Positions 1 to 64,000 of a stretch of 64,000 bases of DNA are shown here, piece by piece. The position numbers were made by a program, and so were the translations under genes. The stretch covers positions 248,001-312,000 of the forward strand of contig NZ_JAQTWL010000002.1 in assembly GCF_028689295.1 (NCBI RefSeq), written 5' to 3'. The DNA comes from Rhodoferax sp. (GTDB taxonomy: Bacteria > Pseudomonadota > Gammaproteobacteria > Burkholderiales > Burkholderiaceae_C). Every line of letters begins with the position of its first letter. Position 1 is the stretch's first letter. Under the pieces are notes generated by a model. The model did not search any database and was not told where the DNA came from. It saw nothing but the letters and a program-made list of their open reading frames with translations.

Positions 1-62
1 CGGCTGATGGACGGTGACAGTCCTTCACGGAGGAAAAAACAAAAGAACGCGCATTTGCAAAA

Positions 63-1055
63 ATGACAATGTCTCCCAAATCAGCAAACACCATCCCTTT
101 TCAGGTAAGCTGGAAATTGGGGGTATCGCTGACGATCTTTTTCCGCTTCACCGTGGCGGCCCTAAACAAGGCCCTGCTGATCACTCTGCCCCTGACCGCG
201 TGCCAGCAACAAGCGGCGGACAAACCGCTGGAATACAGCACGGAGCCGGCCCATGTCGCGACACCGGTTTACCGGCTCGTCCCCCATCCCTTGTACAACC
301 CGCAAACCCTCAGCAAGCTGTTCCAGCCGCTGGTGGATCACATCAACGGCAAATTGCAGGGCGGGCACCTGGAGCTGGAGGCCTCACGCGACTACCAGTC
401 CTTTGAGCAAAAGTTCCTCACCCGCGAGGCCGAATTTTTGATGCCCAATCCGTGGCAAACCATTGAAGCCCAGAAAGTGGGCTACCAAGTGATGGCCATG
501 TGGGGCGATGCGGAAAACTTCAAGGGCTTGCTGATCGTTCGCAAAGACAGCCCAGTCAAGACACCAGCCGACCTCAAGGGCAGGACCGTGAGTTATCCGT
601 CATCCACGGCACTGGCCGCTGCCATCATGCCCCAGTATTTCTTGCACACACAAGGCATCAACGTCAACTCAGACATCCACAACATTTACGTCGGCTCACA
701 GATGTCGTCCATCATGAATGTTTATCTGGGGCAAGTTGCCGCAGGCGCCACCTGGCCGCCGCCCTGGAACCTGTTCCAAAAAGAGCATCCCACAGAGGCG
801 GCACAACTGAAAGTGATCTGGGAAACCCCGTCGCTGGTCAACAATTCCGTGATGGTGCGCAACGACGTTCCGGTCGCCATCAGTCAGCAGGTCAGACAAA
901 CCTTGCTCGACCTCACCGAAACACCCGAAGGCCAAAAAATACTGGCGGGCATGGAGACAGCACGTTTTCATGCGGCCAATGATGCCAATTACGACGTCGT
1001 TCGGACGTATATCAAGCGCTTCGAGACAGAAGTCCGCCCCATTAAGCAGCCATGA
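63..1055 (+). CDS. PhnD-like phosphate/phosphonate-type substrate-binding lipoprotein
   Basis: This is a 330-residue periplasmic binding protein of the PhnD-like family, which bind phosphonate, phosphite or related anions. The N-terminus has a hydrophobic stretch ending in LPLTAC with the lipobox Cys at residue 47, so it is probably a lipoprotein. The motif-rich middle (MPNPWQT, then a V-RKDSPV-T-ADLKG segment) fits the family. No permease or ATPase gene is adjacent. Instead the stop codon overlaps the start of a membrane c-di-GMP enzyme (ATGA), so the protein may be a ligand-sensing partner rather than a transporter component; that is inference. The start is uncertain: the GGAGG at 29-33 is about 29 bases upstream, too far to serve this ATG. 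Confidence 0.75.
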   Translation: MTMSPKSANTIPFQVSWKLGVSLTIFFRFTVAALNKALLITLPLTACQQQAADKPLEYSTEPAHVATPVYRLVPHPLYNPQTLSKLFQPLVDHINGKLQGGHLELEASRDYQSFEQKFLTREAEFLMPNPWQTIEAQKVGYQVMAMWGDAENFKGLLIVRKDSPVKTPADLKGRTVSYPSSTALAAAIMPQYFLHTQGINVNSDIHNIYVGSQMSSIMNVYLGQVAAGATWPPPWNLFQKEHPTEAAQLKVIWETPSLVNNSVMVRNDVPVAISQQVRQTLLDLTETPEGQKILAGMETARFHAANDANYDVVRTYIKRFETEVRPIKQP

Positions 1056-4000
1056 TGTTTCATCGTCTTTACTATCTGCTGGCTGGCACCCTGCGCCGAC
1101 AGCTCATCGTCGGCATGGCGGTGATACTGAGCATCACCATGTCGGCGTTTATCTGGGACCAGACCCGCCGGCAGCAATCGGTTCTGTTGGAGCAGCAAAC
1201 CGATCAGGCCATGGTACTGGCACACAGCGTGGCCACCTCGGCCGCGGTATGGCTGATCTCACGGGATTACGGTGGCTTGCAGGACATTGTTCACAGCCTG
1301 AAGCCATATCCTGACGCGCAGTATGTCATTGTGCTTGATGTTCCCGGACGCGTGCTGGCGCACAGCGATCCCTCCCGGCGGGGTCTGTATTTGCATGATT
1401 TGCCGCCAACCGCAAAAGCCACCATGCTGCAACGCGGTACGAGCCAGGTCGACGTGGCCAGTCCCGTGGTGCTCTCCGGCAAACACATTGGCTGGGTCCG
1501 TGTTGGCCTGGGTACCCACGCGCTCAATGCCAAGCTGGCCAATACCATGCAGCGCGGGATCCTGGGGGGCATGAGCGGCATTGTCCTGAGCCTGGCGCTG
1601 GCGGCGCTCACCGGCCGATACCTGACGCGCCGCCTGCACGCCATTCAACGCGTGGCCGACGCCGTTCAGGCGGGCGATTCCGGCGCACGTGCCAAGGTCA
1701 CCGGTGACGATGAGGCGGCGCAACTCGCCCGTCAATTCAACCACATGCTCGATAGCCTGGCGCAAAGGGAAACCGCCCTGCTCATGAGTGAGTCCCGCCT
1801 GCGCATCACCTTTGACATGGCACAGAACGCCGTGATTGGCATGGACGATCACGGTTTGATCGTCGAGTGGAACAAAAGCGCCGTATCCATCTTTGGCTGG
1901 TCCAAGAGCCAAGCCATCGGCCAGCCGCTGCATGACTTGATCATTACCGAACAACACCGGCAATCCCATCAAAAGGGACTGGCACGGTTTCTGGAGACGG
2001 GTGAAGAAAGGTTCAGCAACCGCAACGTCGAGATCACCGCGCTGCGCCGCAATGGTGAAGAGTTCCCGATCGAGTTGTCCGTCACCGCACTGAAGATCAA
2101 CAACCGTCTGCAGTTCACGGCATTCATCACCGACATCTCGCAGCGCAAACAAGCCGAGGAACGGCAGCATCTGGCCGCCAGCGTGTTCACCCATGCACGT
2201 GAAGGCATCATTATTTCTGGCCTGAACGGAGCCATCATTGATGTGAATGATGCCTTCACGCGAATCACGGGCTACACGCGTGATGAGGTCATTGGCCAAA
2301 ACCCGCGCATCATGAGTTCCGGCCGCCAAAGCAAGGTTTTTTATGTGCACCTCTGGAAGCAATTGGCCAGGAAAGGCCATTGGTATGGGGAAATCTGGAA
2401 CCGGCGCAAAAACGGCGAGCTGTATGTCGAAATGCTCACCATCACCGCGGTCCATGATGCCGACCATCGAATCACCCACTACATTGGCTTGTTCTTCGAC
2501 ATCACGGCGGCCAAAGAACAGCAACAAAAACTCGACCACATTGCCCATTACGATGCCTTGACCAATTTGCCCAACCGCGTGTTGCTGGCCGACCGCTTGC
2601 AACAGGGCATGCTCCAGGAGCAACGGCGGGGCAAAAAGCTGGTGGTGGTCTTCCTCGATCTGGATGGCTTCAAATCCGTCAACGACAACTATGGTCATGA
2701 AACAGGCGACCAGTTGCTGATTGCCCTGGCCACGCGCCTGACACAGTGCCTGCGTGAAGGTGACACGCTGGCGCGTATCGGTGGTGATGAATTTGTCGCT
2801 GTTTTGGGCGAACTTGACGATGTCAATGCCAGCGTGCCCATACTCACGCGACTGCTCAATGTCGCGGCACAACCTCTGATGATCAATGGCTGCATGCTGC
2901 AGATTTCAGCCAGTCTGGGCGTCACTTACTACCCTCAGGCCCAGGAGGTCGAGGCGGACCAATTGCTGCGGCAGGCCGACCAGGCCATGTACCAGGTCAA
3001 GCAGTCCGGCAAAAACCGCTACAACTTTTTTGATGCCGAACAAGACAACGGCATCCGCAGCCACAACGAGAGCGTCGAGCGCGTTCGCCAGGCTCTGGCC
3101 AACGGTGAATTCATCCTGCATTACCAGCCCAAAGTGAATTTGCGCACCGGCGAAGTCATTGGCTGCGAGGCGCTGATCCGCTGGCAACACCCGCAAGCTG
3201 GACTGAAATCGCCGGCACGGTTCCTGCCCATCATTGAAAACCATCCCCTCTCGATTGAACTCGGGGAATGGGTGATTGCCAACGCCCTGACCCAGATGGC
3301 GCACTGGCAAGCTCAGGGGCTGTCCATCCCCGTCAGCGTCAACGTCGGCGCGCGTCAGTTGCAGCAGCCCAATTTTGTCTTTCGCCTGCAAGAGCTTCTG
3401 GCTGCCCAGCCCGCAATCAAGCCTTCGAGTCTGGAGATCGAAATTCTGGAAACCAGTGCTCTCGAAGACCTGGCACGGGTGTCCCAGGTGATTGAAGACT
3501 GCCGCGAGCTGGGCGTGAGTTTTGCCATGGATGACTTTGGCACCGGCTATTCTTCGTTGACCTATCTGCGCAGGCTGCACGTCAATCTGCTCAAGATTGA
3601 CCAAAGTTTTGTCAGCGGCATGCTCAACAACGTGGACGATCTGGCCATCCTGCAGGGCATCATCGGGCTGGCCAAATCCTTCCAGCGCGAAGTCATTGCC
3701 GAAGGCGTTGAAACCGTGGCCCATGGCACGCTGCTACTGCAGCTGGGTTGCGAGCAAGCCCAAGGCTACGGCATCGCCAAACCCATGCCAGCCCATGAAC
3801 TACCGGACTGGATCAGCCATTGGAAACCGTATGCAGCCTGGAACCGGCAAACGCCAATTCCTGCCAACAACATCTCGCTGCTGTACGCACAGATCGAACA
3901 CCGCAACTGGATCACCTCGCTCAAGAGCCACCTTCTGGGAGAGCGTCCGGTGCCACCACCACTGGAGCGCAACCAATGCCAATTCGGGCAATGGCTCTAC

Positions 4001-4213
4001 CAGGACGGCCTGCGGCAGTACGGCACGCTGCCCCAGTTTGTGACCATCGAGCAGTTACATCAACAGATTCACGATCTGGGTATGGAACTGGTGCAGCTTC
4101 AAAGGCGGGGGCAAAATGCCCAGGCACGGTCCAGGCTACCTGAACTTGAAGCCCTGCGCGACACCTTCTTGAGTCAACTCGACCAACTGGCCCAGACCGG
4201 TCAAACGGGCTGA
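1052..4213 (+). CDS. Membrane HAMP-PAS-PAS-GGDEF-EAL protein with C-terminal CZB zinc domain
   Basis: A 1053-residue c-di-GMP metabolism enzyme. Visible order: transmembrane helix about 17-35, periplasmic sensor to about 165, second helix about 167-187, HAMP to about 240, two PAS domains (about 245-365 and 375-495), GGDEF and EAL domains, then a chemoreceptor zinc-binding (CZB) domain. The cyclase motif is intact (GGDEF, 577-581) with an RxxD inhibitory site (REGD) five residues before it. The phosphodiesterase motifs EAL (706-708) and DDFGTGYSSL are intact too, so both activities are possible. CZB ligands are His950, Cys976 (CQFGQWLY), His1003 and His1007. It overlaps the upstream binding-protein gene by 4 bases, suggesting coupled translation and a shared signalling role. 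Net activity cannot be read from sequence. Confidence 0.9.
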   Translation: MMFHRLYYLLAGTLRRQLIVGMAVILSITMSAFIWDQTRRQQSVLLEQQTDQAMVLAHSVATSAAVWLISRDYGGLQDIVHSLKPYPDAQYVIVLDVPGRVLAHSDPSRRGLYLHDLPPTAKATMLQRGTSQVDVASPVVLSGKHIGWVRVGLGTHALNAKLANTMQRGILGGMSGIVLSLALAALTGRYLTRRLHAIQRVADAVQAGDSGARAKVTGDDEAAQLARQFNHMLDSLAQRETALLMSESRLRITFDMAQNAVIGMDDHGLIVEWNKSAVSIFGWSKSQAIGQPLHDLIITEQHRQSHQKGLARFLETGEERFSNRNVEITALRRNGEEFPIELSVTALKINNRLQFTAFITDISQRKQAEERQHLAASVFTHAREGIIISGLNGAIIDVNDAFTRITGYTRDEVIGQNPRIMSSGRQSKVFYVHLWKQLARKGHWYGEIWNRRKNGELYVEMLTITAVHDADHRITHYIGLFFDITAAKEQQQKLDHIAHYDALTNLPNRVLLADRLQQGMLQEQRRGKKLVVVFLDLDGFKSVNDNYGHETGDQLLIALATRLTQCLREGDTLARIGGDEFVAVLGELDDVNASVPILTRLLNVAAQPLMINGCMLQISASLGVTYYPQAQEVEADQLLRQADQAMYQVKQSGKNRYNFFDAEQDNGIRSHNESVERVRQALANGEFILHYQPKVNLRTGEVIGCEALIRWQHPQAGLKSPARFLPIIENHPLSIELGEWVIANALTQMAHWQAQGLSIPVSVNVGARQLQQPNFVFRLQELLAAQPAIKPSSLEIEILETSALEDLARVSQVIEDCRELGVSFAMDDFGTGYSSLTYLRRLHVNLLKIDQSFVSGMLNNVDDLAILQGIIGLAKSFQREVIAEGVETVAHGTLLLQLGCEQAQGYGIAKPMPAHELPDWISHWKPYAAWNRQTPIPANNISLLYAQIEHRNWITSLKSHLLGERPVPPPLERNQCQFGQWLYQDGLRQYGTLPQFVTIEQLHQQIHDLGMELVQLQRRGQNAQARSRLPELEALRDTFLSQLDQLAQTGQTG

Positions 4214-4281
4214 TTTTTTGACCCTGTTTCCGCTTGAGACAAGCGCCTGCAACATGCATGGCAAATCGCCAGCATGGCACA

Positions 4282-4923
4282 CTAGCTGTGCAAAGCCCGG
4301 GTTTCGCTCGCCAGCCGAGTCACCCGGCCCCAGTCACCCTGCTCGGCGGTGCTGGACGGCACCAGCCATGAACCGCCGACGCAGATCACGTTCTTCAAAG
4401 CCAAAAAATCCGGCGCGTTTTGCAGGGTAATGCCGCCAGTAGGGCAAAATCTGACGTCAAAAAATGGCCCGGCCCAAGCCTTGAGCATGGCCACGCCACC
4501 AGCTTGCACGGCAGGAAAAAACTTGAGTTCGGTGAAGCCGTCTTCGCAAGCGGCCATGATCTCGCCGCCGGTCGCCACACCCGGCAGCAAAGCCAAACCC
4601 ATGTCACGGCAGGCCTGGCCCACGGCTGAGGTATAGCCCGGGCTCACCGCAAAGCGCACCCCGGCATTGGCCGCCGCTTGTGCGTCGGCGCGGCTGCGCA
4701 CAGTACCGGCACCGACCACCGCCTCGGGCACGTCGCGGGCAATGGCCTCGATGCAGGCCAGCGCCTGCGGCGTGCGCAGCGTGACTTCGAGCATGCGAAT
4801 GCCGCCCGCCAACAAGGCGCGCGCCATCGGCACCGCGTGCGCCACGTCGTTAAGCACAATCACCGGAATCACCGGGGCATCTTGCATGACCTGCAAGGCG
4901 GTCAAAGAAGTTTGAGTTGTCAT
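4282..4923 (-). CDS. eda: KDPG/KHG aldolase
   Basis: 213 residues, the same length as E. coli Eda. It cleaves 2-keto-3-deoxy-6-phosphogluconate to pyruvate and glyceraldehyde-3-phosphate, the last step of the Entner-Doudoroff pathway, in the cytoplasm. The class I aldolase features are present: LEVTLRT carrying the catalytic Glu, VGAGTVRS, and ELKFFPA with the Schiff-base Lys. The gene follows edd on the same strand with about 60 bases between them, so the two are probably co-transcribed from the promoter upstream of edd. It is convergent with the c-di-GMP gene. Confidence 0.95.
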   Translation of the reverse strand: MTTQTSLTALQVMQDAPVIPVIVLNDVAHAVPMARALLAGGIRMLEVTLRTPQALACIEAIARDVPEAVVGAGTVRSRADAQAAANAGVRFAVSPGYTSAVGQACRDMGLALLPGVATGGEIMAACEDGFTELKFFPAVQAGGVAMLKAWAGPFFDVRFCPTGGITLQNAPDFLALKNVICVGGSWLVPSSTAEQGDWGRVTRLASETRALHS

Positions 4924-4982
4924 GTGATCTTTCAGGAAAATGTGTAGCCGTTAGCACGAGCCGCCGCAATCCATCCGTCCGG

Positions 4983-6800
<1,818 letters not shown>

Positions 6801-6816
6801 GGTTTCCATAATTTTT

Positions 6817-6831
6817 GGTAACTAAATTACA
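6817..6831 (-). promoter_or_regulatory. HexR-like operator upstream of edd
   Basis: On the minus strand this reads TGTAATTTAGTTACC, a pseudo-palindrome. By recall it is close to the HexR consensus (about TGTAATTWAATTACA), the repressor of Entner-Doudoroff and central carbon genes in many proteobacteria. It sits 16-30 bases before the edd start, where bound protein would block the promoter. No hexR gene is in the window. Confidence 0.5.
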
Positions 6832-6921
6832 GTCGCGATGTTACCCGCTAATTGGAAGCCGACCGGTCGCTCAAGCTACCAATACGCAATATGGCCGCAG
6901 GCCGCTTCCGAGTGAATTCCC

Positions 6922-6927
6922 TATACT
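6922..6927 (+). promoter_or_regulatory. Candidate -10 box of pdxH, possibly leaderless
   Basis: TATACT ends 6 bases before the pdxH ATG, and no Shine-Dalgarno sequence lies between. If this is the -10 element, transcription starts at or next to the start codon. No convincing -35 hexamer is seen at the usual spacing. Confidence 0.3.
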
Positions 6928-6933
6928 CCCGGC

Positions 6934-7587
6934 ATGACCCACATTGCCGACCTCCGCAAAAGCTACGAACGCGCCGAACTCAACGAAGACGCCTCTCATG
7001 CCGACCCTCTGAAGCAGTTCGAGCAGTGGCTCAAGGAAGCCATTGCCGCCGAAGTGCCAGAGCCCAACGCCATGACTGTGGCCACCGTGGCCGGCAACCT
7101 GCGCCCAAGCACGCGCGTGGTGCTGATCAAGGGCTACGACGAGCGCGGCATCACCTGGTTTACCAACTACGACAGCCGCAAGGGCCAGGAACTGGCGGGC
7201 AACCCCTATGCCGCACTGCAGTTTCACTGGGTCGAACTGGAGCGCGTGGTGCGCATCGAGGGTCTTGTGGAAAAGGTCAGTGCCGAGGAAAGCGACGCCT
7301 ACTTCCATAGCCGCCCGCTGGACTCGCGCATTGGCGCCTGGGCCAGCCCGCAAAGCCAGGTGATCTCGGGCCGCGGCGTGCTCGTGGCCAATGCGGCCAG
7401 GTACGGTGCCCAATTTTTATTGAATCCGCCCCGGCCACCACATTGGGGCGGCTACCGGCTCAAGCCCGACAACTGGCAATTCTGGCAGGGGCGCAAAAGC
7501 CGCTTGCACGACCGGCTGCGGTATAGCCCGAAGCCTTCATCTGACGGGCGTGAACAATTGTGGCTGCGGGAGCGTTTGGCGCCCTGA
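6934..7587 (+). CDS. pdxH: Pyridoxamine 5'-phosphate oxidase
   Basis: 217 residues, matching the usual 215-220. This FMN enzyme oxidises pyridoxine or pyridoxamine 5'-phosphate to pyridoxal 5'-phosphate using O2. FMN and substrate motifs appear in order: [35 protein letters not shown] and the C-terminal WGGYRLKP with [10 protein letters not shown]. It stands alone on the plus strand, divergent from edd. The region just before the ATG has no purine-rich ribosome site, which makes leaderless translation possible. Confidence 0.97.
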
Positions 7588-7652
7588 AATTGGCCGTCAC
7601 CCCAAGCATCCCCTATCATTTGCGTGCCGGGCACTGCCCGCATCGAGTATTC

Positions 7653-8471
7653 ATGCCAACCACCACCCACCCATCCCTTGTTGAATTGCGCAACCTGAGC
7701 TTCGGCTATGGGGATCGCGCCGTGCTGGACGACGTTTCGCTACGCATCCCCAGGGGCCAGGTCACGGCGCTCATTGGTCCGATGGGTGGCGGCAAGACCA
7801 CCACGCTGCGCCTGATGGGCGGCCAGAGCCGCGCATGGTCGGGGCAAATGCTGTTCGACGGACAGGATTTGGGTCCCATGGACCAGCAGCGGCTCTATGC
7901 CGTGCGGCGGCGCATGGGCATGTTGTTTCAGTTCGGCGCCTTGTTTGCCGACATGAGCGTGTTCGAGAACGTGGCCTTCCCGCTGCGCGAACATACCGAT
8001 TTGCCCGAGGCACTGATTCGCGACATCGTCCTGATGAAGCTCAACGCGGTGGGCCTGCGCAACGCGCGCGACCTGATGCCCAGCGAAGTGTCGGGCGGCA
8101 TGGCCAAGCGGATCGGCATCGCGCGTGCGATTGCACTGGACCCCGAACTGGTGATGTACGACGAGCCTTTTTCAGGCCTCGATCCGATTTCGCTGCATGT
8201 CGCCGCGCGGCTGATTCGCCAGCTCAACGACTCGATGGGGCTGACCAGTATTTTTGTCTCGCATGAACTGACCCAAACCCTCGAAATTGCCGACCATGTG
8301 GTCATTCTCGACCGGGGAAAGGTCGCGTTCCAGGGCACGGTGAATGAGGTGCGCGCCAGTACCGATCCGCTGGTGTTCCAGTATGTGAATGAACGCCCGG
8401 ATGGCCCGGTGCGGTTTCACTACCCTGCTGTCCCCATTGAAAAAGATTTCGGCGTTCCCAGCCATGCCTGA
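7653..8471 (+). CDS. MlaF-like ABC transporter ATPase (orphan)
   Basis: 272-residue ABC ATPase most like MlaF, the ATPase of the Mla phospholipid transport system between inner and outer membrane. Walker A is GPMGGGKTT (42-50), the signature is SGGMAKR, and Walker B is LVMYDEP followed by SGLDP. The SGGMAKR signature and FQFGALFADMSVFENV are typical of the Mla/Ttg2 subfamily. In most genomes mlaF is followed by mlaE and mlaD; here the next gene is narK, so the permease and MCE partner must be elsewhere if this is a real Mla ATPase. The start was placed at the ATG at 7653 because homology begins there; an open frame continues further upstream. Confidence 0.8.
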   Translation: MPTTTHPSLVELRNLSFGYGDRAVLDDVSLRIPRGQVTALIGPMGGGKTTTLRLMGGQSRAWSGQMLFDGQDLGPMDQQRLYAVRRRMGMLFQFGALFADMSVFENVAFPLREHTDLPEALIRDIVLMKLNAVGLRNARDLMPSEVSGGMAKRIGIARAIALDPELVMYDEPFSGLDPISLHVAARLIRQLNDSMGLTSIFVSHELTQTLEIADHVVILDRGKVAFQGTVNEVRASTDPLVFQYVNERPDGPVRFHYPAVPIEKDFGVPSHA

Positions 8472-8492
8472 CTAACGCCTGGTGACTCCGAC

Positions 8493-8508
8493 TAGTTCTC
8501 CCGAACTA
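8493..8508. repeat. Inverted repeat TAGTTC-N4-GAACTA before narK
   Basis: A perfect 6-bp inverted repeat with a 4-base spacer between the ABC ATPase and narK. The half-site CTAGTTC recurs at 8526-8532. It could be an operator for narK or a weak hairpin ending the upstream transcript; there is no T-run. Confidence 0.3.
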
Positions 8509-8595
8509 CCCCCCTGCCCCGCCGTCTAGTTCCACAAACCCGTACTGCCTGTACTTCAGAGGGATACCGCCAAAAGTCTGTCAAAACTACAGTCG

Positions 8596-8623
8596 TGTCA
8601 CATCAAAACAGGAGTTTGTGACA
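8596..8623 (+). promoter_or_regulatory. Inverted repeat bracketing the narK ribosome-binding site
   Basis: TGTCACA (8596-8602) and TGTGACA (8617-8623) are perfect inverted copies separated by 14 bases that hold the AGGAG of narK; the second arm ends on the A of the ATG. In RNA this would put the ribosome site in the loop of a 7-bp hairpin. It could instead be a protein-binding site. Role unproven. Confidence 0.35.
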
Positions 8624-10251
8624 TGACCGATAACAAGCATTCGAGCGTTGACATTGCCGACTGGCGTCCCGAAGACAACGATTTTTGGGAAAGCAAGGGC
8701 AAGCATATTGCCAACCGCAACCTCTGGATTTCCATCCCCAACCTGCTGGTGGCGTTTGCGGTCTGGGCGATGTGGGGCATCATCACCGTGCAGATGTTGA
8801 ACCTCGGCTTTCCATTCAAGCCGGCGGAAATGTTCACGCTAACAGCCATTGCCGGCCTGATGGGCGCCACCTTCCGCATCCCGGCCTCGTTTTTCATCCG
8901 GCTTTCGGGCGGGCGCAACACCATCTTCCTGACCTCGGCGCTGCTGATGATTCCGGCGGTGTGGACCGGCATTGCGCTGCAGGACTCCAGCACGCCCTTG
9001 TGGGTGTTCCAGGCCTGCGCTTTCCTGAGCGGCATCGGTGGCGGCAACTTTGCCTGTTCGATGTCAAACATTTCAGGCTTTTACCCCAAGCGCCTGCAGG
9101 GCACCGGCCTTGGGCTGAACGCCGGTCTGGGCAACTTTGGAGTGACCACCATGCAGGTGCTCATTCCCCTGGTCATGACCGTGGGCCTGTTTGGTGCTGT
9201 CGGCGGCGGCTCGATGGTGCTGACCAAGGACAGTGGCTGGATCATGGGCAAGATTCTGGCCGGAACACCCACCTTCATTCAAAACGCCGGCTTCATCTGG
9301 GCGGCGATTCTGTTGCCGCTGGTGGTGGCCGCCTGGTTCGGCATGAACAACCTGCTGCCGCTCTCGCCCAACTACGGCGGCACCTTTGCCGCATTTGCCA
9401 AGATCCTGTACCTGTGGGGCATCACCTGCCTCATTGGCGGCTTGGGGCTTTACCTGTACTTGCCAGCACCAACAGGCCTGGGCTTGTTGAACATGTGGAT
9501 CGCGCTGCCGCTGACCATCGTGGCCACCCTGATGGCCATGAAACTGGCGGCATTTGGCGAGATGAAGGGCAATATCGCCAAGCAGTTCGAGATTTTCAGG
9601 AACAAGCACACCTGGTCGTTGACGCTGCTGTACCTGGTGACCTTCGGCTCATTCATCGGCTTTTCGATGGCGCTGCCGCTGTCGATCTCGGTCATCTTCG
9701 GCATCAGCCACGCGCCCGATGCCGCCGGTGTCATGCAGCACACGCTGAAGAACCCCAACGCGCCGTCTGCCCTGACCTACGCTTGGATCGGCCCGTTTGT
9801 CGGCGCCCTGATTCGCCCGGTGGGTGGCTGGATTGCCGACAAGGTCGGCGGCTCCATCGTCACACAAATCATCTCGGCCATCATGGTCATGGCCTCGGGT
9901 GGTGTCGGCTACATGATGATGCTGGCCTACGGTTCGGCTACGCCCGAGCAGTATTTCTCGACTTTCATGTGGCTGTTTGTGCTGTTGTTTGCCGCCAGCG
10001 GCATTGGCAACGGCTCCACCTTCCGCACCGTGGGCGTGATCTTTGACCGCCAGCAAGCCGGCCCGGTGCTGGGCTGGACCTCGGCTGTAGCGGCTTATGG
10101 CGCCTTCATCGCGCCGGTGGTGATCGGCCAGCAGATCAAGGCCGGCACGCCACAGATCGCCATGTACGGCTTTGCCATCTTCTACGCCCTGTGCCTGATC
10201 CTGAACTGGTGGTTCTATTTGCGCAGCGGGTCGGAGATCAAAAACCCGTGA
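8623..10251 (+). CDS. narK: Nitrate/nitrite transporter, NarK family
   Basis: 542-residue major-facilitator protein of the nitrate/nitrite porter family with about 12 membrane helices. Both family nitrate-signature segments are present: GGGNFACSMSNISGFYPKR in the first half and SGIGNGSTFRTVGVIFDR in the second. It is longer than E. coli NarK (463), with extra residues in the loops after the first signature and between later helices. Placed directly before narGHJI, it most likely imports nitrate and exports nitrite for respiration. AGGAG lies 8 bases before the ATG. It probably starts the nar transcript, although a degenerate palindromic repeat separates it from narG. Confidence 0.95.
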   Translation: MTDNKHSSVDIADWRPEDNDFWESKGKHIANRNLWISIPNLLVAFAVWAMWGIITVQMLNLGFPFKPAEMFTLTAIAGLMGATFRIPASFFIRLSGGRNTIFLTSALLMIPAVWTGIALQDSSTPLWVFQACAFLSGIGGGNFACSMSNISGFYPKRLQGTGLGLNAGLGNFGVTTMQVLIPLVMTVGLFGAVGGGSMVLTKDSGWIMGKILAGTPTFIQNAGFIWAAILLPLVVAAWFGMNNLLPLSPNYGGTFAAFAKILYLWGITCLIGGLGLYLYLPAPTGLGLLNMWIALPLTIVATLMAMKLAAFGEMKGNIAKQFEIFRNKHTWSLTLLYLVTFGSFIGFSMALPLSISVIFGISHAPDAAGVMQHTLKNPNAPSALTYAWIGPFVGALIRPVGGWIADKVGGSIVTQIISAIMVMASGGVGYMMMLAYGSATPEQYFSTFMWLFVLLFAASGIGNGSTFRTVGVIFDRQQAGPVLGWTSAVAAYGAFIAPVVIGQQIKAGTPQIAMYGFAIFYALCLILNWWFYLRSGSEIKNP

Positions 10252-10262
10252 CCTGCCTGGCC

Positions 10263-10340
10263 GTCATTGCTGGCTGCAGCGCGGCACTCCATACCTCCTG
10301 AAGTCATGGATCGCCACGTCGCTTCGCTCCTCGCGATGAC
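10263..10340. repeat. Degenerate dispersed palindromic repeat, copy 1
   Basis: A 78-base imperfect palindrome between narK and narG. It starts GTCATTGC, has a CGGCACTCCA arm and a TGGATCGCCACG arm, and ends CGCGATGAC. It is clearly related to the sharper palindrome at 33867-33935, so this is a dispersed REP-like element. Confidence 0.65.
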
Positions 10341-10377
10341 GGGAAATTTTTCAAATCAATTTTTACAGAGGTAACCC

Positions 10378-13300
10378 ATGAGCCACTTTCTGGATCGACT
10401 CACTTATTTCTCGCAACCCAAAGAAGCCTTCTCAGGCGAGCACGGCGTCACCACCGGTGAAGACCGCACCTGGGAAAACGCTTACCGCGACCGTTGGGCG
10501 CACGACAAGATCGTGCGCTCAACCCACGGCGTGAACTGCACGGGCTCCTGCTCCTGGAAGATTTATGTCAAGGGCGGCATCGTCACCTGGGAAACACAGC
10601 AGACCGATTACCCACGCACCCGCTGGGACATGCCCAACCACGAACCGCGTGGTTGTGCCCGCGGTGCCAGCTACAGCTGGTATTTGTACAGCGCCAACCG
10701 GGTCAAGTACCCAATGGTGCGTAGCGGCTTGCTCAAGCTCTGGCGCGAAGCCCGTCAAACCCAGGCTCCGGTCGAGGCCTGGGCATCGATTGCACTGGAC
10801 GATACCAAGCGCAAGAGCTACCAGACCCAGCGCGGCATGGGCGGCTTTGTGCGCTCCAGCTGGGACGAGGTCAATGAAATGGTGGCTGCAGCCAATGTGT
10901 TCACCATCAAGCAATACGGGCCCGACCGCATCATCGGTTTCTCGCCCATTCCGGCCATGTCGATGGTGTCGTATGCCGCAGGCAGCCGCTACCTGGGTTT
11001 GATTGGCGGCGTGCCCATCAGCTTTTACGACTGGTATTGCGACTTGCCACCCGCCAGTCCGCAGATCTGGGGCGAGCAAACCGACGTGCCCGAGTCGGCC
11101 GACTGGTACAACTCGTCGTACATCATCGCCTGGGGTTCCAACGTGCCGCAAACGCGCACGCCCGATGCCCACTTCTTCACTGAAGTGCGCTACAAAGGCA
11201 CCAAGACCGTGGCCGTCACGCCAGACTACTCTGAAGTGGCCAAGCTGTCCGACATCTGGATGAAGCCCAAGCAAGGCACGGATGCGGCCGTGGCCATGGC
11301 CATGGGCCACGTCATCCTGAAAGAGTTCTATTTCCCTGATGGCGGCAAGCCGCGCAGCGAGTACTTTGACAACTACGTGCGCCGTTATACCGACATGCCC
11401 ATGCTGGTCATACTGAAAGAAAAGCTATTGTCCAGCGGTGAAACCGTCATGGTGCCAGACCGTTATGTACGCGCCTCCGACTTCAATGGCAAGCTTGGCG
11501 CGGCCAACAACCCGGAGTGGAAAACCGTCGCGCTGGACATGAGCGGCAAAGTGGTGCTACCCAACGGCGCGATTGGTTTCCGCTGGGGCGCAGACGGCCG
11601 TGCTGACCAAGGTCAATGGAACCTGGAAGCCAAAGAAGCCCGCCATGGCACCGAAGTCAAGCTGAAATTGACCGTGATGGAGGGTGATGAGGCCAGCAGC
11701 GAAACCGCCAAGGTGGGTTTCCCGTACTTTGGCGGCATCGTCTCCGAACACTTCCCCAATAATGCATCAGGTGACGCTGCCAACAATGTACTGGTGCGCA
11801 CCGTACCGGTGCAACGCATCTTCCTGGGTAAGGAAGGCGACAAGCGCGAAGCCCTGGTGGCCACCGTGTTTGACCTGCAAGTGGCCAACTACGGCGTGGC
11901 GCGTGGATTGAGTGGCGAAATGGCCGCCAAGGACTTTAACGACGACACCCCTTACACCCCGGCCTGGCAGGAACGCATCACCGGCACGCCACGCGAGCAG
12001 CTCATCACCGTGGCGCGCCAGTTTGCCGACAACGCCGACAAGACGCACGGCAAGTCGATGGTGATCATCGGCGCGGCCATGAACCACTGGTTCCATGCCG
12101 ACATGAACTACCGCGGCGTCATCAACATGCTGATGATGTGCGGCTGTATTGGCCAAAGTGGTGGTGGCTGGGCACACTATGTGGGCCAGGAAAAATTGCG
12201 TCCACAAACCGGCTGGACCGCGCTGGCCTTTGCGCTGGACTGGATTCGTCCGCCCCGGCAGATGAACGGCACCAGCTTCTTCTATGCGCACACCGACCAG
12301 TGGCGCTATGAAACCGTGGGCGTGGACGAAATTCTTTCGCCGTTGGCTGACAAGGCCAAATTTGGCGGCAGCATGATCGACTACAACGTGCGTGCAGAAC
12401 GCATGGGCTGGCTGCCCAGCGCACCGCAGCTCAAGACGAACCCGCTCGAAGTGGTTCGTGCGGCGACTGCGGCCAACATGGAGCCCAAGGATTACCTGAT
12501 CAAGGGCTTGAAAGACGGCAGCCAGACCATGAGCTGCGAAGACCCCGACCACCCCAACAACTGGCCGCGCAACCTGTTTGTCTGGCGCTCCAACATCCTG
12601 GGCTCCAGCGGCAAAGGGCACGAGTACTTTTTGAAGCACCTGCTTGGCACCAAACATGGCGTGCAAGGCAAGGACCTGGGCTTGGACGACGCCCGTCCCA
12701 AGGAAGTGGTCTGGCACGACAAAGCCCCCGAGGGCAAACTTGATCTGGTGGTCACGCTGGACTTCCGCATGAGCACCACCTGCCTGTACAGCGACATTGT
12801 GTTGCCGTCAGCCACCTGGTACGAAAAAAACGACATGAACACCAGCGACATGCACCCGTTCATTCACCCGCTGTCCGCCGCGGTGGACCCGGCCTGGCAG
12901 TCGCGCAGTGATTGGGAAATCTACAAAGGTTTTGCCAAGAAGTTCAGCGAGATCTGCGTCGGTCATCTGGGCGTAGAGCGCGAGATGGTGCTCACCCCCA
13001 TCATGCACGACACCCCAGCCGAAATGGCACAACCGTTTGGCGTGCAAGAGTGGAAAAAGGGTGAGATCGACCTGATCCCCGGCAAGACCGCTCCCAGCTT
13101 CACCGTGGTGGAGCGTGACTACCCCAATGTTTACAAGCGCTTCACCGCTGTAGGCCCGCTGATGAACAAGGTCGGCAATGGCGGCAAGGGCATCAGCTGG
13201 GACACCAAGATTGAAGTCACGCAACTCGGCCAGCTCAATGGCCTGGTGACCGACACTGGTGTGACCTGCGGCATGCCCAAGATCGAGACCGACATCGATG

Positions 13301-14193
13301 CCTGCGAAGTGATCCTGCAGCTAGCCCCAGAGACCAATGGCCACGTGGCCGTGAAGGCTTGGGAAGCCCTTGGCAAACAAACCGGGCTGGACCACACTCA
13401 CCTGGCGCTTCACCGCGAGGACGAAAAAATCCGCTTCCGCGACATTCAGGCGCAGCCCCGCAAGATCATCAGCTCGCCCACCTGGAGCGGCATTGAGAGC
13501 GAGACCGTGTCGTACAACGCCGGTTACACCAACGTGCACGAGATGATCCCATGGCGCACCCTGACCGGTCGTCAGCAGTTCTACATGGACCACCCGTGGA
13601 TGACCGCGTTTGGCGAAGGTTTCTCCAGCTACCGTCCTCCGGTGGACCTGAAGACCACCCACGCCATGCAGGACCGCAAGCCCAATGGCAACAAAGAGAT
13701 TGCGCTGAACTTCATCACACCGCACCAGAAGTGGGGCATTCACAGCACCTACAGCGACAACCTGCACATGCTGACCCTGAGCCGTGGCGGCCCGATCGTC
13801 TGGATCAGCGAAGACGACGCCAAAGCCGCTGGCATTGAAGACAACGACTGGATTGAACTCTTTAACCTCAACGGTGCCCTGACCGCGCGTGCCGTGGTCA
13901 GCCAGCGCGTACGCAACGGCATGTGCTTGATGTACCACGCCCAGGAAAAGCTGGTGAACATGCCAGGCTCGGAGATCACGGGTGGTCGTGGCGGCATCCA
14001 CAACTCGGTCACCCGCATTGTGCTCAAGCCCACGCACATGATTGGCGGCTACGCCCAGTTCAGCTACGGTTTCAACTACTACGGAACCATCGGCACCAAC
14101 CGCGACGAATTTGTGGTGTTACGCAAGATGGCCAAGGTGGACTGGCTGGATGACGAAGGCTCGGCTACTTCAACCACAGCCACCCACATTTAA
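10378..14193 (+). CDS. narG: Respiratory nitrate reductase alpha subunit
   Basis: 1271 residues; E. coli NarG has 1247. This cytoplasm-facing catalytic subunit reduces nitrate to nitrite at a Mo-bis-MGD centre. The N-terminal FS0 cluster ligands are visible as HGVNCTGSC (His-x3-Cys-x3-Cys) and the later RGCARGASYSW. The molybdenum-ligand Asp region is YCDLPPASPQ followed by WGEQTDVPESADW. The start has a good ribosome site (GAGGTAAC). It is first of narGHJI; maturation needs NarJ and the molybdenum cofactor, for which mog lies about 23 kb away. Confidence 0.98.
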   Translation: MSHFLDRLTYFSQPKEAFSGEHGVTTGEDRTWENAYRDRWAHDKIVRSTHGVNCTGSCSWKIYVKGGIVTWETQQTDYPRTRWDMPNHEPRGCARGASYSWYLYSANRVKYPMVRSGLLKLWREARQTQAPVEAWASIALDDTKRKSYQTQRGMGGFVRSSWDEVNEMVAAANVFTIKQYGPDRIIGFSPIPAMSMVSYAAGSRYLGLIGGVPISFYDWYCDLPPASPQIWGEQTDVPESADWYNSSYIIAWGSNVPQTRTPDAHFFTEVRYKGTKTVAVTPDYSEVAKLSDIWMKPKQGTDAAVAMAMGHVILKEFYFPDGGKPRSEYFDNYVRRYTDMPMLVILKEKLLSSGETVMVPDRYVRASDFNGKLGAANNPEWKTVALDMSGKVVLPNGAIGFRWGADGRADQGQWNLEAKEARHGTEVKLKLTVMEGDEASSETAKVGFPYFGGIVSEHFPNNASGDAANNVLVRTVPVQRIFLGKEGDKREALVATVFDLQVANYGVARGLSGEMAAKDFNDDTPYTPAWQERITGTPREQLITVARQFADNADKTHGKSMVIIGAAMNHWFHADMNYRGVINMLMMCGCIGQSGGGWAHYVGQEKLRPQTGWTALAFALDWIRPPRQMNGTSFFYAHTDQWRYETVGVDEILSPLADKAKFGGSMIDYNVRAERMGWLPSAPQLKTNPLEVVRAATAANMEPKDYLIKGLKDGSQTMSCEDPDHPNNWPRNLFVWRSNILGSSGKGHEYFLKHLLGTKHGVQGKDLGLDDARPKEVVWHDKAPEGKLDLVVTLDFRMSTTCLYSDIVLPSATWYEKNDMNTSDMHPFIHPLSAAVDPAWQSRSDWEIYKGFAKKFSEICVGHLGVEREMVLTPIMHDTPAEMAQPFGVQEWKKGEIDLIPGKTAPSFTVVERDYPNVYKRFTAVGPLMNKVGNGGKGISWDTKIEVTQLGQLNGLVTDTGVTCGMPKIETDIDACEVILQLAPETNGHVAVKAWEALGKQTGLDHTHLALHREDEKIRFRDIQAQPRKIISSPTWSGIESETVSYNAGYTNVHEMIPWRTLTGRQQFYMDHPWMTAFGEGFSSYRPPVDLKTTHAMQDRKPNGNKEIALNFITPHQKWGIHSTYSDNLHMLTLSRGGPIVWISEDDAKAAGIEDNDWIELFNLNGALTARAVVSQRVRNGMCLMYHAQEKLVNMPGSEITGGRGGIHNSVTRIVLKPTHMIGGYAQFSYGFNYYGTIGTNRDEFVVLRKMAKVDWLDDEGSATSTTATHI

Positions 14194-14202
14194 TCAGTTT
14201 GA

Positions 14203-14238
14203 GGACAGAGTTGGCGACTGCGTCGCTGCGGTCTGTCC
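14203..14238 (+). promoter_or_regulatory. Hairpin in the narG-narH gap
   Basis: Outer arms GGACAGA (14203-14209) and TCTGTCC (14232-14238) enclose a second perfect hairpin, GCGAC-TGC-GTCGC (14214-14226). No T-run follows, so it is not a standard terminator. It may stabilise the narG message or tune narH expression. Confidence 0.45.
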
Positions 14239-14259
14239 CGCAAAACATAGGAGTTACAC

Positions 14260-15783
14260 ATGAAAATTCGCGCACAAATCGGCATGGTGCTCAACCTGGA
14301 CAAATGCATTGGTTGCCACACCTGCTCGGTCACCTGCAAAAATGTCTGGACCAGCCGCCCCGGCATGGAATACGCCTGGTTCAACAACGTTGAGACCAAG
14401 CCCGGCATCGGCTACCCGAAAGAATGGGAAAACCAGGACAAGTGGAACGGTGGCTGGACACGCAAGGCCGACGGCAAGATCGAGCCACGCCAGGGCGCCA
14501 AGTGGAAACTGCTCATGCGCATCTTCGCCAACCCGAACCTGCCGCAAATTGACGACTACTACGAACCCTTCACCTTTGACTATGCGCACCTGCAAAGCGC
14601 ACCTGCCGGCAACAACGTACCCACCGCCCGGCCACGCAGCCTGATCACCGGTCAGCGCATGGAAAAAATTGAATGGGGACCGAACTGGGAAGAAATTCTG
14701 GGCGGCGAGTTTGCCAAACGCAGCAAGGACAAAAACTTTGATGACATCCAGAAGGACATCTACGGCCAGTTCGAAAACACCTTCATGATGTACCTGCCGC
14801 GCCTGTGTGAGCACTGCCTGAACCCAGCATGTGTGGCCAGCTGCCCGTCAGGCTCGATCTACAAGCGCGAGGAAGACGGCATTGTGCTGATCGACCAGGA
14901 CAAATGCCGCGGCTGGCGCATGTGCATCAGCGGCTGTCCGTACAAAAAGATTTACTACAACTGGAAGAGTGGCAAGGCCGAAAAATGCATTTTCTGCTAC
15001 CCGCGCATCGAGGCCGGTCAACCTACCGTGTGCAGTGAAACCTGCGTCGGCCGGATTCGCTATCTGGGCGTGCTGCTGTACGACGCCGACCGCATCCAGC
15101 AAGCCGCGAGTGTGGAGCATGACCGCGATCTGTACCAGGCACAACTCGACATCTTCCTGGACCCCAATGACCCCAAGGTGATTGAGCAAGCCCGCCTTGA
15201 CGGCATTCCGGACAAGTGGATGGATGCCGCCCGTAACAGCCCGGTTTACAAGATGGCGGTGCAGTGGAAAGTGGCTCTGCCCCTGCACCCAGAGTACCGC
15301 ACGCTGCCGATGGTCTGGTATGTGCCGCCGCTCTCGCCTATCAGCGCCGCCGCCAACGCCGGCCAGATCGGCACCAACGGCGTGATTCCAGACGTGAAGC
15401 AACTGCGCATTCCGGTCAAGTACCTGGCCAACCTGCTAACCGCCGGTGACACCATGCCGGTGGAACGCGCGCTGGAGCGCATGCTGGCCATGCGCGCCTA
15501 CCAGCGCGAAAAGCATGTGGATGGCCGCATCAACACGACTGCGCTGGAGCAGGTGCAAATGACCCAACTGGAAGTTGAAGAGATGTACCACGTGATGGCC
15601 ATTGCCAATTACGAGGACCGCTTTGTCATCCCCAGCACGCATCGCGAGTACGCCGAAAACACCTTCGACGTACGCGGCGGCTGTGGCTTCTCGTTCGGCA
15701 ACGGCTGCTCGGATGGCGCCAGTGAAACCAGTCTGTTTGGTGGCACCAAACACCGCACCATCCCGATTCAGGCAGAGGCTTAA
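14260..15783 (+). CDS. narH: Respiratory nitrate reductase beta subunit
   Basis: 507 residues; E. coli NarH has 512. The electron-transfer subunit carries three [4Fe-4S] clusters and one [3Fe-4S] cluster between NarI haems and NarG. Ferredoxin-type motifs are seen: CIGCHTCSVTCKNVW near the N-terminus, CEHCLNPACVASCP, and CRGWRMCISGCPYKK, where Trp replaces one Cys as in the [3Fe-4S] cluster of the family, then KCIFCYPRI. It has a strong ribosome site (TAGGAGT) after the narG-narH hairpin, and narJ follows after 3 bases. Confidence 0.98.
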   Translation: MKIRAQIGMVLNLDKCIGCHTCSVTCKNVWTSRPGMEYAWFNNVETKPGIGYPKEWENQDKWNGGWTRKADGKIEPRQGAKWKLLMRIFANPNLPQIDDYYEPFTFDYAHLQSAPAGNNVPTARPRSLITGQRMEKIEWGPNWEEILGGEFAKRSKDKNFDDIQKDIYGQFENTFMMYLPRLCEHCLNPACVASCPSGSIYKREEDGIVLIDQDKCRGWRMCISGCPYKKIYYNWKSGKAEKCIFCYPRIEAGQPTVCSETCVGRIRYLGVLLYDADRIQQAASVEHDRDLYQAQLDIFLDPNDPKVIEQARLDGIPDKWMDAARNSPVYKMAVQWKVALPLHPEYRTLPMVWYVPPLSPISAAANAGQIGTNGVIPDVKQLRIPVKYLANLLTAGDTMPVERALERMLAMRAYQREKHVDGRINTTALEQVQMTQLEVEEMYHVMAIANYEDRFVIPSTHREYAENTFDVRGGCGFSFGNGCSDGASETSLFGGTKHRTIPIQAEA

Positions 15784-15786
15784 ACC

Positions 15787-16473
15787 ATGGCACAAAAAAC
15801 CGCATCCATCACCCTGCGCGTGCTGGCACGCCTGCTGTCTTACCCCAACGCCGCCCTCAAGATCGACCTGGCCGACATGCAAAACGCGCTGCATGCCGAA
15901 CGCGCGCTGGACAAAGACCGTCTGCAGGAGCTCGACACCCTGATCGCGTATTTGGCAAACGGCGATGCCCTGCAGCTCGAAAGCGAGTTTGTCGAACTGT
16001 TCGACCGCGGCCATTCCACGTCTTTGCACCTGTTCGAGCATGTGCACGGCGACTCGCGTGACCGTGGTCCGGCCATGATCGACCTGACCAAGACTTTTGA
16101 GGCAGCCGGGCTTTTTCTGGCCCCGGGCGAGTTGCCCGACTTTCTGCCGGTGGTGCTTGAATTTGTATCGACCCAGCCGCCCAAAGAGGCAAAAGCTTTT
16201 TTGGCGGAGATGGCGCATATCTTCAACGCCATTTTCAGTGCACTGCAACAGCGCCAGACAGCGTATGCCAGCGTGATCGGTGCCCTGCTGGAACTCAGTG
16301 GCGAAAAGGCGCAAGCCGTCAAGGTACCCGCTGACGAGCCCCTTGATTCCGCCTGGGAAGAGCCCGAGGTCTTTGGCGGCTGCTCCGTCAAAGGCCAGGA
16401 CAAGCCCGGCCAGCCCCAACCCATCCATTTTGTGCGTGCCAACGCAGCCGCCACCGCAGGAGCCCCGCTATGA
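15787..16473 (+). CDS. narJ: Nitrate reductase molybdenum cofactor assembly chaperone
   Basis: 228 residues, mostly helical, of the NarJ/TorD chaperone family. It binds the NarG N-terminus and promotes insertion of the Mo-bis-MGD cofactor before NarGH docks on NarI; it is not part of the final enzyme. The conserved core HLFEHVHGDSRDRGPAM is visible at about residues 79-95. It starts 3 bases after narH and its stop overlaps the narI start (ATGA), so translation is coupled. Confidence 0.95.
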   Translation: MAQKTASITLRVLARLLSYPNAALKIDLADMQNALHAERALDKDRLQELDTLIAYLANGDALQLESEFVELFDRGHSTSLHLFEHVHGDSRDRGPAMIDLTKTFEAAGLFLAPGELPDFLPVVLEFVSTQPPKEAKAFLAEMAHIFNAIFSALQQRQTAYASVIGALLELSGEKAQAVKVPADEPLDSAWEEPEVFGGCSVKGQDKPGQPQPIHFVRANAAATAGAPL

Positions 16474-17204
16474 ACACCCTTGATCACTTTCTGTTTGGCC
16501 TGTACCCCTACATCGCCTTCGTCGTCTTTGTGCTCGGCAGTCTGATCCGCTTCGACCGCGACCAGTACACCTGGAAAAGCGACTCGTCGCAAATGCTGAA
16601 AATGGGGCAACTGCGCTGGGGCAGCAACCTGTTCCACATCGGCGTGCTGTTCCTGTTCTTTGGCCACACCGTGGGCATGCTGACGCCGCACTTTGTCTAT
16701 GAGCACTTCATCAGTGCCGGCGACAAACAACTCATGGCCATGATCAGCGGCGGCATTGCCGGCTTGCTGGGCTTTGTCGGTGTCACCATTCTGTTGCACC
16801 GCCGCCTGACCGAGCCACGTATCCGCATCAACTCCAAAACCAGCGACATCGTGCTGCTGGTGATGCTGTGGCTGCAACTGGCGCTGGGTCTGGCCACCGT
16901 GCCACTGTCGGGGCAACACCTGGACGGCAGCATGATGATGAAGCTGGCCGGTTGGGCGCAGGCCATTGTGACCTTCCAGCCCGGCGCGGCAGAGCTGCTG
17001 AATGAGGCGGGCTTCGTCTTCAAGGCGCACATGTTCTTAGGGCTGAGCATTTTCTTCCTCTTCCCGTTCACCCGCCTGGTGCACGTCTGGAGTGGCTTTG
17101 CCTCAGTAGGCTATTTGATGCGTCCCTACCAAGTGGTACGGTCCCGGCGCCTGAATGTGCCTGCTGGCCAAAATCAGCCGCGCCAGCCTGGCGCCGGTGT
17201 TTGA
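16470..17204 (+). CDS. narI: Respiratory nitrate reductase gamma subunit (cytochrome b)
   Basis: 244 residues with five predicted membrane helices; E. coli NarI has 225. It anchors NarGH and oxidises quinol through two b-type haems. Candidate haem-ligand histidines lie in the helix with LFHIGVLFLFFGHTVGM and near the C-terminal RLVHVWSG. A C-terminal tail of about 20 residues rich in Arg, Pro and Gln extends past the last helix. It overlaps narJ by 4 bases and is followed by ppiC. Confidence 0.95.
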   Translation: MNTLDHFLFGLYPYIAFVVFVLGSLIRFDRDQYTWKSDSSQMLKMGQLRWGSNLFHIGVLFLFFGHTVGMLTPHFVYEHFISAGDKQLMAMISGGIAGLLGFVGVTILLHRRLTEPRIRINSKTSDIVLLVMLWLQLALGLATVPLSGQHLDGSMMMKLAGWAQAIVTFQPGAAELLNEAGFVFKAHMFLGLSIFFLFPFTRLVHVWSGFASVGYLMRPYQVVRSRRLNVPAGQNQPRQPGAGV

Positions 17205-17214
17205 GGTAACCGCC

Positions 17215-18009
17215 ATGCAAACCACCTCCATCACAGAGACCCCGGTGGTCAGCATCAACGGCGTTGCACTGCATAACGCCGGCGATATCTTGACAGCAGA
17301 CGCGTTGCGCCAACGCGCTTACGCCGAATTGTTGCGTCAAACGGCCATTCAAAAGGGCTTGCTCAACGCCGACGACGCCCCCGGCACCGACGGTGTGACC
17401 AGCGAGGCTGCCTCCGTCGCCATCGAGGCTTTGCTGGAGCAGGAACTGGTGATTCCAGAGCCGTCCGAGGAAGCCTGCCGCCGCCATCACGCGGCCAACC
17501 AGGCAAGCCACTACACCACCGGCGAGCGCGTCAACGTGCGCCACATCTTGTTCGCGGTCACGCCAGGGGTGGACCTGAACGCCCTGCGCAAGCAAGCCGA
17601 AGGCACGCTGCTCAATGTGCGCTGCTTTGACAGCAAAAATACTGAAGCTGCCTTCTTCAAGGCTGCCACGACGCTATCCAACTGCCCCAGCGGCGCCGAG
17701 GGCGGCCAGTTGGGCTGGTTGACCACGGCCGACTGCGCACCCGAGTTTGCCAAGGAGCTTTTTGGCCACCCGGAAGTGGGTGTGCTGCCACGCCTGGTGC
17801 ACAGCCGTTTCGGCCTGCATGTGGTGGAAGTCATGGGACGCGAGGCGGGCGTGGCACAGCCTTTCGAGTCGGTGCACGGCGCGGTCACCATGACACTCAA
17901 ACAACAGACTTTTGTGACAGCGCTGCGACAATACCTGAGCCTGCTGGCGACTGATGCACACATCGAAGGCATTGACCTCGACAGCAGTGACACACCCCTG
18001 GTGCAGTAA
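17215..18009 (+). CDS. Parvulin-type peptidyl-prolyl isomerase of the nar operon
   Basis: 264 residues with no signal peptide, so probably cytoplasmic. The parvulin (PpiC/rotamase) domain covers about residues 105-215, recognised by VRHILFAV, SGAEGGQLGWL, PEFAKELF and SRFGLHVVEV. The N-terminal helical part resembles the NifM-type prolyl isomerases. Genes of this type follow narI in many Burkholderiales, and it may help fold the nitrate reductase complex; that role is inferred from position. Its ribosome site (GAGGTAAC) overlaps the end of narI, and I placed the start at 17215 for that reason. Confidence 0.88.
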   Translation: MQTTSITETPVVSINGVALHNAGDILTADALRQRAYAELLRQTAIQKGLLNADDAPGTDGVTSEAASVAIEALLEQELVIPEPSEEACRRHHAANQASHYTTGERVNVRHILFAVTPGVDLNALRKQAEGTLLNVRCFDSKNTEAAFFKAATTLSNCPSGAEGGQLGWLTTADCAPEFAKELFGHPEVGVLPRLVHSRFGLHVVEVMGREAGVAQPFESVHGAVTMTLKQQTFVTALRQYLSLLATDAHIEGIDLDSSDTPLVQ

Positions 18010-18023
18010 TTGAAAGTGAATCC

Positions 18024-18428
18024 ATGACGATTTCAAGTTTTGACGACCTATTGCTCGCGGCTTGCGAGCAGCCGCAAGGGCAGCGACTGTTGCTGGTCTT
18101 TGCCGCCGCCGAATTGCCGGATGACGCCACCCCTGAGCAACGCGCAGGCTTTGCTCAAGGCGCAGGCGGCGCCCTGGTACCAACCATGTGCGTGGACAAA
18201 ACGCCCGAAGAGATCGGCAATTTTGCACGCCTGATGCAAGAAGCCGACCAGTTCGATGCGCCATGGCGCGTCCTGTTTGCCAGCAGCTTGTCGGGGGCTG
18301 GCGACCAACCGCCCGCAAGCGATGCAGCTGAGCCTGCCCTGCAAGGCATGGTCGAGGCCATCAAGCAGGGGGCGTTCGCCAATATGATCGCCTTCGACAC
18401 GGTGGGCAATGCCATCGCCCTCGCCTAG
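18024..18428 (+). CDS. Small conserved protein linked to the nar operon
   Basis: 134 residues, cytoplasmic, no membrane segment and no motif I can assign. The chain is acidic and Ala-rich, with a central GALVPTMCVDK segment and a C-terminal QGAFANMIAFDTVGNAIALA. Proteins of this type appear next to nar genes in Burkholderiales; I recall some being labelled as ribonucleotide reductase subunit, which the sequence does not support. It starts 14 bases after ppiC and ends 8 bases before the first Crp/Fnr gene, so it belongs to the same transcription unit. Confidence 0.7.
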   Translation: MTISSFDDLLLAACEQPQGQRLLLVFAAAELPDDATPEQRAGFAQGAGGALVPTMCVDKTPEEIGNFARLMQEADQFDAPWRVLFASSLSGAGDQPPASDAAEPALQGMVEAIKQGAFANMIAFDTVGNAIALA

Positions 18429-18436
18429 TTCTGACC

Positions 18437-19135
18437 ATGGGTGCCGAGATTATTGACTTGCAGCGCTTTCTGGCGGGTTCGCCGCTGTTCAGTGGCTTGT
18501 CTCCCGATGAGTTGTGGCGCATCACTCAAAGCAGTGATCTCAAGAATTACACCAAGGGCGAAATGATCTTCAGCGTGGGTGAAGCCTGCGAGGCCTTCCA
18601 CATCGTGGTCAGCGGCCAGGTCAAACTGTTCGTGGTGTCGCCGGCGGGCTACGAAAAAGTAATCGAAATCATCAGCCCAGGACAAAGCTTTGCCGAGGCA
18701 CTGGTGTTTTTGGACAAACCCTACATCCTCAGCGCCCAGGCGCTCGCCGACACAGTGCTGGTGAACGTGAGCAAACGCGGTGTGGTCAGCGAAATCGAAC
18801 AAGACGCCCACTTTGCCCTGCACATGCTGGCCGGTGTTTCACGGCGTCTGCATGGCTTGATCCAGGACGTGGAAGCCTATGCGCTACGCAACGGCATGCA
18901 GCGCCTGATCGGCTACCTGCTGCGCGATGTCGAGATGGACCCTGCCAGCGGGCAAAACACGGTCACGGTCTCGCTGCCCGCGAGCAAAGCCACCATCGCC
19001 TCACGCCTGTCGCTCACCCCGGAGTACTTTTCTCGCGTACTGCACGAACTCGAAGCCCAGCAGCTCATCGCCATCGACCGGCGCGACATCCGGATTCCGG
19101 ATGTGCAAAAACTGCTGGGATACGGCGCGCAGTAA
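18437..19135 (+). CDS. Crp/Fnr-family regulator, DNR-like (first of tandem pair)
   Basis: 232 residues: an N-terminal cyclic-nucleotide-type sensor domain (about 10-125), a dimerisation helix, and a C-terminal winged helix. The recognition helix SLTPEYFSRVLHEL keeps the Glu, Ser and Arg that in FNR contact TTGAT half-sites. It lacks the N-terminal Cys cluster of FNR, having only one Cys in the sensor domain, so it is closer to the haem/NO-sensing DNR/NnrR type. Lying after the nar genes, it may control nitrate or nitrogen-oxide respiration, and plausible targets are the TTGAT-type boxes at 23469 and 28070. Confidence 0.88.
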   Translation: MGAEIIDLQRFLAGSPLFSGLSPDELWRITQSSDLKNYTKGEMIFSVGEACEAFHIVVSGQVKLFVVSPAGYEKVIEIISPGQSFAEALVFLDKPYILSAQALADTVLVNVSKRGVVSEIEQDAHFALHMLAGVSRRLHGLIQDVEAYALRNGMQRLIGYLLRDVEMDPASGQNTVTVSLPASKATIASRLSLTPEYFSRVLHELEAQQLIAIDRRDIRIPDVQKLLGYGAQ

Positions 19136-19166
19136 TAATGGCGGTGGCTGCGTGGTCAGCCACACC

Positions 19167-19871
19167 ATGAAGCCAAACACCGGGCCCTTCAACCTGCAGC
19201 GTTACCTGTCAGTCATGCCGCTTTTCAGCGACTTGTCCGACGCCGAGCGCGCCCGCCTGGTATCGGGCTGCCTGCTCCAGCGTCTGACGCGCGGCGACAT
19301 GGTTTTCAGAACCGGTGAACTCTGCGACGCTTTTTATGTGGTGATTCTGGGCCAGGTCAAGCTTTTTGTGTCTGCCCCGAACGGCCAGGAAAAGGTGATT
19401 GAAATTGCGGGACCTGGCCGCAGTTTTGCCGAGTCCATGATGTTTCTGGAGGTGCCCTACATCCTGAATGGGCAAGCGCTCATCGACTCACTGCTGCTGC
19501 GTGTCAGCAAAGCCACTGTGTTCAGCGAGATCGAACAGGACCCACGCTTTGCCCTGCGCATGCTGGCGGGTATTTCACGCCGTCTGCATGGCCTGGTGCA
19601 GGACGTCGAGGCCTACGCGCTGCACAGCGGCATCCAGCGCCTGATTGGCTACCTGCTGCGCGATGTGCAGAACACCGGTTCTGCCAACCCGCAGGCTATC
19701 ACCGTGTCGCTGCCCGTCAGCAAGGCCACCATTGCCTCACGCCTGTCATTGACACCCGAGTACTTTTCTCGCGTACTGCATGAACTCGAAGCCGAGGGTC
19801 TGATCGCCATCGACAAGCGCGATGTGCGCATCCTGGATGTGCAGGGCCTGGCCAACTACGGCCCGCACTAG
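19167..19871 (+). CDS. Crp/Fnr-family regulator, DNR-like (second of tandem pair)
   Basis: 234 residues, a close paralogue of the preceding gene over the whole length. Shared segments include VQDVEAYAL, QRLIGYLLRDV, ATIASRLSLTPEYFSRVLHELEA. The sensor domain differs more, for example GELCDAFYVVILGQVKLF, so the two may sense different signals or form heterodimers. Like its neighbour it lacks the FNR Cys cluster. I chose the ATG at 19167, 31 bases after the first gene; the open frame extends upstream into that gene in another frame. It closes the nar block. Confidence 0.88.
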   Translation: MKPNTGPFNLQRYLSVMPLFSDLSDAERARLVSGCLLQRLTRGDMVFRTGELCDAFYVVILGQVKLFVSAPNGQEKVIEIAGPGRSFAESMMFLEVPYILNGQALIDSLLLRVSKATVFSEIEQDPRFALRMLAGISRRLHGLVQDVEAYALHSGIQRLIGYLLRDVQNTGSANPQAITVSLPVSKATIASRLSLTPEYFSRVLHELEAEGLIAIDKRDVRILDVQGLANYGPH

Positions 19872-19932
19872 AAAAAAGCCGCAGATTCATCTCTTCAAGC
19901 CAGCAGGTAGTCCTGTCATTGCGCAACCTAAT

Positions 19933-19979
19933 ACACTACATTTAGTTTTTTTTATAGGTATTAACACTACCTATAGTGT
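19933..19979 (+). promoter_or_regulatory. Paired NrdR boxes upstream of nrdJ
   Basis: Box 1 is ACACTACATTTAGTTT (19933-19948) and box 2 is ACACTACCTATAGTGT (19964-19979). Both fit the NrdR consensus, about ACACWATATATWGTGT. Their centres are 31 bp apart, three helical turns, the arrangement known for cooperative NrdR binding. They lie 96-142 bases before the nrdJ ATG in an AT-rich promoter region. Confidence 0.85.
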
Positions 19980-20074
19980 TTTTTATTTTTAATTTGTCTG
20001 TCGTATTTGTGCAAAATCATTGAAATGTGAAATTTCCAGAACTACCATAGCAACTCGTTTTTAGGAAGGAAACC

Positions 20075-22978
20075 ATGTCACAAACTGCCACCACACCCAT
20101 TTTGACCGCGCTGGAGACCCAGCCCATCAGCATCGAAGTCCTCATCGAAAAATACAGCAAAGGCACCGAAAAAAGCATCACCGATGTGAACCAGCGCGTT
20201 GCCCGCGCCCTGGCCAAGGTTGAAGCGCCTGAGCAGCAAAAAGACTGGGAAGCCAAATTTCTGGCCACGCTAGAGGCCGGCTTTTTGCCCGCCGGGCGCA
20301 TCCAGTCGGCCGCCGGCACCGACCTGGCCGCAACCCTGATTAATTGTTTTGTGCAACCCGTGGGCGACTCGATTGCCCATGTCGAAGACGGCCACCCCGG
20401 CATATACACGGCGCTCACCGAGGCCGCTGAAACCATGCGCCGTGGCGGCGGTGTGGGTTACGACTTTTCCCGTATCCGCCCGCGCGGCGCGTGGGTCGGC
20501 AGCACGCAGAGCAGCGCCTCCGGGCCGGTGAGCTACATGCGCGTGTTCGACCGATCGTGTGAAACGGTCGAGTCGGCGGGCGCCCGGCGCGGTGCCCAGA
20601 TGGGGGTGCTGCGCTGCGACCACCCTGACATCGAGGAATTCATCCACGCCAAGGACAAAGGCGACCTGAAAAACTTCAACATCTCGGTGGGCGTGTCCGA
20701 TGAATTCATGAACGCGGTGCAAGCCGATAGTGACTTTACCCTGGTACACAAGGCCGAGCCCGGCATGTCCCAAAAAGACGCGGGTGCCTACCACGATCAG
20801 GACAAGGGCGTGTGGGTCTATCGCAAGCTCAAGGCCCGCACCCTGTGGGACCAGATCATGCGTTCCACCTACGACCACGCCGAACCCGGCGTGCTGTTTC
20901 TGGACCAGATGAACCGCGACAACAACCTGTCATACTGCGAAACCATCGCCAGCACCAACCCCTGTGCCGAGCAACCGCTGCCCCCCTACGGCTGCTGCTG
21001 CCTGGGCTCGATCGACCTGACGCGCTTTGTCAGAGAGCCGTTTTCCGACAACGCCAGCTTTGACCGTGCCGCTTTTGCCGAAGTCGCCAAGGTGGCGGTG
21101 CGCATGCTCGACAACGTGCTCGACGCCACCGTCTGGCCGCTGCCGCAACAGCAGCAGGAAGCCGCTTCCAAGCGCCGCGTCGGGCTGGGCTACACCGGGC
21201 TGGGTGACGCGCTGGTAATGCTTAATTTGCGCTACGACACGCAAGCCGCGCGCGACATGGCGCGGCAGATCTCCGAGCAGTTGCGTGACACCTCCTACCA
21301 GGCCTCCTGCGATCTGGCCGTTGAGCGCGGCGCCTTCCCGCTGTTCAATGCCGACCTGTACCTCAGCGGCCAGAATTTTGCCACGCGCTTGCCCGCCGAT
21401 CTTAAAAAACGCATTCACCAGCATGGCCTGCGCAACTCGCACCTGTTGTCGATCGCACCCACCGGCACCATCAGTCTGGCATTTGCGGACAACGCCAGCA
21501 ATGGCATCGAGCCGGCTTTCAGCTGGACCTATACGCGCAAAAAACGCATGCCCGACGGCAGTTTCAAGGAATACGCGGTCGAGGACCACGCCTGGCGCCT
21601 GTACCGCCACATGTTCGGCGCAGACGCCCCCCTGACCGACGCCTTTGTCACGGCCCTGGAAATGAGCGCCCAGGCGCACGAAGAAATGGTGGCGGCTGTG
21701 GCGCCCTACATCGATACTGCCATTTCCAAAACCGTCAACGTGCCAGCCGACTACCCTTATGAAGACTTTCAGGGACTGTACACCCAGGCTTGGCAGTCGG
21801 GCCTGAAGGGCCTGGCCACTTACCGGCCCAACTCGGTGCTGGGCTCGGTGCTGAGCGTGACCGCACCACCGGTTCCGAGCAGCGCAAAACCTCTGCAGAT
21901 TGACGGTGCCAACCACCGCCTGCTGCTCGATCGCCTGCCCGCTCCCGTGTTGTCATCGCTGCGCTGGCCTGGCCGCCCTGACCTGCCGGGCGGCAACCCG
22001 GCCTGGACCTTCATGGTGCACCACCCGTTCGGCGACTTTGCCCTGTTCATCGGCGAACTCTCGCTGGTCGAAGGCGGCGCACCGCAGCCCTTTGAAGTGT
22101 GGGTAAACGGCGCCGAGCAGCCGCGCGGCCTGGGCGCCATGGCCAAGACCCTGTCGATGGACTTGCGCGCCAACGACCCCGCCTGGCTGCAGCTCAAGCT
22201 CGATGCCCTGGCCACCGTCAGCGAAGAGCATTCATTCGAAATGCCGTTCCCGCCGCATGGCGAAAAGCGCCTGTTCCCGGGCGTTGTGGCCGCCACGGCA
22301 GCCGTGATCCGCTGGCGCTGCGAGCAAATCGCTGCTCAATCCACGAAAAAATCAACGAACAGCAACGCTGTTTACACCCCGGTCATCGATGCCATGTTTA
22401 GCCGCAACGAGCCCATCACCGGCCCGTCTGGCACGCTGGCCTGGGCGGTCGATGTGGACAACCCTGCCACCAGCGAAGCCTTTACCGTGACACTCAAGGA
22501 AGTCAACCTGCCCGGCCCGGACGGCAACATGGTGACGCGGCCCTGCGCGGTGGGTTTCAGCGGCAACTACCCCAGGGCAATGGACGGCCTGGCGCGTCTG
22601 CTGTCGCTCGACATGCGGGTGATCGACCCGGCCTGGATCGGCATGAAGCTGCGCAAATTGCTCAACTACGCCGAGCCCCTGGGCCACTTCATGGCTTTTG
22701 TACCGGGCCTGCCCAACGGCGAAAAGCGCCAGCAAACCTGGCCGTCAACCGTGGCCTACATTGCCCGACTGATCATCCACCGCTACGCCATGCTGGGTAT
22801 TCTGAATGAAGAGGGTTATCCACTGCGCGACATGGGTGTTCTCGACACGCCAGAGGCGCGCGAAGCCAGCAAAACCATGGCCGGCAAAACCTGCCCCGAG
22901 TGCGGCAACCCCACCGTGATCCACAAGGACGGCTGCGACTTTTGCACCGCCTGTGGTTATGTGGGGCAGTGCGGCTAG
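20075..22978 (+). CDS. nrdJ: Adenosylcobalamin-dependent ribonucleoside-diphosphate reductase (class II)
   Basis: 967 residues. It reduces ribonucleotides to deoxyribonucleotides with a radical made from vitamin B12 coenzyme, independent of oxygen. Visible features: [13 protein letters not shown] near the N-terminus, [14 protein letters not shown] with the active-site region, and [12 protein letters not shown]. Two related segments of the TSCPD type follow (about 630-750 and 780-900). The C-terminus has a zinc-like CPECGNP and CDFCTACG, ending CGYVGQCG, which supplies the redox-active thiols. No ATP-cone is evident. AGGAAGG precedes the ATG. Control by NrdR is supported by the two boxes upstream. 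The stop codon overlaps that of the convergent stress-protein gene. Confidence 0.96.
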
Positions 22979-23433
22979 GTTTGCTTGCCGTGTTGACTGT
23001 CGCGCACCACCAGCACTGGCAGCTTGGTGTGCGACAGCACGGCCTGCGCCACACTGCCGAGCACCAGTTTTTCCAGCGCGTTGCGGCCGTGTGAACCCAT
23101 CACGATCAGGTCGGCCTGCAAGGAATCACCCGCTTCGACGATGCCGCGCCAGGCGGTGTGTGCTTCGACCACCGAGCTGTCGACATTGACACCGGCATCG
23201 AGCAACGCCTGCTTGGCTACCTTGACCGCCTCATTGGCTTCAGCCGTGGCAGCGCTCAAATATTCGGCCTGGCCATAGGCAAAATCGGTACCCACGCCGG
23301 TAAACGGATAGGGATCGATGACATAGATCACCGTGACCCGGCTGCCAAACGCTTTGGCCATGGCGCTAGCCTTGCCCACAGCCATTTGCGCCGTTTCAGA
23401 GCCATCGACGGGGACCAGAATATGCTTGAACAT
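22975..23433 (-). CDS. Universal stress protein, UspA family
   Basis: 152 residues, cytoplasmic, single Usp domain. The N-terminal ILVPVDGSE and the ATP-binding pattern G-x2-G-x9-G-S ([18 protein letters not shown]) put it in the ATP-binding subgroup. Such proteins help survival under energy limitation or low oxygen. The ribosome site AAGGAG is 7 bases before the ATG. FNR-like boxes lie upstream (23469-23482 and, weaker, 23505-23518), so low-oxygen or NO-dependent expression is plausible. It converges on nrdJ with a 4-base overlap of the stop codons. Confidence 0.93.
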
Positions 23434-23468
23434 GACTTACTCCTTTTACAAAAAAAGACAAGCGCATT

Positions 23469-23482
23469 TTGATCCAGATCAT
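23469..23482. promoter_or_regulatory. FNR/DNR-type box upstream of the universal stress gene
   Basis: TTGATCCAGATCAT matches 9 of the 10 fixed positions of the FNR box TTGAT-N4-ATCAA. Its centre is about 42 bases before the stress-gene ATG. A weaker relative on the minus strand, TTGATTCATTTCAT (8 of 10), lies at 23505-23518, overlapping the end of the oxidoreductase operon. Confidence 0.5.
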
Positions 23483-23514
23483 CAGACTAGTTCTGACAAA
23501 TCGCATGAAATGAA

Positions 23515-25146
23515 TCAAATGTCTTCGGGCACCATCTTGATCGAGCCGCAGGGGCACTCCGAGACACAAATGCCGCAGCCCTTGCAATAGTCGTAATTGA
23601 ATTCAAAGCCTTTGCCCGGGCCAAGTTTGATCACCGCGTTGTCCGGGCACACGCCGTAGCAGTTGTCGCATTCGAAACAATTGCCGCAGGACAGACAGCG
23701 CCGAGCCTCAAATAACGCGTTGCCCTCATCGAGGCCACCCTGCACTTCCTCGAAGGTGGATTGACGCCGGATGATGTCGAGCATCGGCCGCACCGTCTTG
23801 GGCGCGTCGCTGTAATACCAGGTGTTGAGCAAATCGAAGTTGGCAATTTCGCTTTTTGGCGCCGGTAGATAGGCCGTGCCGCGCAGCCAGGCATCGATGT
23901 TGCGGGCCGCTTTTTTGCCGTGGCCGATGGCCACCGTCACGTTGCGCTCGGCGGGCACCATGTCGCCGCCGGCGAAAATGCCATCGTGACCGGTCATCAT
24001 CTGGGCATTGACCTGCACGACTCCGTCCTGCACGGCCATGCCTGGCACGCCGTCGATCAGCGACAAATCGACATCCTGGCCCAGCGCCAGCACCACCGAA
24101 TCGGCTTCGAGCGTTTCGAACTCGCAGGTGGGCTGTGGAAAGCCCTTGTCATCGAGCGCCATTTTCTCGACCGTGATGGACGATTCTCCGGCCTGCTTGA
24201 TGGTGGACAACCACTTGATCATGACGCCCTCTTGCAGCGCTTCCTCGACCTCGAAGTCATGCGCCGGCATCTTGTCGCGGTTGCGCCGGTAAACGATGAT
24301 CGACTCGGTCGCGCCCAGCCGTTTGGCCGTGCGCGCCATGTCGATGGCCGTGTTGCCGCCGCCATAGACCACCACGCGCCGGCCGAGCAAGGGTTTGTCC
24401 TCGCCTTCCATGGAGCGCAGCACCGACACGGCGTCGAGCACCTTGGCGGAATCGCCCGCGGGAATGTAGGCGCGTTTGGCTATGTGCGCGCCCACGGCAA
24501 GAAACACGGCGTCAAAACCGCCCGCCAGCTTGGATTCGAGCACGTTCGACACCTTGCTGTTGTACTCGATGCGCACACCCAAATCCACAATGCGCTGCAC
24601 TTCGGCGTCGAGCACCTCGCGCGGCAAGCGGTATTGCGGAATACCGAAGCGCATCATGCCGCCCGGCAGCGGACCGGCTTCGATCACTGTGACGGCATGA
24701 CCCAGGCGCGCCAAATGGTAGGCCGCCGACAAGCCCGACGGTCCGGCGCCGACGACCATCACCTTTTTGCCCGAACTGGCTGGCGGCTTGGGAAATTTCC
24801 AGCCCTGCGCGATGGCCTCATCGCCCAGGAAGTGTTCCACCGAGTTGATGCCCACGGCCGAGTCGAGTTGACCCCGGTTGCACGCACCTTCGCAGGTGTG
24901 GTAGCACACGCGGCCCATGACGGCCGGGAAAGGGTTGTCTTCGACCAGCGTGCGCCAGGCTTGCTGGTAGTTGCCGGATTCGGCATTAAACAGCCAGCCC
25001 TGGATGTTCTCACCGGCTGGGCACTGGTGGTTGCACGGTGGTTTGCGATTGAGATAGACCGGTCGCGAAGTGCGCCAAGAGCCGGTGTGGTTGGCCAGCG
25101 AACTGCCGACATCGAGCGTGATGGCAAATGGTTTTTGCATTTTCAT
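23515..25146 (-). CDS. GltD-like FAD/NAD(P) flavoprotein fused to a 2[4Fe-4S] ferredoxin, oxidoreductase subunit
   Basis: 543 residues and last gene of a four-gene 2-oxoacid:acceptor oxidoreductase operon. The N-terminal part resembles the glutamate synthase small subunit: an FeS segment with CNHQCPAGENIQ, the FAD motif VVGAGPSGLSAAYHL, and the NAD(P)-binding stretch VVYGGGNTAIDMAR. The C-terminal 65 residues carry CLSCGNCFECDNCYGVCP and CKGCGICVSECPCGSI, a two-cluster ferredoxin like the delta subunit of such enzymes. It probably passes electrons from the alpha/beta core to NAD(P). The ATG at 25146 overlaps the beta-subunit stop (ATGA); the ATG at 25140 has a better spaced AGGGG and is the alternative start. 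Confidence 0.85.
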   Translation of the reverse strand: MKMQKPFAITLDVGSSLANHTGSWRTSRPVYLNRKPPCNHQCPAGENIQGWLFNAESGNYQQAWRTLVEDNPFPAVMGRVCYHTCEGACNRGQLDSAVGINSVEHFLGDEAIAQGWKFPKPPASSGKKVMVVGAGPSGLSAAYHLARLGHAVTVIEAGPLPGGMMRFGIPQYRLPREVLDAEVQRIVDLGVRIEYNSKVSNVLESKLAGGFDAVFLAVGAHIAKRAYIPAGDSAKVLDAVSVLRSMEGEDKPLLGRRVVVYGGGNTAIDMARTAKRLGATESIIVYRRNRDKMPAHDFEVEEALQEGVMIKWLSTIKQAGESSITVEKMALDDKGFPQPTCEFETLEADSVVLALGQDVDLSLIDGVPGMAVQDGVVQVNAQMMTGHDGIFAGGDMVPAERNVTVAIGHGKKAARNIDAWLRGTAYLPAPKSEIANFDLLNTWYYSDAPKTVRPMLDIIRRQSTFEEVQGGLDEGNALFEARRCLSCGNCFECDNCYGVCPDNAVIKLGPGKGFEFNYDYCKGCGICVSECPCGSIKMVPEDI

Positions 25147-26135
25147 TCCCCTAACAAACCAAAACGGCGGATATTGCGGTCGGCGCGCGCCTGCAGGCGC
25201 GCCAGCGTGGCCACGTCGGGCTTTTTGCCAAACAGGTGGGCGAAGCGCTTTTGCGGTTTCAGGTAATCCTCCACCGGCACCTGGCGACGGATCTTGAGCA
25301 CGCCGGTGACCTCGCCGCGCTCGGCTTCGAAGACCGGAAAGACACCGCTCTCCACTGCCAGACGCGATAACTTGATGGTGTCGTGCGAGGCCGCGCCCCA
25401 GCCCAGCGGGCAAGGCACAAAAATGTGGATGTAGCGCGCGCCATGCATCGACATGGCCTTGGTGACCTTGTATTCGAGGTCGCGCAAATCAGCCACAGTG
25501 GCGGTGGCCACATAGGGAATTTCGTGCGCCATGGCAATTTGCGGCACATTCTTGCCCTGCCCAAATTCATTGCCCGGGTGCTCACCCACCGTCATGGTGG
25601 TCGCCGTGCGCGCCGCCGGCGGCGTGGCGCTGGAGCGCTGCACGCCTGTGTTCATATAGGCCTCGTTGTCGTAGCAGATGTAGAGCACGTCGTCGTTGCG
25701 CTCGAACATGCCCGACAGGCAGCCAAAGCCGATGTCGGTGGTGCCACCGTCGCCACCCTGCGCCACCACGCGCACGTCGTTGCGGCCCTTGGCTTTCATG
25801 GCGGCGGCAATGCCGGTGGCCACGGCGGCGGTGTTGCCGAAAAGCGAGTGAATCCAGGGCATTTGCCACGAAGTTTCGGGGTAAGGGGTGGAAAACACCT
25901 CCAGGCAACCGGTGGCGTTGGCGGCGATCAACTGGCCGTTGGTGGCCGCCATGGCGGCATCAATGGCGTAGCGGGCGCCCAACGCCTCGCCGCAGCCCTG
26001 GCAGGCGCGGTGGCCCGAGTTGAGCGAGTTGCTGCGCGCGGGCCCTGCCTGCACGCTGCGCTGCTCGGGTGCGAGCAGGCGGTTGCCGACCGTGAAGGTG
26101 CCGGTTTGGTAAAACTTGACCAATGTCTGTTCCAT
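25143..26135 (-). CDS. 2-oxoacid:acceptor oxidoreductase beta subunit (TPP-binding)
   Basis: 330 residues, PorB/PadI type. It binds thiamine diphosphate and a [4Fe-4S] cluster and catalyses oxidative decarboxylation of a 2-oxoacid to acyl-CoA with the alpha subunit. Visible are HRACQGCGEALGARYA near the N-terminus, the TPP/Mg region GGDGGTTDIGFG, and the later YDNEAYMNTGVQRS. A cluster Cys lies in the CLEVFSTPYP segment. The ribosome site AGGAG precedes the ATG. It starts 9 bases after the alpha gene. The substrate (pyruvate, phenylglyoxylate or another) cannot be fixed from sequence. Confidence 0.9.
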   Translation of the reverse strand: MEQTLVKFYQTGTFTVGNRLLAPEQRSVQAGPARSNSLNSGHRACQGCGEALGARYAIDAAMAATNGQLIAANATGCLEVFSTPYPETSWQMPWIHSLFGNTAAVATGIAAAMKAKGRNDVRVVAQGGDGGTTDIGFGCLSGMFERNDDVLYICYDNEAYMNTGVQRSSATPPAARTATTMTVGEHPGNEFGQGKNVPQIAMAHEIPYVATATVADLRDLEYKVTKAMSMHGARYIHIFVPCPLGWGAASHDTIKLSRLAVESGVFPVFEAERGEVTGVLKIRRQVPVEDYLKPQKRFAHLFGKKPDVATLARLQARADRNIRRFGLLGE

Positions 26136-26144
26136 GTGTGTCTC

Positions 26145-27398
26145 CTAAACGACCTGAGTTCCTACACTGCCCATGTCGCGCAGGATGCCTTCGGCAATCG
26201 GGCCGGAGCGGCGCTGGGTTTTCTCGCGTTCCAGCACTCGGTTGACCACGTCCCAGTCCAAGTCGAGAAAGGTCAGCAGTTCCAGTTTGTCGGCAATGGC
26301 GTCGAGCAGCAAGTTGTGCACCGAAGTCTTGGTGATGGCGCGACCACCCAGGCCGGCCACCACGGTCAGTACCGGCTGGGGCCGGTTGCGCACGGCGCTG
26401 CGCACGTCGCGCGACACAATGCCGCCAATGCCGACGGCAAAGCACTTTTCAATGACCACAATGCGCTTGGCGTTAGCCGTGGCGTCGCGAATGGCGGAAA
26501 TGGGAAACGGCCGGTACGAGGTGATGCCGAGCACGCCGACCTTGATGCCTTCGGCGCGCAGATCGTCCACTGTGTCCTTGATGGTGCCCAGCACCGAGCC
26601 CAGCGCGATCACGATGGTCTCGGCGTCTTCGGTTTTATAGGTTTTGATCAGCCCGCCCGAATCGCGGCCAAACTCTTTTTTGAACTCGGCGGCAATCTGC
26701 GGAATCAGGTTGAGCGCCTGCATCTGCTTGGCATGCGCCAAATAGCGCACCTCGGTGAACGCCTCGGGGCCGACCATGGCGCCGATGGTGACCGGGTCGT
26801 TGGGGTCGAGCACCTGGCGCGGCTCGTAGGGCGGCAAAAAGCGATCCACCTGCGCCTGGTCGGGCATGTCAACCCGCTCGTAGGCGTGTGTCAGGATGAA
26901 GCCGTCCATGCACACCATCACTGGCAGCGACAACTCCTCGGCGATCTTGAAAGCCTGAATGTGCAGATCAAGCGCCTCCTGATTGGTCTCGGCAAAAATC
27001 TGCAGCCATCCGGCGTCGCGCATCGACATGCTGTCGGTGTGGTCGTTCCAGATGTTGATGGGCGCGCCAATCGAGCGGTTGGCCACCGTCATCACAATCG
27101 GCAGGCCCAGGCCCGAGGCGTTGTAAACCGCCTCGGCCATGAACAACAGTCCCTGGCTGGCCGTGGCCGTGTAGGACCGCGCACCGGCAGCAGAGGCGCC
27201 AATGGCGACGCTCATGGCGGCAAACTCAGACTCGACGTTGATGAACTCGCAGGGCGTCAAGTCACCCGACTTCACCATCTCGCCCAGGCCTTCCACAATG
27301 TGGGTTTGTGGGGAAATGGGATAGGCGCAAATCACCTCCGGGCGGCTCAGCGCCACGGCTTTGGCTACGGCATGCGAGCCTTCGCATTGTTCAAGCAT
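26145..27398 (-). CDS. 2-oxoacid:acceptor oxidoreductase alpha subunit
   Basis: 417 residues, PorA/PadG type. It has the family start AYPISPQTHIVE and a domain I core with ESEFAAMSVAIGASAAGAR and TASQGLLFMAE. The C-terminal region carries GSVLGTIKDTVDDLR. It forms the catalytic core with the beta subunit. The start has GGAG spaced correctly and overlaps the end of the gamma gene by 8 bases, so the operon is translationally coupled. Confidence 0.9.
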   Translation of the reverse strand: MLEQCEGSHAVAKAVALSRPEVICAYPISPQTHIVEGLGEMVKSGDLTPCEFINVESEFAAMSVAIGASAAGARSYTATASQGLLFMAEAVYNASGLGLPIVMTVANRSIGAPINIWNDHTDSMSMRDAGWLQIFAETNQEALDLHIQAFKIAEELSLPVMVCMDGFILTHAYERVDMPDQAQVDRFLPPYEPRQVLDPNDPVTIGAMVGPEAFTEVRYLAHAKQMQALNLIPQIAAEFKKEFGRDSGGLIKTYKTEDAETIVIALGSVLGTIKDTVDDLRAEGIKVGVLGITSYRPFPISAIRDATANAKRIVVIEKCFAVGIGGIVSRDVRSAVRNRPQPVLTVVAGLGGRAITKTSVHNLLLDAIADKLELLTFLDLDWDVVNRVLEREKTQRRSGPIAEGILRDMGSVGTQVV

Positions 27399-27975
27399 GG
27401 TGTGTCTCCTCGGTCTTCTGGCTCATGACGGTGTTGTAGGCTTCAGCGGCCGCCGCCTTGTTGCCCAGCGCGACAGCGCCCTTGAATTTTTCATCGATGG
27501 CACTTTGCACGGCCGCGAGCGAAATCAATTTGCACAGGGCGGCAAAGGCACCGAGCAGGGGCACATTGGGTACCGCACGGCCCACATGCTTCATGGCCAG
27601 CTCGGAGGCGGGCACGGTCAGCAAATGGTCGCTTGGGAAGCCTTTGATAAATTCACCGATGCCCAATTCCTCGAAACTGCGGATGGTGTTGATCAAAATA
27701 AAGCCGTCTTTCTTGAGGCCGCTGAACACGTCCACCTGGTGCAGCAGCGTGGGGTCCTGAATGATGATGGCATCGGGCTGCATGATCGGCTCGCGCAAGC
27801 GAATTTCCTTGTCGTCCATGCGGCAAAAAGCCACCACCGGCGCGCCGGTGCGCTCCGAGCCAAAACTCGGAAAAGCCTGCGCGTGGCGACCTCCCTGAAA
27901 CGCAGCGATGGACATCATCTCTGCCCCCGTGACAACCCCTTGGCCGCCGCGTCCGTGAATGCGAACCTGAAACAT
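27391..27975 (-). CDS. 2-oxoacid:acceptor oxidoreductase gamma subunit
   Basis: 194 residues, PorG/PadE type, first gene of the operon. Family motifs: VRIHGRGGQGVVTGAEMM at the N-terminus and FPSFGSERTGAPV. The gamma subunit packs on the alpha/beta core and contributes to CoA binding. I placed the start at 27975 because GAGGAG lies at the right distance, though an open frame extends 36 codons further. The operon order gamma-alpha-beta-flavoprotein recalls the NAD-linked phenylglyoxylate oxidoreductase of denitrifying betaproteobacteria. A consensus FNR box lies about 100 bases upstream. Confidence 0.9.
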   Translation of the reverse strand: MFQVRIHGRGGQGVVTGAEMMSIAAFQGGRHAQAFPSFGSERTGAPVVAFCRMDDKEIRLREPIMQPDAIIIQDPTLLHQVDVFSGLKKDGFILINTIRSFEELGIGEFIKGFPSDHLLTVPASELAMKHVGRAVPNVPLLGAFAALCKLISLAAVQSAIDEKFKGAVALGNKAAAAEAYNTVMSQKTEETHHA

Positions 27976-28069
27976 GGTGTGCTCCTCAAATGTTGGCAGG
28001 TCAAACAGGCGAAGTGTCTGCGGCCTCTTTTCAACAGTGCGAATCATCTTCCCGTCACACATCGGCCAT

Positions 28070-28083
28070 TTGATTTGGATCAA
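28070..28083. promoter_or_regulatory. Consensus FNR/DNR box upstream of the oxidoreductase operon
   Basis: TTGATTTGGATCAA matches the FNR consensus TTGAT-N4-ATCAA at all ten fixed positions. If it acts as a class II site, the transcript would start near 28035, with GATGAT at 28043-28048 (minus strand) as a fair -10 and a 60-base leader before the gamma gene. Confidence 0.75.
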
Positions 28084-28131
28084 ACTCTTTTACGATAAGG
28101 AACTCTATTTCATATCATGGAATACGGACAA

Positions 28132-29322
28132 CTAATCCTGCAGCGCCGCGTACACCATGTCCCGAAACAGCATGCGGTAGTACTCGCGCTGATTCGGCGC
28201 CTGCAGCATCAAAATTCCAAACAGATCCAACGCCGGATCGACAAAGAATGTGGTTCCCGCCAGGCCGCCCCAAAAGTAGGTGCCGACAGAACCCGGCACT
28301 GGCGCCACGCCCAGGTGTTTGCGCACCGCAAAGCCCAGGCCAAAGCCGTGCCCGGCGGGCAGCAACGAACGGGAGCCGGCGCTGAAAACCGGGATATCGC
28401 CCAAATGATCGGTGGTCATGAAATCGACCGTGCGCGGCCCCAGCAATCGCACACCCGAGAGTTCGCCGCGGTTCAGCATGAACTGCAGGAAGCGGGCGTA
28501 GTCCATCGCGGTTGAGGTGAGCCCGCCACCGCCTGATGCCAGCGCCGCATCATTGCGCACATCGATCACGCGCATCTGCACACCGCCATCGGGGTCGCGC
28601 GCAAACGGTTCGGCAATCAGCTCGTGGTGCTGCTCCTGCACATGAAACGCGGTGTCATGCATACCCAGCGGCTCAAAGATGCGTTCGCGCAGAAACGCCT
28701 GCAACGTCTGGCCCGACACCACCTCGACCACCCGCCCCAGCACGTCGGTGGCGCGGCTGTACTCAAACGCCGTGCCTGGCTCGAAGATCAGCGGCAGGCT
28801 GGCCAGTTGCCGGGTAAAGTCAGCCAGAGTTCGCTCGCGCGAGCCAATGCGCAACTGGGTGTACTGGCGCTGCACCGGCGTGCTGCCGAGAAACTCGTAA
28901 GTCATGCCGGCGGTGTGGCGCAGCAAATCATGCAGCGTGGCGGCGCGCCCCGCCGCTTGCAGTTGCACCGTGCCATCAACTTGGGCAGCCACTTGCTGCG
29001 CCGCGAATTCAGGCAAATGGCTCGCCACCGGATCGTTGAGCAGCAGCTTGCCTTCTTCCAGCAACATCATCGCCGCCACCGAGACGATCGGCTTGGTCAT
29101 GGAATAGATACGAAAGCGGGCGTCAATCGTCATGGCCACCCCGGTGGCGGGGTCAAGCTGTCCCACGCTGTCGAACAAGGCCACCTGACCATGCCGCGCC
29201 ACGACCGCCACGGCGCCAGGCAGGCGTTTTTTAGCCACTTCGGCCTGCAACACGTCCATCAGTTTTTGCAGGCGCTGCGGGCACAGTCCCACTTTTTCAG
29301 GGGCAACAGAATTCAGAGGCAT
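28132..29322 (-). CDS. EstB-like serine hydrolase (beta-lactamase fold)
   Basis: 396 residues of the class C beta-lactamase/esterase family, with no clear signal peptide, so probably cytoplasmic. The nucleophile motif S-x-x-K is YSMTKP, followed by FEYSRATDVLG at the second active-site Tyr, and a C-terminal TYFWGGLAGT replacing the KTG box, as in EstB-type esterases rather than true beta-lactamases. Substrate unknown. The ATG at 29322 overlaps the stop of the channel gene (TGATG) with GGAG upstream; a GTG one codon earlier is an alternative. Confidence 0.85.
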   Translation of the reverse strand: MPLNSVAPEKVGLCPQRLQKLMDVLQAEVAKKRLPGAVAVVARHGQVALFDSVGQLDPATGVAMTIDARFRIYSMTKPIVSVAAMMLLEEGKLLLNDPVASHLPEFAAQQVAAQVDGTVQLQAAGRAATLHDLLRHTAGMTYEFLGSTPVQRQYTQLRIGSRERTLADFTRQLASLPLIFEPGTAFEYSRATDVLGRVVEVVSGQTLQAFLRERIFEPLGMHDTAFHVQEQHHELIAEPFARDPDGGVQMRVIDVRNDAALASGGGGLTSTAMDYARFLQFMLNRGELSGVRLLGPRTVDFMTTDHLGDIPVFSAGSRSLLPAGHGFGLGFAVRKHLGVAPVPGSVGTYFWGGLAGTTFFVDPALDLFGILMLQAPNQREYYRMLFRDMVYAALQD

Positions 29323-30188
29323 CACTTCTCCATGGTTTCATTGGCATAAGCCGGCAAGCGGACGCCGCAATGGCGGCAAAAATTGGCATCGGGCATATGG
29401 CCCTCGGTCAGGCATTCCTGGCAGGTTCGGGTGGTGGTGGGCGCATTGCGCGCATAGGCCATTTCAGCCGTGACAATGCCGGTGGGCACCGCCAGCGTGC
29501 CCCAACCCAGCAGCATCATGGCCGACGCAATCAGCCGGCCAAAATCTGTTTTTGGGGTGATGTCGCCAAAGCCAACCGTGGTCATGGTGGTGATGGCCCA
29601 ATAGACCGAAGTTGGAATGCTGGTGAAGCCGTTGACGGGGCCTTCGACCACATACATCAGCGTGCCGATCACCAGCACGATCATCAGCACAGCGGTCAGA
29701 AACACCATGATCTTGCGCTTGCTGGCGCGCAAGGCCTGGCCGATCGTGTGGTACTCCGACACATAGGCCGTGAGCTTGAAGACACGGAACACCCGCAGCA
29801 GCCGCAAGATGCGCACGTCGATCAGCACCGCCACCTCGGGCACCAGCAGGGCCAGGTAAGTAGGCAACAGCGCCAGCAGATCGACGATGCCGTAAAAACT
29901 GAAAACGTAGCGCCAGGGGTGGCGCACACAACTCAGGCGCGCCGCGTACTCCAGGGTGAACACCAGGGTAAAAAACCACTCGGCCAGTATCAACCAGTCG
30001 TGAAAGCGGTTGCTGATGTCATGCACGCTGTCAGCTATCACCACCGCCACGCTGGCCAGAATGACTGCAATCAGCGTCTGATCGAAAAGGCGACCGGCGT
30101 GGGTATCGGCTTCAAAAATAATGGTGTAAAGCCGCAAGCGCCAGCCCGTCAGGGGCTTGCCCAGTACTTTCGCTTTCAAATAGGTCAT
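29322..30188 (-). CDS. Voltage-gated potassium channel with C-terminal zinc ribbon
   Basis: 288 residues, six-helix Kv-type ion channel of the inner membrane. The fourth helix carries regular positive charges (VRILRLLRVFRVFKL), and the pore has the selectivity filter TTVGFGD. After the last helix the C-terminus holds CQECLTEGHMPDANFCRHCG, a CxxC...CxxC zinc ribbon that is extra to the basic channel. It could tether the channel or sense metal or redox state; that is inference. It is translationally coupled to the downstream hydrolase gene. Confidence 0.88.
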   Translation of the reverse strand: MTYLKAKVLGKPLTGWRLRLYTIIFEADTHAGRLFDQTLIAVILASVAVVIADSVHDISNRFHDWLILAEWFFTLVFTLEYAARLSCVRHPWRYVFSFYGIVDLLALLPTYLALLVPEVAVLIDVRILRLLRVFRVFKLTAYVSEYHTIGQALRASKRKIMVFLTAVLMIVLVIGTLMYVVEGPVNGFTSIPTSVYWAITTMTTVGFGDITPKTDFGRLIASAMMLLGWGTLAVPTGIVTAEMAYARNAPTTTRTCQECLTEGHMPDANFCRHCGVRLPAYANETMEK

Positions 30189-30241
30189 CTATGCCTCAAA
30201 GTCGATTCGTTGTCATGGATTTTGACAGCCAATGCCTTGCA

Positions 30242-30256
30242 TGGCATGTTTACTGC
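30242..30256 (+). promoter_or_regulatory. Possible sigma-54 promoter before aapJ
   Basis: TGGCATGTTTACTGC has the sigma-54 GG-N10-GC spacing and is close to TGGCAC-N5-TTGC. It would give a leader of about 175 bases. The match is imperfect and may be chance. Confidence 0.2.
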
Positions 30257-30355
30257 TAGCATTTTGGCCGTGAGACGTTTTTTCAGCGAACTGAATCAGC
30301 TTATGAGCAAATTGCATATACCTCAAGCGTAAACCCGGATGCAAAAGCATTCGGC

Positions 30356-30370
30356 GCACTGTTACAGTGC
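30356..30370 (+). promoter_or_regulatory. NtrC-like palindrome upstream of aapJ
   Basis: GCACTGTTACAGTGC is a perfect inverted repeat that fits GCAC-N7-GTGC, the core of NtrC-type sites. It is 72-86 bases before the aapJ ATG, in a 253-base gap otherwise without genes. Nitrogen control of an amino-acid importer would make sense, but another regulator could own the site. Confidence 0.35.
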
Positions 30371-30441
30371 AATTCTTGTTGAGAAACCCTTTCGTTGGAT
30401 CAACATCACTCGTTTTCCTTTTTTAACTGGAGTAACTAAAT

Positions 30442-31476
30442 ATGCGCATCAGCAATCTTAAAAACCTGGCAATCCTGGCAACCGCCCTGGGCACCCTGGC
30501 CGCACTTCCTGCCCACGCAGGCAAAACGCTGGACGGCATCAAGGCCCGTGGTCAAGTCGTTTGCGGCGTGAACACCGGCCTGGCTGGTTTTGGTGCTGCC
30601 GATTCAAACGGCAAATGGAGCGGCCTGGACGTGGACGTGTGCCGCGCCATCGCAGCTGCCACACTGGGCGACGCTGAAAAAGTCAAATATGTGCCCCTCA
30701 ACGCGCAACAACGCTTTACCGCCCTGCAATCTGGCGAAGTGGATATTCTGTCGCGCAACACCACCTTCACCCTGACCCGTGATGCCTCGCTGGGCCTGAA
30801 TTCCACGGTCACCACTTATTACGACGGCCAGGGTTTCATGGTACCGCTCAAGAGCAAGATCAAGAGCGCCAAGCAGCTCAAGGGCCAAACGGTCTGCGTG
30901 CAGTCCGGCACCACCACCGAGAAAAATCTCACCGACTACTCCAAGGCCAACGGTCTGAACATCAAACCCGTGGTGTTCGAGAAGCTCGAAGCCGCTGAAA
31001 ACGCCTATTTCACCGGCCGTTGCATTGCCTACACCACCGATGCGTCAGGCCTGGCCTCGACCCGTAACAAGGTGGCAAAAAACCCGGCTGACCACATCAT
31101 CCTGCCCGAACTGATCTCCAAGGAACCGCTCGGTCCAATGGTTCGCCGCGGTGACGATGAGTGGTTTGCCATTGTCAAATGGACCATCTACGGTCTGCTC
31201 GAAGCCGAAGAGTACGGCATCACCCAAGCCAATGTGGACAGTCTGAAAACCACCAGCAAAGACCCGGTTGTGACCCGCATTCTGGGTGTCTCCGAAGACA
31301 CCGGCAAGCTGCTGGGCCTGAGCAAGGACTGGATGGCCAACGCCATCAAGGCCACCGGCAATTACGGCGATATTTTCGAGCGAAATGTCGGCCCCAAATC
31401 AGCCCTGGGCCTGCCCCGTGGTGTCAACAACCAGTGGAACAAGGGTGGCCTGATGTACGCCTACCCGGTCCGTTAA
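30442..31476 (+). CDS. aapJ: General L-amino acid ABC transporter, periplasmic binding protein
   Basis: 344 residues. A Sec signal peptide ends at LPAHA (about residue 26), and the mature protein is a type II periplasmic binding protein. Segments typical of AapJ are VVCGVNTGLAGF, GLDVDVCRAIAAA, ILSRNTTFTLTRD and the C-terminal LPRGVNNQWNKGGLMYA. It captures a broad range of L-amino acids and delivers them to AapQM. The ribosome site GGAG is near the ATG. A terminator hairpin separates it from aapQ, which should make the binding protein more abundant than the membrane parts. Confidence 0.95.
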   Translation: MRISNLKNLAILATALGTLAALPAHAGKTLDGIKARGQVVCGVNTGLAGFGAADSNGKWSGLDVDVCRAIAAATLGDAEKVKYVPLNAQQRFTALQSGEVDILSRNTTFTLTRDASLGLNSTVTTYYDGQGFMVPLKSKIKSAKQLKGQTVCVQSGTTTEKNLTDYSKANGLNIKPVVFEKLEAAENAYFTGRCIAYTTDASGLASTRNKVAKNPADHIILPELISKEPLGPMVRRGDDEWFAIVKWTIYGLLEAEEYGITQANVDSLKTTSKDPVVTRILGVSEDTGKLLGLSKDWMANAIKATGNYGDIFERNVGPKSALGLPRGVNNQWNKGGLMYAYPVR

Positions 31477-31494
31477 TCCAAGCGCACAGCGCCC

Positions 31495-31544
31495 AAAGCG
31501 CCGCCTGACATCGTCACAAGCGATTCATGCGGCGCTTTTTTTTT
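31495..31544 (+). terminator. Intrinsic terminator between aapJ and aapQ
   Basis: AAAGCGCCGC pairs with GCGGCGCT (ending 31536), an inner ATCG/CGAT pair closes the loop, and nine T residues follow. It lies inside the operon, so it probably acts as a partial terminator that lowers expression of the permease genes relative to aapJ. Confidence 0.8.
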
Positions 31545-31561
31545 GATGGATGGCAAGCACG

Positions 31562-32737
31562 ATGAAACCACAAACTCCTCCCAAAAAAAATAACTGGTCC
31601 TGGCGCAGCCAGGCCTTCCGGGGCCTGATTTACCAGCTCATCGCCATTGCGGCCATTGCCGGCGTGGCCTGGTTTCTGGCCCACAACACGCTCGTCAACA
31701 TGCGGGTGCGCGGCATCCAGAGCGGCTTTGATTTCTTGAACCAGGCCGCCGGCTTCGACATTGGCGAAAGCCTGTACCCCTTTGATTCGGCACAACCCTA
31801 TTGGCAAGCGTTTTTGGTCGGTGTCACCAACACGCTGCGCGTGGCCGTGCTGGGCATCATTCTGGCGACCATCCTGGGCACCCTGCTGGGTGTGGGCCGC
31901 TTCTCGCGCAACGCCCTGGTGCGCGGCCTGTGCCTGTCTTACGTTGAATTTTTCCGCAACATCCCGGTGCTGCTGCAATTGCTGATGTGGTACGTGATCC
32001 TGACCGAAGTGTTGCCCGCAGCGGCGGATGCCTGGACGCTGGGACCGCTATTTTTGAGCAAGGGGGGCCTGAACTTCCCTATCCCGGTCTGGAGCACCGG
32101 GCAACTCTGGGCTGCCTACGGCTTGTTGCCCGGCTTGCTGCTGGGCTGGGCTTACCGGCGCTGGGCCATCAGCCAGTTCGAGGCCACCGGGCGACCCCGC
32201 AGCATGGTGCTGCTGCCCGCGTTGATCGTGCTGCTGTCGAGCTTTGCGGGTTGGGCTTTGGGGGGTGCGCCCACCGAGTTCAATCGCCCCGTCAAAGGTG
32301 ATTTTTCGATTGAAAACGGTGGTGCCCTGACGCCTGAATTTCTGGCGGTGCTGATGGGTTTGACGCTTTACACGGCGTCCTTCATTGCCGAAGTGGTGCG
32401 CGGGGGCATTGCCTCGGTGGCGCGCGGCCAGGGCGAAGCGGCCTCGGCTCTGGGCTTGAACCGCAACCAGGAAATGCGTCTGGTCATGCTGCCGCAAGCG
32501 CTGCGCGTCATCATTCCCCCGCTCACCAACCAATACCTGAATCTGACCAAAAACTCTTCGCTCGCCGTGGCCATTGGCTACCCCGATGTGGTGTCGATCG
32601 CCAACACGGCGCTCAACCAGACCGGGCGTGCCGTGGAATGCATCTCGCTGGTGATGCTGGTGTACCTGATCACCTCGCTGGGCACGTCCCTGCTGATGAA
32701 CTGGTACAACAGCCGTGCCGCCATCAAGGAACGTTGA
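31562..32737 (+). CDS. aapQ: General L-amino acid ABC transporter permease AapQ
   Basis: 391 residues, inner-membrane permease of the HisMQ family with about eight predicted helices. The transporter EAA-type loop is near residues 270-300 (EVVRGGIASVARGQGEAASALGL). A large insertion between helices is usual for AapQ compared with short HisQ proteins. I chose the ATG at 31562: in-frame ATG at 31550 lies directly against the T-run of the terminator with no room for a ribosome site. Translation probably uses GGATGG at about 31548. Confidence 0.93.
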   Translation: MKPQTPPKKNNWSWRSQAFRGLIYQLIAIAAIAGVAWFLAHNTLVNMRVRGIQSGFDFLNQAAGFDIGESLYPFDSAQPYWQAFLVGVTNTLRVAVLGIILATILGTLLGVGRFSRNALVRGLCLSYVEFFRNIPVLLQLLMWYVILTEVLPAAADAWTLGPLFLSKGGLNFPIPVWSTGQLWAAYGLLPGLLLGWAYRRWAISQFEATGRPRSMVLLPALIVLLSSFAGWALGGAPTEFNRPVKGDFSIENGGALTPEFLAVLMGLTLYTASFIAEVVRGGIASVARGQGEAASALGLNRNQEMRLVMLPQALRVIIPPLTNQYLNLTKNSSLAVAIGYPDVVSIANTALNQTGRAVECISLVMLVYLITSLGTSLLMNWYNSRAAIKER

Positions 32738-32750
32738 ACAGGACCAAGCC

Positions 32751-33854
32751 ATGAATACCACAACGTTTCAACCGATCGCGCCGCGCCCGGCACCCGTCAA
32801 TACCGAGGGCCCGGTGGCCTGGGTCAAGGCCAACTTGCTGGCCGACTGGAAAACCTCGCTGGCCACCCTCATCATTGGCGGCGTGCTGCTGTGGCTGGTG
32901 CCGCAAATCCTGAACTGGGCCATCGTCAAGGCCGTCTGGGTGCCCGACTACGATGCCTGCCGCGCCGACGGCGCGGGCGCCTGCTGGGGCGTGATTGCCG
33001 AAAAATACCGCATCATCATTTTTGGCCGCTACCCGTTCGAAGAACAGTGGCGCCCGCTGGTCGCCACGGTGCTGCTCATTGGCTTGCTGGTGGCCAGTTG
33101 CATGCGCAAGTTCTGGCACGCGTGGCTGCCGCTGCTCTGGATTGTGGTGTTCGCCGTCTTCTTTGCACTGATGTACGGCAACACGATGGGCCTGAGCCGT
33201 GTGGAGACCGATCGCTGGGGCGGCCTGCCCCTGACGATTCTGCTGGCCTCGGTGTCATTGGTGCTGTCGTTCCCGATTGCCCTGCTGGTGGCGCTTGGGC
33301 GACGCTCCAATCTGCCCGCCATTCGCAGCTTTTGCACCCTTTATGTCGAGCTGATCCGCGGTGTGCCGCTGATCTCGGTGCTGTTCATGGCCTCGTTCAT
33401 GTTCCCGCTGTTCATGCCGCCCGATGTCAAGATCGATGTGCTGGTGCGCGTGCTGGTGGGCATCACGCTGTTTGCCGCGGCTTATTCGGCCGAGGTCATT
33501 CGGGGCGGCCTGCAGGCGGTACCCAAGGGCCAGGTCGAAGCTGCCGCCACACTGGGCTTGTCGTACTGGCAAACCCAGCGCAAGATCGTCCTGCCGCAGG
33601 CGCTGGCCATGGTGGTGCCGGGCATCATGAACAACTTCATCTCCACCTTCAAGGACACCTCGCTGGTGACCATCGTGAGCCTGTACGAATTGACGGGCGC
33701 CATGAGCCTGGCGCTCAATTCAGACGCCAACTGGCGGCCGTTCACCATTGAGGGCTACATCTTCATCGCGCTGATTTATTTTGTGTTTTGCTTCTCCATG
33801 TCGCGCTACAGCCACTGGGTGGAGACGCAGGTCAACAAGAGCAAATTGAGATAA
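32751..33854 (+). CDS. aapM: General L-amino acid ABC transporter permease AapM
   Basis: 367 residues, second permease, pairing with AapQ. The loop AEVIRGGLQAVPKGQVEAA and the helices around it match the HisMQ family. The large domain between helices 1 and 3 includes a Cys-containing periplasmic loop. It starts 13 bases after aapQ with AGGA upstream. A palindromic repeat separates it from aapP. Confidence 0.93.
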   Translation: MNTTTFQPIAPRPAPVNTEGPVAWVKANLLADWKTSLATLIIGGVLLWLVPQILNWAIVKAVWVPDYDACRADGAGACWGVIAEKYRIIIFGRYPFEEQWRPLVATVLLIGLLVASCMRKFWHAWLPLLWIVVFAVFFALMYGNTMGLSRVETDRWGGLPLTILLASVSLVLSFPIALLVALGRRSNLPAIRSFCTLYVELIRGVPLISVLFMASFMFPLFMPPDVKIDVLVRVLVGITLFAAAYSAEVIRGGLQAVPKGQVEAAATLGLSYWQTQRKIVLPQALAMVVPGIMNNFISTFKDTSLVTIVSLYELTGAMSLALNSDANWRPFTIEGYIFIALIYFVFCFSMSRYSHWVETQVNKSKLR

Positions 33855-33866
33855 CGGTTATGTACC

Positions 33867-33935
33867 GTCATTGCGAGGAACCCCGCGACGCGGCAATCCA
33901 TGAACCCTGGATTGCCACGCTTCGCTCGCAATGAC
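33867..33935. repeat. Dispersed palindromic repeat, copy 2
   Basis: A 69-base near-perfect palindrome between aapM and aapP. It begins GTCATTGCGAGG, has GGCAATCCA facing TGGATTGCC across a 7-base centre, and ends CTCGCAATGAC. It is related to the degenerate copy at 10263-10340. It lies inside an operon, so the RNA would form a long hairpin between aapM and aapP. Confidence 0.85.
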
Positions 33936-33979
33936 AAATTTCCTGTCCACGATTTTCAATACCTCAACAGATCATCATC

Positions 33980-34738
33980 ATGGCTGACACCAATACCTCC
34001 ACCCCCATCATCACCTTTGACAAAGTCAACAAGTGGTACGGCAACAACTTTCATGTGCTGCGCGACATCGACCTGAGCGTGGCCAAGGGCGAGCGCATCG
34101 TCATCTGCGGGCCATCGGGCTCGGGCAAATCCACCCTGATCCGCTGCATCAACCGCCTCGAAGAACACCAGCAGGGCCACCTGATTGTCGATGGCACCGA
34201 ACTGACCGACGACGTCAAGGCGATTGACCGCGTGCGCAAGGAAGTCGGCATGGTGTTCCAGCAGTTCAACCTGTTCCCGCACCTCACGGTGCTGGAAAAC
34301 CTGACGCTGTCGCCGATGTGGGTCGGCAAAATGCCCAAGAAAGAAGCCGAAGAAAAAGCCATGGTCCAGCTCAACCGGGTGCGCATCGCCGAACAGGCCA
34401 ACAAGTACCCGCTGCAGCTTTCGGGCGGTCAGCAGCAGCGTGTGGCGATTGCCCGCGCCTTATGCCTGAAACCCAAGATCATGCTGTTCGACGAACCCAC
34501 CAGCGCGCTCGACCCCGAGATGATCAAGGAAGTGCTCGACGTGATGATCGCCATGGCCGACGAAGGCATCACCATGCTCTGCGTCACGCACGAAATGGGA
34601 TTTGCCAAGGCAGTGGCCGACCGCGTGATCTTCATGGACCAGGGCCAGATCGTCGAGCAAAACAACCCGCACGACTTCTTCAACAACCCGCAAAGCGAGC
34701 GCAGCAAGGACTTTTTGTCAAAGATCCTGGGACATTAA
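33980..34738 (+). CDS. aapP: General L-amino acid ABC transporter ATPase AapP
   Basis: 252 residues. It hydrolyses ATP to drive AapQM. Walker A is GPSGSGKST, the signature LSGGQQQR, Walker B IMLFDEP and the switch His in CVTHEMGF. It belongs to the polar amino acid ATPase group (GlnQ/HisP). The region before the ATG lacks a strong ribosome site. The gene ends in a 4-base overlap with the convergent pmbA. Confidence 0.96.
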
Positions 34739-36174
34739 CTCCCGGCCACCTTCATCTTGCCGATGAGGATCGAGCCCACGGTTTTGGCGCCATAGTTGTA
34801 GGCATCGGCGCCCACCGCCACGATGCCCTTGAGCATGGCCTTCATGTTGCCGGCAATGGTGATCTCGTGCACTGGATAAGCGATGCGGCCTTTTTCCACC
34901 CAGAAGCCGCTGGCCCCGCGCGAATAGTCGCCGGTCACGTAGTTGACGCCGCTGCCCATCAGCTCGGTCACAAATAGCCCGGTGCCCAGGCGCTGCAGCA
35001 TGGCCTCCAGATCGTCGCCAGCGCGGGTCAGGCGCGACGTGAACACCAGGTTGTGCGAGCCGCCCGCATTGCCCGTGGTTTTCATGCCCAGTTTGCGCGC
35101 CGAGTAGCTGCCCAGAAAATAGCCCTGCACCCTGCCCGCCTCGACCACGCTGCGCGCCCGCACCCGCACGCCTTCGTCGTCAAACGGCGAGCTGCCCTTG
35201 CCGCGCTTGATGAACGGGTCTTCCAGAATGTCAATGTGCTTGGGAAACACCGGTTTGCCCAAAGAATCGAGCAAAAAACTGCTCTTGCGGTACAGCGCGC
35301 CGCCGCTGACGGCCTGCACAAAGCTGCCCAGCAGGCCGGCGGCCAGCGGCGACTCGAACAGCACCGGGCATTCGGTGGTGGCGATCTTGCGGGCATGCAG
35401 GCGGCTCAAAGCGCGCTCGGCGGCATAACGCCCCACCGCCTCGGGGGAAGCCAGCTCGGCGGCATTGCGCTGCGAGCTGTACCAGTAGTCGCGCTGCATA
35501 TCATCGCCGCGCCCGGCAATCGGCGACACCGACACCGAATGGCGCGAGCTGGCGTAGCCGCCGCGAAAGCCATGCGTGTGGGCGCTGAAAAAGTGCGACT
35601 GCTGGGCCGACACGCCAGCGCCCTCGCTGTTGGTAATACGCTTGTCCACGGCTAACGCAGCCGTCTCGGCCTGCAGCGCAATCTGCGCCGCCTGCTCGCT
35701 GGTGATCGTCCAGGGGAAAAACAACTCCAGGTCGGTGCGCTGCTCATCAGCGCGGGCAATGTCGGCCTCGTCGGGCAGCGCCGCAAACGGGTCTTCAGCG
35801 GTAAAACGGGCAATGTCGAACGCGGCCTGCACGGTCTGCTCGATGGCCGCCTGCGAAAAATCGGAGGTGCTGGCGTTGCCGCGGCGCTGGCCCAGGTGCA
35901 CGGTGATGCCGAGCGACTTGTCACGGTTGCGCTCCACGTTTTCCAGCTCGCCCTTGCGCACCGACACGCTCAGGCCGCAGCCCTCCGAGGCGTGCGCCGC
36001 GGCGTCGGTGGCGCCGAGTTTTTTGGCATGGGCCAGGGCCGAATCGACCAGACCTTCAAAAAAAGTGCGGCTGTAGCTGAAGCCATTGGCCGGCATATCG
36101 GCGCTTTTGTTTGACGGGGTAGCGGCGGCGCGGCTCGACTTGGAAGCGCGCCTGGGGGTGTTGGATGTGTTCAT
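34735..36174 (-). CDS. pmbA: TldE/PmbA metalloprotease subunit
   Basis: 479 residues. PmbA (TldE) forms the TldD/E protease, which matures microcin B17 and degrades CcdA in E. coli; its role outside such systems is less clear. Family segments are seen: [24 protein letters not shown]-like [27 protein letters not shown] and [14 protein letters not shown]. The N-terminus has a disordered Ser/Ala-rich extension of about 35 residues. I took the ATG at 36174; the longer frame would overlap the divergent darP start at 36197. The two genes are separated by only 22 bases. Confidence 0.92.
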
Positions 36175-36196
36175 AGCGCGGCTATGATACTTGTCT

Positions 36197-36850
36197 ATGT
36201 CAAGAAAACTCAAAAAAGGCTATTTCGTGCGTGGCGAGTTCGTCGCCGAGGGCAGCGAGCGCGACCTGGAGCTCAAGGCCGAGCTCAAGGGCACCGACGA
36301 CCAAAGCCGCACCGACCTCAAACGCGAGAGCACCGAGCTGCAAAAGCTGGGCGCCGATTTGCTGGAACTGCGCGCCGATACGCTGGCCAGGCTGGACCTG
36401 TCCGACAAGTTCAAGGATGCAATTGAAGAAGCCAAACGCATCACCAACTTCGAGGGCAAGCGGCGCCAGATGCAGTTCATCGGCAAACTCATGCGCAAGC
36501 TCGAACCCGAGGTGCTCGAAGCCGTCAAAAAGGCGCTCCATGACGAAGCCACCGGCTCGGCCGCCGACAACCTGACGCTGCACCAGGCCGAGATCTGGCG
36601 CGACCGCCTGATTGCCGACGACGATGCCGCCGCCCAATGGATCACCCAGAACCCCGGCTGCGACAACCAGCAGCTGCGCGCGCTGATTCGCCAGGCGCGC
36701 AAGGACGCCAAGCCAGCCAAACCCGGCGCCCTGCCGCGCCATGGCCGCGCCTATCGCGAAATATTTCAACTGGTGCGCGAGCAGCTCGGCGCCATTCCGC
36801 CGCACGACCACACCGACACGCCTTTCAGCCCCGCCAGAGAAGCCTCATGA
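36197..36850 (+). CDS. darP: DarP/YjgA ribosome-associated protein (DUF615)
   Basis: 217 residues, highly charged and helical, of the YjgA/DUF615 family. In E. coli YjgA (DarP) binds late 50S assembly intermediates and promotes peptidyl-transferase centre maturation. Family segments: KRESTELQKLGADLLEL, FEGKRRQMQFIGKLMRK and the C-terminal GRAYREIFQLVRE. The ATG at 36197 is preferred over the TTG at 36191. It is divergent from pmbA, and its stop overlaps the start of mog (ATGA). Confidence 0.9.
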   Translation: MSRKLKKGYFVRGEFVAEGSERDLELKAELKGTDDQSRTDLKRESTELQKLGADLLELRADTLARLDLSDKFKDAIEEAKRITNFEGKRRQMQFIGKLMRKLEPEVLEAVKKALHDEATGSAADNLTLHQAEIWRDRLIADDDAAAQWITQNPGCDNQQLRALIRQARKDAKPAKPGALPRHGRAYREIFQLVREQLGAIPPHDHTDTPFSPAREAS

Positions 36851-37461
36851 GTACCGCTGTTGCCAACCCCTACCCACCCGTCAAAATCGGCATCGTTTCG
36901 GTCAGCGACCGCGCCTCAGCCGGCATCTACGTTGACAAAGGCCTGCCCGCGCTGCAAGACTGGCTCAGCCGCGCTTTAAAGAACCCGCTGCAGTTCGAAC
37001 CGCGCCTGATCCCTGACGAGCAGGCCGCTATTCAAGCAGCGCTGATCGAGCTGGTGGACGCCGGCTGCGCCCTGGTGCTCACCACCGGCGGCACCGGCCC
37101 GGCGCTGCGCGACGTCACCCCTGAAGCCACACTGGCCGTGGCGCACAAGGAAATGCCTGGCTTTGGCGAGCAGATGCGCCAGATCAGCCTGAACTTTGTG
37201 CCCACCGCGATTCTGTCGCGCCAGGTGGCGGTGATCCGCAACCAGACCCTCATCATCAACCTGCCGGGCCAGCCCAAGTCGATCGCCGAAACGCTGGAAG
37301 GCCTGCGCGACGCTGACGGCAAATCAGTGGTGCCCGGCATCTTTGCCGCCGTGCCCTATTGCATCGACCTGATCGGCGGGCCGTACCTGGAAGCCGATGA
37401 AGCGGTGTGCAAGGCCTGGCGCCCCAAAACTGCGGTCCGGAGTTTTCCCACTACACCATAG
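36847..37461 (+). CDS. mog: Molybdopterin adenylyltransferase
   Basis: 204 residues, MogA/MoaB family. It adenylylates molybdopterin, the step before molybdate insertion. Motifs: IGIVSVSDRASAGIY, LVLTTGGTGPALRDVTPEAT with the substrate-binding loop, and INLPGQPKSIAETL. A plausible need is supplying Mo cofactor to NarG. The start overlaps darP by 4 bases. The 3' end overlaps the convergent restriction enzyme gene by 11 bases. Confidence 0.94.
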   Translation: MSTAVANPYPPVKIGIVSVSDRASAGIYVDKGLPALQDWLSRALKNPLQFEPRLIPDEQAAIQAALIELVDAGCALVLTTGGTGPALRDVTPEATLAVAHKEMPGFGEQMRQISLNFVPTAILSRQVAVIRNQTLIINLPGQPKSIAETLEGLRDADGKSVVPGIFAAVPYCIDLIGGPYLEADEAVCKAWRPKTAVRSFPTTP

Positions 37462-40400
37462 CGTCTGATCGGGCCAGGTTCAGCGCCAGCAGGCGCTTGA
37501 GGATTTCGTCGTCGGGCATGGCTGGCGTGTAGTCTGTCCAGCCGTAAGCAGCGGCCACGGCCTGATCAAGTTGCTGGTGCGCCATGCTGAGCCAGGCTGG
37601 TCTGGCGTTGTAGAGATTGGTGAGCGTGCGTTTTTGCAGGGCCTTGAGGTCAGCCTCGGTGATGCCGGGCTTGGGCTCGATGCGGTCGGGGTAAGGCGAC
37701 TTGTCCAGCCCCAGCGGTGTGACTTCGGGCACCTTGTGCGTCCACTCGGGCGGGTTCAGCCAGTGCTCCCTAAGATCGTTGAGTTTCTTGGCGGCGTTGG
37801 CGATTTGGATGGCCGCTTGACGCAAGTTTTGTGCGCCTTGACCCGGCAGGGCTGGCTCGGACGCCGGGGGCTCATACGCTTCGCTTTTTAAAATCGCCCC
37901 CGACATCCGAGCCACCCCCGCCTTTAACGGTTGTTCTTGCAACTGCGCGGGGATCAGGGCACCGGTTTCCAGTAACTCGGTTTGCTGGTGGGCAGTGTCG
38001 GCGGGCGTGAGGCCTGCGGGGAAGGGGAAGGTTTCGAAGCAGGATTTGGCGTTGTAGGTTGGGTCGTTGCCCACACCGTGCATGGACGCTTGCGCCAGTG
38101 ACCAGGCTTCGTGAGTGCGTGAACTCAGGATGCCGAAAGTCGTGTCGTCTGCTCGGGCAACAATGAGTAACCTTGAATCTGGTGAAACCGATACTGGCAA
38201 CCAGGAAAAATATCGGTACTTTGCAACTCGCGGTGTCACCACATACCGAATAAGACCTTTAACGCCTTGTCGCATATCCGCGCCATTGCGACCAAATCGC
38301 CACCAATTTTCTCTGCGACCACGATCATTGTTCAATTCGCGCTCAGGTTTTACATGCAAAGTGACATAGCTGAATGGCTCTTGATACAAGGCCGCATCAA
38401 CCAGTGCCGTACTAACGCCATAGTCAATAACCCAATGGTCTTTTGGCCTGTCTGACATGTCTGATCCATTGCGCCAAGGCAATAACACCTCAGCATTTGA
38501 CCGGCCGTGTGGGTTGGGCAAACTCAACCATTGCCTAGCCAAAGCGCCGTCAATCTCAAAAGGACCAGATTTTTCGGCTCCTTTGAAGGCTGCTGCACCG
38601 TTTGCGGGCAGCGGATGCGCTTCCGTTAAATTCAAACCGTTACCACCCGTCAGGTCAGCGTGGATAGCGGCAACAGTTTGCCCGTTCAACATGACATTCT
38701 GACAACCCGATTTTTCAGGAACGGCAGCAGCAAAACAGATCAGCGACACGCGTACTGCAGCACCCTCGTTGACCCAGGACTCATCGCTCCAGGCATCCAC
38801 TATTTTGGCAGTCGCGCAAATGGCCGTCAGCACGGCGCGGTTCGAACCAGCACGTATTGACTGCGTTGCGACCAGTCCGGCAGCCTCCAGCCCATCGCTT
38901 TCAATCGCTATCCTCGCCTTGTCGAACCAGTAACACACCAGATCAGCGCCACCCGGCACACGACCCGAAAACACGGTGTCGAGCGCCTTGAAGTAATCGT
39001 CACCCAATTCCCGGCGCTTCTTGCTGCCACCCAAAAACGGCGGGTTGCCGATCACCACATTGGCTTTGGGCCAGATGGCTTCCCGAACGCCCGCAGAACC
39101 GGGGTCAGAGCCCGAGTTTTGCTGCGCAAAATCGGGATCCGACCCCACTTCTGCTGCACCTGGTTCTTCCACATCAACGGGCGATCCGACGTCCAGGGGC
39201 GTGGGTGGGGCGGATGTCGGGGGCGATTTTAAAAAGCGAAGCGTATGAGCCCCCGGCGTCTGCCCTGCCCGCGGCCCGGGTTCAGGGCAGAGCGTTTCAA
39301 CGGTCGCTGTTGAATTGGGGTCAGAGCCCGAGTTTCTCTTCGCGAAATCGGGATCCGACCCCAATTCAACGGGAAAAGTAAGCAGCGCATCGCGGCACTC
39401 GATGTGGTCCAGCGGCTCCAGCACCGGGTTGGTCTTGAACTCGTAGCCGTGCGCCATGCGCCACTGCAGTTCGCCAATCCAGACCGTGACGCGGGCCAGT
39501 TCGGCGGCGTATTCGTTGAGCTCGATGCCCAGCACATTGTGCGGGCCGGTGACCAGATCGGCCTCGCGGTCGAGCCCGCACATGGCGGCATCCAAATGGC
39601 TTTTGTGCTCGATGTCCTTGAGCGCCTTGAGGCCCATGAACAAAAAGTTGCCACTGCCACACGCCGGATCCAGCACGCGGTAGTTCCTGAGGTCTTCCAG
39701 CCACAAGACGAACCTGGCTTTGCCGCCTTGATAGTGCTTGTCGCCCTTCTTTTTGCTCTTGCTCAGCAGCGCCCGGATGTCCTGCGCCACCAGTTCCCAT
39801 TTTTGAAGTAACGGACGGCTCAGCACGGGCTCGATGATGCGCAAAATGGTGGCCGGGTCGGTGTAATGGGCGCCGAGCTGGCTGCGTTTGGCGGGGTCCA
39901 GGCCGCGCTCGAACAGCGTGCCGAAGATCGACACATCGATGGCCGACCAGTTCAGCGCGGCGGCATTGCGCAGTTCGGTCACTTCCATGATGCTCAAGGC
40001 GGGCACCTTGACTTTTTTGAACAGACCGCCGTTGAACCAGGGAATGTCGTCGTTGCCGTACAGGCCGCCGTCGCACATGGCAATGAACAGGTTGGTCAGG
40101 CCCCGGGTGAGTTTGTCGGCGGTGAGCTGCTTGTTGTTGACCAGGCCCTCGAACATGCGCGCGGGCAGCAGGCCCACGTCTTCGGCAAAAAAACAGAACA
40201 GGCACTGGGTCAGGAAGTGGGCAACTTCGTCGGGGTCGTTGTCACGCTTGCGCAGGCCATCGGCCAGCGTGGCAAAACTTCTGGCAGCGGCTTCGGTGAT
40301 GTCGCGGCTGGTTTTCTTGGGGCGAAAGCTCTCGGGGTCGGTCCACAGGCGGCGCAGCAGCGCCTGCTTGGCGGGCTGGTCCAGCTCGCCAAGCAACACG

Positions 40401-40774
40401 GTGTGGACTTCGGACGGGTGGCCGTTGAACTGGGTGTGGATGCGAATGGTGAGGCGGTCGCACACCACCAGCAGCGGCGGATTGGAAAGCGCCAGGCTGT
40501 AGGTGAGCAGCTGCTTGAGCGCGGTGTCCAGGCTCTTGCCGGGAGCCTTGTTTTCCCAGGCGAAATGGTTGCGCATGAACACGTCGGCATAACCCCGCGC
40601 CTCGCCCAGCACCAGCGTGTCCTGCTCAAAAATGTAGTCGCCCGAGCTGCCTGGCTTGGGCACACCCAGCAACTGGCACAGATCCATGAAGTGCGCCTGC
40701 GCGCCCTGGCGCTCGTTGAGCTCAAAGGCCGGGCCACCGGGGCCCCAGTTGGCGATGAAGTCTTGGGGGCTCAT
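37451..40774 (-). CDS. MmeI-like single-chain restriction-modification enzyme (type IIL)
   Basis: 1107 residues. The N-terminal nuclease motif D-x9-E-x-K (D64, E74, K76) matches the MmeI pattern. The methyltransferase has motif I DPACGSGNF (369-377) and motif IV NPPF (577-580), followed by target-recognition and C-terminal regions. One polypeptide would cut DNA and methylate adenine. The stretch between motifs I and IV is unusually long: residues about 469-558 contain repeat-derived sequence (GSDPDFAKRNSGSDP and GSDPDFAQQNSGSDP) encoded by palindromic DNA repeats. A further repeat copy lies at residues 956-972. MmeI itself is 919 residues. The frame is unbroken. It follows the BrnT/antitoxin genes in one operon. 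The ATG at 40774 was chosen over a TTG one codon earlier. Confidence 0.88.
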   Translation of the reverse strand: MSPQDFIANWGPGGPAFELNERQGAQAHFMDLCQLLGVPKPGSSGDYIFEQDTLVLGEARGYADVFMRNHFAWENKAPGKSLDTALKQLLTYSLALSNPPLLVVCDRLTIRIHTQFNGHPSEVHTVLLGELDQPAKQALLRRLWTDPESFRPKKTSRDITEAAARSFATLADGLRKRDNDPDEVAHFLTQCLFCFFAEDVGLLPARMFEGLVNNKQLTADKLTRGLTNLFIAMCDGGLYGNDDIPWFNGGLFKKVKVPALSIMEVTELRNAAALNWSAIDVSIFGTLFERGLDPAKRSQLGAHYTDPATILRIIEPVLSRPLLQKWELVAQDIRALLSKSKKKGDKHYQGGKARFVLWLEDLRNYRVLDPACGSGNFLFMGLKALKDIEHKSHLDAAMCGLDREADLVTGPHNVLGIELNEYAAELARVTVWIGELQWRMAHGYEFKTNPVLEPLDHIECRDALLTFPVELGSDPDFAKRNSGSDPNSTATVETLCPEPGPRAGQTPGAHTLRFLKSPPTSAPPTPLDVGSPVDVEEPGAAEVGSDPDFAQQNSGSDPGSAGVREAIWPKANVVIGNPPFLGGSKKRRELGDDYFKALDTVFSGRVPGGADLVCYWFDKARIAIESDGLEAAGLVATQSIRAGSNRAVLTAICATAKIVDAWSDESWVNEGAAVRVSLICFAAAVPEKSGCQNVMLNGQTVAAIHADLTGGNGLNLTEAHPLPANGAAAFKGAEKSGPFEIDGALARQWLSLPNPHGRSNAEVLLPWRNGSDMSDRPKDHWVIDYGVSTALVDAALYQEPFSYVTLHVKPERELNNDRGRRENWWRFGRNGADMRQGVKGLIRYVVTPRVAKYRYFSWLPVSVSPDSRLLIVARADDTTFGILSSRTHEAWSLAQASMHGVGNDPTYNAKSCFETFPFPAGLTPADTAHQQTELLETGALIPAQLQEQPLKAGVARMSGAILKSEAYEPPASEPALPGQGAQNLRQAAIQIANAAKKLNDLREHWLNPPEWTHKVPEVTPLGLDKSPYPDRIEPKPGITEADLKALQKRTLTNLYNARPAWLSMAHQQLDQAVAAAYGWTDYTPAMPDDEILKRLLALNLARSDAMV
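37861..37909. repeat. REP-like repeat B, inverted copy inside the restriction gene
   Basis: This 49-base segment is the exact reverse complement of 39211-39259, with weaker similarity beyond. It has GGGGGC and GCCCCC arms around a variable centre. It lies in frame and encodes residues about 956-972. Confidence 0.9.
39101..39146. repeat. REP-like repeat A, copy 1
   Basis: A 46-base imperfect palindrome, GGGGTCAGAGCCCGA to TCGGGATCCGACCCC. It is identical to 39317-39362 except for about four bases in the loop. It lies in frame in the restriction gene and encodes a GSDPDF-type peptide. Confidence 0.9.
39211..39259. repeat. REP-like repeat B, direct copy
   Basis: The 49-base partner of the inverted copy at 37861-37909, about 1.3 kb away in the same gene. 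The arms GGGGGC and GCCCCC can form a hairpin. It encodes residues about 506-522. Confidence 0.9.
39309..39370. repeat. REP-like repeat A, copy 2 with extended arms
   Basis: A 62-base palindrome. The outer arms GTTGAATTGGGGTC and GACCCCAATTCAAC are perfect inverted copies over 14 bp, and the inside matches repeat A copy 1. It encodes residues about 469-489 of the restriction enzyme. Confidence 0.92.
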
Positions 40775-40784
40775 CAAACCGCGT

Positions 40785-41051
40785 TCATTGGGTATGCAAT
40801 TTTTCCTGTAGCCAGACCTTGATCAGTGACTGGTAAGGCACGTCCCTGGAATTGGCCGCCGTCTTGATGCCGTCCAGCAAATGCTGCGGTAACCTCAAGG
40901 AGATGGTTTTTGTGGTGGGTTTGAGATTGGGCAGGCTGACGTTTTTGGCTGTCGTCCAATCGACAAATTCGGCGGAGTCATGCGCCTCCCAAAACTCTTG
41001 CTCTTGAGATTCGTTGGCAAATTGCGGCAGGGGTTTAAGTTTTTTGTTCAT
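40785..41051 (-). CDS. CopG-type antitoxin (BrnA-like)
   Basis: 88 residues. The C-terminal half is a ribbon-helix-helix DNA-binding domain (TKTISLRLPQHLLDGIKTAA then DVPYQSLIKVWL), typical of CopG-family antitoxins paired with BrnT toxins. The N-terminal part (FANESQEQEFWEAHDS) should bind the toxin. Its start overlaps the toxin gene end by 17 bases. It ends 10 bases before the restriction enzyme start. It probably neutralises the toxin and represses the operon. Confidence 0.88.
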   Translation of the reverse strand: MNKKLKPLPQFANESQEQEFWEAHDSAEFVDWTTAKNVSLPNLKPTTKTISLRLPQHLLDGIKTAANSRDVPYQSLIKVWLQEKLHTQ

Positions 41052-41334
41052 AAATCGCTCTTTCTTTACGGTGCATGTCTCTGGCTGAAATGACCCGAAT
41101 CAAGGTGGCAGCTTGCCTCAAGGTAAGAGTAAGGTGCAGTAATCGTCCCAAATCAGTTTTACCCAGAGCATGCAGTCGCGGTTCAAGCTGACTATGATTT
41201 GCGTCGGCAAGCATTAGCAACGGCTGATGAAAAAAAACCTGCTCAGCCTCACTCATGGAGACACCATGCTTGTCGTTCTTGCGCCGGTTGCCTTCGTCCC
41301 AGTCAAAGCCGACTATTGCATCAAAATCAATCAT
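41035..41334 (-). CDS. brnT: BrnT-family RNase toxin
   Basis: 99 residues, BrnT fold, a ribosome-independent RNase related to RelE in known members. Family landmarks: GFDWDEGNRRKNDKHGVS near the N-terminus, the following EAEQVFF, and the C-terminal IRVISARDMHRKERAIYE. The toxin comes first and the antitoxin second, the normal brnTA order. The AT-rich stretch upstream (41335-41384) should hold the promoter and operator. Confidence 0.9.
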   Translation of the reverse strand: MIDFDAIVGFDWDEGNRRKNDKHGVSMSEAEQVFFHQPLLMLADANHSQLEPRLHALGKTDLGRLLHLTLTLRQAATLIRVISARDMHRKERAIYEQKT

Positions 41335-41384
41335 ATTTGAATATTATCATCATATACAACCAGTTTAAATACACAGTCAAGCCA
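41335..41384 (-). promoter_or_regulatory. AT-rich promoter region of the toxin-antitoxin-restriction operon
   Basis: On the minus strand, TTGACT (41380-41375) is a fair -35, and TATATG or TATGAT lies about 18-20 bases downstream as a weak -10. The block is much richer in A+T than its surroundings. An antitoxin operator probably overlaps, but I see no clean palindrome. Confidence 0.35.
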
Positions 41385-42563
41385 TCAGCCGAGTACTTCA
41401 AACACCCCGCAGGCGCCCATGCCGCCGCCGATGCACATGGTGACGGCCACCCGTTTGGCACCGCGGCGTTTGCCTTCGATCAGCGCGTGCGCCGTCATAC
41501 GCTGGCCACTGACACCGTAGGGATGGCCCACGGCAATGGCGCCGCCGTTGACGTTGAGGCGTGCGTTGTCGATGCCGAGCCGGTCGCGGCAGTAGATCAC
41601 CTGCACGGCAAAGGCTTCGTTGAGTTCCCACAGGTCGATGTCGTCCACCGTGAGCCCAAGCCGGCCCAGCACTTTGGGGATGGCAAACACCGGGCCGATG
41701 CCCATTTCGTCGGGTTCGCAACCGGCTGCGGCAAAGCCCAAAAAGCGCCCTAGCGGCGTCAGGCCCTTGCGCTGCGCCACCACCTCGTCCATCACCACCA
41801 CGGCACCGGCGCCGTCCGAGAACTGGCTGGCGTTGCCGGCAGCCACCAAGCCGCCGGGCAAGGCCGGGCGCAAGTCCTTGATGGCGTCATAGGTGGTGCC
41901 GGGGCGAATGCCTTCGTCCTGGCTCACAGTGACCTCGCGCGTGATCAGGCCCAGCGCCTTGTCCGCCACGCCCATGGTGACGGTGATCGGCGCAATCTCC
42001 TGCGCGAACAAACCGGCGGCCATCGCGGCGGCGGCTTTTTGCTGGCTGGCCGCGCCGAATTCGTCCATCGCCTGCCGCGAAATGCCATAACGCCTGGCCA
42101 CGATTTCGGCGGTGTCGAGCATGCTCATGTACACGGCGGGCTTGTGCCGGGCCAGCCACGGGTCCTGCAACATGTGTGTGTTCATTTCCTGCTGCACGCA
42201 CGAGATGCTCTCGACGCCACCGGCGACAAAAATGTCGCCCTCACCGCACATGATGCGCTGTGCGGCCAAGGCAATGGTCTGCAGGCCGGAGGAACAAAAA
42301 CGGTTCACCGTCATGCCCGTCACCGACACCGGGCAACCGGCGCGCAAGGCGATCTGGCGGGCGATGTTGGAGCCGTCAGCGCCTTCCGGAAAGGCGCAGC
42401 CCATGATGACGTCTTCGACCTCGGCGGCGTCAAGGCCGGCCCGCGCGATGGCGTGCTGCACGGCGTGGCCACCCAGCGTGGCGCCGTGCGTCATGTTGAA
42501 GGAGCCCTTCCAGCTTTTGGCCAGAGGGGTGCGTGCGGTGGAGACGATGACGGCAGATGTCAT
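41385..42563 (-). CDS. fadA: Acetyl-CoA C-acyltransferase (thiolase)
   Basis: 392 residues, thiolase superfamily, catalysing the last step of beta-oxidation: cleavage of 3-ketoacyl-CoA. The nucleophile Cys is in [11 protein letters not shown] (about Cys89), the His is in [10 protein letters not shown], and the second Cys in [10 protein letters not shown]. The GHPYG variant of the usual GHPIG/GHPLG is a minor oddity. It follows the FadB/J gene by 24 bases in the same direction, so the two probably work as a fatty-acid oxidation pair. The symbol is given by role; the biosynthetic direction is also possible. Confidence 0.9.
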
Positions 42564-42587
42564 GAGAATTCCTTGAATCGGTTTGCA

Positions 42588-44687
<2,100 letters not shown>

Positions 44688-44707
44688 GAGCGCTTCCTTT
44701 GCAAAAT

Positions 44708-44727
44708 AATAGAACGATCGTTCTATT
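44708..44727. promoter_or_regulatory. TetR-type operator upstream of the beta-oxidation genes
   Basis: AATAGAACGATCGTTCTATT is a perfect 20-bp palindrome, 21-40 bases before the FadB/J start. AGAACGATCGTTCT cores of this kind are typical operators of TetR-family fatty-acid regulators. No such regulator gene is in the window. Confidence 0.7.
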
Positions 44728-44838
44728 CATTGTAGAGAAATCGAATTTGCCGGGCTCGGGGTCAAGCCCGCCATGGCAAGCCGTGGGCGCGGGTGGTCGA
44801 GTTCGTTCCCGTCGCATGCAACGGGCGCGCGGGCCGCG

Positions 44839-45567
44839 TTATTTGAGCGCCGTTTGCACGTCCCTGACGCGCATGCCCAGCGCGTCGGCAAAGGCTTCGA
44901 CGCTCTGGCCGCTGGTTTCAAAAGCCTTTTGCAATGCGGCGCGGCGGGCGCGCTGCTGCTCCACCTCGGCCAGCGCATCGTCCAGCAGCGCCTGAATGGG
45001 CTCGGCCGGGGTGCCGATGCGCGCCAGGTAGTCCTGCCGGGTCAGTCCCGATTTTTCGAAGGCGTTGATCAGTTGTGCGCGCAGCTTGGGCAGCAAGTCC
45101 TCCGGGCTGCGGGCCTGGCGGCGTTGGTACAGTTCAACGATCGACAGAAACACGTGTTCAGGGGCCACGTCCTCGACCGGATTGCCCTGCAGGTCATGGC
45201 GCTTTTGGCCCGCTGCCACACTCTGCAAATAGCGGCTGGAGCGGGTGTGCACACCCAGGGCTGCTTTCAGCGTGTCGCGCTTGAAAACCTCCGGGTGGGC
45301 CGCCAGCAGTTCCTGAAAAATGCCCAGCTTGAGCGGCAGAAAACGCTCGCCGAACAGCTGCGGGTGGAGCTCAAACAGTTTTTCCAGCACGGGCTGCACC
45401 GCGTCGAAGCGATTTTTGGACTTGGCCGGGGTGACCGGTGCGACGGGCTCGGCCACCGGTTCGGCAAAGCTGTCCGGCTGCTGTGCGCTTTCGGGCACGG
45501 CTGGCAGCGGCGCAACCTCGGTTGTCGTGATCACTGGCTCGGCTTGATCTTGAAGTGTTTCGGTCAT
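44839..45567 (-). CDS. proQ: ProQ/FinO-family RNA chaperone
   Basis: 242 residues. The FinO/ProQ RNA-binding domain is about residues 50-170 (AVQPVLEKLFELHPQLFG, LPLKLGIFQELLA, HTRSSRYLQSVA), preceded by a disordered Pro/Glu/Ala-rich N-terminus and followed by a helical C-terminus. Such proteins bind structured small RNAs and 3' UTRs. I took the ATG at 45567; an open frame runs much further upstream, but it overlaps the divergent ATP-grasp gene. About 70 bases separate the two starts. Confidence 0.85.
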   Translation of the reverse strand: MTETLQDQAEPVITTTEVAPLPAVPESAQQPDSFAEPVAEPVAPVTPAKSKNRFDAVQPVLEKLFELHPQLFGERFLPLKLGIFQELLAAHPEVFKRDTLKAALGVHTRSSRYLQSVAAGQKRHDLQGNPVEDVAPEHVFLSIVELYQRRQARSPEDLLPKLRAQLINAFEKSGLTRQDYLARIGTPAEPIQALLDDALAEVEQQRARRAALQKAFETSGQSVEAFADALGMRVRDVQTALK

Positions 45568-45634
45568 GGCATGAATCAAATTGAAGAACGGGCGATTGTC
45601 AACCAAAGCGCGCATCGCTGGCATACTCGGAGCT

Positions 45635-48337
45635 ATGAACCCATCCCAGCAAGCGCAAACCAGTGCGTCCGGTGCCCCGACACCCGGCGTGGCAGCGCTG
45701 GCGCAAGCTGTGCAGGCGGCGCCCGGGCACTTCGATGAGATGCGTGCTGCCGTCTCGCCCGGCATCCCGGCCACCGCCCCCGGCGAGCCTGAGGCCGATG
45801 CGGGCGGCGCCAGGGTCACGGACCTCTGGCAGCAATTTTTCTCGACGCTGAAAAACGACACGGCGCCGGACATGGACCAGCGCGCCACCAATCTGGCGCG
45901 CCAGGTGCGCGACAACGGCATCACCTACAACGTCTATGCCGACGAAAACGGGCCGCAGCGCCCCTGGTCGCTGGACCTGTTCCCGTTGCTGGTGGACCCG
46001 CAAAGCTGGCAGCGCATCGAGGCCGGCGTGCTGCAGCGCATGCGCCTGCTGGAGCGCGTGATGGCCGACGTCTATGGGCCGCAGACCTTGTTGCACGACG
46101 GCTTTTTGCCGCCGGCACTGGTGCACGCCCACCCCGGCTACCTGCGCGCCATGCACGGGGTCGAGCCGGTGGGCGGGCGCTATCTGCACATTGCCGCCTT
46201 CGACTTGGCGCGCGGACCCGATGGCAATTGGTGGGTCGAAGCCCAGCGCAGCCAGGCGCCCTCGGGCCTGGGTTATCTGCTGGAAAACCGGCTGGCGATC
46301 TCGGGGCAATTTCCGCAAGCCTTCCAAAGCCTGCGCGTGCAGCGCCTGGCCAGCACCTACCGCGCCCTGATGGACAGCCTCAAGGCCATGAGCCCCGCCG
46401 GGTCTGATGCGCACCTGGCGCTGCTCACCCCCGGCCCCTACAACGAAACCTATTTCGAGCACGCCTATCTGGCGCGCTATCTGGGCCTGACCCTGGTCGA
46501 AGGCAGTGACCTGCTGGTGCGCGACGAATGCCTGTTCCTGAAAACGCTCAAGGGCCTGGTGCCGGTGCATGGCCTGCTCAAGCGCGTGGACGACCAGTAC
46601 CTCGACCCGCTGGAGTTGCGCGCCGACTCCACGCTGGGCGTGCCGGGCCTGCTGCAGGCGATTCGGGCTGGCAACGTGCTGGTGGCCAACGCGCCGGGCT
46701 CGGCGTTTCTGGAGTCGCCGGCGCTGCTCGGTTTTTTGCCGGCCCTGTCGCGCCATTTGCTGGATGAACGGCTCAGTCTGCCGGCCCTGCCCACCTGGTG
46801 GTGTGGCGAGCGCAGCGCCATGGAAGAAGCGCTGCCGCGGCTGGCTGACTGCGCCATCAAACCGACTTACCCCGGCTCGCTCGACCATGGCACGTTCGAG
46901 CCTGTGCTGGGCGGCAAGCTGGGCGCCCGAGCACTGGACGAATGGGCCGGGCGCATCGTGCGGCAAGCCGAGGAACACACCTTGCAGGGCTATACCCCGC
47001 TGTCGCAAATGCCCACCTGGCAAACCTCGGGCGCCGTGAGCCCGGGCGAAGCGGGCAAGCTGCTGGCGCGCTCGGTCATGCTGCGGGTGTTCGTGGTGTC
47101 CGACGGCACCCGGGGCTGGCGCGTGTTGCCCGGCGGTCTGGCGCGCGTGGCCAGTGCCGGCCAGGAGATCACCTCGATGCAGCGCGGCGGCAGCAGCGCC
47201 GACGTCTGGGCGCTGACCCGTGGCGAAATCGATCACAGCACCCTGCTGGCGCCGCACATGACGCCCGAGTCGCTGATGCAGCGCAAGCGCCTGATCACCA
47301 GCCGCGCGGCGGAAAACCTGTTTTGGCTGGGCCGCTACACCGAGCGCGCCGAAAACGCCATCCGGCTGGCGCGCCTGACGCTGGAGTGCCTGCACGGCGA
47401 AGAGCAATCCACCGCGCCCCTGCTGACCTGGCTCAGCCAGATGGCCGTGGCCAACACCCTGGTACTGCCTGGCGTGCCGTCTGCCCTGCAGGCGCCGCGC
47501 GTGTTCGAGCGCAGCCTGATCGACAGCCTGGGCAGCACCAGCGGCGCCACCAGCGTGGGCTACTACCTGCGCGCCCTCAAGATGGTGGGCTCCAGCGTGC
47601 GCGAGCGCTTGTCGCAAGAACACTGGCGCATCATCATCCGCTGCGAAGAAGAGCTGTTCGAGCGCTGCGCGGCCCAACGCCAGCGCGCTGATTTTTCTGC
47701 GCTGCAAGCCCTGCAGATCCTCAAGGACACCAGCGACCACATGGCCGCCATCACTGGCGCCCAAACCGACCGCATGACGCGCGACGACGGCTGGCGCCTG
47801 CTCAGCATCGGGCGCCACATCGAGCGGCTCGGGTTTTTGTCGTCGGCCCTGCTGCGCGGCCTCAACACCGGCAGCCTGAACACCGACGGCGGCTTCGACG
47901 CCATGGTTGAGCTGTTCGACAGCGCCATCACCTTCCACGCCCAATTCCAGCAAAGCCGCGACATCGCGGCGTTGGTGGACCTGCTGGTGATCGACCGCGA
48001 CAACCCGCGCTCGATTTCCTGGATCGCGCACACGCTGCGCGGGCGCCTGGCCCGACTGGCGGGCAGCGAGCCCAACCAGCTCAGCGCCCTGTCATTCAAG
48101 GTTCCCAATCCAGGCGCCTGGGGACTGGCGCAGTTGTGCGACAACGCGCCTGATCTGGTCACGCCAGCGCCAGCGCCGGGCAGCGCGCATGCCGCGGGCG
48201 AGGCGTCACCGCGCTACGAACTGCTCAAGGATGTGCTGAGCCAGTGCATTGACGCCAGCTTTCTGGTGTCCGATGACATCAGCACCACCTACTTCACCCA
48301 CGCCGGCCTGGCCAACCAAAGCCTGGGGACATCGTGA
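45635..48337 (+). CDS. Circularly permuted ATP-grasp and alpha-E domain fusion protein
   Basis: 900 residues. The first about 520 residues are a circularly permuted type 2 ATP-grasp domain (DUF404/DUF407), with RVMADVYGPQTLL and the TPGPYNETYFEHAYLARYLG region; the remainder is an alpha-E domain (DUF403), with AENLFWLGRYTERAENAIRL and GRHIERLG. ATP-grasp proteins ligate carboxylates to amines, so a peptide-tagging or amide-forming role is predicted. In other genomes these domains are separate genes beside a transglutaminase and sometimes a proteasome-like Anbu peptidase. Here they are fused, and the next gene is the transglutaminase, overlapping by 4 bases. I chose the ATG at 45635 (GGAG upstream) over an earlier in-frame one. 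Confidence 0.9.
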   Translation: MNPSQQAQTSASGAPTPGVAALAQAVQAAPGHFDEMRAAVSPGIPATAPGEPEADAGGARVTDLWQQFFSTLKNDTAPDMDQRATNLARQVRDNGITYNVYADENGPQRPWSLDLFPLLVDPQSWQRIEAGVLQRMRLLERVMADVYGPQTLLHDGFLPPALVHAHPGYLRAMHGVEPVGGRYLHIAAFDLARGPDGNWWVEAQRSQAPSGLGYLLENRLAISGQFPQAFQSLRVQRLASTYRALMDSLKAMSPAGSDAHLALLTPGPYNETYFEHAYLARYLGLTLVEGSDLLVRDECLFLKTLKGLVPVHGLLKRVDDQYLDPLELRADSTLGVPGLLQAIRAGNVLVANAPGSAFLESPALLGFLPALSRHLLDERLSLPALPTWWCGERSAMEEALPRLADCAIKPTYPGSLDHGTFEPVLGGKLGARALDEWAGRIVRQAEEHTLQGYTPLSQMPTWQTSGAVSPGEAGKLLARSVMLRVFVVSDGTRGWRVLPGGLARVASAGQEITSMQRGGSSADVWALTRGEIDHSTLLAPHMTPESLMQRKRLITSRAAENLFWLGRYTERAENAIRLARLTLECLHGEEQSTAPLLTWLSQMAVANTLVLPGVPSALQAPRVFERSLIDSLGSTSGATSVGYYLRALKMVGSSVRERLSQEHWRIIIRCEEELFERCAAQRQRADFSALQALQILKDTSDHMAAITGAQTDRMTRDDGWRLLSIGRHIERLGFLSSALLRGLNTGSLNTDGGFDAMVELFDSAITFHAQFQQSRDIAALVDLLVIDRDNPRSISWIAHTLRGRLARLAGSEPNQLSALSFKVPNPGAWGLAQLCDNAPDLVTPAPAPGSAHAAGEASPRYELLKDVLSQCIDASFLVSDDISTTYFTHAGLANQSLGTS

Positions 48338-49320
48338 GGTTGCAGATCACCCACGAAACGGTTTACGACTACCTGCCCGCGGTCGAAACCGCCCAGCACA
48401 TGGCCTACCTGACACCCTTGCACGGCGCCAGCCAGACCCTGCTCAGCCACAGCCTGCAGGTGGCGCCTGGGCCGGCGCAAATCAGCAGCACGCAGGACGT
48501 TTTTGGCAACACGCGCAGTTTCTTTTCGCTGCAAGTGCCGCACAACCAGCTTCAGGTGCTGGCCACCAGCCAGGTGCTCACGCAGGCGGTGCGCCTGCCC
48601 GCCAGCAACGTCGCCTGGGAGACGGTGCGCGAGCGCTTTCGCTACCAGGCCAGTGCCAGCTTCGACGCGGCCAACGAGTTTGTTTTTGCCTCGCCCATGG
48701 CGCCGCGCCAAGGCGAGTTTGCCGTCTATGCCCGTCCCAGCTTCAGCGCCGGGGCAAGTCTGCTGACTGCGGCGCTCGACCTGATGCACCGCATTTACCG
48801 CGACTTCACCTACGAGAGCCAGAGCACCCAGGTCAACACCCCGGCGCTGGAGGCGCTGGCGCAGCGCAAGGGCGTGTGCCAGGACTTTGCCCACATCCTG
48901 ATTGCCTGCCTGCGCAGCATGGGCTTGCCGGCGCGCTATGTCAGCGGCTATCTGCTGACCCAGCCCGCGCCCGGCACCATCAAGCTCAGGGGCAGCGACG
49001 CCTCGCACGCCTGGGCTGCGGTGTACCTGCCCGATTTGCCCGAAGGCGAGCAATGGGTCGATCTGGACCCCACCAACGACCGCGCCGGCTGGCCGTCGCC
49101 CGGTGAAGACTATGTGACGCTGGCCGTGGGCCGCGACTTTTCCGACGTGTCGCCGATCCGCGGCGTGATCCACGGCGGCGCCAGCCACACGCTCAAGGTC
49201 GGAGTGACCGTGGAGACCGTGGCCGAGCCCCTGGTTTTGCCGCGCCAAACGCAGAGTCAAAGCCAGGGCTTTGGCCAGACACAAAGTCAAAGTCAGAATT
49301 CAAGCTTCAACAAACCGTGA
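48334..49320 (+). CDS. Transglutaminase-like cysteine protease/ligase
   Basis: 328 residues. The N-terminal bacterial transglutaminase domain (about 1-80) precedes the transglutaminase core. The catalytic triad is visible: Cys in KGVCQDFAH, His in ASHAWAAVYLP and Asp in VDLDPTND. The GTG start overlaps the ATP-grasp stop codon (GTGA), so the two are coupled. The last about 30 residues are a Gln/Ser-rich tail (TQSQSQGFGQTQSQSQN), built from a short repeat in the DNA. Family members may hydrolyse or cross-link peptides made by the ATP-grasp partner; activity is unproven. Confidence 0.9.
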   Translation: MRLQITHETVYDYLPAVETAQHMAYLTPLHGASQTLLSHSLQVAPGPAQISSTQDVFGNTRSFFSLQVPHNQLQVLATSQVLTQAVRLPASNVAWETVRERFRYQASASFDAANEFVFASPMAPRQGEFAVYARPSFSAGASLLTAALDLMHRIYRDFTYESQSTQVNTPALEALAQRKGVCQDFAHILIACLRSMGLPARYVSGYLLTQPAPGTIKLRGSDASHAWAAVYLPDLPEGEQWVDLDPTNDRAGWPSPGEDYVTLAVGRDFSDVSPIRGVIHGGASHTLKVGVTVETVAEPLVLPRQTQSQSQGFGQTQSQSQNSSFNKP

Positions 49321-49339
49321 CAACACAGGAACCATCGCC

Positions 49340-49795
49340 ATGAGCATCTACGCCAAACTCGCCCAACTCGGCATCACCCTGCCCCCGGTGGCCGCCCCCG
49401 CTGCCGCCTACGTGCCTTTTGTCCAAAGCGGCAAGCTGGTCTTTTTGAGCGGTCACCTGGCCAAGAAAGACGGCAAGGTCTGGGTCGGCCAATTCGGCAA
49501 GACCATGAGCGCCGAAGAAGGCAAGGCCGCCGCCCGCGCCGCCGCCATCGACCTGATGGGCACGCTGCACGCGGCGGTGGGCGACCTGAATCGCGTCAAG
49601 CGGATCGTCAAGCTGATGTCGCTGGTCAACTCCACGGGCGACTTCACCGAACAGCATCTGGTGACCAACGGCGCCAGCGAGCTGATCGGCGAAGTCTTCG
49701 GCGCCAAAGGCGCGCATGCCCGCAGCGCCTTTGGCGTGGCGCAAATCCCGCTGGGGGCTTGCGTTGAAATCGAGCTGATTGCCGAGGTGGACTGA
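49340..49795 (+). CDS. RidA-family protein (YjgF/YER057c/UK114)
   Basis: 151 residues. It belongs to the RidA superfamily, whose archetype hydrolyses reactive enamines and imines; members with an extended N-terminus have varied or unknown roles. Visible family segments: KLVFLSGHLAKKDGKVWVGQFG, MGTLHAAVGDL, VVGxG-like GEVFGAKGAHARSAFGVAQIPLGACVEIE. The key Arg in ARSAFGV is kept. It follows the transglutaminase gene with a 19-base gap and AGGA upstream, but it may simply be a neighbour. Confidence 0.88.
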   Translation: MSIYAKLAQLGITLPPVAAPAAAYVPFVQSGKLVFLSGHLAKKDGKVWVGQFGKTMSAEEGKAAARAAAIDLMGTLHAAVGDLNRVKRIVKLMSLVNSTGDFTEQHLVTNGASELIGEVFGAKGAHARSAFGVAQIPLGACVEIELIAEVD

Positions 49796-49813
49796 GCCGG
49801 GTTGCTGCGCCTG

Positions 49814-50305
49814 TCAAACCAGGCGTTCAATTTCCTGGGATGCCACCGCCTGCAATTGCGGGCTGCTTACTTTAGCGGGCGCTATTTCAGCCAGCGGCAC
49901 CAGCACAAAAGCCCGCTGCCACATGCGCGGGTGCGGCACCTGCAGCGTGGGGCTGGTGATGCTGGCATCGCCATAGAGCAGGATGTCGAGGTCGAGCGTG
50001 CGCGGCGCGTTGCGATAGGGCCGCTCGCGCCCTGCCCCGATTTCAAGTCGCTGCAAATGCAACAGCAGTTCGGGTGCGCTCAAGCGGGTTGATACCGCTA
50101 CCACGGCATTGATGAAATCAGGCCCTGCGGCATCGAGCGGCGCTGTGCGGTACAGGCTTGACGAGGCGATGAATCGCGTCTGCGGCAAGGCGGCGACGCT
50201 CTGCATGGCCGCCAGCACCGTTGCCTGCGCAGCGCCCAGATTGGCCCCCAGCGCGACGTAGGCCAGTACCTCTGGCCGTTCCGGGTTGGCCACGACCGTG
50301 TTCAA
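49814..50305 (-). CDS. folK: 2-amino-4-hydroxy-6-hydroxymethyldihydropteridine pyrophosphokinase
   Basis: 163 residues. It transfers pyrophosphate from ATP to the pterin in folate synthesis. Motifs: VALGANLG at the N-terminus, SSLYRTAPL, and ERPYRNAPRTLDLDILLYG, which holds the Asp residues binding magnesium and ATP. The start is a TTG (50305) that overlaps the pcnB stop (TTGA); an in-frame GTG at 50293 is an alternative. No ATG fits. Confidence 0.93.
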   Translation of the reverse strand: MNTVVANPERPEVLAYVALGANLGAAQATVLAAMQSVAALPQTRFIASSSLYRTAPLDAAGPDFINAVVAVSTRLSAPELLLHLQRLEIGAGRERPYRNAPRTLDLDILLYGDASITSPTLQVPHPRMWQRAFVLVPLAEIAPAKVSSPQLQAVASQEIERLV

Positions 50306-51900
50306 TCCTGTGGTTCTTGCGCCGCTGCATCACCCGCGCCGCGACCCGTCGGGCGGCGGCGACGGCGACGCTTTTTGGGCGCTTGAGCATCATCGCCTGA
50401 AAGCGCGTCAGCAGGCAGTTCTGGCCGCTCGGCTGCGGCTGCGTCCGTGGCCACAGGATGCACGTCATCTGCGGCACGACTCGGCACCGGGTGCACGCGC
50501 GGTGCGCGCGGCGCCCGTGCCGGCCGGGCGCGCTGCTGCTGTTCCAGTTTGACTTCATCGACCATGTCGTTGCGCAGGTCGTCGTTGGCCATGCTGAAAG
50601 CCTCCCACCAGTCCGACAGCACCATGTCGAGTTCACCGTTTTCAGCGCGCAGGCGCATGAAGTCAAAGGCCGCCCGAAAGCGCGGCTGCTCGACCAGGCC
50701 AAACGGTGCGCTGCCCACGCGTTTTTCGAAGCGCGGTTGCATCAGCCAGATTTCACGCATGTCGCCGGCCAGCTTGCCGCGCCCGGAGACGTCGCCGATG
50801 CGCGCGCTGAACACGTCCTCGATGGCATCCTGCAAGGCCGGGTGCGAATGCTGCTGCGCCTTGATACGCGCTGCCCAGCCGTCGCGCACTTCGGCCCACA
50901 ACACGCAGGCCAGCAAAAAGCTCGGTGCCACCGGCTTGCCCTCGCCGACGCGGCGATCTGTGTCAAGTAATGCAGATTTGACAAACGGTGTCTCGGCGCG
51001 TTCCACCACCACGTCGAGCAGCGGGTAAATGCCGTGCGCCATGCCCAGCACCTTGAGCTGCTCGATGGAAGCCAGCGCGTGGCCGGTTTGCAGCAGCTTG
51101 AGCATCTCATCAAACAGACGGCTTTGGGGCACCTCGGCCAGTAGCGCCCTGGACTTGACCAGCGGTGTCGCAGTTTTGGGCTCCAGTTTGAAGCCAAGGC
51201 CATTAAGCTTGGCGGCAAAACGGATGGCGCGGATGATGCGCACCGGGTCTTCGCGGTAGCGCGCCGCGGCGTCGCCAATCATGCGGATGACGCGGTTCTT
51301 GGAGTCCTTGATGCCGTTGTGGTAGTCCACCACAATCTGCGTCTCGGGGTCGTAGTACATGGCGTTGATGGTGAAGTCACGGCGCACCGCGTCTTCTTCC
51401 TGCGGGCCCCAGACGTTGTCGCGCAGCACCCGCCCGGTGCTGTCCACCGCGTGTTTCATGCCAGCCAGCTCGCTCTTGCTGGTTTTCTCGTTGCCCGCCA
51501 CCTGCTCTGCGGCCACATTGTCCAGATAGGCGCGAAAGGTCGAGACCTCGATCACCTCATGTTCACGACCACGGCCATAGACCACATGCACGATGCGAAA
51601 GCGCCGGCCGATGATGAACGCGCGCCTGAACAGGCCCTTGACCTGCTCGGGCGTGGCATCGGTAGCGACGTCGAAGTCTTTGGGCGCCAGGCCCAGCATC
51701 AGGTCGCGCACGGCGCCCCCGACGATGTAGGCCTCGAAGCCCGCATTTTTGAGCGTGCGCACCACGTTGAGCGCGCGCTCATCGACGAGTTTGGGGTTGA
51801 TGCCGTGCTCTTGCGGGCCAATTTCTGCACGCTTGCCGAACGGGTTTTTGATCTCCGGTGCCGATTTGCCCAGGAGCCTGTTGATGAATTTTTTAATCAT
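50302..51900 (-). CDS. pcnB: Poly(A) polymerase I
   Basis: 532 residues. Class II nucleotidyltransferase that adds poly(A) tails to RNA and promotes decay. The nucleotide-binding motif GGAVRDLMLGLAPKDFDVAT with the catalytic Asp pair is near residue 60, followed by RRFRIVHVVYGRGREHEV. The C-terminus is Arg/Pro/Ala-rich and strongly basic (KKRRRRRRPTGR), which fits RNA binding. It overlaps folK by 4 bases. Confidence 0.93.
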   Translation of the reverse strand: MIKKFINRLLGKSAPEIKNPFGKRAEIGPQEHGINPKLVDERALNVVRTLKNAGFEAYIVGGAVRDLMLGLAPKDFDVATDATPEQVKGLFRRAFIIGRRFRIVHVVYGRGREHEVIEVSTFRAYLDNVAAEQVAGNEKTSKSELAGMKHAVDSTGRVLRDNVWGPQEEDAVRRDFTINAMYYDPETQIVVDYHNGIKDSKNRVIRMIGDAAARYREDPVRIIRAIRFAAKLNGLGFKLEPKTATPLVKSRALLAEVPQSRLFDEMLKLLQTGHALASIEQLKVLGMAHGIYPLLDVVVERAETPFVKSALLDTDRRVGEGKPVAPSFLLACVLWAEVRDGWAARIKAQQHSHPALQDAIEDVFSARIGDVSGRGKLAGDMREIWLMQPRFEKRVGSAPFGLVEQPRFRAAFDFMRLRAENGELDMVLSDWWEAFSMANDDLRNDMVDEVKLEQQQRARPARAPRAPRVHPVPSRAADDVHPVATDAAAAERPELPADALSGDDAQAPKKRRRRRRPTGRGAGDAAAQEPQD

Positions 51901-51932
51901 TGTTGTTGGTGTTTTTAACTACGGCTGCCATT

Positions 51933-52604
51933 CTAAAAAAGATCAAGTATGCGCCAGCCGCGCGCCAGCGCAATGGCGCGCAGCCGGTCTTCTGGGTTGG
52001 TGGCCACCGGATGCGTCACTTTTTCCAGCAGCGGCAGGTCGTTCATGGAGTCGCTGTAAAAGCTGCTCTCCACGGTGGCCCAGGACAGGTTGCGCTCGGC
52101 CAGCCACTGCTCCACCCGCGCCACCTTGCCTTCGCGAAACGACGGCGTGCCGACAATCTCGCCGCTGAACCAGCCGCTGCCCGCATCAAGCGCCAGCTCA
52201 ACGGCGATCAGTTCGGTCACGCCAAAGGCGCTGGCGATGGGGCGCGTGATGAATTCGTTGGTGGCGGTCACGATCACCACCGCGTCGCCGGCGGCCTGGT
52301 GCTGCTGCACCAGCGACAGGGCGGTGGGCCGGATGGCGGGCTGCATCACCGTCGCCATGAATTGGGCATGTGCCGCATGCGACTTTTCAGCGCCTTGCGC
52401 GCAGAGGGCCGCCGTGGCAAAGCGCACATACGCATGGATGTCGAGCGTGCCGGCCTGGTATTGCGCATAAAAGGCGTCGTTTTGCCGGGTGAACTCAATC
52501 GGATCATGCCAGCCCAGCCGGGTGGTGAAGGCATTCCACTCGTAATCGGAATCCAGCGGGACCAGGGTGTGATCCAGGTCGAACAGGGCCAGTTTTGTTG
52601 TCAT
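51933..52604 (-). CDS. HAD-IB family phosphatase
   Basis: 223 residues. The catalytic motif is LFDLDHTLVPLDSD with the nucleophile and acid Asp (D8 and D10), and motif III/IV is DSMNDLPLLEKV. This subfamily is related to SerB-type phosphoserine phosphatases; substrate unknown. It is coupled to hda by an ATGA overlap and to pcnB by a 32-base gap. Confidence 0.88.
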   Translation of the reverse strand: MTTKLALFDLDHTLVPLDSDYEWNAFTTRLGWHDPIEFTRQNDAFYAQYQAGTLDIHAYVRFATAALCAQGAEKSHAAHAQFMATVMQPAIRPTALSLVQQHQAAGDAVVIVTATNEFITRPIASAFGVTELIAVELALDAGSGWFSGEIVGTPSFREGKVARVEQWLAERNLSWATVESSFYSDSMNDLPLLEKVTHPVATNPEDRLRAIALARGWRILDLF

Positions 52605-53287
52605 GCGTTGTCCATCATGGCTTTGATCAGGGGAATGGTGATGGCGCGCTGGGTTTGCAAGGCGTAACCATCCATCAGGTCGAGCAGTTCCATCAGGCTG
52701 CCCAAATCACGGCTGAAGCGCGTCAGCATGAAGTCCATCACCTCGTCGCTCAAAAAGATGCCCCGCGCGTCGGCGGCCTGGCGCAACACGGCGCGGCGCT
52801 CGGTCTCGCTCAGGGCCTGCAGGGCAAAGACATGGCCGCCGCCCAAGCGAGTGCGCAGGTCGTCGCGCAGCTTCAGGTCGGCGGGCGGCAGGCCGCCGCT
52901 GGCCAGCACCGCCATTTGCAGGGTCTGGGCGTGGACAAACCAGTTGAACGCGACTTGCTGCTGCGCGCTGCTGTAGGCGTGCACGTCGTCCATCAGCACG
53001 CAGGCCCAGGATTCATCGAACTCCGGCGCCACTGGCGCACTGGCATCGAGCCAGCCTGCTGCTACGCCCTGCTCTTGCAGCGCCGCGCGCACGGCCTTGA
53101 GCAAATGGGTTTTGCCGCAGGCGCTACCGCCCCATAGATAGGTGGGGACCGGTGTTCGCACTATGTCACCAGCGCGTCCAAGCCAAAGTTTCAGGTGCGC
53201 CAGCGCCGCCTCGTTGGGACCCGGGAAGTAGTTTGCAAGGCCGGGACCGGTGGGCAGGCCCATGTCCAGCACCAGTTGTTGCATCAT
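52601..53287 (-). CDS. hda: DnaA regulatory inactivator Hda
   Basis: 228 residues. Hda stimulates hydrolysis of DnaA-bound ATP when tethered to the beta clamp and so limits re-initiation. A clamp-binding peptide QLVLDMG sits at the N-terminus. The AAA+ core has Walker A GGSACGKTHLL, a Walker B region LMDDVHAYS, and the C-terminal sensor motifs. It overlaps the AI-2E permease gene (stop in ATGATG) and the HAD gene (ATGA). A second in-frame ATG at 53284 is possible. Confidence 0.92.
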   Translation of the reverse strand: MMQQLVLDMGLPTGPGLANYFPGPNEAALAHLKLWLGRAGDIVRTPVPTYLWGGSACGKTHLLKAVRAALQEQGVAAGWLDASAPVAPEFDESWACVLMDDVHAYSSAQQQVAFNWFVHAQTLQMAVLASGGLPPADLKLRDDLRTRLGGGHVFALQALSETERRAVLRQAADARGIFLSDEVMDFMLTRFSRDLGSLMELLDLMDGYALQTQRAITIPLIKAMMDNA

Positions 53288-54378
53288 GCGTCTGGCATGT
53301 CCTGGTAGAGCGCGCTGGCAAGATACGCCGAGCGCAAGCGGCGAATGGCCACCAGCAGCACGGCGCTCAGCGGCAGGGCAATCAACACGCCGACAAAACC
53401 CAGCAAATGGCCAAACGCCAGCAAGACAAAAATAACGGCCACCGGGTGCAGCCCCATGCGCTCGCCCACCAGGCGCGGGGTCAAAAAGAAACTCTCCACC
53501 AGTTGGCCCAGGCCATACACCACGGCCACCATCACCAGCGCGCTCACGTGTCCCGTCTGCGCAGAAAACTCCAGAAAACCCGCCAGCGTGGCCAGAATCA
53601 GCCCCAGCCCGAAGCCCAGGTACGGAATGGCCACCGCCAGGCCGGTAAAAACGCCAATCGGCAGCGCCAGGTCCAGGCCGAACAGCGCCAGCCCGACGCT
53701 GTAGTACACCGCCAGCACCACCATCACCAGCAACTGGCCGCGCAAGTATTGACCCAGCACGCCGTCGGCCTCGGCAGTAAAACTGTCCACCGCCGGGCGC
53801 AGCCGCGGTGGCACCAGCACCAGCAGCAGGTCAACAAAGCGGCGCCATTCCATCAGCAGGTAAAACAGCACCACCGGGATCAGCACGGCATTGCCGATCA
53901 GCGACAGTGCCACGCTGCCGCCGAGCTTGGCCGAGGCCAGCAAGCGCCCCAGCAGGTCTTCAAAATTGGCGCTCAGGTGCTCCATGGCAAAGGCCTTGAG
54001 TCCGGCCACGTCGAACGACACATGCAGGCCGAATTGCGCCAGGAAAGGTTGCAGAAACAAATTGAAGCGATCCAGCAGCGGCGGCACCTGCTCGCGCAAC
54101 AACGGCAGTTGCTTGATCAGAATCGGCACCACCAGCAACATGAGTGCGAGCAGCATCAGCAGGAAAACCACTTCCACCAGCACCACCGCCAGCAGCCGGG
54201 GTATGCGGCCCCGGCCCAGATTGTCGAGCCAGTCCACCACCGGCGTCAGCGCATAGGCCAGAATGGCCGCCACCACAAACGGCGTCAGCACCGGCGCCAG
54301 CAGCCAAAGCATGGCCACGGTGCCCAACAACAGCGCAAACCAGGCCGAGGCTCTTTTTTGTGTGGAAGTGAATTGCAT
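53284..54378 (-). CDS. AI-2E family (PerM-like) membrane permease
   Basis: 364 residues with about eight membrane helices, of the UPF0118/AI-2E exporter family (YdiK/PerM). Family members export autoinducer-2, sodium or other solutes; which is not told by sequence. The conserved C-terminal region [22 protein letters not shown] is present. I placed the start at 54378 (MQFTSTQ), where homology begins; a longer frame extends into the purM leader. It is the first gene of a coupled run with hda, the HAD phosphatase and pcnB/folK. Confidence 0.88.
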
Positions 54379-54475
54379 TGAAATGGCGAAAAGCCAACCC
54401 CTTAAAATCAGCCCAAATTCTATCGGGCTTAAGGCGCGCCGCCAGCCCATCCCTTGGCCCTACCTGCACATTGTT

Positions 54476-55519
54476 ATGACCCAATCCACCGCTCCCCTTT
54501 CCTACAAAGCCGCTGGCGTTGACATCGACGCCGGCGACGCGCTGGTGGAGCGCATCAAGCCGCTGGCCAAAAAAACCATGCGCGAAGGCGTGCTGGCGGG
54601 CATTGGCGGCTTTGGCGCGCTGTTTGAAGTGCCCAAGCGCTACAAAGAGCCGGTGCTGGTGAGCGGCACCGACGGTGTCGGCACCAAGCTCAAGCTGGCG
54701 TTCGAGTGGCAGATGCACGACACCGTGGGCATTGACCTGGTGGCCATGAGCGTCAACGACGTGCTGGTGCAAGGCGCCGAGCCGCTGTTTTTTCTGGACT
54801 ACTTTGCCTGCGGCAAGCTCGATGTGGACACCGCCGCCGCCGTGGTGGGTGGCATTGCCAAAGGCTGCGAGCTATCCGGCTGCGCCCTGATCGGCGGCGA
54901 AACCGCTGAAATGCCTGGCATGTACCCGGCCGGTGAATACGACCTGGCCGGTTTTGCCGTCGGTGCGGTGGAAAAATCCAAGATCCTGACCGGCGCAGAT
55001 GTCAAGCCGGGCGACGTGGTGCTGGGCCTGGCCTCCAGCGGCGCGCATTCCAACGGGTTCAGCCTGGTGCGCAAATGCATCGAGCGCGCAGAGAACGCCG
55101 GCACCGTGCCCGCCACACTCGACGGCAAACCGTTCAAGCAGGCGCTCATGGAGCCCACCCGCCTCTACGTCAAGAACGTGCTGGCCGCGCTGGCCGCGCA
55201 CCCCATCAAAGCGCTGGCCCACATCACCGGTGGCGGTTTGCTGGAAAACATTCCGCGCGTGCTGCCCGACGGCACCGCAGCGCATCTGGTCAAAGGCAGC
55301 TGGCCAATGACCGAACTGTTCACCTGGCTGCAAGCCACGGCCGGCATTGACGACATCGAGATGAACCGCACTTTCAACAACGGCATCGGCATGGTGGTCG
55401 TCATCGACGCCGCCCATGCCACCGCCTGCGCCGCCACGCTGCGCGCTGCGGGTGAAACGGTGTATGAAATCGGCGTGATCGCCGAGCGCGGCGACAACGC
55501 CGCAGTGCTGGTGCGCTGA
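54476..55519 (+). CDS. purM: Phosphoribosylformylglycinamidine cyclo-ligase
   Basis: 347 residues; E. coli PurM has 345. It converts FGAM to AIR in purine synthesis. Conserved parts: [13 protein letters not shown] at the N-terminus, [13 protein letters not shown] and [16 protein letters not shown], with [12 protein letters not shown] later. It is divergent from the AI-2E permease gene, the 97-base gap serving as the shared promoter region. Confidence 0.97.
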
Positions 55520-55620
55520 TTCCAGAGAATGAACCGAAGCCCATCGCGGCCAGGGTGCCGCTCCCACGGGGATGCTGACGCCTTTGCAGGAGGCCCACCC
55601 TCGGGCCGAAGGATGTAAGC

Positions 55621-56814
55621 GTGCCCCCGCAACCCCAGCCTTTGCGCAAGCTGCCCGCCAGCATCTGGGCGCTGGGCTTTGTCAGCCTGCTGATGGATGT
55701 GTCGAGCGAGCTCATCCACAGTCTGCTGCCGGTGTTCATGGTCACCACCTTGGGCATCAGCGTCTTTGTGGTCGGGCTGATCGAAGGCGCAGCCGAAGCC
55801 ACGGCGCTCATCGTCAAGGTGTTTTCCGGCGCCTTGAGCGACTACTGGGGCAAGCGCAAACCACTCGCCGTGCTGGGTTACGGCCTTGGCGCCTTAAGCA
55901 AGCCGTTGTTTGCGCTGGCCACCTCCAGCGGCTGGATCATCACCGCGCGACTGGCCGATCGTGTCGGCAAAGGCATCCGCGGTGCGCCGCGTGATGCGCT
56001 GGTGGCCGACCTCGCGCCGCCTGAACTGCGCGGCGCCGCCTTTGGCCTGCGCCAGTCGCTCGACACCGTGGGGGCTTTTTTGGGGCCGATGCTGGCCATC
56101 GGCTTCATGCTGCTCTGGCAGGACGACTTTCGCGCCGTGTTCTGGGTGGCCAGCGTGCCGGCTGTCCTGTGCGTGGCGCTGCTGGTGTGGGGCGTGCAGG
56201 AGCCCGATCGACCGGTAACGCACAGGCGCATCAACCCGATCAGCCGCGCCAACCTGGCCCGTTTGCAACCGGCCTACTGGTGGGTGGTGGGCGTGGGTGG
56301 CGTGTTCACGTTGGCACGGTTCAGCGAAGCCTTTCTGGTGCTGCGCGCGCAGCAAGGCGGCCTGGCGCTGGCCTGGACACCGGTGGTGCTGATCAGCATG
56401 AACATCGTCTATGCCGCCTGCGCCTATCCGTTTGGCAAACTGGCCGACAAGATGCGCCATACGGGGCTGCTGGGCTGGGGCCTGCTGCTGTTGATCGCCG
56501 CCGACGTGCTGCTGGCCACCAGCAACAACGGCTGGGTGTTTTGGCTGGGCGTGGCGTTATGGGGTTTGCACATGGCCATGACGCAAGGCCTGCTGGCCGC
56601 CATGGTGGCCGACACCGCACCCGCCGATTTACGCGGCACCGCCTACGGCTTTTTCAACCTGCTCAGCGGCGTGGCGATGCTGGTCGCCAGCGGGTTGGCG
56701 GGCTGGCTGTGGCAAACTTTCGGAGCCTCGTTCACCTTCATGGCGGGCATTGGCTTTGCGGCGCTGGCGCTGGGCTTGCTGGCGCTGCAGCCGCGCGGAT
56801 TGCCGCGCAGATAA
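55621..56814 (+). CDS. Major facilitator superfamily transporter
   Basis: 397 residues with 12 predicted helices. The MFS loop motif appears as GALSDYWGKRKPLAV between helices 2 and 3, and ADRVGKGIRGAPRDALVAD follows. It resembles the drug- or sugar-type efflux carriers common in proteobacteria; substrate unknown. The start is a GTG with AAGGA eight bases upstream. The gap of about 100 bases after purM shows no feature I can name. Confidence 0.85.
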   Translation: MPPQPQPLRKLPASIWALGFVSLLMDVSSELIHSLLPVFMVTTLGISVFVVGLIEGAAEATALIVKVFSGALSDYWGKRKPLAVLGYGLGALSKPLFALATSSGWIITARLADRVGKGIRGAPRDALVADLAPPELRGAAFGLRQSLDTVGAFLGPMLAIGFMLLWQDDFRAVFWVASVPAVLCVALLVWGVQEPDRPVTHRRINPISRANLARLQPAYWWVVGVGGVFTLARFSEAFLVLRAQQGGLALAWTPVVLISMNIVYAACAYPFGKLADKMRHTGLLGWGLLLLIAADVLLATSNNGWVFWLGVALWGLHMAMTQGLLAAMVADTAPADLRGTAYGFFNLLSGVAMLVASGLAGWLWQTFGASFTFMAGIGFAALALGLLALQPRGLPRR

Positions 56815-56850
56815 TGTTCTGATCTGGCTTTTTTACCTGGAGCAATTTTT

Positions 56851-57411
56851 ATGAAAACCTGTCTCATCGTAATCGACGCGCAAGAGTCCTTCCGGCAGCG
56901 GCCTTACTTCACTGACAACGACCTGCCCGCTTACATTGCCGCGCAAAACGCATTGATTGACGGCTGCGTGGCGCTGGGCGTGCCGATCGTGCGCGTGTTT
57001 CACGTCGATGGCCCCAAGCTTGCCAGCAACGCGTTTGCGCTGGAGTCCGGTTTTGTGAAGCCGCTGGCCGAGCTCAAGACGTTCGATGCCGCTGCCACCT
57101 TTCACAAGAACCGCCACAGCGCGCTGGTGGGAACCGGGCTGGACGTGTGGCTGGTACAAAACGGCATCCAGAAGCTGATCGTCAGCGGCATTCGCACCGA
57201 ACAATGCTGCGAAACCACCACCCGCCACGCCTCCGACCTGGGCTGGCGCGTGGACTACTGCCTGGACGCCACCCTGACCTGGGACATGCAGCATCTGGAC
57301 GGTACCGCCCTGGCAGCCGCCGACATCAAGGCGCGCACCGCGGCCGTCCTGAAAGACCGTTTTGCCACCATTTGCACCGTGCAGCAGGCGCTGGCGGGTG
57401 CCAAGAGCTAA
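56851..57411 (+). CDS. Isochorismatase-like cysteine hydrolase
   Basis: 186 residues of the isochorismatase superfamily. The catalytic triad is visible: Asp in VIDAQESF, Lys in TFHKNRHSAL and Cys in GIRTEQCCETTTRHA. Such enzymes hydrolyse amides or related compounds, as nicotinamidase does; the substrate is unknown. GGAGC lies before the ATG. Confidence 0.9.
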   Translation: MKTCLIVIDAQESFRQRPYFTDNDLPAYIAAQNALIDGCVALGVPIVRVFHVDGPKLASNAFALESGFVKPLAELKTFDAAATFHKNRHSALVGTGLDVWLVQNGIQKLIVSGIRTEQCCETTTRHASDLGWRVDYCLDATLTWDMQHLDGTALAAADIKARTAAVLKDRFATICTVQQALAGAKS

Positions 57412-57471
57412 GAAACCGGCACCTGGCGGGCGGATGACGTAGCAGCCTCCCCACCGAGCAAGGCATATGTT

Positions 57472-57771
57472 TCATGCCGGGAACTGCCTGGCCACATGCA
57501 CGACCGCTCGCACCATGAGCGTGCAATCGCCCTCATCCTGATCGAAATAAACAATGTAGTTTTCATGCGCCACCAGCTCATGAGCGCCAGCCACTCGGCC
57601 GCTGATGCGGCGTGGGAAATTCGGGTCAATGAGCCGGTCAACTTGCTCGTCAATCAGCAACCACAAGTCGACGGCTGCGGCTCTGTTGTCCCGTGCGATC
57701 CACACCTCAATGGCATCCAGGTCTTCATGGTATTCCGGGCGACGAACAACTCGCCACGATTTGCAGCTCAT
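57472..57771 (-). CDS. ParE/RelE-superfamily toxin
   Basis: 99 residues of the ParE/RelE toxin fold: RRPEYHEDLDAIEVWI at the N-terminus, then NFPRRISGRVAG and the C-terminal HENYIVYFDQDE with LMVRAVVHVARQF. ParE members poison gyrase and RelE members cut mRNA; I cannot tell which applies. The start overlaps the antitoxin gene stop (ATGA). Confidence 0.85.
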   Translation of the reverse strand: MSCKSWRVVRRPEYHEDLDAIEVWIARDNRAAAVDLWLLIDEQVDRLIDPNFPRRISGRVAGAHELVAHENYIVYFDQDEGDCTLMVRAVVHVARQFPA

Positions 57772-58217
57772 TCAGTCTTGCCGGCTAAAAGCGCCTGGCG
57801 TTCGGCCCGCTTGGCCGCGCGAACGGTTTCCCATTCACCTTCAGTCATGGCAGGACGTGGGTCAAGACGGCTGGCATTCACCTTGGTGCGAACCCACCGG
57901 TCATATTCGGCAGCACGGGTCAAGGCTTGCGCCCGATCCGGACGACTTCGACGCACCAGCTTTGCCTGCTCGGGCTGCCATTGCTCCAGTCGATCCAGCA
58001 CGATACGACGCACGCCCAGTTTATGCAGCAACCTGAGAGCACCGTCCACCGTGCCAAAAAGCCTGGGTTCCGACTTGCGTGTCTGAACCAGCATGGCAAC
58101 ACCTGACAAGGTGAGAAATTTCACGGCAAATCGTGATCCTGAAGGCTCAATTTCAACCGACTGCACCGCACCGTGTTCAAACGCAACCTGGAACTCTGAT
58201 TGGGAAAGTGATTGCAT
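57768..58217 (-). CDS. Putative antitoxin of the ParE-type pair, two-part protein
   Basis: 149 residues. The last 40 or so (YDRWVRTKVNASRLDPRPAM and after) resemble the toxin-binding tail of ParD/PaaA2-type antitoxins. The first 75 or so residues form a separate, probably beta-rich domain (FEHGAVQSVEIEPSGSRFAV) that I cannot assign. The gene precedes and overlaps the toxin gene, normal for antitoxins. It is large for the class; the extra part may bind DNA. An AT-rich promoter lies upstream, with a TATAAA at 58248-58253 on the minus strand. Confidence 0.7.
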   Translation of the reverse strand: MQSLSQSEFQVAFEHGAVQSVEIEPSGSRFAVKFLTLSGVAMLVQTRKSEPRLFGTVDGALRLLHKLGVRRIVLDRLEQWQPEQAKLVRRSRPDRAQALTRAAEYDRWVRTKVNASRLDPRPAMTEGEWETVRAAKRAERQALLAGKTE

Positions 58218-58352
58218 GGCTGTTCAAATAACGTTAAATGTCAGTAGTTTATACGTTGTAAGGCCAGTGGGTTTCAATCTAATTTTGCCTTGATTTGCAA
58301 AAGCCCAACCCAATATGTCCCAACATTCAAGTCCTAAACATAGGGAGTACAC
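58218..58352. promoter_or_regulatory. AT-rich divergent region between the toxin pair and the memo cluster
   Basis: A 135-base gap with low G+C. It holds TAACGTTA (58229-58236), an 8-bp palindrome just before the antitoxin start, and TATAAA on the minus strand as a candidate -10. The right side carries AGGGAG before the memo gene. Confidence 0.4.
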
Positions 58353-59171
58353 ATGCACCAAGTCCGCCCCCCTGCCGTCGCCGGAGCTTTTTACCCGGGG
58401 CGCAGCCAGGCCCTCTCACACGATGTGTTGGCCATGCTGGCCGCGGCCAAACCAGACGCTGCCAGTTCGGCCGCCACGCCGCCCAAAGCCCTGATCGTGC
58501 CCCACGCGGGTTACATCTACTCCGGCTCCACCGCGGCGCAGGCCTATGCCCAGCTCGCAGCAGTGCGCCAGACGATCCGGCGCGTGGTCTTGCTCGGGCC
58601 GGTGCACCGGGTGCCGGTGCGCGGTCTGGCCCTGCCGGGCGCTGACTACTTTGCCACGCCCTTGGGGCAGATCGAGATCGACCAGGACGCGGTGGCAGCC
58701 ATCCGGCCGCTGCCGCAGGTGGTGGTGAGCCCGGCCGCCCACGCCCAGGAGCATTCGCTGGAGGTGCAATTGCCCTTTTTGCAGCTCGCGCTGGATGACT
58801 TCAAGCTGCTGCCGCTGGCGGTGGGCGACGCTTCCCCGGCCGAAGTGGCGCAGGTGCTCGATGCGGTCTGGGGTGGTGACGAGACGCTGATTGTGATCAG
58901 CTCCGACCTCTCGCACTTTTTGCCCTACGCCACCGCCCAGGCCGTGGACGGCGAGACCGTGCAGGGCATGTTGCAGTTGCAGCCCGCGTTAAACCACCAG
59001 CAGGCCTGTGGTGCCACCCCCGTCAACGGCCTGTTGCTGGCAGCAAGACAGCATCAGTTGCAGCCACACCTGCTGGGGCGGTGCAATTCAGGCGACACGG
59101 CGGGTGACAAAAATCGTGTGGTGGGTTACGCGGCACTGGCATTCACCCAGGGAGAAAGCCATGCGCAATGA
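58353..59171 (+). CDS. amrB: MEMO1-family protein (AmmeMemoRadiSam system protein B)
   Basis: 272 residues, MEMO family, distantly like class III extradiol dioxygenases. Conserved parts: PHAGYIYSGSTAAQAYA, GPVHRVPVRGLALPG, EHSLEVQLPFLQ, SSDLSHFLPY and CGATPVNGLL. The conserved His and Asp residues are kept; in human MEMO1 such residues bind metal. Function unknown. It overlaps the AMMECR1 gene by 11 bases. Three genes of this kind form the AmmeMemoRadiSam cluster. Confidence 0.93.
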   Translation: MHQVRPPAVAGAFYPGRSQALSHDVLAMLAAAKPDAASSAATPPKALIVPHAGYIYSGSTAAQAYAQLAAVRQTIRRVVLLGPVHRVPVRGLALPGADYFATPLGQIEIDQDAVAAIRPLPQVVVSPAAHAQEHSLEVQLPFLQLALDDFKLLPLAVGDASPAEVAQVLDAVWGGDETLIVISSDLSHFLPYATAQAVDGETVQGMLQLQPALNHQQACGATPVNGLLLAARQHQLQPHLLGRCNSGDTAGDKNRVVGYAALAFTQGESHAQ

Positions 59172-59757
59172 CGCCGCACTCACCGCATTACCAAGCGAGC
59201 ACGGCAAACTGCTGTTGCAAATTGCCCGCTCCGCCATCTCGAACAAGTTGGGGCAGACGGTGGCGCTGCCTGAACCCACCGGAGAGCTTGCCATTGCGCT
59301 GCAAGCCCCGGGGGCAAGCTTTGTCACACTGAACCAGCACGGAGAGTTGCGCGGTTGCATTGGCTCGCTGCAAGCGCACCGCCCGCTGATGGTGGACGTG
59401 CAAGCCAACGCCGTCGCCGCCGCCCTGCATGACCCGCGCTTTGCCCCGTTGCGCCTGGTGGAGCTGGAGATCACCACTGTCGAGGTCTCGGTGCTGTCGG
59501 CCATGCAGCCCTTGCCGTTTAGCTCTGAGGCCCATGCGCTGGCGCAGCTGCGCCCGGGCGTGGACGGCGTGGTGTTTGAGTTCGGCCGTTACCGCAGCAC
59601 ATTTTTGCCGCAGGTCTGGGAGCAGCTGCCCAGCGCCCGCCAATTCATGGCCCACCTGAAGCACAAGGCCGGTCTGGCACCTGATTTTTGGGCCGCCGAG
59701 GTTCGGCTGCAGCGTTACACCGTGAGCAAATTCAAGGAAGTCGAGGGCGCATCATGA
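59161..59757 (+). CDS. amrA: AMMECR1-domain protein (AmmeMemoRadiSam system protein A)
   Basis: 198 residues of the AMMECR1 family, defined by the conserved LRGCIGSLQA segment at about residues 65-74 and the FGRYRSTFLPQVWEQLP region. The human homologue is linked to a disease locus but its biochemical role is unclear. The start at 59161 overlaps the MEMO gene, and the stop overlaps the radical SAM start (ATGA), so all three proteins are likely made together. Confidence 0.93.
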   Translation: MRNDAALTALPSEHGKLLLQIARSAISNKLGQTVALPEPTGELAIALQAPGASFVTLNQHGELRGCIGSLQAHRPLMVDVQANAVAAALHDPRFAPLRLVELEITTVEVSVLSAMQPLPFSSEAHALAQLRPGVDGVVFEFGRYRSTFLPQVWEQLPSARQFMAHLKHKAGLAPDFWAAEVRLQRYTVSKFKEVEGAS

Positions 59758-60833
59758 AGGTGAAGTCATCCAACTACGCCGCCAGGTACTGGCACAAGAT
59801 CGAGGACGGCCGCCTGCAGTGCGACCTGTGTCCGCGCGACTGCAAGCTGCACGATGGCCAGCGCGGCGCCTGTTTTGTGCGCATGCGCCAGGGCGAGCAA
59901 ATGATTTTGACCACTTACGGACGTTCGTCAGGCTTTTGCATCGACCCGATCGAGAAAAAGCCGCTCAACAACTTCTACCCCGGCAGCAGCGTGTTTTCGT
60001 TTGGCACGGCGGGCTGCAACTTGGCCTGCAAGTTCTGCCAGAACTGGGACATCAGCAAATCGCACGACATGGACAGCCTGATGGACCAGGCCTCGCCTGA
60101 AACCATTGCCAAGGCGGCACGCGATCATGGCTGCAAGAGTGTGGCCTTTACCTACAACGACCCGGTGATTTTTGCCGAGTACGCCATGGACACGGCCGAC
60201 GCCTGCCACGCGCTGGGTCTCAAGACGGTGGCGGTCACGGCGGGCTACATCCATGAGCAGCCGCGGCGCGACTTTTTTGCCAAGATGGACGCCGCCAATG
60301 TGGACCTGAAGGCGTTCACCGAAGACTTTTACTTCAAGCTCACCAGCGCGCACCTGCAGCCGGTGCTTGACACCCTGCGCTACCTCAAGCATGAAACCAA
60401 GGTCTGGCTGGAGCTCACCACCCTGCTGATTCCGGGGCGCAACGATTCGGATGAAGAAATCACGGCCATGTGCGGCTGGATCAAAAAGGAACTCGGGGCC
60501 GACGTGCCGCTGCACTTCTCGGCGTTCCACCCCGACTACAAAATGGCGGAGGTGCCGCAGACGCCTGCGGCCACGCTGGTGTGCGCGCGCAATATCGCCC
60601 TAAAGCAGGGGCTGCACTACGTCTATACCGGCAACGTGCACAACATCGAGGGCGACACCACTTTTTGCCCCAACTGCAAGGCGCCGCTGATCGTGCGTGA
60701 CTGGTACCAGATCATCAACTACCGGCTCACCGCCTCGGGCCACTGCCCGGACTGCGGCCGCGCGGTAGCCGGCCGCTTCGATGCGACCAGCGGCCACTTC
60801 GGCCGCCAGCGCATCCCGGTCATGCTGGGTTGA
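59754..60833 (+). CDS. amrS: Radical SAM enzyme of the AmmeMemoRadiSam system
   Basis: 359 residues. The radical SAM cluster motif is CNLACKFC (Cys-x3-Cys-x2-Cys) at about residue 84. An N-terminal segment CDLCPRDCKLHDGQRGAC and two C-terminal CxxC pairs (FCPNCKAPL and HCPDCGRAV) could bind extra metal or zinc. The later KAFTEDFYF region fits the family. The reaction and substrate are unknown. It ends 6 bases before the convergent livK-like gene. Confidence 0.94.
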   Translation: MKVKSSNYAARYWHKIEDGRLQCDLCPRDCKLHDGQRGACFVRMRQGEQMILTTYGRSSGFCIDPIEKKPLNNFYPGSSVFSFGTAGCNLACKFCQNWDISKSHDMDSLMDQASPETIAKAARDHGCKSVAFTYNDPVIFAEYAMDTADACHALGLKTVAVTAGYIHEQPRRDFFAKMDAANVDLKAFTEDFYFKLTSAHLQPVLDTLRYLKHETKVWLELTTLLIPGRNDSDEEITAMCGWIKKELGADVPLHFSAFHPDYKMAEVPQTPAATLVCARNIALKQGLHYVYTGNVHNIEGDTTFCPNCKAPLIVRDWYQIINYRLTASGHCPDCGRAVAGRFDATSGHFGRQRIPVMLG

Positions 60834-60839
60834 CTGGCC

Positions 60840-61973
60840 TCAATAGCTCGCCAGCGGCACCAGAGCGGCGTTCTTGAAGGTGTACACCGTGATCGGAGCC
60901 TGCTTCAGGTTGCCCTTGTCGTCATAGGCGTAGGTGCCCATGATGCCCTTGTAGCTGCCTTTGTAAATGACGGCGCCCACCTTGTCCGGGTCCAGTGAAC
61001 CGGCTTTCTGGATGGCCTCGCCAATCAACAGGGTCTGGTCATAAAACGGCGCGGCATACACGTCGGCATCCTGGTTGTAGCGTTGCTTGTACTTGGCCTT
61101 GAAAGCCGGGCCGGCGGCGGTCTTGTCGAGCATCGACCCACCCTGCGCGCAGAACACCACGTCGTTGACCGCATTGCCCGCGAGCTTGCCCATTTCGGGG
61201 CTGCACAGGGTGTCGCCGCCGAGCAATTTGGCCTTGATGGCGAGTTGCTGCATCTGGCGTGTCATGGGTGCGGCTTGCGGCGCGTAACCGCCAAAGAAAA
61301 TGGCGTCCGGATTTTTGCCCTTGAGGGTGGTCAGGATGGCGGTGAAATCAGTGGCCTTGTCGGTGGTGAATTCCTGGCCGACGATATTGAGCCCCAGATT
61401 CTTGGCTTCCTTGGAGAACTCCTGCGCCACGCCCTGGCCAAACGCGGTGCGGTCGTCGATCACCGCCACCGACTTGAGCTTCATCACATTGGCGGCATAG
61501 CGGGCCATGCCGGTGCCAATCTGGCTGTCGCTGGCGATGATCCGGAACAGGTTCTTGTAGCCGCCCAGGGTGACTTTGGGGTTGGTGCCGACGGTGGACA
61601 TCATGGCACCACCTTCGTTGTAAATCCGCGAGGCTGGAACCGCCACACCCGAGCAATAGGGGCCCATGACGAACTTGACGCCGCTATCGACAAATTTTTG
61701 CGCCACTTGCACACCGGCTTTGGGGTCGCACTGGTCGTCTTCGGATTGCAGGACAAATTTAAGCGTTTTGCCACCGACCGTGATCTTTTTGCTGTTGAGG
61801 TCGTCAACGGCCAGGCGCACGCCGTTTTCGTTGTCCTTGCCGGCAAAGGCGTTGGAGCCCGACAGCGGGCCGGTCAGGCCGATCACGACGGTCTGTGCCT
61901 GGGCATAAGCCTGGCTGGCAAAGGCAAGGGTCAAAGCGCCCATCAGGGGCAAGAGTGTGGAGGTGAGTTTCAT
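60840..61973 (-). CDS. Branched-chain amino acid ABC transporter, substrate-binding protein
   Basis: 377 residues of the LivJ/LivK type. A Sec signal peptide ends near SQAYAQA (about residue 25). Typical parts are VIGLTGPLSG, the DQCDPKAGVQVAQKFVDSGV ligand segment, and IIASDSQIGTGMARY. The liv permease and ATPase genes are not in the window. The start was placed at 61973, before the signal peptide, with AGGAAA upstream. It lies downstream of putA with a repeat between. Confidence 0.9.
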   Translation of the reverse strand: MKLTSTLLPLMGALTLAFASQAYAQAQTVVIGLTGPLSGSNAFAGKDNENGVRLAVDDLNSKKITVGGKTLKFVLQSEDDQCDPKAGVQVAQKFVDSGVKFVMGPYCSGVAVPASRIYNEGGAMMSTVGTNPKVTLGGYKNLFRIIASDSQIGTGMARYAANVMKLKSVAVIDDRTAFGQGVAQEFSKEAKNLGLNIVGQEFTTDKATDFTAILTTLKGKNPDAIFFGGYAPQAAPMTRQMQQLAIKAKLLGGDTLCSPEMGKLAGNAVNDVVFCAQGGSMLDKTAAGPAFKAKYKQRYNQDADVYAAPFYDQTLLIGEAIQKAGSLDPDKVGAVIYKGSYKGIMGTYAYDDKGNLKQAPITVYTFKNAALVPLASY

Positions 61974-62042
61974 AGGGTTTCCTGAAAAAATGAATACTGG
62001 ATTGGATGAAAAAAGTCTTCGGTACGACTTGAATGGGTATTT

Positions 62043-62090
62043 TGTGGGGCGGGTTTCAACTCGCCATGGTCGAATGAATTCGACCCCACA
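62043..62090. repeat. Branched palindromic repeat between putA and the livK-like gene
   Basis: Outer arms TGTGGGG (62043-62049) and CCCCACA (62084-62090) enclose two further hairpins: GCGGG-TTTCAA-CTCGC (one G-T pair) and GTCGAATGAATTCGAC (62069-62084, perfect 7-bp arms). In single strand it could fold as a three-way junction. It is unlike the other repeat families in the window. Confidence 0.6.
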
Positions 62091-62103
62091 CAAGCCCCAT
62101 GCC

Positions 62104-62127
62104 TCATGGCGGTGTCTTGAATGTCAT
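62104..62127 (-). CDS. Seven-codon mini-ORF with a strong ribosome site
   Basis: On the minus strand AAGGAGA (62139-62133) stands 5 bases before an ATG that opens a frame MTFKTPP then TGA. The ribosome site is stronger than that of the downstream livK-like gene. It may be a leader peptide, or a remnant of a former gene start displaced by the repeat insertion. Confidence 0.25.
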   Translation of the reverse strand: MTFKTPP

Positions 62128-62150
62128 CAATGTCTCCTTTTTTATAAAAA

Positions 62151-64000
62151 TCAGCCCATGGTCATCAGCTGCGCGTTGCCACCCGCAGCCGCAGTGTTGG
62201 TGCTGATGCTCTGCTCGTGCATCAGGGCGCTCAGGTCGTAGTGTGCGCCAGCAGCCAACTGCGCAGGGGTCAGGCTTTCGATGCGCACGATGGCACCAGA
62301 GCGCTGAGCCACCACCGGCTGCAGTGCCTGCAGGGCGTCGCCATCGCCCTCAAACAGCAAAGCGCTCAGATGTTTCTCGCCATGCAATTGATCGGCGCTG
62401 CACAGTTGCACAAAACGCATGACTTCGGGCGGCAGCGTTTTGAGCAAACGCGCCACAGCACTGTCACCAGTCGGCGCCTCCAGCCAGCAGCGGTTGCCGC
62501 TGGCCAAGACTGCCGCCAGCTGATGAAACAGCCCAAGCGCCGTCTGTGGCACGATCAAGACGGCACCACGGGGCAGCAGTTGGTAGCGGTTCGATTCGCC
62601 CGTGGGGCCTGGCAGCTTGAAAGATTGACCGAGCACGGTGCAAGCCAGATAGGCTTCGCAGATGGCGGTGGCTTGCACCGCTTCAAAGTGGCTTAATTCG
62701 CCCAGAGGCGCTACCAAAGCCAGTCCTTGCAAGTTTTCCAGTAATAGCTCCAGGGCTTGCAGGCTGGCGGGCGTCGCCAAGTGCCGCTCGGCACCGGCAG
62801 GCACCAACGCACGCACTGCCGGGGAATCCACCAACGCCGTCAGAGCCGGGTTGTTTTGTGCCTCGCTGGCTTGCAGCAAGCGGTACAAATAAAGCGGGCC
62901 GCCGGCCTTTGGGCCAGTGCCCGACAAGCCCATGCCGCCAAACGGCTGCACGCCCACCACGGCGCCAATCACGTTGCGGTTGACATAAATATTGCCGGCC
63001 TGCACCTTTTGCGTGACCTGGGCAATGGTCTCGTCGATGCGACTGTGCACGCCAAAGGTCAGGCCGTAGCCGGTGGCGTTGATGGCGTCGAGCACCTTGT
63101 CGAGGTCTTCGCGCTGGTAGCGCAGCACATGCAGCACGGGGCCGAACACCTCGCGTTGCAGGCGCTCGATGCGGTCGATTTCAATCAGCGTGGGCATGAC
63201 AAAATGACCCTGGCCGGCGCTCTCGTCGCGCGCCATGCGCGTGACTGGCTGACCGTCAGCCTGCATGCGCGCAATGTGCTGCTCGATTTGCATGCGCGCA
63301 TCCTCGTCGATCACCGGCCCGATGTCGGTGTGCATGCGGTCAGGGTTGCCCATGACCCACTCGCGCATGGCCTGCTTGATCATGTCGAGCACGCGCTCGG
63401 CCACATCTTCCTGCACACACAACAGCCGCAAGGCCGAGCAGCGCTGGCCCGCCGAGTCGAAGGCCGACGACAACACGTCGCCCACCACCTGCTCAGCCAG
63501 CGCCGATGAATCGACCACCATGGCGTTCTGGCCACCGGTTTCAGCAATCAGCGGAATGCTGCGGCCCTGCCGGCTCAGGCGCTTTGACAGCGTTTGCGCA
63601 ATCAGCCGCGCCACTTCGGTCGAGCCGGTAAACATCACGCCTGCCACCTGCGGGTGCGCCACCAGCGCAGCGCCCACCACTTCGCCGGTGCCGGGCACCA
63701 GTTGCACCGCATCCATCGGCACGCCGGCTTCGTGCAGCAGCCTGACCATCACATCGGCCACCAGCGGTGTTTGCTCAGCAGGTTTGGCCAGCACGCAATT
63801 GCCGCTGGCCAGGGCAGCGGCCACCTGGCCGGCAAAGATCGCCAGCGGGAAATTCCACGGGCTGATGCACAGCACCACACCCAGCGCCCGGTGCGTCTGG
63901 TTGTCGAACGTGGCGTCCACCTGCGCTGCGTAATAACGCAAGAAATCCACCGCCTCACGCACTTCGGACACCGCGTTGGGCAGCGACTTGCCCGCCTCGC
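62151..64000 (-). CDS. putA: Proline utilisation protein PutA, 3' part (P5C dehydrogenase region)
   Basis: The reading frame is open to the window edge, so the start and the proline dehydrogenase domain lie beyond 64000. The visible about 615 residues hold the L-glutamate gamma-semialdehyde dehydrogenase: NFPLAIFAGQVAAALASGN, FTGSTEVARLI, the general-base Glu in AETGGQNAM and the nucleophile Cys in AGQRCSALR. After NPFGG-like QPFGGMGLSGTGPKAGG, a C-terminal domain of about 200 residues follows, typical of PutA. The enzyme oxidises proline to glutamate. Confidence 0.93.
   Translation of the reverse strand, partial: EAGKSLPNAVSEVREAVDFLRYYAAQVDATFDNQTHRALGVVLCISPWNFPLAIFAGQVAAALASGNCVLAKPAEQTPLVADVMVRLLHEAGVPMDAVQLVPGTGEVVGAALVAHPQVAGVMFTGSTEVARLIAQTLSKRLSRQGRSIPLIAETGGQNAMVVDSSALAEQVVGDVLSSAFDSAGQRCSALRLLCVQEDVAERVLDMIKQAMREWVMGNPDRMHTDIGPVIDEDARMQIEQHIARMQADGQPVTRMARDESAGQGHFVMPTLIEIDRIERLQREVFGPVLHVLRYQREDLDKVLDAINATGYGLTFGVHSRIDETIAQVTQKVQAGNIYVNRNVIGAVVGVQPFGGMGLSGTGPKAGGPLYLYRLLQASEAQNNPALTALVDSPAVRALVPAGAERHLATPASLQALELLLENLQGLALVAPLGELSHFEAVQATAICEAYLACTVLGQSFKLPGPTGESNRYQLLPRGAVLIVPQTALGLFHQLAAVLASGNRCWLEAPTGDSAVARLLKTLPPEVMRFVQLCSADQLHGEKHLSALLFEGDGDALQALQPVVAQRSGAIVRIESLTPAQLAAGAHYDLSALMHEQSISTNTAAAGGNAQLMTMG

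Follow-up and report, generated by a model that had tools for sequence, protein, structure and literature searches.

The gene for an MmeI-like type IIG restriction-modification enzyme in a Rhodoferax sp. contains four palindromic repeats, belonging to two families designated here A and B, which lie in two linkers of the encoded protein. These two linkers are insertion hot spots in the gene family, and homologous genes carry repeats of different families at the same places. We consider it likely that selfish palindromes of several kinds are tolerated in two flexible linkers of an apparently intact type IIG enzyme. Palindromic elements of several kinds would move in these genomes; in-frame insertions falling in the two flexible linkers would have survived, and other insertions would have been lost. 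The linker peptides would be by-products under weak constraint at the protein level, and either template switching during replication or selection acting on the strand of the element itself might keep the palindromes paired at the DNA level.

Palindromic repeats in an MmeI-like gene

The window, meaning the whole stretch of 64,000 nucleotides that was analysed, is part of a 3.49-Mb Rhodoferax sp. genome in 72 contigs (G000). The gene occupies positions 37454-40774 on the minus strand, with an ATG at 40774 and a stop codon at 37451-37453, and encodes a product of 1107 amino acids. Domains MmeI_N, MmeI_hel and MmeI_Mtase are all above their Pfam cut-offs in one chain; MmeI_TRD reaches 19.6 bits against a cut-off of 27, and homologues align across that part. 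With PADLOC, two stretches of the product match REase_MTase_IIG (E=6e-254), and residues 2-468 make up the better one. Methyltransferase motifs I (DPACGSGNF, residues 369-377; 39644-39670, minus strand) and IV (NPPF, residues 577-580; 39035-39046, minus strand) are invariant in alignments A3 (9 rows) and A5 (22 rows), as are D64, E74 and K76, which we take to be the nuclease residues of the MmeI-like enzyme. Judged by these residues, the catalytic motifs are intact; the gene appears to be so too, and the enzyme may have retained its activity. A CopG-family antitoxin gene (Pfam CopG_antitoxin; 40785-41051, minus strand) is located directly upstream of the restriction gene.

As originally predicted, the four repeats are in frame, and all are read through, at residues 469-489, 506-522, 543-558 and 956-972. 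The first copy of A (39309-39370) is an inverted repeat with arms at 39309-39334 and 39345-39370 and encodes GSDPDFAKRNSGSDP at residues 469-489. The second (39096-39151), encoding GSDPDFAQQNSGSDP, is a direct copy, 88% identical over 56 nt to 39312-39367 and equally palindromic, of which 39101-39146 corresponds to residues 543-558. Family B is a long-stem palindrome whose first copy (39193-39278), on the plus strand and therefore antisense to the gene, encodes GAHTLRFLKSPPTSAPP at residues 506-522, and whose second copy, B2 (37842-37927), on the minus strand and sense to the gene, encodes MSGAILKSEAYEPPASEP at residues 956-972. They score 92.4 and 99.8 bits, respectively, with the B covariance model R1, to whose 11-copy training set both belong. 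Within them, the 49 bases at 39211-39259 are the exact reverse complement of 37861-37909, in agreement with the previous observation; the exact match actually extends to 50 bases and is embedded in 63 nt at 95% identity. In our judgement, chance cannot account for such an exact inverted copy in a 3.3-kb gene.

Three of the repeats lie between methyltransferase motifs I and IV, as originally noted, and are shortly ahead of the latter; B2, the fourth, is found past the target recognition domain. The first three fill linker 1 (residues 466-564, from RDALL to motif IV; 39083-39379, minus strand), where pLDDT values are below 50 at residues 470-561. B2 is in linker 2 (residues about 944-985; 37820-37945, minus strand), which connects the target recognition and C-terminal parts and has pLDDT values below 50 at residues 947-982. 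AlphaFold2 models both linkers as coil (residues 471-560 and 951-980), at a block pLDDT of 25-37. The model fits with disorder of the linkers without proving it, because it is weak overall (mean pLDDT 61, pTM 0.34) and residues 818-917, outside the linkers, are equally poor.

Homologues of the enzyme were found in 18 of 399 genomes of the order at E≤1e-100 and, with a limit of E≤1e-80, in 57 of 399 from the family, G000 being included in both counts, and the contig scan comprised the best 80 loci of 224 relatives. The 155 retrieved proteins were reduced to 130 by dropping contained copies, and the query was added; 122 span linker 1 and 115 have clean ends. The distance from RDALL to NPPF is 26 residues in 29 of the 115, at most 31 in 47, at least 40 in 57 and at least 60 in 33, and it is 120 residues in the query. 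This agrees with the original prediction that the repeat-derived linker is absent from repeat-free homologues, which have 26 residues at this place and not, as it might have been, a linker equal to the query's 120. Linker 2 of the query also exceeds that of many homologues in length. Among 56 full-length rows, inserts of at least 8 amino acids concentrate in linker 1 (18+1) and linker 2 (20+1), as compared with 7 at each of two other places and 1-2 at each of five more.

Recurrence of repeats in the two linkers

Peptides of several repeat types occur in linker 1 of the 115 homologues. Seven patterns were defined, of which A matched 14 rows, B 18, GEG/GRG 18 and RPEPVEG 16, with VIASEARQS (3), KGG (2) and ERAGVRG (1) being rarer; in all, 56 rows match at least one pattern and 13 match at least two. 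These patterns were composed after viewing the sequences, and some matches are short and weak and possibly due to chance, such as PLSGEG in L076 and L242 and AAPVEA in L266, L269 and L273. Presumably, the five types other than A and B are translations of common bacterial repeats; among the seven, copies elsewhere within one genome were demonstrated for A and B only. Another 12 rows of at least 40 residues match no pattern, and in one of these, L072, the covariance model detects a palindrome of type B (L148). At the DNA level, linker 1 contains at least five kinds of palindromes: A, B and the CCCTCTCCCGC, CCCCCTTTGTC and CGTTCGCCCTGAGCG types.

A count of inverted repeats that is independent of the patterns (arms of at least 15 bp with at most one mismatch, spacer of 3-40 bases, two rows with N runs being dropped) retrieved 19 in linker 1, 5 in linker 2, one in the core and one upstream of the start codon, from summed lengths over the rows of 17.1 kb for linker 1, 18.1 kb for linker 2 and 338.2 kb for the rest (core plus upstream). 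Lowering the required arm length to 12 bp weakens the contrast, the counts then being 33, 14, 58 and 8, respectively. When mapped on a tree built from the N-terminal part, the four commoner types (A, B, GEG and RPEPVEG) require 10, 10, 13 and 13 changes, against 13.5, 17.0, 17.0 and 15.2 with shuffled labels. Carriers are thus only mildly clustered, which suggests many gains and losses, or transfers. In three homologues (L274, L294 and L300) the gene consists of two ORFs in different frames, split at linker 1 at query residues 467|568, 468|559 and 457|565.

We compared the gene with its near orthologues L224, L249 and L255. In the N- and C-terminal parts, dN/dS is 0.08-0.19 against the three orthologues, whereas it is 0.33, 0.83 and 0.34 in linker 1 and 1.2, 0.65 and 0.95 in linker 2, respectively, L224 being the least reliable in the latter because of masked bases. 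The linker windows show 0.10-0.23 synonymous differences per site, except for 0.53 against L249, where the insert differs; elsewhere, values are 0.25-0.33 for residues 1-400, 0.10-0.19 for residues 400-470 and 0.49-1.06 for windows 610 to 890. Synonymous divergence of the linkers is thus below the N-terminal average, which is unexpected under free drift.

These values bear on whether the insertions were domesticated, that is, whether longer linkers tune the reach, dimerisation or specificity of the enzyme and insertion was favoured at the two sites. Different repeats hit the same two sites recurrently, and the linker 1 ratios against two of the three orthologues (0.33 and 0.34) make protein constraint possible. 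Nevertheless, 29 of 115 relatives do with a short linker, linker 2 evolves with ratios of 0.65-1.2, and A-like repeats have also entered UvrA, polymerase I and LipB, so we regard domestication as improbable. Tolerance of selfish palindromes in flexible linkers remains our preferred explanation, and would be the cause of the hot spots.

The segment that would determine specificity (38077-39037, residues about 580-900) is mosaic: L224 and L249 are alike there and different from the query, and L255 differs from about codon 580. Nucleotide identity to the query drops at about codon 580 (L255) or 640 (L224 and L249) and recovers near 900. From these alignments, a mosaic middle with conserved flanks indicates that the specificity block is swapped between alleles, with both repeat-bearing linkers being retained. 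We also considered a cassette exchange with its breakpoints on the repeats, which was rejected; the borders, at about 580 or 640 and 900, fall between the linkers, and the repeats are at residues 469-558 and 956-972.

The A and B repeat families

The genome contains a single Y1_Tnp gene, for a RAYT-like transposase (contig C28, 83062-83388), and inverted repeats of the TTGGGGTCAGATTCCAATT type flank it on either side. Family A begins with TTGGGGTCAGAG and has only the head TTGGGGTCAGA in common with these flanking repeats, the downstream part being different. Likewise, inverted GGGGTCAGAT repeats are found on both sides of 6 of 20 other Y1 loci. The commonest relative of A, with a GGGGTCAGAGCACGT head, is a dispersed REP with dozens of copies over many contigs of G000; two of the 19 loci of this type examined sit in an ORF passing a rough codon-composition test, one near each ORF end. 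Several of the GGGGTCAGAGCACGT-head copies in G000 are paired, about 55 bases apart. Family A is a REP-type element, which was probably spread by a RAYT-type transposase. In the same genome, in-frame A-like copies are found in the genes for UvrA (L015), LipB (L003), DNA polymerase I (L006), between its two exonuclease domains, and a lysine/ornithine aminomutase (L013), also between two domains, indicating that the habit is not confined to the MmeI-like gene.

Looking for RAYT transposases, as had been suggested, gives A a possible link to such an enzyme, through the single Y1 gene and the head shared with its flanking repeats. For B no link is seen: in 21 Y1 loci from 14 genomes, taken with about 1.5 kb on each side, nothing reached E≤0.1, and the two weaker matches had E-values of 0.64 and 0.78. 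Other candidates for B were also rejected. In a cmscan of 10 loci against the known RNAs of Rfam, none of the 32 matches reached the gathering score; 31 of them are to microRNA models, which we take as chance fits to a hairpin. A blastn search for plasmid copies with the 86 bases of B2 gave no match.

Elements of family B consist of a 27-bp stem, which varies between copies yet stays paired, below a conserved loop of about 24 nt; the median stem length over the family is 29 bp, with 32 being the ceiling of the script. At E≤1e-3, R1 has hits in 48 of the 399 family genomes; among 399 genomes sampled from the order, 5 have hits at E≤1e-4, all five in the family of Rhodoferax, on which the model was trained, so that distant members may escape it. 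Most of the listed places were fetched, and the 69 sources yielded 93 elements after removing opposite-strand matches. In the 81 of these that fit the loop pattern, a selection that in part produces the conserved loop edges, clustering at 75% separates the stem arms into 37 groups, and the median identity between pairs of them is 50%.

The pairing of these stems covaries. In eight orthologues, 98.6% of the cells of the linker 2 stem are paired, versus 88.1% when shuffled, and 11 pairs are altered on both sides, as opposed to 4.2 when shuffled and 1-3 when slid. With symmetric scoring, the B stems contain 2311 Watson-Crick pairs and, on the strand with the conserved loop, 201 G.T, 17 A.C and 54 other mismatches. 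Although R1 itself favours G.T over A.C, the excess persists (78 versus 3) in the 22 elements of at least 80 bits, which are far above the threshold and include related copies. For this reason, pairing appears to be judged on a single strand, that of the conserved loop.

Covariation this strong in orthologues, together with the low-energy folds predicted for the linker RNA (calculated without a shuffled control), is what would be expected if the palindromes were functional hairpins in the messenger, regulating the restriction enzyme and with selection on the mRNA keeping them paired. The strand bias of the mismatches argues against this: the seven B copies in linker 1 run antisense to the messenger, and their loop strand has 24 G.T but no A.C mismatches, which would therefore be read as A.C in the mRNA; this favours an origin in the element's own strand. 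Moreover, B is found in either orientation, both in intergenic DNA and inside other genes, and an inverted repeat with 12-bp arms is present in linker 1 of only 28 of the 122 genes spanning it. Regulation through mRNA hairpins is thus very unlikely.

MmeI-type genes contain 18 of the 93 B elements, an observed count and not a tested enrichment: 14 are in genes of the query's kind, one in L164/L223, one in L151/L221 and two in L176/L220, with L140 and L162 being left out because their similarity to the query is through the B peptide alone. L164/L223 is a second MmeI gene of G000, with all five MmeI domains and one B element. Outside this group, B is clearly within the protein in valyl-tRNA synthetase (two genomes), UvrA and CobB; copies near ORF ends (CoA transferase, SpoU, NUDIX, ABC) may be outside the true gene, and several ORFs are without a Pfam match. 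In L192 and L197, the valyl-tRNA synthetase elements are each just past the tRNA-synt_1 stretch. The three best copies in G000 had prompted the idea of a repeat exclusive to restriction genes; the family-wide search ruled it out by revealing intergenic copies as well as those in valyl-tRNA synthetase, UvrA and CobB. Even so, tolerance alone may be insufficient to account for the 18 elements in MmeI-type genes.

Neighbouring B elements also have a preferred arrangement, with 22 of 24 pairs in the fetched stretches being in the (-,+) orientation. The orientation in the query is therefore a habit of the family and not peculiar to this gene, and it bears on the inversion of the 1.3-kb segment between the two copies that had been predicted. 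Recombination between the inverted copies would flip the segment, turning the enzyme off or changing it, and the exact 50-base match does flank a region extending from motif IV as far as the target recognition domain; besides, the distant MmeI-type gene L176/L220, only 32% identical, carries B, A and B in frame, with its B copies oriented around the target recognition domain as in the query. Nevertheless, the three frames of the opposite strand of the segment are interrupted by 8, 13 and 14 stops and offer no useful open reading frame, so that a flip could only destroy the ORF, and the five other MmeI-type copies with both B elements (L043, L074, L076, L134 and L176) all show the same orientation. 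The predicted inversion is consequently not supported, and an invertible switch is extremely unlikely. In one of these five genes, L134 (1067-1618; G424:C106), the MmeI-like ORF is of 417 amino acids, the two B copies are only 380 bases apart and the gene lacks the segment that begins just past motif IV and extends almost to the end of the target recognition part.

Another (-,+) pair, in L144 (254-1586), has its elements 1161 bases apart; between them lie genes for a GNAT acetyltransferase and for the toxin-antitoxin pair Phd/YefM-CcdB. In a further reading, to which we give little credence, B would be a mobile palindrome not described before, its loop being conserved and its stem rewritten from site to site, and its (-,+) pairs could bracket the enclosed DNA and help to exchange it; restriction genes would be preferred targets, and the repeats would take part in changing specificity. 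If true, the DNA bracketed by B pairs would be the MmeI-type specificity block here, and the CcdB/Phd plus acetyltransferase block in L144.

Relation to known systems

Insertion of selfish palindromes in tolerant linkers has its closest parallels in intragenic GTAG/CGTC REPs and in Rickettsia palindromic elements. As described in the main text of PMC3733652, GTAG/CGTC REPs also form in-frame palindromes within genes, many of them for DNA synthesis or repair and including uvrA and DNA polymerase I. We count as further likenesses the predominance of head-to-head dimers, the G.T pairs in their stems and the occurrence of different REPs at about one and the same recB site in two Xanthomonas species (PMC3733652). 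In contrast, their stems are of 5-13 bp (PMC3733652), whereas in B a stem that is both long and variable carries a conserved loop of about 24 nt, and here two linkers of one gene family gather several repeat types. The word "restriction" is absent from the main text of PMC3733652, whose target ORFs are in Additional file 3. REPs are mobilized by RAYT/TnpA-REP transposases (PMC3733652, PMC8266576), and the TTGGGGTCAGA head links A, and not B, to repeats flanking such a gene.

Rickettsia palindromic elements are likewise described as in-frame insertions, apparently tolerated, in a large number of unrelated genes (PMC10969869, PMC3733652, PMC6649704), and the repeats of the query agree with this definition of a palindrome inserted in frame in protein genes. 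Compared by description, they belong to another lineage, and the repeats studied here recur at fixed linkers of one enzyme family.

The sole PDB match of the query is MmeI (type IIL, 5hr4), which has in common with it the domain order, motif I (residues 360-370 in MmeI) and motif IV (481-484) (PMC4833311). The alignment breaks between MmeI residues 442 and 474, leaving about 31 residues (443-473) at the position of linker 1; the position of linker 2 in MmeI is based on a non-significant stretch of the alignment. Template switching, which makes or keeps hairpins (PMC8794818), would maintain the arms paired during drift, as observed in B, for which it is a candidate only. Family B, whose stem turns over inside coding DNA but stays paired, is a tractable case for distinguishing template switching from selection.

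We found no report of palindromic repeats in restriction-modification genes in the open-licence literature searched, which is weak evidence of absence; nor did we find a description of the hot spot formed by two linkers of type IIG enzymes, of the number of repeat types that share it or of family B. For restriction biology, the repeats mark two sites where type IIG enzymes appear to accept large insertions. One of these linkers ranges between 26 and about 150 residues in the enzyme family, being lengthened by several kinds of repeats, and thus provides a natural series in which to examine how repeat DNA becomes protein, and at what cost. In all, the MmeI-like gene family is a clear case of repeat DNA becoming protein, and constitutes a strong new example, although not a categorically new one, of the habit already known from intragenic REPs and Rickettsia palindromic elements.
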